Assembly (NCBI GenBank): GCA_902790495.1
Contig: CADASK010000014.1
Coordinates: 1-38,254 of the forward strand
Source: an uncultured Eubacteriales bacterium
GTDB taxonomy: Bacteria > Bacillota > Clostridia > Christensenellales > Aristaeellaceae
DNA length: 38,254 nt
Reading direction: 5' to 3'
Shown here: piece after piece, positions 1 to 38,254 of the stretch
Layout: each line of letters begins with the position of its first letter
How positions within the stretch are numbered: position 1 is the stretch's first letter
The notes under the pieces: model-generated
What the model was told of the DNA's origin: nothing
The model's database searches: none
Seen by the model: the letters and a program-made list of their open reading frames with translations, nothing else
Made by a program: the position numbers and the translations under genes

Positions 1-329
1 TCGACGAAACGCTGATCAAGGCGGCCCGGGTACTGGGCGCCTCCGACAAGGACATTTTCATCCGGGTCATCGCGCCGGCCTCCCTGCCCTTTATCCTGAC
101 AGCCATCCGCCTGGGCGCGTCCGTGGCCCTCACCACCCTGATCGCAGCCGAATCCACCGGCGCCATGGCGGGCCTTGGCATGCGCATACGGTCGCTGAAC
201 AACGCCTTTGAGACCAAGCCCATGCTGCTGTACATCATCATCATCGGCGTCATCGGCATTGTCATCGAGAAGCTGATCAAGCTGCTGGAAAGGAGGCTCA
301 CCTCATGGCAGGAGAAGCGCGAAATCTGA
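1..329 (+). CDS. ABC transporter permease, C-terminal part (SsuC/TauC-like)
   Basis: This is the end of an inner-membrane permease cut by the left edge of the window; the reading frame is open from base 3. It shows the EAA loop that contacts the ATPase (about residues 5-30 of the visible part, KAARVLGASDKDIFIRVIAP), followed by two hydrophobic stretches, the last being LLYIIIIGVIGIVIEKLI. The GAS...ASLP pattern is typical of the nitrate/sulfonate/taurine (SsuC/TauC) permease family. The stop lies inside the next gene, overlapping the ATPase start by 25 bases, so the two are translationally linked. The substrate cannot be read from this fragment. Confidence 0.9.
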   Translation, partial: DETLIKAARVLGASDKDIFIRVIAPASLPFILTAIRLGASVALTTLIAAESTGAMAGLGMRIRSLNNAFETKPMLLYIIIIGVIGIVIEKLIKLLERRLTSWQEKREI

Positions 330-1096
330 AGGTGCGCATCGACAACGTCTCCAAGGTCTATGAGACGCGCAGCGGCAAGACCGAGGCCCTGCGCAACGTG
401 AGCCTGGAGATCTATGAGAACGAGTTTATCTGCGTGGTCGGCCCCTCCGGCTGCGGCAAATCGACCCTGCTGAACATCATCGCGGGCCTCCAGGCCCCGA
501 CCACGGGCAAGGCCTACTGCAACGATCACGAGATCACCGGCACGGGCACCGAGCGCGGCGTGGTGTTCCAGCAGTACGCCCTCTTCCCGTGGCTCACGGT
601 GAAGAAGAACGTGATGTTCGCACTGAACATGCGCGGCGTCAAGGGCGAGGCGGCGGAGCAGGAGGCCATGCAGTACCTGAGGAAGGTGGACCTGGAGAAG
701 TTCGCCAACCACTACCCGAAGGAGCTGTCCGGCGGCATGAAGCAGCGCGTGGCCATCGCCAGGGCCTACGCGGCCAACCCGGAGGTGCTGCTGATGGACG
801 AGCCCTTCGGCGCGCTGGACGCCCAGACCCGCACCCAGCTGCAGTCCGAGTTGCTGGACACCTGGGAGAAGGACATGAAGACCTGCTTCTTCATCACCCA
901 CGACGTGGACGAGGCCATTCTGCTGGCGCAGAAGGTCATCATCATGTCCGCGCGCCCGGGACGCATCAAGGAGATTGTGCCGATCGATATTCCCTACCCG
1001 CGCAACCAGGAGACCAAGCTCCTGCCCAGGTTTATGGAGCTGCGGAATCACATCTGGGAGCAGGTGTACAAGGAGTATCTTGAGGTGAGGAAGTAA
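305..1096 (+). CDS. ABC transporter ATPase, nitrate/sulfonate/taurine type (SsuB/TauB-like)
   Basis: This 263-residue cytoplasmic ATPase powers the importer whose permease precedes it. Visible motifs are Walker A GPSGCGKST (about residue 47), a Q-loop in VVFQQYALFPW, the ABC signature LSGGMKQR, Walker B VLLMDEPFGALD and the switch histidine in FFITHDVDEA. Full length for the family. The ATG at 305 follows AGGAGG at 290-295 inside the permease gene. The binding protein follows 277 bases later, separated by repeat copy A. Family members carry sulfonates, taurine, nitrate or pyrimidine precursors; no feature here decides between them. Confidence 0.95.
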   Translation: MAGEARNLKVRIDNVSKVYETRSGKTEALRNVSLEIYENEFICVVGPSGCGKSTLLNIIAGLQAPTTGKAYCNDHEITGTGTERGVVFQQYALFPWLTVKKNVMFALNMRGVKGEAAEQEAMQYLRKVDLEKFANHYPKELSGGMKQRVAIARAYAANPEVLLMDEPFGALDAQTRTQLQSELLDTWEKDMKTCFFITHDVDEAILLAQKVIIMSARPGRIKEIVPIDIPYPRNQETKLLPRFMELRNHIWEQVYKEYLEVRK

Positions 1097-1123
1097 AGCA
1101 TTCTATCAATTGCTGCCCAAACG

Positions 1124-1273
1124 ACGGATGCGCCGCGAAGGTTTGCAAAGGGCGATCGCAAAGCCCTTTGCCCGCGCCCGCAGGCGCGGAATCTCTGTCG
1201 CCAGAGGATTTCGCCGCCTGCGGGCGGCGACCAGAGGCTTTCCGATCGCCTCTGGACTCTTCGGCCGCATGCG
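1124..1273. repeat. Repeat copy A: full inverted pair of double-hairpin half-units
   Basis: The left half (from GCGAAGG at 1135) folds as stem GCAAAGGGC/GCCCTTTGC with loop GATCGCAAA (1145-1171), directly followed by stem CCGCGCC/GGCGCGG with loop CGCA (1172-1189). The right half, about 1209-1264, is the same design on the other strand with different stems: CCAGAGGC/GCCTCTGG with loop GATCGGAAA, then TCGCCGCC/GGCGGCGA with loop CGCA. The outer ends GGATGCG and CGCATGCG are also related. It sits between the ATPase gene and its binding protein, so it is probably transcribed with them. Confidence 0.85.
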
Positions 1274-1373
1274 TTTGAGAGAGGCTGCGATAAGCCACAA
1301 TTGATTGAAAAACCGTTTACTTTACCACGTATCCTACAGGCGTATGCGCCTGTTAAAAAAAGGAGGTTTCCCC

Positions 1374-2351
1374 ATGAAGAAGTTCCTGGCTCTCATCCTT
1401 GCCCTGGCCCTTTGCCTGTCCGCCGCGGCCCTTGCGTCCGCTGAGGACATCAACGTGGCCTACATGCCCAACTACGCATCCCTCTGGTCTGTCGTCACCG
1501 GCATCCAGCAGGGCTACTTCGCCGAGGAAGGCCTGAACGTGACCCTCTACGAGTTCGCTGACGGCCCCACCATCATCGCCGCCATGGAGAACGGCTCCAT
1601 CAGCATCGGCTACATCGGGCCCGGCGCGCACAAGCTGTGCATCGCCGGCCGCGCCAACATCTTCTGCATGAGCCAGATCGGCAACGCCGACGCCGTGCTC
1701 GCCAGCAAGAAGGCCGGCATCGAGACCGCCGCCGACCTGAAGGGCAAGAAGGTGGGCTACGCCTCCGGCACCTCCTCCGAGATGATCCTGCGCTACTGCC
1801 TGGAGGACGCCGGCCTCGCGTGGGACGACATCCAGGCCTTTGAGATGGACGCCTCCTCTCTGGCCAACGCCATGATCTCCGGCACCATCGACGCCTGCGC
1901 CTGCTGGAGCCCCTCCACCGGCATCATCATCAACGCCTGCGAGGGCGACGTGTTCTCCCTGTGCTCCAACGTGGACTTCGCCGACCGCGACGTCTCCCTG
2001 GCCTCCTGGATCGTGCTGCCCAAGTTCTATGAGGAGAACAAGGATCTGGTGAAGCGCTACACCCGCGCCCTGTACAAGGCCATGGACTTCGGCTCCAAGC
2101 CCGAGAACTTCGAGCAGGTGGCCGGCTGGGTCGCCGCCCAGTGCGCCCAGGATCTGCAGGTCGCCATGAACCAGACCGGCGACGCCGCCTGGCCCAGCAG
2201 CGCCGAGATCAAGGCCATCCTCGAGGATGGCACCATGGAGAACTACTACAAGGTGCAGCAACAGGGCTTCATCAAGTCCGGCGCTGTGGCCGAGGAAGTG
2301 CCTGTGGCCAACTACGTGCTCTTTGACAACATGAAGGAAGCCTTCGAGTAA
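1374..2351 (+). CDS. ABC transporter substrate-binding protein (NMT1/SsuA-like)
   Basis: A 325-residue exported binding protein for the importer encoded just upstream. It has a signal peptide (MKKFLALILALALCLSAAAL, cleavage probably after ALASA, about residue 24) and then the SsuA/NMT1-like fold: INVAYMPNYASLWSV, a bound-ligand segment around GSISIGYIGPGAHKL, and the domain-2 segment LKGKKVGYASGTSSE. The start at 1374 is chosen for the AGGAGG nine bases upstream and because the signal peptide begins there; the longer reading frame from 1305 is not supported. There is no proper lipobox, since the only early Cys is preceded by Leu, so it may be released rather than lipid-anchored. Ligand unknown. 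Confidence 0.92.
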   Translation: MKKFLALILALALCLSAAALASAEDINVAYMPNYASLWSVVTGIQQGYFAEEGLNVTLYEFADGPTIIAAMENGSISIGYIGPGAHKLCIAGRANIFCMSQIGNADAVLASKKAGIETAADLKGKKVGYASGTSSEMILRYCLEDAGLAWDDIQAFEMDASSLANAMISGTIDACACWSPSTGIIINACEGDVFSLCSNVDFADRDVSLASWIVLPKFYEENKDLVKRYTRALYKAMDFGSKPENFEQVAGWVAAQCAQDLQVAMNQTGDAAWPSSAEIKAILEDGTMENYYKVQQQGFIKSGAVAEEVPVANYVLFDNMKEAFE

Positions 2352-2373
2352 ACATGTCCTGATACGTTAATCA

Positions 2374-2525
2374 GGCGGCGGGCGAAGGTTTGCAAAGGGC
2401 TCGGAGCGCCCGGAAAACGCCATGTTATGGCGTTTTCAGCGGAGAGCGGGCGGCAGCCCCGGACCGATCGCAAAGCCCCCCGGACCGATCGCAAAGCCCT
2501 TTGCCCGCGCCCGCAGGCGCGGAAC
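2374..2525 (+). repeat. Repeat copy B: single half-unit split by an 86-base insertion
   Basis: The half-unit begins normally (GCGAAGG at 2382, GCAAAGGGC to 2400) and resumes at 2487 with loop GATCGCAAA, stem GCCCTTTGC and the second hairpin CCGCGCC-CGCA-GGCGCGG. Bases 2401-2486 are inserted exactly at the stem/loop boundary. The insert holds a perfect 10-bp hairpin and the first copy of a 21-base tandem duplication that includes the conserved loop (units starting at 2457 and 2478). No inverted right half is visible. Confidence 0.8.
2414..2436 (+). terminator. Hairpin with T-rich arm, possible terminator of the ABC operon
   Basis: Perfect inverted repeat AAAACGCCAT / ATGGCGTTTT with a three-base loop, 60 bases after the binding-protein stop. 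The T run is inside the stem rather than after it, so termination is plausible but not certain. It lies within the insertion in repeat copy B. Confidence 0.45.
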
Positions 2526-2566
2526 CCCTGCTGCCGACAGACACAAGCAAGGTACCTAAAGAACCT

Positions 2567-2592
2567 GGGCCGCTCCCAACCTGGAGCGGCCC
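2567..2592 (+). other. Strong GC hairpin in the nagB leader
   Basis: Perfect stem GGGCCGCTCC / GGAGCGGCCC with a six-base loop, ending about 20 bases before the nagB start. No U-run follows, so it is not a classical terminator. Its position right before the ribosome site suggests a possible effect on translation or mRNA stability; this is inference. Confidence 0.5.
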
Positions 2593-2612
2593 TCCCTGTC
2601 ATGGAGGAGCTT

Positions 2613-3437
2613 ATGCACGAATACTATCGCATTCCGGCGTCCGAGCTGGGACGGGACGCAAAGATCCCGCTGAAGTGCTTGGGCGATTCGGGGGAGGCTT
2701 TCTACGAGATGGCCCTGGAGATGGTGCATACCATCCAGGCCAACAACGCCGCCCAGAGGCGCACCGTGTTCATCGTGCCGGTGGGGCCGGTGGGCCAGTA
2801 CCCGATCTTTGTGCGCCTGGTGAACGAGGGGCGCATCAGCCTGAAGAACTGCTGGTTCTTCAACATGGACGAATACATGGTGGATGAGCAGACCAAGGTC
2901 TCCCCGGACGACCGGCTCAGCTTCATCGGCTTCATGGAGAAGCAGGTGTACGGCCGCATTGACCCGGAGCTGACCGTGCCCCCGGCGCAGCGCATCTACC
3001 CGGATCCGGCCGATCCCTCCCGCGGCGACAGGCTGCTGGAGAGCCTTGGTGGTGCGGACATCTGCTTCGGCGGCATCGGCATCAACGGCCATCTGGCCTT
3101 CAACGAGCCGCAGCCGGAGCTGAGCGAGGAGGCCTTCCGGGCGCTGCCCACGCGGGTGCTGGCCATCTCGCGCGAGACCCGCACCTCCAACGCCATCGGG
3201 GATCTGGGCGGGGCCATCGAGGACATGCCGCCCTACTGCGTCACCATCGGCTTCCATCAGATCATCACCGCGAAGAAGGTGCGCCTGGGCGTGTTCCGCG
3301 ACTGGCACCGGGCGGTGGTGCGCCGCGCGGCCTACGGCGAGGTCACCACGGCCTTCCCGGCGACGCTGCTGCAGCGCCATCCGGACGCCCTGATCTACGT
3401 GGGCGGGAACGCCGCGAAATGTCCTGTGGAGGGCTGA
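2613..3437 (+). CDS. nagB: Glucosamine-6-phosphate deaminase-like protein (NagB family)
   Basis: This 274-residue cytosolic protein belongs to the family that converts glucosamine-6-phosphate to fructose-6-phosphate and ammonia. Seen: the phosphate-binding region VFIVPVGPVGQYP, the catalytic-Asp motif FNMDEYM, and GIGINGHLAFNEP carrying the catalytic His and Glu. The position of E. coli Asp141 is Asn here; from memory, Asn also occurs in other Bacillota NagB proteins, so this need not mean loss of activity. The start at 2613 is preferred over 2601 because GGAGGAG lies just before it; the frame open from 2427 runs through repeat copy B and is artefactual. nagA follows after three bases, so the pair forms an amino-sugar catabolic unit. 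Confidence 0.87.
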   Translation: MHEYYRIPASELGRDAKIPLKCLGDSGEAFYEMALEMVHTIQANNAAQRRTVFIVPVGPVGQYPIFVRLVNEGRISLKNCWFFNMDEYMVDEQTKVSPDDRLSFIGFMEKQVYGRIDPELTVPPAQRIYPDPADPSRGDRLLESLGGADICFGGIGINGHLAFNEPQPELSEEAFRALPTRVLAISRETRTSNAIGDLGGAIEDMPPYCVTIGFHQIITAKKVRLGVFRDWHRAVVRRAAYGEVTTAFPATLLQRHPDALIYVGGNAAKCPVEG

Positions 3438-3440
3438 AGC

Positions 3441-4583
3441 ATGCTGAGCATCAAAAACGGCCTCGTCCCGGGGGACAGGGGCCTGGAGAGACGGGATGTG
3501 TACGTGCGGGACGGCGTCGTGACGGACGCGCCCGCCGCGCAGCCCGATGAGGTGATCGACGCGGAGGGTCTCGCCGTGCTGCCGGGCATGATCGACATCC
3601 ACATGCACGGCGCGGACGGTGTGGACGTGAACGCGGCGGATCAGGCGGGCTACGACAGGATCTCGGCCTTCCTGGCGCGCAACGGCACCACGGGCTTCCA
3701 GTGCAGCATCCTGACGGACACGGAGGAGCAGACGGCCTGGTGCATCGATCAGGCCGTGCAGGCCATGAGCCGCACCCTGCCCGGGGCCCAGCTGCTGGGC
3801 ATCCACCTGGAGGGCCCCTTCCTATCGGCGGACTACAAGGGCGCGATGCCGGAGCACCTGCTGCGCAAGGGGGATGCCGCGCTCTTCCGGCGCTACCAGG
3901 AGCTAGCCGGCGGGCGCATCCGCTACATGACGGTTTCGCCGGAGGTGCCCGGCGTGCCGGAGATGATCTCCGCCCTCGCGGGGGAGGTCGTCATCGCCAT
4001 CGGGCACAGCGGCTGCGGCTATGACGCCGCCATGGACGCCATCCGCCGCGGGGCGAAGGCCGCGACCCACACCTTCAACGCGATGCGGCTGTTTCACCAG
4101 CACGAACCGGCCATCATGGGCGCGGCGCTGGAGAGCGACATTTACTGCGAGGCCATCTGCGACGGCCTGCACCTGCACCCCGGGGCGGTGCGGCTGCTGC
4201 TCAAGTGCAAGGGCTGGGACCGGGTGGTGGCCATCACCGACAGCATCATGGCGGCGGGCCTGCCGGACGGGCCCTACAAGCTGGGCGTCAACGACGTGGT
4301 GGTGCGAAACGGCGACGCGACCCTGGCCTCCAACGGCACCCGCGCGGGCAGCACCCTGACCCAGCAGCGGGCGCTGAAGAACCTGATGGCCTTCACCGGC
4401 GAGCCGCTGGAGCGGGTCATCCGCCTGCTGGCGGAGAATCCGGCCCGCCTGATGGGCTATGGCTCCAAGGGCCGGATCGCCGGCGGCATGGACGCCGACC
4501 TGATCCTGACGCAGCTGGACGGCACGGTGGTGCGCACCATCGTGGGCGGAAAAACGGTGTATCATCAGGGATATGATGCATGA
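3441..4583 (+). CDS. nagA: N-acetylglucosamine-6-phosphate deacetylase
   Basis: A 380-residue amidohydrolase that removes acetate from GlcNAc-6-phosphate, feeding the product to NagB. Metal-site and catalytic motifs are visible in order: DIHMHGADG (about residue 51), HLEGPFLS with the metal-binding Glu, AIGHSGCG, ATHTFNAM, ICDGLHLHP and the catalytic Asp in VAITDSIMAAG. The C-terminus GRIAGGMDADLILT is the usual amidohydrolase small-domain signature. Length is normal. The ATG at 3441 follows GGAGGG in the end of nagB. No PTS or GlcNAc importer gene is seen nearby, so the source of the amino sugar is not shown. Confidence 0.95.
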   Translation: MLSIKNGLVPGDRGLERRDVYVRDGVVTDAPAAQPDEVIDAEGLAVLPGMIDIHMHGADGVDVNAADQAGYDRISAFLARNGTTGFQCSILTDTEEQTAWCIDQAVQAMSRTLPGAQLLGIHLEGPFLSADYKGAMPEHLLRKGDAALFRRYQELAGGRIRYMTVSPEVPGVPEMISALAGEVVIAIGHSGCGYDAAMDAIRRGAKAATHTFNAMRLFHQHEPAIMGAALESDIYCEAICDGLHLHPGAVRLLLKCKGWDRVVAITDSIMAAGLPDGPYKLGVNDVVVRNGDATLASNGTRAGSTLTQQRALKNLMAFTGEPLERVIRLLAENPARLMGYGSKGRIAGGMDADLILTQLDGTVVRTIVGGKTVYHQGYDA

Positions 4584-4611
4584 ATTGCAACATGGCATCA
4601 AGCCACAGGAG

Positions 4612-4646
4612 AAGGACTGCCCCATATAGAACGGCAGTCCTTTTTT
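4612..4646. terminator. Bidirectional Rho-independent terminator
   Basis: Stem AAGGACTGCC (4612-4621) pairs with GGCAGTCCTT (4633-4642), with T residues after it on the plus strand and AAGG/A-rich sequence giving a T-rich exit on the minus strand. It separates the converging nagBA and phn operons. Confidence 0.85.
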
Positions 4647-4654
4647 GCGCAACA

Positions 4655-5431
4655 TCAGCGCAGGCGCTTGCGAATCCATCCGGTGAGCAAGTCGAGCAGG
4701 AACACCGTGACGATGACCGTCAGCAGGATGATGCTCACCCGCGGCCAGCGCGCGGCCTGAATCGCGAAGATCAGCGTCGCGCCGATGCCGCCGGCTCCCA
4801 CAAGACCCAGGGTCGAAGCGCTGCGCACGGCGATCTCGAAGTGGTTGAGCGCCAGGGAGGCGTAGATCGGCATCAGCTGTGGGATGCGGGCGAAGAACAT
4901 GGTCTGCACCCCGTTGGCGCCCACGGCCTGGCATGCCTCCACGGCGGTCTCGTCCATGCGCTCCATCTCCTCGGTGAAGAGCTTGCCCAGCATGCCCACC
5001 TGGTGAATCCCGATGGCCAGCACGCCGGCGAAGGGGCCCGGGCCCACCACCTTGATGAAGATGATGGCGTACACCAGCTCCGGGAAGGCGCGCAGCACGT
5101 CCAGCACAAACTTGCCGATCCGCGGCACCACCGGGTTCTTCCACAGGTTCCGGGCGGAGAGAATCGTGAAGGGGATGGCGAGGATCGTGCCGATGGAGGT
5201 GCCGAAGAAGCCGATGGCGATGGTCATCACCATCAGGGAGAAGATGTCCTCCGTGCTGCCGGTGTAGAAGGCGCTCCAGTCGGGGCGCAGCAGGCTCATC
5301 ACCGTGCCGCGGAAGCTGCCCCAGGAGAAGTAGCGGAAGCTGCTCCAGTCGATGTCCCAGGCGCACCACACCAGGAGGGCCAGGACGCCGAGCGCGATGC
5401 CGAGGCGTTTGATTCTTGCGGTCGCGCGCAC
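4655..5431 (-). CDS. phnE: Phosphonate-type ABC transporter permease 2
   Basis: A 258-residue integral membrane permease of the PhnE family. Seen: an N-terminal membrane helix (LGIALGVLALLVWCAW), several further hydrophobic segments (MVMTIAIGFFGTSIGTILAIPF), and the ATPase-contact region AVEACQAVGANGVQTMFFARIPQ followed by the family-typical STLGLVGAGGIG. The start is GTG at 5431, directly after the TAA of the preceding permease gene, with AGGAGG nine bases upstream. Last gene of phnDCEE; two different PhnE subunits together would form the heteromeric channel. Possible substrates for the family are phosphonates, phosphite or related compounds. Confidence 0.9.
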   Translation of the reverse strand: MRATARIKRLGIALGVLALLVWCAWDIDWSSFRYFSWGSFRGTVMSLLRPDWSAFYTGSTEDIFSLMVMTIAIGFFGTSIGTILAIPFTILSARNLWKNPVVPRIGKFVLDVLRAFPELVYAIIFIKVVGPGPFAGVLAIGIHQVGMLGKLFTEEMERMDETAVEACQAVGANGVQTMFFARIPQLMPIYASLALNHFEIAVRSASTLGLVGAGGIGATLIFAIQAARWPRVSIILLTVIVTVFLLDLLTGWIRKRLR

Positions 5432-6211
5432 TTATCTCAGCCTCCTTCGGATGGCCTCGGAGACCGCGTCCACGATGACCACCACCGCAAAGATGAACAG
5501 GATGATCATGAAGACCCGCTCGTAGCGGAACAGGCCGAGGGCTTCGTTCAGCTTGACGCCGATGCCGCCCGCGCCCACGTACCCCAGCACGGTGGAGGCC
5601 CGCACGTTCAGCTCAAAGGCGTAGAAGGCGTAGCTCAGCACGCTGGCCGCGATCTGGGGCCAGACCGCCCACACCGCGATCTTCAGCTTGTTGGCGCCCA
5701 CCGCCATGGCCGATTCGAGGGGGCTCATGTCGATGGTCTCGATGGTCTCAAAGATCAGCTGGGAGGTGACGCCGAAGGTGAAGATGGCGATGGTGATGAC
5801 GCCCGTGGCCTCGCCGATGCCGATGACGGCCACCAGCAGGGCGGCCAGCAGCAGGTTCGGGATGGTGCGGATGATGTTGAGGAAGAAGCGGAAGATGTGG
5901 GTGACGACGGGGTTGTCCGTGACCACAGTGGTGGCAAGGAAGGCGAAGGGGATGGCCAGCAGCACGCCCAGCACGGTGCCCAGGGCCGACATCTTCAGCG
6001 TCTTGATCATCGGGTCGATCAGCCGGCCCAGGTAGCCGAAGTCGGGGTTGGCGAGCTTGCGCAGGAAAACGCTGACCTGGCTGATGTTGCCGGCCAGCTG
6101 GCCGAAATCCGCCTGGGTGTAGCGGATGGAGCCGAAGAGGCACAGCGCCAGCAGCGCCGCGACGAACAGGGTCTTGTACCACTGGAAATGAACGGTGTCC
6201 TTGATCTTCAT
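5432..6211 (-). CDS. phnE: Phosphonate-type ABC transporter permease 1
   Basis: A 259-residue permease homologous to its downstream neighbour. It has an N-terminal membrane segment (YKTLFVAALLALCLFGSI), the conserved LLAIPFAFLAT and NIIRTIPNLLLAALLV helices, the ATPase-contact loop SAMAVGANKLKIAVWAVWPQ, and STVLGYVGAGGIG. The frame extends further upstream to 6601 but that part lies inside phnC; the ATG at 6211 comes two bases after the phnC stop. Its ribosome site is weak, so translation probably depends on coupling to phnC. No phosphonate lyase (phnG-M) or phosphonatase gene is present in the window. Confidence 0.9.
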   Translation of the reverse strand: MKIKDTVHFQWYKTLFVAALLALCLFGSIRYTQADFGQLAGNISQVSVFLRKLANPDFGYLGRLIDPMIKTLKMSALGTVLGVLLAIPFAFLATTVVTDNPVVTHIFRFFLNIIRTIPNLLLAALLVAVIGIGEATGVITIAIFTFGVTSQLIFETIETIDMSPLESAMAVGANKLKIAVWAVWPQIAASVLSYAFYAFELNVRASTVLGYVGAGGIGVKLNEALGLFRYERVFMIILFIFAVVVIVDAVSEAIRRRLR

Positions 6212-6213
6212 GC

Positions 6214-6975
6214 TCACCGCTCGCTTTCTCCGAGGAAGGAGTCGCCCTTGTAGACCATCTCCAGCACATCGTTGGTCAGCTCCCCGGGCTTGCCGTCGAA
6301 CACGAGCCGCCCGTCCTGCAGGGCCAGGATGCGGTCGGAAAACTGCCTGGCCAGGCCGATGGAGTGGATGTTCACCACCACGGATTTGTGCATGGTGGTG
6401 TTGATGCTCTTCAGCTCCGAGAGGATCTCCTGACTGGTGGCGGGGTCCAGGGAGGCGACGGGCTCGTCGGCGAGGATGATGCCAGCCTCCTGGAACAGGG
6501 TGCGGGCGATGGACACCCGCTGCTGCTGGCCGCCGGAGAGGTTGTCGCACCGCTCGTGCAGCTTGTCCGCCAGCTCCACCTTTTTGAGCACCTCGTTGCA
6601 CAGGGCGTAGTCCTCCTTGGAGAACAGGCCGAAGATGCTCTTGAGGGTCGAATAGTACCCCAGCTTGCCGGAGAACACGTTCTTCTGCACGGTGGAGCGC
6701 TTGACGAGGTTGAACTGCTGAGAGATCAGCCCGATGGTGCGGCGGATGCGCTTGAGCTCCCGCTTGTTGGCCTTGGTGATGGACTGCCCGTCGATGGTGA
6801 TCTCGCCCTCGGTGATCTCGTTCAGCCGGTTGATGGAGCGCAGCAGGGTGCTCTTGCCGGCCCCACTTAAACCAATGATGGAGACAAAGTCTCCATCATT
6901 GATTGTGAGGTTCACATCGATCAGGCCCTTCACCCCGTTGGGGTAGGTTTTGGATACGTGATCAAATGTAATCAT
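6214..6975 (-). CDS. phnC: Phosphonate-type ABC transporter ATPase
   Basis: A 253-residue ABC ATPase of the PhnC family. Walker A GLSGAGKST is at about residue 35, the Q-loop lies in TIGLISQQFNLVKR, the signature is LSGGQQQRVSIAR, Walker B is GIILADEPVASLD, and the switch His is in VVNIHSIGLA. The Q-loop and NLVKRSTVQKNV stretch are typical of PhnC. Twenty bases separate it from phnD upstream. No clear Shine-Dalgarno sequence is visible before the ATG at 6975, which is unusual among the genes here and suggests lower expression than phnD. Confidence 0.93.
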   Translation of the reverse strand: MITFDHVSKTYPNGVKGLIDVNLTINDGDFVSIIGLSGAGKSTLLRSINRLNEITEGEITIDGQSITKANKRELKRIRRTIGLISQQFNLVKRSTVQKNVFSGKLGYYSTLKSIFGLFSKEDYALCNEVLKKVELADKLHERCDNLSGGQQQRVSIARTLFQEAGIILADEPVASLDPATSQEILSELKSINTTMHKSVVVNIHSIGLARQFSDRILALQDGRLVFDGKPGELTNDVLEMVYKGDSFLGESER

Positions 6976-6995
6976 AGGTTATGGACTTGTGATTC

Positions 6996-7907
6996 TCAGT
7001 CAGCGGCCAGCGCGATGTATTCCGCGATGGTGTCGTAGTCGGCCTCGTTGGCGGGCACATAGCCGGTGTGGCCCCAGGTGCTCATGATCTTCAGACCGGC
7101 CTCGTCGGCGGCCATGGCCAGGAAGGCGTCGCGCACGGCGTTCTTGGTGGCGTCGCTCAGCTTGGGGTTCACGGCCACGGCGTCGTTGGGAATATCGCCG
7201 TCGGAGAGCTTGGCGACCTTCAGCACCTCATAGAGGTCGTAGGGGTTGCCGCTGTCGTCCAGCACAGCCTTGGCGAACACGTAGCGGCTGCCCTCGAAGG
7301 TGAAGCAGGCGTCCACCTGACCGTTGACCACGGCGAGGATGACGCTGGGGATGGAGGTGATGTTGACCCAGGTGCACTTCTCTGTGTCGATGCCCAGCTT
7401 CTTCATCTCGGCCACGGGATAGATGTAGCCGGAGGCGGAGGAGGCGCCCAGGTAGGCGATGGTCTTGCCGGCCAGGCCCTCGTAGCCGTCGATGCCGCTG
7501 TCGGCGCGGACCAGCACCTCAGCCTTGAAGTTGCCGACCACGCTGCCCGGGATGGGCTGCTCGGTCTCCTGGTCATAGTCGCCCAGAGTGGAGGACAGGA
7601 TGGCGGAGGCGACGCCCATCTCGCGGGCCTGCGCGTAGGTGGCGGGGGGCATGATGCCGACATCCACGGTGCCGGACTCCATGGCTTCCACGATGCCGTT
7701 GTAGCTGGTGGCCACGGTCACAGTCACGGGGATGCCCAGCAGGTTGCTCATGTAGGCGGAGAAATCAGCGGTGGCGGCGTCGGCCGTCTCGGTGTTGGTG
7801 GGCACGAACTGGATGCGCAGGGTGTCCACGTCGATGCCTTCCGCCACGGCGGACAGGCCGGTGAGCAGCAGCGCGAGAACCATGAGAACAGAGACGAGTT
7901 TCTTCAT
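6996..7907 (-). CDS. phnD: Phosphonate-type ABC transporter substrate-binding protein
   Basis: A 303-residue exported binding protein of the PhnD family. The signal peptide MKKLVSVLMVLALLLTGLSA probably ends after AVAEG. The mature part has LRIQFVPTNTET, the ligand-loop region VDVGIMPPATYAQA, and LAGKTIAYLGASSASGYIYP, the SSTSG-like loop that binds the oxyanion in PhnD/PtxB proteins. The start at 7907 has AAAGGAGG upstream; the in-frame extension to 7955 lacks support. There is no Cys near the cleavage site, so as with the other binding protein here no lipid anchor is predicted. First gene of phnDCEE. Confidence 0.92.
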   Translation of the reverse strand: MKKLVSVLMVLALLLTGLSAVAEGIDVDTLRIQFVPTNTETADAATADFSAYMSNLLGIPVTVTVATSYNGIVEAMESGTVDVGIMPPATYAQAREMGVASAILSSTLGDYDQETEQPIPGSVVGNFKAEVLVRADSGIDGYEGLAGKTIAYLGASSASGYIYPVAEMKKLGIDTEKCTWVNITSIPSVILAVVNGQVDACFTFEGSRYVFAKAVLDDSGNPYDLYEVLKVAKLSDGDIPNDAVAVNPKLSDATKNAVRDAFLAMAADEAGLKIMSTWGHTGYVPANEADYDTIAEYIALAAD

Positions 7908-7951
7908 ACCGGGATCCTCCTTTGTGTTCGCTGTCCCGGACAAAAAGACAA

Positions 7952-7967
7952 ACATTTCGAGAAATGT
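7952..7967. promoter_or_regulatory. Palindrome in the phnD upstream region, possible operator
   Basis: Perfect arms ACATTTC / GAAATGT around a two-base centre, 45 bases before the phnD start in an AT-rich stretch that contrasts with the GC-rich surroundings. Size and position fit a repressor or activator site for the importer operon, but no regulator gene is adjacent. A clear sigma-70 promoter could not be fixed. Confidence 0.45.
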
Positions 7968-8063
7968 CCAGGATCGTTTCTTTTTTATCCCGATTTATAT
8001 GAAGATTCAATAAAGAAATGTTCGCATTTTATAAAAATGTGGTGAGAGAATCATGAACTGCCT

Positions 8064-8804
8064 TCAGCTGTCCTGCTCGGCGCGGACGACGGAGAAGCCG
8101 GCCTCGCGCGCCAGGTCTTCGCAGCGGCTGCTGGCCAGGTGCATCAGGAAGGTTTTTTTCCGCAGCTCCTTGGGCAGCGCGGCCTGCAGACGGGCCAGGG
8201 GGAGATGGATGCTGCCGGGCGTATCCTGCTCCGCCATCTCCATATAGATCGCCGCGATCCGGCTGTGGGAGGCGATGAAGGCCTCCATCTGGGCGGTGGT
8301 GCGGGTGTCCGCCGAGTAGAAGATGCCGCCCGCCGGGGTCTCCAGCTCGAAGGAGAAGCAGATCATGCGGGGGTCGTGGTCTGTGCGGACGTACCGCAGG
8401 CTGCGGACGGTCTCAAAGGGCTGCAGCCCCGCCGGAACCATCATCCGCCAGGCGTCCTCCGGCACGCCGTAGAAGCCCAGCAGCGTGCGCACGGAGGCCG
8501 CGTAGGCTTCCTCCTTAGGCGGCATGAGCAGGCGAACCTCCGCGTGCAGGCTGAAGCGGGCGTAGAGCACGGTGCTGCCCAGGGAACCGCAGTGATCGCT
8601 GTGGAGGTGGGAGAGGGCAATGTTCAGCTCCCGGACGCCGTCGAACACGTGGCCGCGCAGCAGCCGCTCAAAGACGGACTCGCCGCAGTCCAGCAGCAGG
8701 AGCCGGTCGCCCTCGCGGACGTAGGCGGCGGTGCTGCCGAGGGCGGGGTTGAAGGCCGCGCCGCAGCCGAGGAAGTGGAGGATCGAGGTGCCGTCGAGGG
8801 GCAT
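8064..8804 (-). CDS. Metallo-beta-lactamase-fold hydrolase (RNase Z-like)
   Basis: A 246-residue cytosolic protein with the dinuclear-zinc motif LSHLHSDHCGSL (HxHxDH), an upstream strand LLLLDCGESV, a further ligand Asp in IFYSADTRT, and a late His in LMHLAS. The order resembles the RNase Z/ElaC and phosphodiesterase-like branch of the fold, but the substrate is not identifiable. The start at 8804 (AAGGAG nine bases upstream) is preferred over a TTG at 8828. Its ribosome site overlaps the stop of the GH4 gene, so it ends the long operon. Could be a phosphodiesterase, nuclease or lactonase. Confidence 0.85.
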   Translation of the reverse strand: MPLDGTSILHFLGCGAAFNPALGSTAAYVREGDRLLLLDCGESVFERLLRGHVFDGVRELNIALSHLHSDHCGSLGSTVLYARFSLHAEVRLLMPPKEEAYAASVRTLLGFYGVPEDAWRMMVPAGLQPFETVRSLRYVRTDHDPRMICFSFELETPAGGIFYSADTRTTAQMEAFIASHSRIAAIYMEMAEQDTPGSIHLPLARLQAALPKELRKKTFLMHLASSRCEDLAREAGFSVVRAEQDS

Positions 8805-8820
8805 GGCGCTCAGCTCCTTA

Positions 8821-10218
8821 TTATTCAAACCAGGCCTTGGGCAGGTAGGCGCGCTGGTTCTCCAGCATGTCGTCGAAGAGCTTCTGGCCGTCCGCCGGGG
8901 TGACCGAGGCCAGCTGCGGATCGTTCATGAAGGTGGTGAAGCCCAGCTTCCGGTCGCAGCGCAGGGCGGCGGTCAGGGTGTTCTCCTGGTTGTAGACGTG
9001 ACGCGCCACCAGGGGCAGGATGTTGGCGGGCATCGCGCCGGCGTACAGGGGCTCGATGCGGTCCCGGCCGAACAGGGCGTTGGTCTCCACCACCGCGCCC
9101 AGGGGCAGGTTGGGGATCTGGCCCCGGTTGGGGACGTTGACGTTGGACACCAGGTCGCCCAGGCCCAGCACGGCCTTGAGCAGCAGGTGGCCTTCCTCGC
9201 CGGAGGGCTTGAGCTGCAGCTCCTCCTTACCGCTGATCAGGTCGTCCGAGCGCTGCAGGCGGTGGTGCAGATCCTCGATGCGCCAGCTGACGGGGGTCAG
9301 GCTGAACTTCCAGGAGCGGATCACCTCGGGATTCAGGGTATACCAGGGCGCGGTGAATTCGGCCAGGTGGCGGTCGCCCGCGGCGGCAATCGCGCCGTAG
9401 CGGCGGAACAGGTCAAACTTCACCCGGTGGGCGCAGTTGAAGTGGGAGTTCATCCAGTTGTCGTCCCCGGCCTCGTCAAAGCCCGTCTCGAAATACTTGT
9501 CCGCGAAGCGCGCGTACAGGGGCATCAGGTCGAGGCCCTTGTAGCTGGCGCGGGTCAGCCAGGTGAAATGGTTGATGCCCGTCACCGTGGTGTAGAGCTC
9601 CTGGCGTGTCACGCCCTCGATGCCGGCCTCCGCCTTCAGCATGGCGCACAGCAGCTTCTGGGTGCCGAACACCTCATGGCAGCAGCCGAAGGCCTTGATG
9701 GCGGGGAAGACCTCGTACAGCGTGCGCACGCACAGGGACATGGGGTTGGTGTAGTTGATGACCCAGGCGTTCGGCGCGTAGTCCCGGATGGCCTCGGCGA
9801 TGGTCACGAACATGGGGATGGTGCGCATGGCCCGCATGAAGCCGCCCGCGCCTACCGTGTCGCCCACGGGCTGCCAGATGCCGACCCGTTCGGGCAGGTG
9901 GACGTCCGAGCGCATCTCCTCGAAGGTGGCGGGCAGGATGGAGATGACCACGAAGTCCGCGCCGGTCAGCGCGTCCTTCAGCGAGTCGCTCACCACGTAC
10001 TCCCAGCGGGAGACCGCGTCGGGGTGCGCGCTGATCTTGCTGCCGATGATCTGGTTGCGCTCGGCGGCGGGGCGGTCGATGTCATAGAGGCGGACGGTGC
10101 CGCACATGGCGTCGTCCATCGCCAGATCCATCATAAAGCCCCAGGCCCAGCCGCGGGAGCCGCCGCCGATGTAGGCGACGTTCAGTTCCTTTGCTCTCGG
10201 GTTCGTCTCGGTATGCAT
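8821..10218 (-). CDS. Glycoside hydrolase family 4 enzyme
   Basis: A 465-residue NAD- and divalent-metal-dependent glycosidase. Seen: an N-terminal Rossmann motif VAYIGGGSRGWAWG, the substrate/metal segment VINYTNPMSL, the metal-ligand Cys in GCCHEVFG and the metal-ligand His in GINHFTWL. The CHEV form of the Cys motif marks, from knowledge of GH4, the branch acting on non-phosphorylated alpha-glucosides, glucuronides or galacturonides rather than 6-phosphosugars. The start at 10218 has AAGGAG upstream. The preceding HMA gene ends 39 bases away. No sugar importer is adjacent, so it probably acts on a sugar acid or oligosaccharide brought in by a transporter elsewhere; exact substrate is open. 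Confidence 0.9.
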   Translation of the reverse strand: MHTETNPRAKELNVAYIGGGSRGWAWGFMMDLAMDDAMCGTVRLYDIDRPAAERNQIIGSKISAHPDAVSRWEYVVSDSLKDALTGADFVVISILPATFEEMRSDVHLPERVGIWQPVGDTVGAGGFMRAMRTIPMFVTIAEAIRDYAPNAWVINYTNPMSLCVRTLYEVFPAIKAFGCCHEVFGTQKLLCAMLKAEAGIEGVTRQELYTTVTGINHFTWLTRASYKGLDLMPLYARFADKYFETGFDEAGDDNWMNSHFNCAHRVKFDLFRRYGAIAAAGDRHLAEFTAPWYTLNPEVIRSWKFSLTPVSWRIEDLHHRLQRSDDLISGKEELQLKPSGEEGHLLLKAVLGLGDLVSNVNVPNRGQIPNLPLGAVVETNALFGRDRIEPLYAGAMPANILPLVARHVYNQENTLTAALRCDRKLGFTTFMNDPQLASVTPADGQKLFDDMLENQRAYLPKAWFE

Positions 10219-10257
10219 GGTACGTTCTCCTTGTCCGAAATGTTCATTGGGTTTCAA

Positions 10258-10626
10258 TCAGAGATCGATTTGGGTCACCACATAGCCCGCCTGGCGCACC
10301 GCCTCGCACAGGGCGTTCTCGTCCGGCGGGGTTTTCGTGCGCACGGCGGCGCGGTGGCTGCCGATGTCGACCTTCGCCCACACGCCGTCCAGCCCGTTGA
10401 GGGCGTTCTCGACCCGGCGGGCGCAGTTCTCGCAGGTCATCCCGCCGATAGTTAGAGTGGCCTGATAGGGGTAGTGCGACCTGTCGCGGTCCTTTGCCCG
10501 CACCCGGGCGACGGCGGATTCACGCTCGCCGCAGCAGCCTCCGCCACGGCGCGCGCGGCGGATGGTCCGGTACGCGGCCCAGATCGCCACAACGGCCAGC
10601 GCCGCGATCAGCAGGAAGTTACTCAT
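10258..10626 (-). CDS. Membrane-anchored HMA-domain metal-binding protein
   Basis: A 122-residue protein with one N-terminal membrane helix (FLLIAALAVVAIWAAY), a basic Cys-containing linker (RRARRGGGCCGER), and a C-terminal heavy-metal-associated domain: ATLTIGGMTCENCARRV with the metal-binding MTCENC pair, then the fold-typical YVVTQIDL end. Its ATG overlaps the stop of the Cys-rich Feo peptide by four bases (ATGA). The domain usually binds Cu(I) or Zn; here its placement next to feoAB suggests metal handling linked to Feo, but metal specificity cannot be read. A free-standing membrane-tethered HMA in a Feo operon is less common. Confidence 0.88.
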   Translation of the reverse strand: MSNFLLIAALAVVAIWAAYRTIRRARRGGGCCGERESAVARVRAKDRDRSHYPYQATLTIGGMTCENCARRVENALNGLDGVWAKVDIGSHRAAVRTKTPPDENALCEAVRQAGYVVTQIDL

Positions 10627-10778
10627 ACGCTGCCCTTCTTTCCGGAGGAGGCGCAGGCCTTGCCGCAGGCGGCGCAGCAGCCCGTGCAGTCCGAGGTCTC
10701 ACGCCTGCGCAATCGGCGCAGCGCCGTCACCGCGCACCCGGCGACAAGGGCCAGGATCAGGATATCCCAGATATTCAT
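10623..10778 (-). CDS. FeoB-associated Cys-rich membrane peptide
   Basis: A 51-residue peptide: one N-terminal membrane helix (NIWDILILALVAGCAVTAL), a basic stretch RRLRRRE, then a Cys cluster DCTGCCAACGKAC. This matches the small FeoB-associated Cys-rich membrane protein family found after feoB in Bacillota, thought to help Fe(II) uptake. The ATG at 10778 has an excellent ribosome site (AAAAGGAG). It starts 12 bases after the feoAB stop and overlaps the HMA gene by four bases. Short length explains why automatic callers may miss it. Confidence 0.88.
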   Translation of the reverse strand: MNIWDILILALVAGCAVTALRRLRRRETSDCTGCCAACGKACASSGKKGSV

Positions 10779-10790
10779 ACGCTTCTCCTT

Positions 10791-13133
10791 TTACGCCATG
10801 CCGATGGCCAGGCCGACCAGGCGCATGATCAGCGCGCCGACCCAGGCCAGCAGGCACTGCCAGACCACGAGGGAGATGGCCCACTTGCCGCCCATCTCGC
10901 GTTTGACCGTGGCGATGGTGGCCACGCAGGGCGTGTAGAGCAGGCTGAAGACCAGCATGGAGGCCGCGGACAGCGCGCCGATGGAGGCCACGCCGCCTGC
11001 GAAGAGCATCTCCATCACGGACACGACGCTCTCCTTGGCCATGAAGCCGCTGATGAGGGAGGTCACGATGCGCCAGTCGCCCAGGCCGACGGGCCGCAGG
11101 ATGGGCGCGATGAAGCCGGAGATGACCGACAGGATGCTGTCCTCCGAGCTGGTGACCAGGTTGAAGCGGAAGTTGAAGCTCTGCAGGAACCAGACCACGA
11201 TGGTGGCGATCAGGATCACGGAGAAGGCGCGCTGCAGGAAGTCCTTGGCCTTCTCCCAGAGCAGCTGCAGCACGGAGCGCAGGCTCGGCATGCGGTAGTT
11301 CGGCAGCTCCATCACGAAGGGCACGGCCTCGCCCTTGAACAGGGTCTTCTTGTACAGCAGGGCTGCGAAAATCGCGGTGACGATGCCCAGCACGTACAGC
11401 CCCGTGGTGATCCACCAGCCGTTGCCGGGGAAGAAGGCGCTGGCGAAGAAGCCGTAGATCGGCACCTTCGCCGTGCAGCTCATGAAGGGGGTCAGGAGCA
11501 CGGTCATCTTTCGGTCGCGCTCGCTGGGCAGGGTGCGGGTGGACATCACGGCGGGCACCGAGCAGCCGAAGCCGATCAGCATGGGCACGATGCTGCGCCC
11601 GGACAGGCCGATCTTGCGCAGCAGCTTATCCATGAAGAAGGCCACGCGGGCGATGTAGCCGCTGTCCTCCAGCAGGGAGAGGAAGAAGAACATGGTCACG
11701 ACGATGGGCAGGAAGCTCAGCACGCTGCCCACGCCCTCGAAGATGCCCTTGAGCACCAGCTGCTGGATGGCGGGGTTGACGCTGCCGGCGGCCATGGCGC
11801 TCTCCACCACGCCCGCCAGAGCGTCGATGCCGGCCTGCATCAGATCCTGCAGAAAGGGCCCGATGAGATGGAAGGTCAGGTAGAACACGCAGGCCATGAT
11901 GGCGATGAACATGGGGATGGCCGTCCACCGGCCGGTCAGCACCCGGTCGAGCCTCTCGCTGCGCAGGTGCTCGCGGCTCTCGGCGGGCTTGGTCACGCAC
12001 TGGTCGCAGACCTTCCGGATGTAGGTGAAGCGCATATCGGCGATGGCGGCGCTGCGGTCCAGGCCGCGCTCCTTCTCCATCTGCAGCACGATGTGGTCCA
12101 GGGTCTCGCGCTCGTTCTGATCCAGGGCCAGCTGGCTGATGATCAGCTCGTCGCCCTCGATGCACTTGCTGGCGGCAAAGCGCACGGGCAAGCCGGCCTT
12201 CTCCGCGTGATCCTCGATCAGGTGGATGGTGGCGTGCAGGCAGCGGTGCACCGCGCCGCCGTGGTCGGTGCTGTCGCAGAAGTCCTGGCGCAGCGGCTTT
12301 TCCTGGTATTTGGCGATGTGCAGGGCGTGCCGCACCAGCTCGTCCACGCCTTCGTTCCTCGCCGCAGCGATGGGCACCACGGGCACGCCCAGCAGGGCCT
12401 CCATGGCATTGATGTCCACCGAGCCGCCGTTGCCGGTCATCTCGTCCATCATGTTGAGGGCCACCACGGTGGGGATGCCCATCTCCAGCACCTGCATGGT
12501 CAGGTAGAGGCTGCGCTCGATGCTGGTCACGTCCACGATGTTGATGATGGCCTTGGGCTTCTCCTGCAGCACGAAGTTGCGGGAGACCAGCTCCTCGCTG
12601 GAGTAGGGGGACATGGAGTAGATGCCGGGCAGGTCGGTGACCAGCGTGCCGCTGTGGCCGCGGATGGCGCCGTCCTTGCGGTCCACGGTGACGCCGGGGA
12701 AGTTGCCGACGTGCTGGTTGGCGCCGGTGAGCTGGTTGAAGAGGGTGGTCTTGCCGCTGTTCTGGTTCCCGATGAGGGCGAAGGTCAGCACCGTGCCCTC
12801 GGGCAGGGGATTGCCGCTGCCCTTGGGGTGGAATTTGCCCTCCTCGCCGAGGCCGGGGTGGGCGGAGGCCTTTCGGGGCGCGACCTTGGGGAGGGCGGCT
12901 TCCCGGGCCTGGATGGGTGTGACGGCGATGGTCTCGGCGTCCGCGAGCCGCAGTGTCAGCTCATAGCCGTGGATGCGGATCTCCAGCGGGTCGCCCAGGG
13001 GCGCGTGCTTCATCAGCGTCAGCTCGGCGCCGGGGAGGACGCCCATGTCCAGCAGGTGCTGCCGGAGCGCGCCCTCGCCGCCGATCTCCTCGATGCGTGC
13101 GGATTGACCGAGTTCCAAATCCTTGAGTGTCAT
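10791..13133 (-). CDS. feoB: Fused FeoA-FeoB ferrous iron transporter
   Basis: A 780-residue protein joining FeoA and FeoB. Residues 1-75 form a FeoA/SH3-like domain (LLDMGVLPGAELTLMKHAPL). After a linker the FeoB G domain begins: G1 GNQNSGKTT (about residue 122), G2 region NFPGVTV, G3 DLPG and G4 NMMD. The C-terminal half carries the FeoB membrane domain with the Gate motifs (LIGFGCSVPAVMSTR, FMSCTAKVPIYGF, LLYTPCVATIATVKRE). It imports Fe(II) across the inner membrane. The ATG overlaps the stop of the upstream actin-like gene by four bases (ATGA), with AAGGAC as ribosome site inside that gene. No Fur box could be assigned. Confidence 0.96.
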   Translation of the reverse strand: MTLKDLELGQSARIEEIGGEGALRQHLLDMGVLPGAELTLMKHAPLGDPLEIRIHGYELTLRLADAETIAVTPIQAREAALPKVAPRKASAHPGLGEEGKFHPKGSGNPLPEGTVLTFALIGNQNSGKTTLFNQLTGANQHVGNFPGVTVDRKDGAIRGHSGTLVTDLPGIYSMSPYSSEELVSRNFVLQEKPKAIINIVDVTSIERSLYLTMQVLEMGIPTVVALNMMDEMTGNGGSVDINAMEALLGVPVVPIAAARNEGVDELVRHALHIAKYQEKPLRQDFCDSTDHGGAVHRCLHATIHLIEDHAEKAGLPVRFAASKCIEGDELIISQLALDQNERETLDHIVLQMEKERGLDRSAAIADMRFTYIRKVCDQCVTKPAESREHLRSERLDRVLTGRWTAIPMFIAIMACVFYLTFHLIGPFLQDLMQAGIDALAGVVESAMAAGSVNPAIQQLVLKGIFEGVGSVLSFLPIVVTMFFFLSLLEDSGYIARVAFFMDKLLRKIGLSGRSIVPMLIGFGCSVPAVMSTRTLPSERDRKMTVLLTPFMSCTAKVPIYGFFASAFFPGNGWWITTGLYVLGIVTAIFAALLYKKTLFKGEAVPFVMELPNYRMPSLRSVLQLLWEKAKDFLQRAFSVILIATIVVWFLQSFNFRFNLVTSSEDSILSVISGFIAPILRPVGLGDWRIVTSLISGFMAKESVVSVMEMLFAGGVASIGALSAASMLVFSLLYTPCVATIATVKREMGGKWAISLVVWQCLLAWVGALIMRLVGLAIGMA

Positions 13134-16100
13134 GTATTCTGTCCTTTCTTGCTTGCCGCGACGGCGGTCTCACCGGCTGCGGCCTCCGAGGCCGCGAGGG
13201 CCGAGAGGCTTTCGCACAGCAGGGTGCCGATGGTATCCAGGAAGGCCTGCGCACCCGTGGTGGGATGGCGGCGCACAGCCGAGCGGATGCGCTCCTCCAT
13301 CTCCGGCATCAGGTAGCCGCCGGGGGCGAAGACGCCGGGGAAGAGCATGGCTGCCGCGCCGGGCAGCAGCAGGGCGAACTGCCGCAGGAACTGGGCCGCC
13401 ATCTCCTCGGTGGGAATCGGGGTGATGGGGCTGTCCAGCATGGGCGTCTCGCCGGGGCGCACCGAGGGATCACACAGACCCCGCACGGCCTCCAGCTTCG
13501 GCGCGTCCGTCAGCGCCAGGCGGAAGGCGCGCACCGGGTGGTTCATGTGCATGCCCACGCGCAGGAACGCAGTCAGCTGCATGCGTGTGCCGTCATCCAT
13601 GGCGGTGAGGGCGCGGCAGCCGCGGCCGAGCATCCACATGGGAAGCTCGCCGGGCAGGTGGCTGGACAGCATGCTGTCGCGCCGCAGGGCCTCCAGGGCC
13701 ATGCCGCCCACGGTGCACCGGGCCGCGAAGCTGAGCAGCAGCACGGCCTGGGCCCAGGTGCCCTGACCCGTCAGGTTCTTCTGGGCGAAGGCGGCCATGG
13801 TCTCGGGCATGTGGGCCCCGAAGAGGCGCTCCAGGCGCCAAGGCGCTTCGCCCGAGGGATCGGACGTGTTTGCCGCGGACGCGGCCAGGGCGCTGCCGGC
13901 CTCGCCCAGGTCGTCCGCCGCGCAGGCGGGCCGGGCGGTCAGAGCGCTGAGCAGATCGGTCATCACGCCGCCGCGCAGGCGCAGCTCCAGGGCGGGCCGA
14001 TCCATGCCGTAGAGCCATACGGCGACACCGGTGGAGGCCGCGCCGACGTCCAGCATCAGGAAGCTGGAGCCGGCCAGACCGCCGTTGCGCAGGGCGTGGG
14101 CCTCGGCCTGGGTCGCGCGCACGGCCTCCACAGCCTCGCCGGCGGCCAGGGGCAGGCCGGTCAGGCGCTCGGTCTGGGCGGCGCAGGCACGCAGGGTCTC
14201 GACGAAATCGACGGCCTGGTCGCCGTCCATGGCGGAGGGAATCGCGGCGCGCCAGCGGATGCCGATAGCCCCGTGCATCACCGCGTGGAAGCTGCACAGC
14301 AGCATCGCCTCCCGCAGCAGCAGGCGGCGGGCATTGCGGCCCGTGTCGTCCACGCGCCGGGTGAGGGGGAACACGGGCTGCTTCACGTCGCCCAGCTCCT
14401 CGGGGCAGATCCAGCCGTCCTCAAAGGGCTGGGGGTCGCCGCCCATCTCGCCGCGGGGCAGCACGGCGCTGGGCAGCACAGGCCCCAGGGGCCACACAGG
14501 CAGGGGCGTCAGCTCTGTGTTCGCCTCGCCGCCGCGCACCAGCACGCGCCAGAGGGACGGCATCTGGATCGGTTCGGCCTCGCCGCCGAAGGAGATAGCC
14601 AGGGTCACACCCGCGTCGCCCACGTCCAGGGCCACGGTCGCGATGCCGCGGTCGCCGGGATGGCAGAGGGCGGCGCGGCAGGGGAGCGCGCCGACGCTGC
14701 GGCCGTCGCGGCGCAGGGCCACGCACCAGGGGAAGCTGTCCGTGCGCACCAGGGCGTCCGGGCCGGTCGGCGCACACATCTCCCAGCTGTCACCGCGCAG
14801 GTAACGGATCTCCGCGCCTCGGGCGCTCAGATAGTAGGCGCGCCAGCGGCTGCGCTCCATGGGCACGGCGGGCCAGAGGGAAACCTCCGGGGCCGCGTCG
14901 GGGCGCTGGATCTCCTCGGGCCTGTAGTCGCGCACGCAGCGGACCAGGCCCTTGCCGCGCAGGGACAGGGAGGCCTCCACGTGGCCGGAGGCCCGGGCCT
15001 CGAAGCGGAAGCTGCCGATCTGCAGGCCCTCGTTCGTCCAGCCGGAGCGAGCGATGGCCTCCGTCAGCGCTTCGCTCAGGGGCGGCACGGCGGTGTAGGT
15101 GATCTCGCCGATGCGCACCAGGCAGTTCTGGCTGAGGGTCTCATCGCCCAAATCGCCGTCGCGCAGCAGCAGCAGGTTGTCGCTGAAGGGCTGGCACGCG
15201 GTCTGCGCCAGGCTGTCGCCGAGGCGCTCCCGCAGCAGCAGATGGATGGCGGGGCTGGTCTGCTCGTCCGCCACGGGGCAGGCGACGCTCAGCGGGCCCG
15301 CGGGCCGCAGGGCGCTCTCCTCGGCGCGGTGCTGCCAGGTCAGCACCAGCTCCCGGGCCTCCTGGCTGACGGTGCGCTCGGCGCCCTTGTCCCATTCGGC
15401 CAGGGTCTGGGCTTCCCGGCGCAGGAAGGGAAGGCTGTGCTTTTCCAGCAGGCGTAGCTCCCCGGCGAGGGCCTCCATGGTCTCCGCCTCACCCTCGCCG
15501 CCGTAGGGCTCCAGGCCGATGCGGCCGTTGTCCCGGGCGAAGGGCACCCCCCGCCAGAGCCAGACGCGGCCCTCCTCGGGGGCCGGCAGCAGCTCGCGCA
15601 GGGAGAAGGCCTGCAGCAGGGGATGGGTCAGCACCGGCATCACCGTGTCCTCGCGGGCCGTCAGCGCCTCGAAGCCCTTCAGCCCGCGCAGGCAGTGCAC
15701 CGCCTTGATGCGGGTCTGGTAGCGCCCGGCCTCCGCGCCGTGGAGGGAGGCCTCCGTGACCTCCTCCTCCCGGGCCTGCAGATCTTCCGCAAAGCGTCCG
15801 GCGGCGGGGCAGTCGCGCAGGGCCTTCAGCCGGGCGGTCAGCACCAGCCGCTCCCGGCGGCCCAGGGCGGGGATGGGATCGCTCCACTGCCCGGTCTCGC
15901 GGTCGAGCCAGGCGATCCGCCCGGGAATCAGCGGCAGTGCCCGGTCGATGCGGGCGGCCGGGATGACGCCCCAGGCCGGGTCGCACAGGCCGAGCACCTC
16001 CTCGCGGCCCTCCTCGCCGATGAGCGCCAGGCGCAGGCAGTCGCTGCCTGTGTCGGCCAGCACGGCGGTGGCCAGCGGGCTGTCCTCGGCATGGATGACG

Positions 16101-16384
16101 CGGACGGTCACCGGCGGGCAGTCGGGCCAGATGTCGCTGAGGAGCGTCACGGCCATCAGCCCGCGCCAGGCGGTCTCGTCGCCGGCGTCGAGGGAGGTGC
16201 GCAGCTCCTCCGCCACGGACAGGGGTGTCGGCGCGCCGGCGGCGACGGCATGGATGGCCTCGCCGGCCTCGCGCCAGAGCCGCTCCGCATCCTCCGCAAC
16301 CACCGGGCCGATGCCGGGGGCGAGGTCGGGGGTCAGGTCTTCATCGGGGAAAAAGAGAAATCCTTGTTTGATCGTGCCGGGCAT
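13130..16384 (-). CDS. Large protein with actin/Hsp70-like (ASKHA) ATPase core, unknown function
   Basis: A 1084-residue protein without signal peptide or membrane helix. The first 570 residues match no family that I recognise. From about 580 an ASKHA-type nucleotide-binding core is suggested by three motifs in correct order: phosphate-1-like VALDVGDAGVTLAISF (584-598), phosphate-2-like FLMLDVGAASTGVAVW (775-790), and adenosine-like MWMLGRGCRALTAM (916-929). The final 150 residues are mostly helical. The ATG at 16384 has GGGAGG upstream; the gene begins 33 bases after the tubulin-like gene and overlaps feoAB by ATGA. The fold call is by eye and needs structure prediction. The weak Pro/Gly substitutions in the motifs leave open that it binds but does not hydrolyse ATP. 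Confidence 0.7.
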   Translation of the reverse strand: MPGTIKQGFLFFPDEDLTPDLAPGIGPVVAEDAERLWREAGEAIHAVAAGAPTPLSVAEELRTSLDAGDETAWRGLMAVTLLSDIWPDCPPVTVRVIHAEDSPLATAVLADTGSDCLRLALIGEEGREEVLGLCDPAWGVIPAARIDRALPLIPGRIAWLDRETGQWSDPIPALGRRERLVLTARLKALRDCPAAGRFAEDLQAREEEVTEASLHGAEAGRYQTRIKAVHCLRGLKGFEALTAREDTVMPVLTHPLLQAFSLRELLPAPEEGRVWLWRGVPFARDNGRIGLEPYGGEGEAETMEALAGELRLLEKHSLPFLRREAQTLAEWDKGAERTVSQEARELVLTWQHRAEESALRPAGPLSVACPVADEQTSPAIHLLLRERLGDSLAQTACQPFSDNLLLLRDGDLGDETLSQNCLVRIGEITYTAVPPLSEALTEAIARSGWTNEGLQIGSFRFEARASGHVEASLSLRGKGLVRCVRDYRPEEIQRPDAAPEVSLWPAVPMERSRWRAYYLSARGAEIRYLRGDSWEMCAPTGPDALVRTDSFPWCVALRRDGRSVGALPCRAALCHPGDRGIATVALDVGDAGVTLAISFGGEAEPIQMPSLWRVLVRGGEANTELTPLPVWPLGPVLPSAVLPRGEMGGDPQPFEDGWICPEELGDVKQPVFPLTRRVDDTGRNARRLLLREAMLLCSFHAVMHGAIGIRWRAAIPSAMDGDQAVDFVETLRACAAQTERLTGLPLAAGEAVEAVRATQAEAHALRNGGLAGSSFLMLDVGAASTGVAVWLYGMDRPALELRLRGGVMTDLLSALTARPACAADDLGEAGSALAASAANTSDPSGEAPWRLERLFGAHMPETMAAFAQKNLTGQGTWAQAVLLLSFAARCTVGGMALEALRRDSMLSSHLPGELPMWMLGRGCRALTAMDDGTRMQLTAFLRVGMHMNHPVRAFRLALTDAPKLEAVRGLCDPSVRPGETPMLDSPITPIPTEEMAAQFLRQFALLLPGAAAMLFPGVFAPGGYLMPEMEERIRSAVRRHPTTGAQAFLDTIGTLLCESLSALAASEAAAGETAVAASKKGQNT

Positions 16385-16417
16385 GGGTTACCTCCCGATG
16401 GGATGGGACTGTGGGAC

Positions 16418-18313
16418 TCACGATTCGCGGGTGCCGCCGCAGCAGGCCAGCAGGTGATCCAGGAAGCGGGCGGGCGCGGGGCAGTCGCGCAGGGTGTCGT
16501 CGGGCAGGGAGACGGCCTCCCGCAGCGCTGTCAGCGGCTGTCGCGGCCAGGGCCAGCCCTGCTCCAGCTGCTGCAGGAGCTGCTTGCGGTCGCGGCCCTC
16601 CACGCGTTGCAGCTCCTGCAGGCCCTCCAGCCAGGCGGCGTCGAAGGGCGCGCGGCTGTCGGTAGGCATGCCTTCGGCTTCTGTGTCCAGTTGCGGGGGC
16701 TGCAGGCGCTTGTCGTCCGCCTGGGCCGCGCGCAGATCCTCGGCGGCGCGGGCGGTGCGCCCGTCCATGGCGGTCAGGTGGCGCGAGAGGCGCTCGAGCC
16801 TGGCGCGGGCCGCGTCCACCTTAGGCATCTCCTCCGCGGTGGCGACGAGGGCGGCGCGCTCGATGCGGCGCTGGGCCTCCTCGGCCTGGGCGCGGATGCC
16901 GTCGGCTTCCTCGGCGCAGGCGGTGACCGCCTCCTGCAGCATGGCGCGCCGGCCGCGTCCGCCCAGGCGCTGGCTCAGGCCGGCCTGGGTTTCCGTCGCG
17001 GCGTTCAGGGCGTCCTGCAGCTCGTTCATCTGCTTCACGGCGGCCTCTGACTCGCTGTCGGTCATGTCGTGGCGGTGGACGATCTTCTCGCGGCCCATGC
17101 CGCTGCGCTCCATCTCGGCGCGCACCAGGGCCAGCTGGCCCGCCAGCTCCAGCACCTCGCGGTACTGCTTCTCCGCCTCGCTCCGGGCCGCCTGCAGCCG
17201 GTCGGCGTCGCGCAGGGGCAGGGGCAGCGCCCTGCACAGCTGCGCCATCCAGGCGGTGTAGCTCCGTCCCAGACGCATGGCGGCGAGCAGGGCTTCCCGG
17301 TCCTCCTCGCGGGCCTCGGGCGTCTGCTTGCGCTCCAGGCCGAACCACGCGCCGTACCAGCCGGTGAGGCGGTCGCGCAGCCAGTTCGGGCTGGCGATCA
17401 TGCGGACGGCGGGCTCGCCGTACTCGGCCAGCAGCAGGTAGGCGGCCCGCAGCGCGCGTTCACAGCCGAAGCGCCAGCGCGGACCCTCGCTCTCGCCTAA
17501 GAGACTCCAGCGGAAGGCACCCTCGGGCGCGGCAAACAGCCTCGCGCCGCCCTCGCCGGCCAGCAGACCCGCCACGGCCCGGGCCGCCAGCAGGTGCACG
17601 AGATGGGCGGAGGGGCCTTCGCTCTCCGCCTCGCGGTAATCCTGGGGCAGGCCGATCATCCACAGCCGCTGGGCGGGAGCCCCCCGCGTGAGCAGGGTGG
17701 ATTTGCACAGACCGGCGTCGTCCCCCTGGGTGACGGGCAGCAGTACCACCGCGCCCACGGAGGGGCTGTCCCCGGCGCGGCGGCGGATCACCTCAGCGAT
17801 CTCCATCAGCGACGCGCCGGCGCTTCCCTCACACAGACTGCCGCAGAGGATGACCGTCTCGCTGTCCGGCCGTTCCTCGAGCCGCTGCAGGGCGTCGCCG
17901 AGGGCGCCGGTGGGCGGAGCGGCCAGCAGCGCCTTCCAGGTGAGGGCGGAGGCGGCGGGGGTGCCGCTGAGGCCGGGCTGCTCCTGGGCGTTCGCGTCCA
18001 GGAGGGCGTTGAGCAGCAGGCTGTCGTCGGGCTCCCGGCGCAGGGACGCCGGGGTCACACCGGCCCCGGTCTCGGGATAGGCGCAGATGGACAGGCGGGG
18101 GCCGAAGCCCTCGTGGACCTCGTTCCCAAAGCCCTCGCGCACCAGGGAGTAGTCCTCGACCAGGGTCTGCAGGCGCAGGGCGGACGCCTCGGGAACGCCG
18201 ATCAGGGTGAAGCGCAGGCGATCCGCGCCGATCAGCCCCACCGCGCACATGTGCGCCACGGCTTCCGCACAGCAGGCGCCCGCCTGTCCGAAGACCATCA
18301 GGGTTCCGTTCAT
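16418..18313 (-). CDS. Tubulin/FtsZ-like protein with C-terminal coiled coil, unknown function
   Basis: A 631-residue cytosolic protein. The N-terminus reads LMVFGQAGACCAEAV (residues 5-19), like the T1 loop of tubulin-family GTPases, and VILCGSLCEGSAGASLMEI (154-172) lies where the GGGTGSG (T4) loop would be, in degenerate form. Between and after these are alternating strands (LRFTLIGVP, VGAVVLLPV, LWMIGLP), then a helical region, and a heptad-rich charged coiled coil at about 370-560. The ATG at 18313 follows AGGACAGGAG; the 41-codon extension upstream enters the galE terminator and is rejected. First gene of the run leading to feoAB. An alternative is a Rossmann-type protein that only resembles tubulin; the family call is an inference. 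Confidence 0.65.
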   Translation of the reverse strand: MNGTLMVFGQAGACCAEAVAHMCAVGLIGADRLRFTLIGVPEASALRLQTLVEDYSLVREGFGNEVHEGFGPRLSICAYPETGAGVTPASLRREPDDSLLLNALLDANAQEQPGLSGTPAASALTWKALLAAPPTGALGDALQRLEERPDSETVILCGSLCEGSAGASLMEIAEVIRRRAGDSPSVGAVVLLPVTQGDDAGLCKSTLLTRGAPAQRLWMIGLPQDYREAESEGPSAHLVHLLAARAVAGLLAGEGGARLFAAPEGAFRWSLLGESEGPRWRFGCERALRAAYLLLAEYGEPAVRMIASPNWLRDRLTGWYGAWFGLERKQTPEAREEDREALLAAMRLGRSYTAWMAQLCRALPLPLRDADRLQAARSEAEKQYREVLELAGQLALVRAEMERSGMGREKIVHRHDMTDSESEAAVKQMNELQDALNAATETQAGLSQRLGGRGRRAMLQEAVTACAEEADGIRAQAEEAQRRIERAALVATAEEMPKVDAARARLERLSRHLTAMDGRTARAAEDLRAAQADDKRLQPPQLDTEAEGMPTDSRAPFDAAWLEGLQELQRVEGRDRKQLLQQLEQGWPWPRQPLTALREAVSLPDDTLRDCPAPARFLDHLLACCGGTRES

Positions 18314-18343
18314 GGCTCCTGTCCTTTCTGTGTTTTCATTGAT

Positions 18344-18375
18344 AAAAGCGCGACGGCTTCTCACAGCCGCCGCGC
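18344..18375 (-). terminator. Rho-independent terminator after galE
   Basis: On the minus strand an 11-bp stem (GCGCGGCGGCT with AGCCGTCGCGC, one G-U pair) is followed by TTTTAT. It lies six bases after galE and only 30 bases before the tubulin-like gene, leaving almost no room for a separate promoter between them. Confidence 0.75.
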
Positions 18376-18381
18376 GGAAAT

Positions 18382-19398
18382 TCAGCCCTTGTATCCGTTG
18401 GGATTCATGGTCTGCCAGCGCCAGGCGTCGCGGCACATGTCCTCCAGGTTGCGCTCGGCTTTCCAGCCCAGCAGGGCCTCCGCCTTGGCGGGGTCGGCAT
18501 AGCAGGCGTCCACGTCGCCGGGGCGGCGGTCGGTGATCACATAGGGCACCTTCACGCCGTTGGCCTTCTCGAAGGCGTTCACGATATCCAGCACGCTGTA
18601 GCCGATGCCCGTGCCGAGGTTGATGATCTCGCAGCCGGTGTGCTGAGCGGCGTAGGCGCAGGCGTCCACGTGACCCTTGGCCAGATCCACCACGTGGATG
18701 TAGTCGCGCACGCCGGTGCCGTCGTGGGTCGCGTAGTCGTTACCGAACACCGAGAGGTGATCCAGCTGGCCCGCGGCCACCTTGGTGATGTAGGGCATCA
18801 GGTTGTTGGGGATGCCGTTGGGGTTCTCGCCGATGCGGCCGCTCTCGTGGGCGCCGATGGGGTTGAAGTACCGCAGCAGCACCACGCTCCACTCGGGGTC
18901 GGCCTCGACGATGCCGCCCAGGATCTTCTCGATCATGTACTTCGTCCAGCCGTAGGGGTTGGTACAGCCCTTGCAGAACATGTCCTCGCGCAGCGGCACC
19001 TCGTCCGGCACGCCGTACACGGTGGCGGAGGAGGAGAAGACGATGCGCTTCACCCCGTGGCGCTCCATGGTCTCGCAGAGGGTGAGGGTGGAGTCGAGGT
19101 TGTTGCGGTAGTAGCGCAGGGGCTGATGCACGCTTTCGCCGACGGCCTTCAGTCCGGCAAAGTGGATCACGGCGTCGATCTCGTTCTCGCTGAAAATGCG
19201 CTCCATCGCCTCAGCGTCGCACACGTCGGCGGTGTAGCTCTTCACGGGCATGCCGCCCAGCTCCTCCACACGGCGAAGGGCTTCGGGCTGGCTGTTGACG
19301 TAGTTATCCACGACGATGACGTGATGGCCTGCTTTCATCAGCTCCACGCAGGTGTGCGAGCCGATGAAGCCCGCGCCGCCGGTTGTCAGAATGTTCAT
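18382..19398 (-). CDS. galE: UDP-glucose 4-epimerase
   Basis: A 338-residue cytosolic short-chain dehydrogenase-type enzyme that interconverts UDP-glucose and UDP-galactose. Seen: NAD-binding ILTTGGAGFIGSHTC at the N-terminus, FAGLKAVGES, the catalytic Ser region FSSSATVYG, the YGWTKYMIE (YxxxK) active site, and the substrate segment GTGVRDYIHVVDLA. Normal length. The start at 19398 has GGGAGG upstream; a longer frame to 19452 is not supported. It follows the nucleotidyltransferase gene by 81 bases and is the last gene of the polysaccharide-precursor operon. Confidence 0.96.
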   Translation of the reverse strand: MNILTTGGAGFIGSHTCVELMKAGHHVIVVDNYVNSQPEALRRVEELGGMPVKSYTADVCDAEAMERIFSENEIDAVIHFAGLKAVGESVHQPLRYYRNNLDSTLTLCETMERHGVKRIVFSSSATVYGVPDEVPLREDMFCKGCTNPYGWTKYMIEKILGGIVEADPEWSVVLLRYFNPIGAHESGRIGENPNGIPNNLMPYITKVAAGQLDHLSVFGNDYATHDGTGVRDYIHVVDLAKGHVDACAYAAQHTGCEIINLGTGIGYSVLDIVNAFEKANGVKVPYVITDRRPGDVDACYADPAKAEALLGWKAERNLEDMCRDAWRWQTMNPNGYKG

Positions 19399-19479
19399 GA
19401 TGGATGTATCCTCCCATACAATGCTTTGCGAGGGTTCAGCGCCCGCAGGCACGCCGCCTTATTCAGCAGACTGTTGATT

Positions 19480-20382
19480 TTAGAGTCTCTCCGGATACGC
19501 GCCGGCGTCGTGGAGCTTCTTGAGCTCGGCGGCGACGGTGGCCTTGTCCTCGCGGTAGGTCACGCCGAACCACACGGCGTGGGTGTTCAGCACGTCCACC
19601 GTGAGGTGCTCCTCGTGCATCAGCTGGTCGACCAGGGTCGGCAGCACGTACTCGCACTTGAGGGGGTTGTCGTGCTCCTCGCGCAGGAAGCGCGTGAGGT
19701 ACTTCTCCGCCGCGGGGAAGAAGCCGGGCGTGAAGCCCCAGAAGTTCATGCTCACAGGCGCGTCGGGATCCAGCGCCACGCCCTCGTCGCTGCCGGCGTA
19801 GTCGCGGATGCCGCCCTGGCCGTCGGGCTTGATCTTGTAGGTCTCCGTGACCTTTACCAGATGGCGGTTTTCGTCCACCTCGCACACGCCGCGGGTCACC
19901 GTACCGTTTTCGGAGACGGTGTTCTTCAGATCGTAGGCGACCATGGAGGCGGCCAGCTCCTGACCGGCCATCCCGTGCAGGGACGCGGCCATGGCGGTGA
20001 AGGCGTCCTTGCCGTAGTAGTCGTCGGCGTTGATCACGGCGAAGGGCTCGTGGATCACGTCCCTGGCGCAGAGCACGGCGTGCACCGTGCCGTAGGGCTT
20101 GGTGCGGCCCTCCGGCGGCACAAAGCCGTCCGGCAGGCTGTCGTACTCCTGGAAGGCGTAGGCCACGTTCGCCTTGGCGGCGATCTTGTCGCCGATCTTC
20201 TCGCGGAAGAGCGTCTCCATGCTCTTCTTGATGACGAACACAACCTTGTCGAAGCCGGCTTCGAGGGCGTCGTGGATGGAGTATTCCATCAGAATCTCGC
20301 CGTTGGGGCCGATGCCGTCGATCTGTTTGTTGCCGCCGTAGCGCGAGCCAAGGCCGGCGGCCATGATCAGCAGAGTTGTCAT
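19480..20382 (-). CDS. Sugar-phosphate nucleotidyltransferase family protein
   Basis: A 300-residue protein of the nucleotidyltransferase fold (GlmU/RmlA/GalU-like). The signature LLIMAAGLGSRYGGNKQ is at the N-terminus, the metal-binding Asp pair in AVINADDYYG at about residue 110, and the product-site region SMNFWGFTPGFF further on. No left-handed beta-helix acetyltransferase domain is present. The start at 20382 has AGGAG upstream. It lies between a sugar-lipid phosphotransferase and galE, so it probably makes a nucleotide sugar for surface polysaccharide; which sugar and nucleotide is not determinable. It differs from classical GalU in length and motif detail. Confidence 0.85.
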   Translation of the reverse strand: MTTLLIMAAGLGSRYGGNKQIDGIGPNGEILMEYSIHDALEAGFDKVVFVIKKSMETLFREKIGDKIAAKANVAYAFQEYDSLPDGFVPPEGRTKPYGTVHAVLCARDVIHEPFAVINADDYYGKDAFTAMAASLHGMAGQELAASMVAYDLKNTVSENGTVTRGVCEVDENRHLVKVTETYKIKPDGQGGIRDYAGSDEGVALDPDAPVSMNFWGFTPGFFPAAEKYLTRFLREEHDNPLKCEYVLPTLVDQLMHEEHLTVDVLNTHAVWFGVTYREDKATVAAELKKLHDAGAYPERL

Positions 20383-20401
20383 AGTTAAGTCTCCTAATCT
20401 A

Positions 20402-21763
20402 TTATTTCTCAAACCCTTCGGTAGAGTCCTTTTTGAAGATCACCGTGAAGGTGCGGAACAGCAGCCGCACGTCGCTCCAGAGGGAGAAGCTCTCGATGTA
20501 CATCAGGTCGAGCATCAACTTGTCCTCGGGGGTCGTGTTGTATTTGCCCTCGATCTGGGCGTAGCCGGTCAGGCCGGCCTTCATCTTTTCGCGGTAGACG
20601 AAGGTGGGCAGCTCCATCTTGTATTTCTCCACGTTGGCCAGCATCTCAGGCCGCGGCCCCACCAGGGTCATGTCGCCCAGGAGGATGTTCCAGAACTGAG
20701 GCAGCTCGTCCAGCCGGGTGCGCCTGAGGAACGCGCCCACCTTCGTGATGCGGTCGTCGTCGGTGGTGGCGGAGTGCTCCGGCTCGCCGGTCTGCACGCG
20801 CATGGTGCGGAACTTGTGGATGGTGAAGGGATGGCCGCCCACCGTCATGCGCTTCTGCTTGAAGATGGCGGGCCCGCCGTCCTCCGCGTGCACCGCGATG
20901 GCGATGGCCAGCAGCACGGGGGAGAGCACGATGAGCACCAGCGCGGAGATGAAGATGTCCATCAGCCGCTTCACGATGCGCTGGGAGAGCGTCATCTTGT
21001 GGTAGTCCATCTCCAGGAAGGGCGCGTCGTCCACCACCATGGGCGCGGAGGAGGAGAGCATGATGTCCTGCAGCTGGGCCTTGCAGAGCACGTCCCGGTG
21101 CAGGTCATAGCAGGTTTTCAGGAGCGACATGCGCCGCGCGTCCGGCACGTCCGACATCACGACGATCTCGGCCCGGTCGATGCGCTTGTCAAGATCAGCC
21201 TCATCCGCGAGGGCGACGTCCGTCACCTTCCACTGCAGGGCGTAGCGGTCCAGCTTGCGCTGGATAGGCGCGCGCTCCTCCGCCGAGCCGAGCACCAGCA
21301 GGCAGCGGCGCGGGGGATAGAGGTGGAAATACAGCTTGTTGCCCCAGCGCACCATCAGCACGATCCACACGCACTGGGCGATGAGGGTCAGCAGCAGCCA
21401 CAGGGCGTCCACGCCGAAAAGCCGCAGATGGGCGTAGCGGTTCTCGTTCACGTTCATGATCTGCAGCTGGAGGTAGGTGACCAGATCCACGCAGACCACG
21501 GCCAGCGCCATGCTGGAGATGATGGGCTTGTTCTTCTTGCGCCCCACATCGTAGCCGCCGTAGACCGCCTTCATCGCCAGGGTCATCGCCGACCAGGTCA
21601 GGGCGGTGGTGGCCAGGGTACGGCTCAGGTGCCGCAGCGGCCAGTTCTGGATGCTCATCAGTCCGAAAAAGAGCAGCGTCAGCCCGGCGTAGGCCAGAAA
21701 TCGCATCAGACCCACCAGAAGCTCCTCCCGGTGGCGCGTGATCCGCTGCCATGGTGTGCGCAT
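20402..21763 (-). CDS. Undecaprenyl-phosphate sugar phosphotransferase (WcaJ/EpsL-like)
   Basis: A 453-residue membrane enzyme that starts exopolysaccharide or capsule repeat units by moving a sugar-1-phosphate onto undecaprenyl phosphate. Seen: four N-terminal membrane helices (FLAYAGLTLLFFGLM to LWLLLTLIAQCVWIVLMV), a middle Rossmann-like domain, a fifth membrane segment (FISALVLIVLSPVLLAIAIAV), and the catalytic domain with KQKRMTVGGHPFTIHKFRTM, LRRTRLDELPQFWNIL and DMTLVGPRPEM. The start at 21763 lies 43 bases from a consensus promoter. No flippase, polymerase or glycosyltransferase genes are next to it, so the polysaccharide cluster is incomplete in this window. Confidence 0.94.
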   Translation of the reverse strand: MRTPWQRITRHREELLVGLMRFLAYAGLTLLFFGLMSIQNWPLRHLSRTLATTALTWSAMTLAMKAVYGGYDVGRKKNKPIISSMALAVVCVDLVTYLQLQIMNVNENRYAHLRLFGVDALWLLLTLIAQCVWIVLMVRWGNKLYFHLYPPRRCLLVLGSAEERAPIQRKLDRYALQWKVTDVALADEADLDKRIDRAEIVVMSDVPDARRMSLLKTCYDLHRDVLCKAQLQDIMLSSSAPMVVDDAPFLEMDYHKMTLSQRIVKRLMDIFISALVLIVLSPVLLAIAIAVHAEDGGPAIFKQKRMTVGGHPFTIHKFRTMRVQTGEPEHSATTDDDRITKVGAFLRRTRLDELPQFWNILLGDMTLVGPRPEMLANVEKYKMELPTFVYREKMKAGLTGYAQIEGKYNTTPEDKLMLDLMYIESFSLWSDVRLLFRTFTVIFKKDSTEGFEK

Positions 21764-21805
21764 GGATGGCCTTACCCCTTTCCGTTATGCTCATCGTCCG
21801 CAACG

Positions 21806-21834
21806 ATGATACCACGGGCGGCGGGACGTGTCAA
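21806..21834 (-). promoter_or_regulatory. Sigma-70 promoter of the sugar phosphotransferase operon
   Basis: Minus-strand -35 TTGACA (21829-21834), 17-base spacer and -10 TATCAT (21806-21811). The predicted leader is about 36 bases. The site is in the short gap after the XRE gene. Confidence 0.8.
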
Positions 21835-21855
21835 GGAAGCGCGGGCCCTTCGGGC

Positions 21856-22452
21856 TTATCTGCCGCCGATGAGGTTGCCCAGCAGATCCTCCAGCGCGCC
21901 GCCGATCTGGCCGGCCATGCCGCCGCTGCCGAGGATGTCGTCCACCAGGCTGTCCGCCTCGCCGCGGAGCACCTTGACGGCGGCCTTCTTCTGGTTGCCG
22001 GTGGCCGCGCGGTAGAGCTCCACCAGCTTGCGCTCGGCGGCGGTCACCTTCATGGTGCTGTCCGCGTTGGCGGGCGTCTTCGGTGCGGCTGTCTTGGTGG
22101 CAGCCGTTTTTGTGGCGGATGTCTTCTTGGCCGTGGATTTGGCCGGGGCCGCTTTCGCCGTGGACTTGGCCGGGGCTGTCTTCGCCGCGGCCGTCCGGGT
22201 GGAGGACAGGGCCGCGCCGAGCACGGTCTGTGTGGGCGCGCGGGAGGCCTCCAGCAGCGAGGCCTGGGTCACGCCGGTGGCCTTCGCGATGCGCTTGAGC
22301 TGATCCTGGGTGAGGGTGTCCTCGCCGCGCTCTGCCTTGCTGATCTGCGCGGCGGTCAGGCCGCCGCCGGCCTTCTTCGCCAGGGCCGCCTGGGTCAGAC
22401 CCGCGTCGGTGCGGGCCTGCTTGAGCAGGGTGCCGAGCTTGGTGCTTGCCAT
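21856..22452 (-). CDS. XRE-family HTH protein with histone-H1-like Ala/Lys linker
   Basis: A 198-residue DNA-binding protein. Residues 6-68 form a Cro/C1-type HTH (LLKQARTDAGLTQAALAKKA, then ISKAERGEDTLTQDQLKRIA). Residues 84-130 are a low-complexity tail of repeated AAKTAPAKSTAK-like units rich in Lys, Ala, Pro and Thr, resembling eukaryotic H1 or bacterial HU/H1-like tails. The C-terminal part (134-198) is helical and ends in a Gly-rich segment GSGGMAGQIGGALEDLLG. The start at 22452 has AAGGAGG upstream; the extension to 22587 lies in the GNAT gene. Likely the last gene of the lspA-rluD-GNAT operon. Target genes unknown. Confidence 0.85.
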   Translation of the reverse strand: MASTKLGTLLKQARTDAGLTQAALAKKAGGGLTAAQISKAERGEDTLTQDQLKRIAKATGVTQASLLEASRAPTQTVLGAALSSTRTAAAKTAPAKSTAKAAPAKSTAKKTSATKTAATKTAAPKTPANADSTMKVTAAERKLVELYRAATGNQKKAAVKVLRGEADSLVDDILGSGGMAGQIGGALEDLLGNLIGGR

Positions 22453-22507
22453 GATGGTACGCCTCCTTATGCTGTCCTTGGGGTATTCATGCGTGCGGGG
22501 CAGGCTC

Positions 22508-22987
22508 TCAGAGCAGCCTTTCCTCGCAGAAATAGCTGTGTCCGTACATGAAGCAGCTCCCGACGATGCGGAAGCCGCAGGCGGCATAGGTCTTCATCGC
22601 GGCGGGGTTCTGATCGCTGACCAGCAGGCGGGCGGCCTGAATGCCCCGCTCCCGCAGGATGGGCAGCAGGGCTTCGACCAGCTGGGCGGCAAGGCCCTGT
22701 CCCTGGTGATCCCGGGCGACGGCCACGCGAGTGATGCACACCGAGCGCAGGCTGCGGTCGACCGGGCAGTCGGTCAGCAGCACGTCGTCCTCCTCGGTCG
22801 AGATGGACGCGACGATGCGGCCCTCCTCCATGAAGGCCCAGGCGCAGGCCCGGGCGATATCGTCCAGCACGTTCTCCATGGCGGGATAGTCTTTGTCCCA
22901 GACGCTGCCGGGCGTGCCCTTCACGCTCTCGTAGAAGCTGAGCAGGGCTTCGGCATCCCCGGGCTGTAAAAGCTGCAGCTGCATCAT
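22508..22987 (-). CDS. GNAT family N-acetyltransferase
   Basis: A 159-residue acetyl-CoA-dependent transferase. The acetyl-CoA-binding motif A is seen as VCITRVAVARDHQGQGLAAQLVEAL (V...R-x-x-GQG-x-A), with the preceding strands VASISTEEDDVLL and the following QAARLLVSDQNPAAMKTYAACGF typical of motif B. The start may be ATG at 22987 or the adjacent ATG at 22984; GGAGGTGA upstream fits both. It begins four bases after the rluD stop. The acceptor substrate cannot be predicted. Confidence 0.9.
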   Translation of the reverse strand: MMQLQLLQPGDAEALLSFYESVKGTPGSVWDKDYPAMENVLDDIARACAWAFMEEGRIVASISTEEDDVLLTDCPVDRSLRSVCITRVAVARDHQGQGLAAQLVEALLPILRERGIQAARLLVSDQNPAAMKTYAACGFRIVGSCFMYGHSYFCEERLL

Positions 22988-22991
22988 CCCG

Positions 22992-23939
22992 TCACCTCCG
23001 ATCGGCCGGCGCGGGCACGGGCGCGTCCGCCGCGTCCTCCTGCAGGCCGGCCTTCTTCAGACCGGCGCGGAAGGCCTCCGGCACCGGGGCCGTGAAGGTC
23101 ATCCGCTCGCCTGTGACCGGATGGTCGAAGGCGAGGGAGTATGCGTGCAGCATCAGCCGAGGCATGGGCAGCGCGCGGCCTGAGCCGTAAATCGGATCGC
23201 CCAGCACCGGGTGGCCGATGGATAGCATGTGCACGCGGATCTGGTGGGTGCGGCCGGTCAGGATGTGCACGTCCAGCAGGGTGCAGCCGCGGCCCTCCGC
23301 CAGCTTGGTCCACTCGGTCTGGGCGCTGCGGCCCTGGGGATCGATGGCCATGCGCTGGCGGTCCTTCTTGCTGCGGGCGATGGGCTGGTCGATGAAGCCG
23401 CGCTCCTGGGCCATGGTGCCGGAGACCAGGGCGCGGTAGTGCTTCTCCATGGTGCGCGCGGCCAGCTGGGCGCTGAGGCTGAGCTGGGCGGCGTCGGTCT
23501 TGGCGATCAGGAGCAGGCCGGAGGTGTCCTTGTCCAGGCGGTGGAGGATGCCGGGCCGCTCCTCGCCGCCGATGCTGCCGAGGCTGTCCAGCCGGTAGAG
23601 CAGGGCGTTGACGAGGGTGCCGTCCTCATGACCCGGGGCTGGGTGCACTACCATGCCGCAGGGCTTGTGGACCAGGGCCAGGGCGTCGTCCTCGTAGAGG
23701 ATCTCCAGGGGAATATCTTGGGCCTCGGGCTTGGCGGGCTTAGGCGCGGGCACCCGCAGCTCCACCACCGCGCCGGGCTTCGGCTTCGCGCCGGCCTTGG
23801 TCTCGGGTTTGCTGTCCACCAGGCACAGGCCCTGCTCCATCAGCCTGGCCACGCGGCTGCGCGTCAGGCCGGTCTCCCCGGCCAGGAAGGTATCCAGTCG
23901 CTGACCGTCGGCGGTCAGGCGATACAGCTGTTCATCCAT
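22992..23939 (-). CDS. rluD: RluA/RluD-family 23S rRNA pseudouridine synthase
   Basis: A 315-residue RNA-modifying enzyme. Residues 1-70 form an S4 RNA-binding domain (LDTFLAGETGLTRSRVARLMEQG). The catalytic domain shows ILYEDDALALVHKPCGMVVHP and the active-site Asp in GILHRLDKDTSGLLLIA (about residue 140), then ILTGRTHQIRVHM. It overlaps lspA by eight bases; lspA-rluD adjacency is widespread in Bacillota. RluD target sites (23S helix 69) are assigned by family only; RluC or a general RluA member is possible. Confidence 0.93.
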   Translation of the reverse strand: MDEQLYRLTADGQRLDTFLAGETGLTRSRVARLMEQGLCLVDSKPETKAGAKPKPGAVVELRVPAPKPAKPEAQDIPLEILYEDDALALVHKPCGMVVHPAPGHEDGTLVNALLYRLDSLGSIGGEERPGILHRLDKDTSGLLLIAKTDAAQLSLSAQLAARTMEKHYRALVSGTMAQERGFIDQPIARSKKDRQRMAIDPQGRSAQTEWTKLAEGRGCTLLDVHILTGRTHQIRVHMLSIGHPVLGDPIYGSGRALPMPRLMLHAYSLAFDHPVTGERMTFTAPVPEAFRAGLKKAGLQEDAADAPVPAPADRR

Positions 23940-24414
23940 GAGGTTTCTCTTTCGTGTGTGGGTCGGAAGCCTTGTCCCAGGCTTGGGGGTGCAGCAGCAG
24001 GGAGAGGGTCACCAGGGCGATGCCGATCACCAGCAGGGCGTCGGCCAGGTTGAACACGGCGAAGCGCACGAACAGCGGCTCGATCCAGTCCGTCACGCTG
24101 CCCTGCCAGAGGCGGTCGATCAGGTTGCTGACGGCTCCGCCCCAGGCGAGGGCCGCGCCGGTGCCGCCGAGGCGGTCGGCAGGGCGGTCCCGCAGGAGCC
24201 AGAGGGCCGCGAGAATCAGCGCGGCGGTCAGCAGCGTCACCAGCCAGGGCGCGCCGCTGAGGAGGCTGAAGGCGATGCCCGTGTTCTCGGTGTGCCGCGC
24301 CTGGAAAAGCCCCGGCAGCAGTGCCAGGGGAGCGCTCAGGCTGCGCGCCCAAACCTTGGTCAGCTGATCCACCGCGATGACGGCCAGGGCAAGCAAGAAA
24401 CGTCTGCGGCTCAT
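23932..24414 (-). CDS. lspA: Lipoprotein signal peptidase (signal peptidase II)
   Basis: A 160-residue membrane aspartic protease that cleaves signal peptides from lipid-modified prolipoproteins. Seen: the N-terminal helix LALAVIAVDQLTKVWA with the family DQLTK motif, the NTGIAFSLLSG segment, the first catalytic Asp in GGAVSNLIDRL and the second in FAVFNLADALLVIG. Four membrane helices, normal length. The start overlaps the stop of the DMT transporter gene (ATGA). Its presence shows the organism makes lipoproteins, although both ABC binding proteins in the window lack a lipobox. Confidence 0.95.
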   Translation of the reverse strand: MSRRRFLLALAVIAVDQLTKVWARSLSAPLALLPGLFQARHTENTGIAFSLLSGAPWLVTLLTAALILAALWLLRDRPADRLGGTGAALAWGGAVSNLIDRLWQGSVTDWIEPLFVRFAVFNLADALLVIGIALVTLSLLLHPQAWDKASDPHTKEKPHG

Positions 24415-25325
24415 GAGACCTCCCGCAGGGACTTCGGGTCAGCCTTCTTCTCACCTGTCATCTGTCCCAGCAGCACGGCGGCGAAGACCAGCACGAAGGC
24501 CACGAGATGGCGCGGGGTCGGGCTCTCCATGCCCACCAGCACCGACGTGAGCACACCGAAGACGCTCTCCAGCGAGAGAATCACGGCGGCGGGCGCGGCG
24601 GGGGTGAGGCTCTGGCCCACGTTCTGCAGGGTCAGGGGCAGGGCGGTGCAGATCACCGCGAGATAGATGAGGTGCAGCGCCTCGGAGGTACCGAGGCCCG
24701 CCGGAAGCCGCTCGCCCATGACGAGGGTCAGCGTCCCGCAGAACAGGGCAGCCGTGATCAGCTGGGCGAGGGTCAGCATGAGCACGTCACCCTCGCGGCC
24801 GAAGCGGGAGATGGCGGTCACCTGCAGGGCGAAGAGCACGCCGCACAGCAGCGAGAGCGCCTCGCCGCGCCCCATGCTCAGACTGTCCGAGAGGGAGAGC
24901 AGGCCGATGCCCACCAGGCACAGAAAGCCCGCGAACACCTGCCGTCCCGTGGGACGGTCATGGAACCAGGCCCAGGCGGCGAAGGGCACCAGTACGCAGT
25001 AGGTGGCCGTGAGGAAGGCATTGACGCCGGGCGTCGTGTCCTGCAGACCCCAGGTCTGCACCACGTAGGCCGCGGCCTCCAGCACGCCGGCCAGCGCGCC
25101 CTTGCGCATGACGGCCCGGGTCAGGTTTTTCAGGTGGCGGTGAAAGACGAGGGCCAGCACGGCCGACGCGCCCAGAAAGCGCACGGTCAGCAGGGTCAGA
25201 GGGGGCAGGGTGTCCAGCGCGCTCTTCATCACGGAGAAGGCCGAGCCCCAGATCATCGCGCAGAGCAGGAGCATCATCGGCCCCTTCACGCTGCGCCGGT
25301 TCGATTGCTGCATAAAAATGCTCAT
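24411..25325 (-). CDS. DMT-superfamily transporter (EamA domains)
   Basis: A 304-residue inner-membrane protein with about ten hydrophobic helices in two EamA repeats; the first begins MMLLLCAMIWGSAFSVMKSAL, the second around LLCGVLFALQVTAISRFG, each with the typical PLTLLTVRFLGA or SLESVFGVLTSVLVG segments. Such proteins export or import amino acids, nucleotide precursors or other metabolites; the substrate is unknown. The ATG at 25325 lacks a well-spaced ribosome site (GGAGG is 17 bases away), so a later Met at 25313 or 25277 is possible. First gene of the lspA operon. Confidence 0.88.
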   Translation of the reverse strand: MSIFMQQSNRRSVKGPMMLLLCAMIWGSAFSVMKSALDTLPPLTLLTVRFLGASAVLALVFHRHLKNLTRAVMRKGALAGVLEAAAYVVQTWGLQDTTPGVNAFLTATYCVLVPFAAWAWFHDRPTGRQVFAGFLCLVGIGLLSLSDSLSMGRGEALSLLCGVLFALQVTAISRFGREGDVLMLTLAQLITAALFCGTLTLVMGERLPAGLGTSEALHLIYLAVICTALPLTLQNVGQSLTPAAPAAVILSLESVFGVLTSVLVGMESPTPRHLVAFVLVFAAVLLGQMTGEKKADPKSLREVS

Positions 25326-25394
25326 TACAGACCGGAGTCTGTCCTCCGTCAGGTTTCGGAAAGTCAGGCAAGGTCGCCCGCCTTCTCAGGAAAG

Positions 25395-25423
25395 ATGATA
25401 GACCAACCCGCATGGAAAATCAA
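25395..25423 (-). promoter_or_regulatory. Sigma-70 promoter of the DMT-lspA-rluD operon
   Basis: Minus-strand -35 TTGATT (25418-25423), 17-base spacer, -10 TATCAT (25395-25400), 70 bases before the first gene. Confidence 0.7.
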
Positions 25424-25456
25424 GGGCTTTTCCCCGCGCCACAGCCTGAAAAACAG

Positions 25457-25490
25457 AAAAGGCGCGTCCGGCCGGGAGGGGGCCAGACGC
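25457..25490 (-). terminator. Rho-independent terminator after the beta-helix gene
   Basis: On the minus strand GGCCAGACGC-type arm (25481-25490) pairs with GCGTCCGGCC (25464-25473), one G-U pair, followed by CCTTTTC. It lies about 70 bases after the gene stop. Confidence 0.7.
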
Positions 25491-25561
25491 GTCTGGGGAT
25501 GGGGGAGAAACCTCTTATCAGATAGAAGATCGAGCCATACCCGGGGAGCGGGCGAATACGC

Positions 25562-27112
25562 TCACACCCGATGCTCCGCGAAGGTATCGACAGTGCCCGC
25601 GCCGGAGCAGTCCGCCTCGGTGTCGAAGCTGTCCACGGTGATGGTGTAGAGGCTGTCGCCCTGCTGCAGCACGGCGCCGTTCACGTCGCGGATGGTGACG
25701 GACGTGCCGCTGGCATCGACGATGGTGCCCGCGCAGTGCAGGGCGGTCACGGTGCTGTCGCCGGTGACGACCCAGGTGGAGGCCGCGTCGATGGTCACGG
25801 TGCAGGAGCCGTCGCCACCGCTGCCGGCGTGGGTCTCGTCGTCGATCACCGCGCCAGTCAGCACCGAGCCTTCGGTCACGTAGAGGTTCAGGGTGGAGAT
25901 GCTGTCCCACAGGATGTCGCCGTTCATCTCCTGGGCGATGCCGGTGAAGACGCAGTTGGCGCCGTTCGCGCCGGACGCGCCCCAGCCGCGCTGGTTGCTG
26001 TTGCCGGTCACGCGCAGGAAGTATTCGCAGTCATCCGCCGCCGTGATGCTGACATTGCGCAGGGTGAAGACGCTGTCCGTGTTGGTGGTGTAGAACAGGC
26101 CGCCGTTCTCGGAGATCAGCGAGCCGCCGTCCATCAGGAAGCTGCCCTCGCCGACTTGCGCGTCGCCGGACATGGACTGGTAGAGGATGACGGTCCAGGT
26201 GTTGTCGTTCTGCTCCTGGTCGGGCATGGAGCCGGTCAGGGTGCAGTTGTACAGGCGCACGGCGTTGAGGCCTTCGAGGCAGAGGGCCTCGGAGCCAGTG
26301 GCGTTCAGCTCGGCGTTCTCGATGGAGATGTCCGCCGTGACGTAGACCGCGGGGGAGCCGTTGCCGTGGGCCGTGTAGGTGCCGCCGCTGACGGTCATGG
26401 TGCCGCTGCCGCGGTCGGAGCGGATGGCCGCCGCGGAGCCGCCGTAGGTCTCCACGGTGCAGTTCTCGGCGACGAGGGTGCCGCCGCCGGCCACGTGGAT
26501 GCCGCCGGAGGTGCCCTGCTTGGTGGTGATGGCGGTGTTCTTCACGGTGGCTACGCCGCTGCCGTAGGCGAAGACGCCCGCGCCGCCCGCCGCGTCGGTG
26601 GTGATTGTCGCGTTCTCCACGGTGACGTCGCCGTCCGTGACCAGCACCGCCGCGCCGACGCCGTAGAAGGAAGCGCTGTCGCCGCCGGTGGAGTCACTCG
26701 ATTCGCGGGTGATGGTGACGCCGTCCGCCGTGGCGCTGCCGCCGTCGACCAGCAGGGCGTTCTCGTCTGTGCCGGTGGAGGCGATGTCCTCGGTGATGGC
26801 GGTTTCGCCCTCGCTCACGGTGACGACCGCGTCATAGCTCTCGGGCTGAGAGCTGCCGCCGCCGGGGCCGCCCATCATGCCGCCGGGCATGCCGTCCGGA
26901 GGTGTGCCCATCTGACCGCCGCGGCCGCCGGACGGGGGCGTGCCCATCGGGGGCTGGCCGTCGGGCGGCGTGCCCATGCCCTCCGGGGGCTGGCCCTGGG
27001 TCATGGCGGGCAGCTCGGGCGGGGTGGCGGTGTCGTCCGCATAGGCAGGTATGGAAGTGGCCAGCATGGCCGTGATCAGCAGTGCATTCAGAATCTTTTT
27101 CGCGCTTGTCAT
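25562..27112 (-). CDS. Secreted right-handed beta-helix protein with Pro/Gly/Met-rich N-terminus
   Basis: A 516-residue exported protein. The signal peptide (KKILNALLITAMLATSIPAYA) is followed by a low-complexity stretch of PPEGMGTPPDGQPPMGTPP type repeats (about residues 30-95). The rest consists of short parallel-beta-helix rungs with repeated VTVENATI, ATVKNTAI, LVAENCTV, ISIENAEL and similar, as in pectin-lyase-fold or adhesin passenger domains. No sortase motif, membrane anchor or autotransporter barrel is visible at the C-terminus, which ends DTFAEHRV. The start at 27112 has AAAGGAG upstream. Function unknown: adhesin, glycan-binding or polysaccharide lyase-like; no catalytic motif is recognised. 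Confidence 0.85.
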   Translation of the reverse strand: MTSAKKILNALLITAMLATSIPAYADDTATPPELPAMTQGQPPEGMGTPPDGQPPMGTPPSGGRGGQMGTPPDGMPGGMMGGPGGGSSQPESYDAVVTVSEGETAITEDIASTGTDENALLVDGGSATADGVTITRESSDSTGGDSASFYGVGAAVLVTDGDVTVENATITTDAAGGAGVFAYGSGVATVKNTAITTKQGTSGGIHVAGGGTLVAENCTVETYGGSAAAIRSDRGSGTMTVSGGTYTAHGNGSPAVYVTADISIENAELNATGSEALCLEGLNAVRLYNCTLTGSMPDQEQNDNTWTVILYQSMSGDAQVGEGSFLMDGGSLISENGGLFYTTNTDSVFTLRNVSITAADDCEYFLRVTGNSNQRGWGASGANGANCVFTGIAQEMNGDILWDSISTLNLYVTEGSVLTGAVIDDETHAGSGGDGSCTVTIDAASTWVVTGDSTVTALHCAGTIVDASGTSVTIRDVNGAVLQQGDSLYTITVDSFDTEADCSGAGTVDTFAEHRV

Positions 27113-27131
27113 GGGGATTCGCTCCTTTCCT

Positions 27132-27176
27132 CCGCCGCTCTGTCGGCGGCTGCCGGCTGCGCTCTGTCAGCCGGCA
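27132..27176 (-). other. Twin hairpins with shared loop in the beta-helix gene leader
   Basis: On the minus strand hairpin 1 (27151-27176) has stem TGCCGGCTG/CAGCCGGCA with loop ACAGAGCG; hairpin 2 (27132-27149) has stem CCGCCG/CGGCGG with loop ACAGAG. They end just before the ribosome site. The loops agree but the stems differ, which suggests a structured or protein-bound leader. Confidence 0.55.
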
Positions 27177-27285
27177 AGGATCATTTTACCCGGCAAGCTG
27201 TGCGGCGCATGGGCGAAAAGTGAAAGATGGGTGAAGGAATCCGCGAATCTGTGTGAAGCGTCCTGATCGTGGGACGCAAATGTGA

Positions 27286-27314
27286 TTGCATTTCCTGTGC
27301 GGCTGTGCTATACT
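27286..27314 (+). promoter_or_regulatory. Sigma-70 promoter of glpK
   Basis: -35 TTGCAT (27286-27291), 17-base spacer, -10 TATACT (27309-27314) preceded by TGC (extended -10). It lies 37 bases before the glpK start. Confidence 0.85.
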
Positions 27315-27351
27315 GGTAACAATCAAACCAAATGCAACAGGAGTGATAGCC

Positions 27352-28845
<1,494 letters not shown>

Positions 28846-28876
28846 ATCATAGCTCAATTAGCATTACCGCATCATG

Positions 28877-29064
28877 TATGCGAGGGGCGAAGGTTTCCAA
28901 AGGGCGATCGCAAAGCCCTTTGGTCGCCGCCCGCAGGCGGCGAAATCCTCTGCTACAAGGCGTTGTATTTGATCTTCATGAAACTGTTTTTCGCAAGGAG
29001 GTTTCGGCCTGCGGGCCGACCCGGGGGCTTTGCGATCGCCCCCGGGACCCCTTCGCTGCATGCG
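28877..29064. repeat. Repeat copy C: full inverted pair
   Basis: Left half: stem CCAAAGGGC/GCCCTTTGG with loop GATCGCAAA, then TCGCCGCC/GGCGGCGA with loop CGCA. Right half on the opposite strand: stem CCCGGGGGC/GCCCCCGGG with loop GATCGCAAA, then TCGGCC/GGCCGA with loop CGCA. The core between halves is about 40 bases. Outer ends TATGCG and CGCATGC resemble copy A. Confidence 0.85.
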
Positions 29065-29118
29065 TTTAAGTGAACAATCCTATTTGTCAGAAAAGAAAGG
29101 CTTAGTCTTCAGAGTAAT

Positions 29119-29168
29119 TGAAAAGGGACAGGCAGCGGCGTGAACTGGCCGTTGTCTGTCCCTTTTCA
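29119..29168. terminator. Long bidirectional terminator hairpin
   Basis: Perfect 13-bp arms TGAAAAGGGACAG (29119-29131) and CTGTCCCTTTTCA (29156-29168) with a shorter inner stem CGGC/GCCG. It sits 12 bases after the DUF4279 stop and also faces glpK; the U tract is within the stem. Confidence 0.7.
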
Positions 29169-29179
29169 GTTTCTGATGA

Positions 29180-29602
29180 TTACATATCCACCTCGCCCCA
29201 ACTGAGCGAGGAAACCTCCAGCGGGAGGCCGATCTCCACCAGTCTGCCCATGGTCTCGGGCGTGAGGCGGTACACCATCTGGGCAAAGTCGCTCTGCAGA
29301 TGGATGCGCAGGGTCAGACTGCCCAGTTCTTTGACCCGGTTGAGCTGCGGCACGCGCCGGCTCAGCCCCTCCAGGATGTCCGTCAGCACGGAGTCCACGC
29401 CGATGGGATCCACCAGGGGCACGGTGTAGATCCACTCGTCGGTCTGGGCGATGACCTCGGGCAGCTTGTTGAGCAGATCGCCCTTGCGCACGGTATGGTT
29501 GGGCGTCAGGCCCAGCAGGTCAGTGATTTCCTCCATCGGCAGCTGCTCGCCAGCCACGAGCAGGGCAAAACGGGCTTCCCCGATACGGCCAAGATCAGCC
29601 AT
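29180..29602 (-). CDS. DUF4279-domain protein
   Basis: A 140-residue cytosolic protein of the DUF4279 family. The family pattern is seen in RFALLVAGEQLPMEEITDLL followed by GLTPNHTVRKGD, where the domain starts, and in the central EWIYTVPL segment. The C-terminal part LTLRIHLQSDFAQMVYRLTP fits the second half of the domain. No catalytic motif is known for the family; members appear singly and in toxin-immunity neighbourhoods, but no toxin is nearby here. The ATG at 29602 has AAGGAGG upstream; the frame to 29755 covers a terminator-like hairpin and is rejected. Function unknown. Confidence 0.75.
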   Translation of the reverse strand: MADLGRIGEARFALLVAGEQLPMEEITDLLGLTPNHTVRKGDLLNKLPEVIAQTDEWIYTVPLVDPIGVDSVLTDILEGLSRRVPQLNRVKELGSLTLRIHLQSDFAQMVYRLTPETMGRLVEIGLPLEVSSLSWGEVDM

Positions 29603-29677
29603 CGCAATACCTCCTTCGGCATCCAGGATGCGGCATATCGATTGTCTCTGCTTTGTTGTTTCGACGGGGAGAGGAAA

Positions 29678-29722
29678 AATCCTGCCGGTGTCTGCTGACA
29701 TGGCAGATTTTTCGGCAGGATT
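29678..29722 (-). terminator. Terminator-like branched hairpin before the DUF4279 gene
   Basis: Outer arms AATCCTGCCG/CGGCAGGATT pair perfectly and an inner stem TCTGC/GCAGA lies between; on the minus strand the structure is followed by TTT. It could end the GH3 transcript or act as an attenuator, since the DUF4279 start is 75 bases further on. Confidence 0.6.
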
Positions 29723-29754
29723 CATGTTCCATCTGGCAATCGTTACACAAAGCA

Positions 29755-29910
29755 AGCGGGCGAAGGGTTGTCAGGGGCGATCGCAAAGCCCCTGACCCGC
29801 GCCCGCAGGCGCGGAACCTTGTTCATCATGAACGCAATCGCAGGGGAATTTCGCCGCCTGCGGGCGGCGACCAGGGTTTTCCGGTCGCCCTGGACCTTCG
29901 GGCCGCATCC
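29755..29910. repeat. Repeat copy D: full inverted pair
   Basis: Left half: stem TCAGGGGC/GCCCCTGA with loop GATCGCAAA, then CCGCGCC/GGCGCGG with loop CGCA. Right half on the opposite strand: stem CCAGGG/CCCTGG with a diverged loop containing GACCGGAAA, then TCGCCGCC/GGCGGCGA with loop CGCA. Lies downstream of the GH3 gene. Confidence 0.85.
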
Positions 29911-29960
29911 TTTAGCGCGGAATCTACGCGACCGATCCATGAGATTTGATCTGAACAGCG

Positions 29961-32474
29961 TCAGCCTTCTGTGTGCAGATGCCCGGTTCTCTTCATCATC
30001 GAGAGCATCCGCAGGGCGCAGGCGTCCAGATCGCTCTGGGCGAGGGCGCTGTCAAACTTTGCGCTGCGGGCGTCCAGCAGCTCGCGCAGATCCTCCTGGG
30101 TGCCGGGCATCACCAGGTCGTTCCCGGCCTGGATGCAGCGCACGGCGGAGGAGCCGTTGCCGTTGGTGGTCGTCCAGTCGGTCATGATCAGCCCCCTGAA
30201 GCCCCACTCGCTGCGGGCGGCGTCGCTGCACAGGTCGTGGCTGTTGGCCGTGTGCACGCCGTTGACCTTGTTGTAGCTGGTCATGATGGCCATGGGCTGG
30301 GCGAGGCGGATGGCGATCTCGAAGCCCTTCAGGTAAAGCTCCCGCAGGGTGCGCTCGCTCACGATGCTGTCCACGCCCATGCGGTTCTCCTCCTGGTTGT
30401 TGCAGGCGAAGTGCTTGATGGTGGTGCCGACCTTGCCGGAGGACTGCACGCCGCGGGTGATGGCTGCGGCCATCAGTCCGCTGACGAGGGGATCCTCGGA
30501 GTAGTACTCAAAGTTGCGGCCGCACAGGGGATTGCGGTGGATGTTCATGCCCGGGGCCAGCCAGAGGGTGACGTGGAACAGCTCGGACTCCTTGCGGATC
30601 AGCTCGCCCACGGCCTCCAGCAGCGCGGTGTCGAAGCTCTGGGCCAGCAGGCTGCCCACCGGCACGGCGCTGCAGAAGGTGTAGTGGATCGGACGGTCCT
30701 CCTGCAGGAACTCATGGCCGAAGAAGCGGTTGAGCAGCTTCTGCTCCCAGCTCAGGTCGATGGGCGTGCCGCTGTCGTCCAGCTGGTATTTCTGGGTCAC
30801 GCGGAGGCCGGCGGGGCCGTCGGCCAGGATCACCGGGTCGATGCCCTTGGCGGCGAGGGCGTGGGTCGTCTCGCCGGCCGCGCCGGGCAGGGTGACCGCC
30901 GCGCTGCCGATGAACTCCGCGTCGCCCGCCTTGGGCTGGCCGCAGCAGAGCTGGGCCTTCTGCAGGTCGGTGAGGCCGCCGACGACGCGCTGCAGCGCCT
31001 CGTCCTGCGCCTCGCCGCGGAGCAGGGGCTGGGCCTCATAGGCGGGCGTGGGACGCACAGTCACGGCGTCGTCGAGGGTCAGCACCGGCAGGCCCTCGGC
31101 CACCTTCGCGCAGGCATCGCGCCAGGCGGCGAGGCCATCCGCCGGGGGCTGGATCTCCTTGAAGGCGTCCTGCACGGGGCAGATATTCTTCAGCTGCTGG
31201 GCCGTGTGCTCGCGCTCGAAGCGCAGGGTGCCCGTCACCCGGGTGTGGGCGATATCCTCGCCGACCAGGACGTAGGTGTCCCCGGCCTCGATCAGCCAGG
31301 CGGCGCGGGCGGTGTGCCACATCTCCAGCGCGCTGAGCGGGAAGGAGAGGCACAGCACCTCGCTCTCGCCCGGGGCCAGCAGGCGGGTCTTGGCGAAGGC
31401 GGCCAGCTTCCGCTTCTCCCGGGGCAGCACCTGGCCGGGGCAGGAGACGTAGAGCTGCACGGCGTCGCGCCCGGCGGTACTGCCGGTGTTGGTCACCCGC
31501 ACCTCCTGCGTCACACAGCCGTTGCCGTCCGTGCGCAGCGCCAGGGGCTCCACCGCAAAGCGGGTGTAGCTGAGGCCGTGGCCGAAGGGATAGCGCACCG
31601 GCACGTCGAAGGCGTCGAAATAGCGGTAGCCGACCCAGAGGCCCTCCTTGTAGAACTCCTGGATGATGTTGCCGCTGTTGTGGCTGAAGGCGGCGCTGGA
31701 GGGGTAATCGGCGTAGTGCCAGGCCCAGGTGTCCGTGAGGCGGCCGGAGGGGTTGACCGCGCCGGTCAGCACATCCGCCGCCGCGTAGCCGCCGGACATA
31801 CCGGCCTGGCCCATCAGCAGCACCGCCGTGATGGGCAGCTCCTCCAGCACGGACAGGTCGACGATGCCGCCCACGTTGAGCACCAGCACCACCTTGGGGT
31901 AGAGGGCCGTCAGGGTGCGCAGGTCGCTCCACTCGCTCTCGGAGAGCTGGTAGTCGCCGGGGGCGTTCTTGCGGTCGGCGCCCTCGCCGGAGACGCGGCA
32001 GAGGACGTAGAGGGCGACCTCGGTGTCCGCCTCCCGGGTGATGGCGGGGCTCTCCGGGGACTGCATCGGGTTGGCGGCGTGGGCGCGGTAGAGGGCCATA
32101 GAGCCCCGCTGGCCCGCTGCCATGGCGAGGATGCGGGCCTCCCAGTCCTGGCGCGCCTGGGCGTAGCGGCGGTCGAAATCGTCCAGCCAGGCCGTGTTGG
32201 TCACGACGAGCCCGGCGTCACGCAGACCCTCGTCCACACAGTCCGTGTGCCGGTTGTTGACGCCGCCGGAGCCGGTGCCGCCCTTGACCGTGTGGCGCGC
32301 GCCGAAGCCGTAGACCGCCACGCGCTGGCCGGGGGACAGAGGCAGGGTGCCGTCGTTCTGCAGCAGCACCATGCTCTGGGCTGCAAACTCCCGCGAGAGG
32401 CGGATATGCTCGCGCTCCATCGGGGTCATCTCGTCGGAAAGGCTGCCGGGATACCAGCGTTCAGAACTGGACAT
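29961..32474 (-). CDS. Glycoside hydrolase family 3 enzyme with inverted domain order
   Basis: An 837-residue beta-glycosidase without signal peptide, so probably cytosolic. Unlike the usual order, the alpha/beta sandwich domain comes first (SMVLLQNDGTLPLSPGQRVAVYGFGA, then GGYAAADVLTGAVNPSGRLTDTW) with a fibronectin-III-like domain next (QEVRVTNTGSTAGRDAVQLYV). The TIM-barrel domain is C-terminal: DGPAGLRVTQKYQ, the substrate-site KHFACNNQEENRMGVDS, and the nucleophile Asp in GFRGLIMTDWTTT. This circularly arranged form is known in some Clostridia beta-glucosidases. The start at 32474 has AAGGAGG upstream. Substrate is probably a beta-glucoside or xyloside; not decided by sequence. Confidence 0.93.
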   Translation of the reverse strand: MSSSERWYPGSLSDEMTPMEREHIRLSREFAAQSMVLLQNDGTLPLSPGQRVAVYGFGARHTVKGGTGSGGVNNRHTDCVDEGLRDAGLVVTNTAWLDDFDRRYAQARQDWEARILAMAAGQRGSMALYRAHAANPMQSPESPAITREADTEVALYVLCRVSGEGADRKNAPGDYQLSESEWSDLRTLTALYPKVVLVLNVGGIVDLSVLEELPITAVLLMGQAGMSGGYAAADVLTGAVNPSGRLTDTWAWHYADYPSSAAFSHNSGNIIQEFYKEGLWVGYRYFDAFDVPVRYPFGHGLSYTRFAVEPLALRTDGNGCVTQEVRVTNTGSTAGRDAVQLYVSCPGQVLPREKRKLAAFAKTRLLAPGESEVLCLSFPLSALEMWHTARAAWLIEAGDTYVLVGEDIAHTRVTGTLRFEREHTAQQLKNICPVQDAFKEIQPPADGLAAWRDACAKVAEGLPVLTLDDAVTVRPTPAYEAQPLLRGEAQDEALQRVVGGLTDLQKAQLCCGQPKAGDAEFIGSAAVTLPGAAGETTHALAAKGIDPVILADGPAGLRVTQKYQLDDSGTPIDLSWEQKLLNRFFGHEFLQEDRPIHYTFCSAVPVGSLLAQSFDTALLEAVGELIRKESELFHVTLWLAPGMNIHRNPLCGRNFEYYSEDPLVSGLMAAAITRGVQSSGKVGTTIKHFACNNQEENRMGVDSIVSERTLRELYLKGFEIAIRLAQPMAIMTSYNKVNGVHTANSHDLCSDAARSEWGFRGLIMTDWTTTNGNGSSAVRCIQAGNDLVMPGTQEDLRELLDARSAKFDSALAQSDLDACALRMLSMMKRTGHLHTEG

Positions 32475-32504
32475 AACTGTACCTCCTTATAGACGAAGAA
32501 CAAT

Positions 32505-32526
32505 CTGTTGATTCATATGGCAACAG
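32505..32526. promoter_or_regulatory. Inverted repeat upstream of the GH3 gene, possible operator
   Basis: Arms CTGTTG/CAACAG around a ten-base AT-rich centre, about 30 bases before the GH3 start. Size and place fit a regulator site, but no promoter elements could be fixed around it. Confidence 0.35.
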
Positions 32527-32532
32527 CAGGGG

Positions 32533-32590
32533 TTCCGCGCCTGCGGGCGCGGGCAAAGGGCTTTGCGATCGCCCTTTGCAAACCTTCGCT
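32533..32590 (-). repeat. Repeat copy E: single half-unit
   Basis: Reads on the minus strand as GCGAAGG, stem GCAAAGGGC/GCCCTTTGC with loop GATCGCAAA, then CCGCGCC/GGCGCGG with loop CGCA and a GGAA end. Identical in core to copy A left half. No inverted partner. Confidence 0.85.
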
Positions 32591-32618
32591 CGGAAAGAGC
32601 TTACTGTAAAACCGCCCA

Positions 32619-32665
32619 TTCCGCCGCAGGATGCCTTGCGGTATCCCGTTCGGGAAGGGGCGGAA
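32619..32665. other. Possible three-way-junction structure after corC
   Basis: Outer arms TTCCGCC (32619-32625) and GGCGGAA (32659-32665) enclose two hairpins: CCGCAGG-ATG-CCTTGCGG with one bulge, and TCCCG-TT-CGGGA. It lies between the corC stop and repeat copy E. Could serve as a transcript end; no U tract follows closely. Confidence 0.5.
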
Positions 32666-32681
32666 CATGAGTCCGAAACAA

Positions 32682-34028
32682 TCAGTTTTTCTCCTCGTCG
32701 GGCGTTTCCTCCGGCACGAGCTTGCTGACTAGGGCGCTCTCGACGCGGTGATCCTGCAGCAGCTCCACGCGGATGCGCAGCCCCTCGGCCTCGACCTCGG
32801 GATGGCTGCCGTCCTCCGGGATGGCGGTCAGCTCGTTGAAGACCAGGCCGCCCAGGGTGTCGTAATCCTCCTGCGGGGGCAGGTGGATGTCCAGCTCCTT
32901 CGCCACGTCCTCCAGGGGGGCCGAGCCGGAGACGCGCCAGAGGTTGTCCTCCAGCTTGACGATCTCGCTCTCGGTCTGCTTGTCGAACTCGTCGTAGATG
33001 TTGCCGACGATCTCCTCCAGCAGATCCTCCATGGTGACCACGCCGCTGATGCCGCCGTACTCGTCCACCACGATGGCCATGTGCACCTTGCGCTTCTGCA
33101 TGTCGCGGAAGAGGGCGTCGGCCTGCACGGTCTCCGGCACGAAGTAGGCTTCGCGGAGCAGCGCGCGCAGGGCGAGCGGGTGCTCGCGGTGGCTGTTGAG
33201 CAGGTAATCGCGGGTGTTCAACGTGCCGACGATATCGTCCATATCCTTGTTGTAGACGGGGAAGCGGCTGTAGCCCGTGTCGAGGATGGTCTTGACCACG
33301 GTGTCGTGGTCGTCGTCGATCCACAGGGCGGCGACGTCCTTGCGGTGGGTCATCACATCCTCCGCCGTGCGGTTGTTGAAGCGGAAGATGTTCTCGATCA
33401 GCTCCTTCTCGTTCTCCTCGATCTCGCCGCTCTCGCTGCTCTTGTCCACCATCTGGCGGATGTCCTCCTCGGTGACCTCCTCGCCTTCATTGCCCTTGAG
33501 GCCGAACAGGTGCGCCAGCAGGCGGCCGAGGCCGGCGGACAGGGCGGTGGCGGGGCGCAGGGCCAGCTCGAGGGTGCGCAGGGGCCCCAGGGCCCGGAGG
33601 GCGGCGCGCTCGGGATCGCGGGCGGCGAGCCGTCTGGGCACGGCGGAGCAGGCGGCCATGAGGATCACGGTCAGCGCCAAAGCCAGCACCAGCGTGGTGA
33701 TCTCGGTGGCCCAGCCGTTCAGATCAAGGCCGATGCCGCGCAGGGCGGCGGTCAGATGGGCTGAGGGGGACAGGGTGAGGATCGCGCCGCTGAGCAGCAT
33801 GCACATGGTCATGGCGGCCTGCAGGGCGGCGGTCTGGCGGCGGTGGTTCCCGGCCAGCGGCAGCAGCTTCTCGGCGCGGGCGTCACCCTCCTCGGCCTTG
33901 CGCTCCAGCGTGGTGCTGTTCAGCTCGCGCAGCGCCTTGTCAGCCCAGGATGCCCAGGCATAGGCGGCGCAGAGAAGGATCAAAAGAACTATAGGCCCTC
34001 CTAATGGGTCGGATGACAACCAAATCAC
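32682..34028 (-). CDS. CNNM/CorC-family CBS-domain membrane protein (HlyC/CorC type)
   Basis: A 448-residue protein. The N-terminal third has three or four hydrophobic segments ([48 protein letters not shown]). A CBS pair follows ([21 protein letters not shown] ... [20 protein letters not shown], then [30 protein letters not shown]), and a CorC/HlyC transporter-associated domain ends the protein. The family handles Mg or Co efflux or is of uncertain transport role. The start is not ATG: a GTG at 34028 has AAGGAG only one base upstream, while a TTG at 34019 has it at a normal distance. Acidic C-terminal end. Preceded by a consensus promoter and repeat copy F. Confidence 0.9.
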
Positions 34029-34075
34029 ACTCCTTGAAACTCATGTGCCTCAGCCCAAATGAAAGTCTCAAATCG

Positions 34076-34135
34076 GCGGGGCGAAGGTTTGCAAAAGGCG
34101 ATCGCAAAGTCCCTGCCCGCGCCCGCAGGCGCGGA
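34076..34135 (+). repeat. Repeat copy F: single, partly decayed half-unit
   Basis: GCGAAGG, stem GCAAAAGGC with GTCCCTGC (mismatched), loop GATCGCAAA intact, then perfect CCGCGCC/GGCGCGG with loop CGCA. It lies inside the predicted corC leader, on the opposite strand to the gene. Confidence 0.8.
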
Positions 34136-34222
34136 ATCCCTGCCGGAACCGGCAAAGCACATTCAGGTCTCCGCCTGCAAACACGACTTCCCGGCGGAGG
34201 GGATACGAAGCCGTTAACTCAC

Positions 34223-34251
34223 ATTATAGCATGAGGCCGCAGGAATTGCAA
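34223..34251 (-). promoter_or_regulatory. Sigma-70 promoter of the corC-like gene
   Basis: Minus-strand -35 TTGCAA (34246-34251), 17-base spacer, consensus -10 TATAAT (34223-34228) preceded by TGC. The predicted leader of about 190 bases contains repeat copy F. Confidence 0.88.
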
Positions 34252-34275
34252 ATCTCTGCCTTTTCAGGCACGCCT

Positions 34276-35421
34276 TCAGTCCAGCGACGCATACATCGCC
34301 GCCGTCAGCTTCGGGATGAAGCGGTAATGACTGCCCGGCAGATTGGTGGTCAGATAGACGCAGGTCAGCTTCTCCTTCGGATCGACGCAGAACCAGTTGC
34401 CGAAGGCGCCGTCCCAGCCCCACTCGCCGACGGAGCCGTTGCTCTCGGCAATCTCCGGATTCTTCATCACCCGCACGCCGAGGCCGTAGCCGTAGCCGCG
34501 CTGGGTGTCCCAATTGTGGGTGGCCTGCTGCTGGGGCGTCAGGTGGTCGGTGGCGATCAGGTCGATGGTCTTCCGGCCCAGGATGCGCTCGCCGTCCAGC
34601 GTGCCGCCGCGCAGGAGCATCTGCGCGAAGCGGGAGTAGTCGCGCACGATGGAGAAGAGACCGCCGCCGCCGCTCTCGAAGGCCGGCTTCTCAGCGGGAT
34701 AGGTCCGGTCGTCGGGCTTCATGCCCTCGTCGATATGGTAGAGGGTGGCGACCCGGTGCTGCTTCTCGGCGGGCACGTAGAAGCCCGTGTCCTTCATGCC
34801 CAGGGGATCGAAGATGTGCTCCTGCAGGTAGTCGCCCAGGGTCTGTCCGCTGAGCACCTCGATCACCGCGCCCAGCACGTCGATGGAGAAGCCGTACATC
34901 CACTTTTCGCCCGGCTCAAAGGCCAGCGGCAGCTGACCCACCATGTTGCACCAGGTCTTGGTGTCCGGCATAGAGCCGTGCTCGGCGATATAGGCGTCGC
35001 CCTTTTGATCCTGGATACGGGCCGCCGCGGTCTCCTTGCCGGCGTAGGGGACGCCGCTGGTCATGGTGAAGAGCTGGCGCAGGGTCACCTCGCCCTTGGC
35101 CGGGACGATGTCATAGCCGCCGTCGGGCTTTTCCACGGCGATGGTGGGGTTCTTGAAGCCCGGCAGGTATTCGCTGACCGGATCCCAGAGCTTGAACAGC
35201 CCCTGCTCATACAGCCGCATGAGGCCGGCCACGGTGATGACCTTGGTCATGGACGCGATGGGGAAGATGGTCTTCTCGGTGATGGGGGTCTGCTGTTCGA
35301 TGTTGGCATAGCCGAGGCATTCCTTGTGGAGGGTTTCGCCGCCGCGGATGATTTTGATGGAGCAGCCGGCGATTTGGCCGGAATCCACAAAGCGGCGTAG
35401 GGTTTCATGCACGAGCTTCAT
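34276..35421 (-). CDS. Serine beta-lactamase-fold hydrolase (class C/esterase type)
   Basis: A 381-residue protein of the beta-lactamase/DD-peptidase/esterase VIII fold. Seen: the SxxK motif with nucleophile Ser in FPIASMTKVITVAGLM (about residue 58), the Tyr motif in GEKWMYGFSIDVLGAVIEVLSG, and the third motif GWGWDGAFGNWF with Trp-Asp-Gly in place of the KTG of true beta-lactamases. No signal peptide is visible, so it is likely cytosolic and more probably an esterase or peptidase than a resistance enzyme. The start at 35421 has AAAGGAAG upstream; a frame open to 35595 crosses the promoter. Confidence 0.92.
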   Translation of the reverse strand: MKLVHETLRRFVDSGQIAGCSIKIIRGGETLHKECLGYANIEQQTPITEKTIFPIASMTKVITVAGLMRLYEQGLFKLWDPVSEYLPGFKNPTIAVEKPDGGYDIVPAKGEVTLRQLFTMTSGVPYAGKETAAARIQDQKGDAYIAEHGSMPDTKTWCNMVGQLPLAFEPGEKWMYGFSIDVLGAVIEVLSGQTLGDYLQEHIFDPLGMKDTGFYVPAEKQHRVATLYHIDEGMKPDDRTYPAEKPAFESGGGGLFSIVRDYSRFAQMLLRGGTLDGERILGRKTIDLIATDHLTPQQQATHNWDTQRGYGYGLGVRVMKNPEIAESNGSVGEWGWDGAFGNWFCVDPKEKLTCVYLTTNLPGSHYRFIPKLTAAMYASLD

Positions 35422-35524
35422 AAAAGACTTCCTTTCAGGGTTTGGTTGTATGGAACGATGGGTGCCGCTGGCGGCGCGGAAAAATAAGATGATCTGCGAT
35501 CCCGTCAGCTGATGCGTTATGCAG

Positions 35525-35553
35525 ATTGTAGCATATCGCACGGCTTTTGTCAT
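35525..35553 (-). promoter_or_regulatory. Sigma-70 promoter of the serine hydrolase gene
   Basis: Minus-strand -35 ATGACA (35548-35553), 17-base spacer, -10 TACAAT (35525-35530) preceded by TGC, with an AT-rich upstream segment. Predicted leader about 97 bases. Confidence 0.75.
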
Positions 35554-35639
35554 TACATATTTTGGATGCAACATAGAATTGTAACAAAGATTCATATTTT
35601 TGATAAGAATCTAATAAGATACAGACGATAAAACCCAAT

Positions 35640-35735
35640 CTGTCGCAAGTTGAAGGCTCTACTTTCCCTTGTGGGAAAGTAGCAAAGGACACCGGGGGAC
35701 ACGTTGCGACGTGTGTCCCCCGGACCCCCCGCACA
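35640..35735. other. Two-hairpin element with possible pseudoknot
   Basis: Hairpin 1 is CTACTTTCCC/GGGAAAGTAG with loop TTGT (35659-35682). Hairpin 2 is CCGGGGGACAC/GTGTCCCCCGG (35692-35723). The loop of hairpin 2 contains TTGCGAC (35704-35710), the exact complement of GTCGCAA at 35642-35648, so loop and flank can pair. Unrelated to the main repeat family. Confidence 0.55.
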
Positions 35736-35811
35736 CGCTTTTGGTACCATGCGCCAACATTCGTATGGATGCAATCAGCTACCGTTGCAAATAGCTGCCA
35801 AAACAAGAGCG

Positions 35812-35873
35812 GCCGCGCGAAGGGGTGCAGGGGGCGATCGCAAAGCCCCCTGCCCGCGCCCGCAGGCGCGGAA
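35812..35873 (+). repeat. Repeat copy G: single half-unit
   Basis: GCGAAGG, stem GCAGGGGGC/GCCCCCTGC with loop GATCGCAAA, then CCGCGCC/GGCGCGG with loop CGCA and GGAA. The first stem differs from copies A and E on both arms together. Confidence 0.85.
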
Positions 35874-35881
35874 CTCCCTGC

Positions 35882-35924
35882 AAAAAAGACGCTCGCCCAG
35901 AGCATGAACTCTAAGCAGAGCGTC
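35882..35924 (-). terminator. Rho-independent terminator of the nfn operon
   Basis: Minus-strand arms GACGCTC/GAGCGTC with an inner AGAG/CTCT stem, followed by TTTTTT (35882-35887). Ends 25 bases after the gene stop. Confidence 0.85.
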
Positions 35925-35949
35925 CTTGCAAAGCATATCTTGCAACGGT

Positions 35950-37350
35950 TTAGTTGCCATCCGCTTTCCCTGAAAGGTAAGCATCAATCGCCGCGGCGGC
36001 GGTCTTCCCCGCCCCCATAGCCAGAATCACCGTGGCCGCGCCGGTCACCGCGTCGCCGCCGGCGTACACCCCATCCCGGCTGGTCTTGCCGGTCTCCTCC
36101 TCCACCACGATGCCGCCCCAGCGCTGGGTCTCCAGGCCGCGGGTGGTGGTCTTGATCAGCGGATTCGGTGACGTGCCCAGCGCCATGATCACGCAGTCCA
36201 TGGCCAGCTCCTCCTCGGCGCCCTCGATGGGCACGGGGCGGCGGCGGCCGGAGGCGTCGGGCTCGCCCAGCTCCATCTTCTGGCAGGTGATGCCGCTGAC
36301 CCAGCCCTGGTCATCGCCGTGGATGGCCAGCGGGCTCTCCAGGAAGCGGAACACGATGCCCTCCTCCATGGCGTGCTCGACCTCCTCACGGCGGGCGGGC
36401 AGCTCCTCCTCGGTGCGGCGGTAGACGATGGTGACCTCCGCGCCCAGGCGCTTGGCGCAGCGGGCCGCGTCCATGGCGACGTTGCCGCCGCCGACCACGG
36501 CCACCCGGCTGGCGTGCTGGATGGGCGTCGCCGCGCCGGGCCTGTAGGCCTTCATCAGGTTGATGCGGGTGAGGAACTCGTTGGCGGAGTATACGCCCTT
36601 GAGGTTTTCGCCGGGGATGCCCATGAACTTGGGCAGGCCCGCGCCGCTGCCGATGAACACAGCCTCGAAGCCGCAGGTCTCCATCAGCTCGTCGATGGTG
36701 ATGGTGCGGCCGATGACCACGTTGGTCTCGATGTCCACGCCCATGGCGGCCAGGTTGTCGATCTCGCTCTGCACAATGGCCTTGGGCAGGCGGAACTCGG
36801 GGATGCCGTAGACCAGCACGCCGCCGGCCAGGTGCAGGGCCTCGAAGACCGTCACCTTGTAGCCCAGGCGCGCGAGGTCGCCCGCGCAGGTGAGACCGGA
36901 GGGGCCGGAGCCGATGACCGCCACCTTGTGGCCATTGGACGCGGGCACGGCGGGCTTCTCCGCGCTGTGGACGCGGTGCCAGTCCGCCACGAAGCGCTCC
37001 AGCCGGCCGATGGCGACGGGCTCACCCTTCTTGCCGCGCACGCACACGCCCTCGCACTGGCTCTCCTGGGGGCACACGCGGCCGCACACGGCGGGCAGGG
37101 AGGAGGAGCGGCTGATGATCTGATAGGCCTCCTCAAAGCGGCCCTCCGCCACCTCGTGGATGAAGGCCGGGATGTCGATGCGCACCGGGCAGCCGGCGAC
37201 GCAGAACTTCTGCTTGCAGTTCAGGCAGCGCTTCGCCTCGTCCACTGCGGTGGCCTCGTCATAGCCCAGGGCCACCTCGGAGAAGTTGCGGCTGCGGACC
37301 TCCGCGTCCTGGGAGGGCATGGGGTGTTTGGTTGGCATCATGTTCGGCAT
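35950..37350 (-). CDS. NADPH-binding subunit, NfnB / glutamate synthase small-subunit type
   Basis: A 466-residue Fe-S flavoprotein. The N-terminal Cys motifs CLNCKQKFCVAGCP and CGRVCPQESQCEGVC hold two [4Fe-4S] clusters; then FAD-binding VIGSGPSGLTCAGDLARLG, a second Rossmann motif VVGGGNVAMDAARCAKRLGA for NAD(P)H, and the C-terminal YAGGDAVTGAATVILAMGAG. These proteins are often annotated GltA, but with the FAD/[2Fe-2S] subunit directly upstream the pair fits NfnAB, which couples ferredoxin and NADH oxidation to NADP reduction (electron bifurcation). The start at 37350 has AAGGAGG upstream and follows its partner by one base. A sulfide dehydrogenase (SudAB) role is the main alternative. Confidence 0.9.
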   Translation of the reverse strand: MPNMMPTKHPMPSQDAEVRSRNFSEVALGYDEATAVDEAKRCLNCKQKFCVAGCPVRIDIPAFIHEVAEGRFEEAYQIISRSSSLPAVCGRVCPQESQCEGVCVRGKKGEPVAIGRLERFVADWHRVHSAEKPAVPASNGHKVAVIGSGPSGLTCAGDLARLGYKVTVFEALHLAGGVLVYGIPEFRLPKAIVQSEIDNLAAMGVDIETNVVIGRTITIDELMETCGFEAVFIGSGAGLPKFMGIPGENLKGVYSANEFLTRINLMKAYRPGAATPIQHASRVAVVGGGNVAMDAARCAKRLGAEVTIVYRRTEEELPARREEVEHAMEEGIVFRFLESPLAIHGDDQGWVSGITCQKMELGEPDASGRRRPVPIEGAEEELAMDCVIMALGTSPNPLIKTTTRGLETQRWGGIVVEEETGKTSRDGVYAGGDAVTGAATVILAMGAGKTAAAAIDAYLSGKADGN

Positions 37351-37351
37351 C

Positions 37352-38191
37352 TCACAGGCCCTCCTTGAACAGATTGCAGGTCTCCTCGTAGGCGCGGCGC
37401 TCGAAGGGCTGGTAGGTGCGCCCGCGGGCGATGGCCTCGTCGAAATCGATGGCGTGGCCGTCAAACTCGGGGCCGTCCACGCAGGCGAACTTCGTCTGTC
37501 CGCCCACGGTCAGGCGGCAGCCGCCGCACATGCCCGTGCCGTCGATCATGATCGGGTTCATGCTGGCCACGGTCGGGATGCCGTACTCCTTCGTCAGCGC
37601 GCACACGAACTTCATCATAATCAGCGGGCCGATGGTGATGACCTCATCGTACTTTTCGCCGCTCTCGATCAGCTGGCGCAGGGCGTCGGTCACCAGGCCC
37701 TTCTCGCCCCAGGAGCCGTCGTCGCTCATGCGCACAAAGCGCGAGGAGTGGGCGGCGAAGTCCTCCTCCAGGATCACCAGATCCTTTGTGCGGAAGCCGG
37801 CGATGGCGTGCACCTCGGTGCCCTGCTCGTGCAGCTTCTTCGCCACGGGATAAGCGATGGCGCAGCCCACGCCGCCGCCCACCACGGCCACCTTTTTGAG
37901 CCCCTCGGTCTCGGTGGGGCGTCCCAGCGGACCGACGAAATCATGCAGGCAATCCCCGGTGTTCAAACGGTTCAGCTTTTCGGTGGTAGCGCCGACGATC
38001 TGGAAAATGATGGTGACGGCGCCATTTTCGCGATCGTAATCGGCCACGGTCAGCGGGATGCGCTCGCCGTCCTCGCTGACGCGCAGGATAATGAACTGCC
38101 CCGGCTCGGCCTTGCGGGCAACCTGCGGCGCGTCGATCACCATGCGGGTCACGGTGGGATTGAGCGGCGTTTTTTCAACAATTCTGTTCAT
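37352..38191 (-). CDS. FAD/[2Fe-2S] subunit, NfnA / SudB type
   Basis: A 279-residue ferredoxin-NADP reductase-like protein. Seen: the FAD segment AEPGQFIILRVSEDGERIPL, the NAD-site KVAVVGGGVGCAIAYPVAK, and near the C-terminus the iron-sulfur motif MCGGCRLTVGGQTKFACVDG. This matches the sulfide/dihydroorotate dehydrogenase-like family and NfnA, and forms a heterodimer with the next gene product in anaerobes. The start at 38191 has AAGGAG upstream. The products would balance ferredoxin, NADH and NADPH pools in fermentative metabolism. Confidence 0.92.
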   Translation of the reverse strand: MNRIVEKTPLNPTVTRMVIDAPQVARKAEPGQFIILRVSEDGERIPLTVADYDRENGAVTIIFQIVGATTEKLNRLNTGDCLHDFVGPLGRPTETEGLKKVAVVGGGVGCAIAYPVAKKLHEQGTEVHAIAGFRTKDLVILEEDFAAHSSRFVRMSDDGSWGEKGLVTDALRQLIESGEKYDEVITIGPLIMMKFVCALTKEYGIPTVASMNPIMIDGTGMCGGCRLTVGGQTKFACVDGPEFDGHAIDFDEAIARGRTYQPFERRAYEETCNLFKEGL

Positions 38192-38202
38192 GCCAAATCT
38201 CC

Positions 38203-38254
38203 TTATTCCTCAGCATTCCAGTGCATGCGATGCTGCAGCCTCGCGTAGAAATCG
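38203..38254 (-). CDS. Possible end of an upstream gene (fragment)
   Basis: The last 52 bases can be read on the minus strand as an open frame ending DFYARLQHRMHWNAEE and TAA, 11 bases before the NfnA start. The residue composition and the position inside an operon-like spacing are compatible with a real C-terminus, but the fragment is too short to name a family. Confidence 0.3.
   Translation of the reverse strand, partial: DFYARLQHRMHWNAEE

What the first reader, a model, noticed from the sequence alone, without database searches (positions are those of the whole stretch)
13130..18313. Tubulin-like and actin-like gene pair translated together with an iron transporter
Seen: the 631-residue protein has a tubulin-type T1-like loop (FGQAGACC), a degenerate T4-like loop (GSLCEGSAGAS) and a long coiled coil; the next gene, 33 bases later, encodes a 1084-residue protein with three ASKHA-like motifs in correct order. 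The second overlaps feoAB by ATGA. Known: tubulin/FtsZ and actin/Hsp70 folds usually form filaments or switch proteins. Inference: the pair may form an NTP-driven complex, perhaps a filament or chaperone system, whose expression is tied to Fe(II) uptake. I do not recognise a described system with this combination.
Basis: partly seen in the sequence, partly recalled or inferred. Interest (0 to 1): 0.85.

Follow-up and report, generated by a model that had tools for sequence, protein, structure and literature searches.

The report
Tubulin–actin scaffold pair, fused in relatives
Two neighbouring bacterial genes make a protein with a tubulin-like fold and one with an actin-like fold that are almost always found side by side in related bacteria, and in one group are joined into a single tubulin-plus-actin protein, pointing to an overlooked internal scaffold that is probably tied to the cell surface rather than to iron uptake.

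Summary
In detail: both genes (minus strand) are as described. Predicted structures are confident: the 631-residue model (pLDDT 92) resembles FtsZ/tubulin, the 1084-residue model (pLDDT 91) MamK/MreB/actin. Profiles of the two proteins hit the same 88 of 250 same-family genomes; the genes sit side by side on one contig in 86, are split by contig ends in one and lie apart in one. In one genus all 18 matching genomes carry a single open frame holding both. The pair recurs in other families of the phylum and on cyanobacterial plasmids with canonical nucleotide motifs; the Gloeothece tubulin passes Pfam Tubulin_2 (FtsZl1 family). In the window's genus the motifs are eroded, yet dN/dS is about 0.3, and sugar-transferase/GalE genes stand where other lineages have a lipoprotein. 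FeoAB follows only in the window (1 of 36 loci), so the iron link fails. A Synechocystis cluster of the same domain order (Tubulin_2–FtsA–DivIC) is reported to associate with pilus proteins and to be needed for phototaxis. Most likely: an obligate FtsZ/FtsA-like scaffold for cell-surface machinery, here probably static or slow-cycling. The tubulin family is known; the conserved actin partner and the natural fusion look new.

The parts
16418..18313 (-). tubulin-fold gene ('TUB'), 631 aa: N-terminal FtsZ/tubulin-like domain plus long helical (coiled-coil) region
   Evidence: some relatives hit PF13809/PF00091
18269..18292 (-). T1-like loop FGQAGACC (canonical relatives: IGGTGNK)
17810..17842 (-). 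T4-like signature GSLCEGSAGAS (canonical relatives: GSIFGGTGASG)
16724..17488 (-). long-helix / coiled-coil region, residues about 276-530
13130..16384 (-). actin-fold gene ('ACT'), 1084 aa: N-terminal region of about 570 residues, then the part with the ASKHA motifs
   Evidence: the domain border is inferred from motif positions, Foldseek gave no ranges
14609..14632 (-). ASKHA phosphate-1 motif ALDVGDAG (Asp587 retained)
14030..14056 (-). ASKHA phosphate-2 motif MLDVGAAST (Asp779 retained, GG replaced by AA)
13616..13633 (-). adenosine motif MLGRGC
18382..19452 (-). GalE-like epimerase; found upstream on the same strand in 19 of 42 loci
19480..20412 (-). nucleotidyltransferase, usual upstream neighbour in the same loci
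20402..21763 (-). bacterial sugar transferase (PF02397), usual upstream neighbour in the same loci
21806..21834 (-). promoter-like TTGACA-17-TATCAT (11 of 12) ahead of the sugar transferase
   Evidence: pattern match only
18348..18375 (-). terminator-like hairpin between GalE and TUB
   Evidence: pattern match only
10791..13133 (-). FeoA-FeoB fusion; overlaps the ACT stop by ATGA; not a conserved neighbour

Best explanation
The two genes encode an obligate tubulin-fold/actin-fold protein pair. It is a diverged branch of the Tubulin_2 (FtsZl1) family with a dedicated actin-fold partner. Shown by computation: the folds (as predicted models), the conserved pairing, the natural fusion in one genus, purifying selection, and the loss of canonical nucleotide motifs in this genus. 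Inferred: the two proteins form one complex on the inner face of the membrane, arranged like FtsZ (tubulin scaffold) with FtsA (actin-fold adaptor), and they organise cell-surface machinery. In the form that keeps the motifs, a lipoprotein, a small membrane protein and membrane-anchored coiled coils (features read by eye) would connect it to the envelope; a cyanobacterial cluster of the same domain order serves pilus-based motility. In the window's lineage those partners are not beside the pair, which sits behind glycan-precursor genes, and the GTP signature is lost. It therefore probably works as a static or slowly cycling scaffold for a surface-glycan or pilus-like apparatus; residual nucleotide binding by the actin-fold partner is possible.
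For: Folds: and 77/84. Pairing: the same 88 of 250 same-family genomes hold both; side by side in 86 of 88. Also adjacent in other families of the order, class and phylum and on five cyanobacterial plasmids. Fusion: 18 of 18 matching g51 genomes and 23 of 24 named loci, two overlapping sets. Family link: genus-only profile to motif-keeping members; hhalign to the Gloeothece pair 99.5% each (those alignments include three motif-keeping rows); Gloeothece tubulin above the Pfam cut-off. Selection: dN/dS 0.31 and 0.27. Context: lipoprotein upstream in 13 of 42 loci, GalE in 19 of 42, never both. Function by analogy: Synechocystis Sll0445-Sll0447.
Against: G101 is an exception: its actin-like gene lies inside a contig with no tubulin-like gene in the 20 kb read around it, its tubulin-like gene at the start of another contig. 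The Synechocystis proteins were not compared by sequence here; the link is domain order only, and pilus-based motility may not carry over. The window genome gave one T2SSE ATPase hit (PilT-like by eye) and a PilC-like gene by eye, but no second T2SSE hit such as PilB. Pairing and fusion imply a complex but none was measured. Foldseek for the tubulin model is weak in E-value (best 0.012, none at 0.001). Co-erosion of the two motif sets (67 of 73 loci concordant) rests on few independent changes and is not significant. Ten of 42 loci have neither the lipoprotein nor GalE upstream.
Confidence: 0.6

Rival explanations
1. An NTP-driven cytomotive filament or switch: TUB binds GTP and ACT binds ATP, and the two polymerise dynamically.
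For: Motif-keeping members have GGTG/GSIFGGTGASG and DFGxxxT/DIGGGTxD/GNG; Asp587 and Asp779 persist in the window copy; PDB matches include MamK, MreB, BeeR and FtsZ.
Against: The window's genus and the fused genus have lost the tubulin signature, and the window's genus also the ASKHA double glycine, so cycling is unlikely in this copy even if the ancestor did it.
Confidence: 0.25
2. A chaperone-like or conflict (defence) system of the GTPase-tubulin-HSP70 type.
For: Kaur et al. 2020 describe tubulin-coiled-coil, vWA and HSP70 components in firmicutes; the A2 profile weakly matches Hsp70 (best E 0.021).
Against: No TRAFAC GTPase or GAP1-like gene was recognised by eye in the listed neighbours (not searched by profile); in that paper the tubulin and HSP70 themes do not overlap; PADLOC shows nothing but one E 2.4 match; no substrate-binding domain was recognised.
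Confidence: 0.08
3. A scaffold or regulator of Fe(II) uptake with FeoAB.
For: ATGA overlap with FeoAB in the window.
Against: FeoAB follows in 1 of 36 loci with at least 3.3 kb downstream; not in the closest relative.
Confidence: 0.03
4. A decaying relic: motif loss marks a pseudogene on its way out.
For: Motifs eroded; the actin-like gene of G013, another genus, has in-frame stops; G002 of the same genus (66% complete) has neither gene.
Against: dN/dS 0.27-0.31 against a 74-76%-identical relative; confident folds; full-length open frames for both genes in 9 of the 10 same-genus loci fetched, the tenth (G003) cut by contig ends. Stop flags for G006, G010 and G011 did not break these frames.
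Confidence: 0.04

Closest known systems
FtsZl1 / Pfam PF13809 Tubulin_2 family and its vWA-associated operons (Makarova & Koonin 2010, PMC2875224; abstract, sections 4 and 6 and passages read)
   Same: N-terminal FtsZ-like domain with GGTG signature (in motif-keeping relatives), extended coiled coil, present beside the cell's own FtsZ, lipoprotein (vWA-like by eye) and membrane-protein neighbours
   Different: The main text names no actin-fold partner (all places with actin, FtsA, MreB or ATPase seen; its unlabelled families A/B are in supplements I could not open); no fusion mentioned; the window copy is not found by the Pfam model
Synechocystis sll0445-sll0446-sll0447 cluster (PMC9880817; section 9 and passages read)
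   Same: Adjacent Tubulin_2, FtsA-domain and DivIC-domain genes, the domains and order also seen at the Gloeothece pair (FtsA and DivIC below cut-off there); reported to associate with pilus proteins Slr2015 and Slr2018 and to be needed for phototaxis
   Different: Sequences not compared here; photosynthetic host; separate genes; no such coiled-coil gene next to the window pair
FtsZ-FtsA
   Same: A tubulin-fold and an actin-fold protein working together at the membrane (mechanism recalled)
   Different: The window genome has another PF00091 hit elsewhere, presumably FtsZ; ACT has an extra N-terminal region of about 570 residues; TUB carries a coiled coil
GAP1-N2 GTPase systems with tubulin or HSP70 (Kaur et al. 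2020, PMC7159879; section 29 and passages read)
   Same: Bacterial tubulin-coiled-coil genes with vWA genes; HSP70 in other variants
   Different: Those are built around DO-GTPase, GAP1 and FNIII genes, and their tubulin and HSP70 themes do not overlap

Membership tests
FtsZ/tubulin superfamily, Tubulin_2/FtsZl1 branch | tubulin/FtsZ fold | tested here: met
   model pLDDT 92.4; nearly all 50 listed PDB matches are FtsZ, CetZ, TubZ or tubulin entries, prob 0.69-1.00, but best E only 0.012 and none at 0.001
FtsZ/tubulin superfamily, Tubulin_2/FtsZl1 branch | profile link to PF13809 | tested here: met
   indirect only: window protein itself not hit; genus-only profile hits the Gloeothece tubulin E 4.4e-11, which passes PF13809 at 40.8 bits vs cut-off 27; the Picosynechococcus one stays below it (19.0)
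FtsZ/tubulin superfamily, Tubulin_2/FtsZl1 branch | GTP signature GGGTG(S/T)G | tested here: not met
   GSLCEGSAGAS in the window copy; GGTG kept in many relatives
FtsZ/tubulin superfamily, Tubulin_2/FtsZl1 branch | extended coiled coil after the FtsZ domain | tested here: met
   long helices 276-530
FtsZ/tubulin superfamily, Tubulin_2/FtsZl1 branch | vWA gene in the operon | tested here: not met
   not next to the window pair; a lipoprotein (vWA-like by eye, no Pfam vWA hit) lies upstream in 13 of 42 loci
Actin/ASKHA superfamily | actin fold | tested here: met
   331 PDB matches at E<=1e-3, led by MamK, an INO80-complex chain, actin, MreB and BeeR
Actin/ASKHA superfamily | phosphate-1, phosphate-2 and adenosine motifs | tested here: inconclusive
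   order and both Asp kept; glycines lost in the window; canonical in relatives
Actin/ASKHA superfamily | ATP binding or filament formation | not testable with these tools
   biochemistry needed
FtsZ-FtsA pair (works like) | tubulin-fold and actin-fold proteins in one complex | tested here: inconclusive
   natural fusion and adjacency; no binding measured
GAP1-N2 conflict system | DO-GTPase, GAP1 and FNIII genes alongside | tested here: inconclusive
   none recognised by eye in listed neighbours; no profile search made
Fe(II)-uptake accessory | conserved linkage to feoB | tested here: not met
   1 of 36 loci

The most novel reading that the evidence does not exclude
Many bacteria carry a second dedicated tubulin-actin partnership beside FtsZ-FtsA. 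In one genus it has become a single tubulin-actin polypeptide whose tubulin half has lost its nucleotide signature, and in the window's genus both partners have lost canonical motifs while staying under selection: a 'pseudo-cytoskeleton' that scaffolds cell-surface glycan or pilus machinery without filament cycling.
Probability: 0.4. Interest if true: 0.87.

Novelty: new variant of a known kind. Interest (0 to 1): 0.72.

Why it matters
Tubulin-fold and actin-fold proteins are the two great filament families. A dedicated pair of them, covalently joined in one genus, is strong evolutionary evidence that they act as one machine, and gives a one-chain 1:1 object for structural work. It also gives the 2010 FtsZl1 'membrane remodelling' prediction a concrete partner and a testable model cluster (Synechocystis sll0445-0447), and it offers a natural series from canonical to motif-less copies for asking what a cytoskeletal protein does without its nucleotide switch.

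Tried and rejected
Iron link: rejected on conservation. SrfB as identity of the actin-like protein: no Pfam SrfB match at E<=1 or E<=10 for the window protein. Phage origin: no tblastn match of two actin-like queries in 50,697 phage records; IMG/VR not scanned. Co-erosion of the two motif sets: T4 (GGTG kept or not) and phosphate-2 agree in 67 of 73 loci, but the tree gives only 3 and 7 minimum changes and independent-pair tests cannot reach significance, so it is reported as a pattern only. vWA identity of the upstream lipoprotein: seen by eye (DGSGS in Gloeothece, DGTPS or less in Clostridia) but Pfam gives no vWA hit. Rows dropped: the L044, L047 and L051 actin-like pieces and the L127 tubulin-like pieces were left out of the 75-row alignments because broken or cut by contig ends; weaker secondary match rows were left out of the adjacency count, which used the best rows of all 88 genomes. 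SMC-like and Mod_r hits of the coiled coil are noise-level. Type IV pili in the window genome: undecided.

Full report
Observation. The two genes lie on the minus strand: a 631-residue protein (16418-18313) and, 33 bases later, a 1084-residue protein (13130-16384) whose stop overlaps the start of a FeoA-FeoB fusion (10791-13133) by ATGA. Neither protein reaches a Pfam or NCBIfam cut-off or a meaningful PADLOC match.

Relatives. Single-protein searches of 60 related genomes found the tubulin-like protein in 14 and the actin-like protein in 17; the three extra genomes (G024, G025, G057) proved to carry both once profiles were used. With profiles, 250 genomes of the same family gave 88 hits for each, and the same 88. 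In 85 of the 88 the best matches lie on one contig less than 3 kb apart. G158 makes 86: at C44 the matches are 3066 bases apart but the genes themselves overlap by 4 bases; its other pair is split over two contig ends. G234 has the two genes at the ends of two contigs. G101 is a real exception as assembled: its actin-like gene lies inside contig C61 with no tubulin-like gene in the 20 kb read, and its tubulin-like gene at the start of contig C57. By genus, 13 of 50 sampled genera carry the pair.

Outside the family it is rare. With the actin-like profile, 14 of 297 genomes drawn from the order match, nine of them from the window's own family (the window's genome included), four clear ones from two other families (G038, G057, G296, G412) and one marginal. 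From the class 6 of 341 match: the window's genome, two clear (G600, G782) and three marginal. From the phylum 22 of 249 match: the window's genome, one clear (G1088), and 20 weak matches of the phosphate-2 region to frames of 346-463 residues (FtsA is my guess, untested). Of the seven clear distant hits, all fetched, six have a tubulin-like gene just upstream (in G600 it is in two pieces); the seventh, G038, sits on a 4 kb contig that ends at the gene's start.

Fusion. In genus g51 all 18 genomes that match have both matches inside one open frame of 1589-1828 residues; I cannot see how many g51 genomes, if any, were among the unlisted non-matching ones. Seven were examined as loci, one of them cut by a contig end. 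A scan of GTDB contigs with the fused proteins returned 24 named loci, labelled Clostridia, Clostridiales or Lachnospiraceae, mostly MAGs and many from ruminant guts; 23 of 24 hold one open frame matching both profiles, one of these 23 cut by a contig end, the last being a contig-end fragment. The two sets overlap: four named contigs have the exact length of a g51 contig. One further genome of another genus, G139, has an 896-residue frame with a motif-keeping tubulin-like part joined to the N-terminal region of the actin-like protein, without the actin domain; it may be a broken gene.

Folds. AlphaFold2 models built on 75-row alignments are confident: 631 aa, pLDDT 92.4, pTM 0.91; 1084 aa, pLDDT 91.2, pTM 0.81. 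The alignments include motif-keeping relatives, so the models are not independent of them. Foldseek against PDB gives for the first almost only FtsZ, CetZ, TubZ and tubulin entries among 50 listed rows (one listed row is a pore toxin), probability up to 1.00 but best E only 0.012, none at 0.001, and low TM-scores. The second gives 331 matches at E<=1e-3, led by MamK, an INO80-complex chain, actin, MreB and BeeR, with alignments of about 420-480 columns. The table gives no ranges; that the match is the C-terminal half is inferred from the ASKHA motifs at 585-923. Sequence profiles agree weakly: 4 of 17 aligned relatives hit PF13809 and 4 hit PF00091, those seen singly being below the cut-offs; Picosynechococcus hits FtsA (4.8e-5) and MreB (1e-3), also below cut-off; one Clostridial relative hits MreB (0.0024).

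Motifs. Many relatives keep GGTG, GSIFGGTGASG, DFGxxxT, DIGGGTxD and GNG. The window's genus has lost the tubulin signature and the ASKHA double glycine; the window copy keeps Asp587 and Asp779. The fused genus has lost the tubulin signature but several members keep much of the ASKHA motifs. On a tree of 73 loci the window sits among eroded rows (quick method, long branches present). T4 and phosphate-2 states agree in 67 of 73 loci, but this reflects few events and is not significant by independent pairs. dN/dS against the nearest relative is 0.31 (tubulin-like) and 0.27 (actin-like), GalE 0.09 as yardstick, so both proteins are maintained.

Family. A profile of the window's genus alone (11 tubulin-like or 10 actin-like rows) finds 36 of 40 and 39 of 40 targets from loci that keep GGTG, two cyanobacterial ones included, at E<=1e-3 with no decoy at E<=10. 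hhalign links the pair to adjacent genes on the Gloeothece plasmid at 99.5% each (alignments A1/A2 include three motif-keeping rows). There the first gene is annotated 'tubulin-like' and passes the Tubulin_2 cut-off, while the second is 'hypothetical'. Five cyanobacterial plasmid records hold both. FtsZl1 was defined in 2010 as an N-terminal FtsZ domain plus extended coiled coil in operons that mostly contain a vWA gene (PMC2875224, abstract, sections 4 and 6, passages); its main text names no actin-fold partner, and its supplements were not readable here. A 2023 study equates that group with PF13809 (PMC9871819, passages).

Context. In 42 loci examined with single-query blastp, GalE (usually with a nucleotidyltransferase and a sugar transferase) lies upstream on the same strand in 19, a lipoprotein in 13, never both; ten have neither. 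The lipoproteins share a lipobox and a vWA-like motif by eye, without a Pfam vWA hit. FeoAB follows only in the window, 1 of 36 loci with at least 3.3 kb downstream. The window has a promoter-like site ahead of the sugar transferase and a terminator-like hairpin between GalE and the pair, so the transcription unit is uncertain.

Function. A Synechocystis study (PMC9880817, section 9 and passages) reports that Sll0445 (Tubulin_2), Sll0446 (FtsA domain) and Sll0447 (DivIC domain) associate with pilus proteins Slr2015 and Slr2018 and with photosystems, and that each interruption mutant has impaired phototaxis and altered PSII fluorescence. The unit sll0443-sll0449 was used as a CRP target (PMC2633013, passage); several of its genes rise in a lexA mutant (PMC4759255, passage); Sll0445 and Sll0446 are deregulated in a comFB mutant with pilus defects (PMC12313861, passages). 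A similar domain order occurs in Gloeothece, but I could not compare the Synechocystis sequences. I infer an FtsZ/FtsA-like scaffold serving envelope machinery, adapted in the window's lineage to a setting beside glycan-precursor genes. The genome has one PF00091 hit elsewhere, presumably FtsZ, so the pair is not its division tubulin.

Novelty. The listings of ten paper searches (most lists capped) showed no paper that describes a conserved tubulin-actin gene pair across bacteria or a natural fusion. Subscription papers and the 2010 supplements are not covered. The tubulin family is known and one cyanobacterial cluster has been studied, hence 'new variant of a known kind'.

Noticed in passing
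L196:4136-6826 (G139, genus g15): Open frame of 896 aa with a motif-keeping tubulin-like part joined to the N-terminal region of the actin-like protein, actin domain missing: either a second, independent fusion or a broken gene.
   Followed up: partly
L201:8516-11671 and L204:219-1700 (G101): Actin-like gene inside a contig without a tubulin-like gene beside it, tubulin-like gene at the start of another contig: a real separation or an assembly join, the one exception to adjacency among 88 genomes.
   Followed up: partly
L047 (G013): Actin-like gene split into open pieces by in-frame TAG stops while the tubulin-like frame is open; decay or recoding not resolved.
   Followed up: no
L089 (G158 C44) and L090 (G244 C63): Second, strongly diverged tubulin-actin pairs in genomes that also hold a first pair: coexisting paralogous systems.
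   Followed up: partly
L091, L092, L093, L094: Conserved cassette: lipoprotein, small membrane protein, tubulin-like, actin-like, membrane coiled coil, then in some one or two more exported proteins (export read by eye) without Pfam family.
   Followed up: partly
window 10258-10626 (-): Small protein after FeoAB combining an N-terminal segment like FeoB-associated Cys-rich membrane proteins (below cut-off) with a heavy-metal-associated (HMA) domain.
   Followed up: no
L195 (window genome, contig C1): PilT-like ATPase next to a response-regulator/GGDEF-type protein and a PilC/GspF-like gene, with no other T2SSE hit in the genome: perhaps a partial type IV pilus set (identities by eye).
   Followed up: partly
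L050 2401-6510 (G057): 1369-aa protein with Sel1 repeats and an NPCBM domain downstream of a distant tubulin-actin pair.
   Followed up: no
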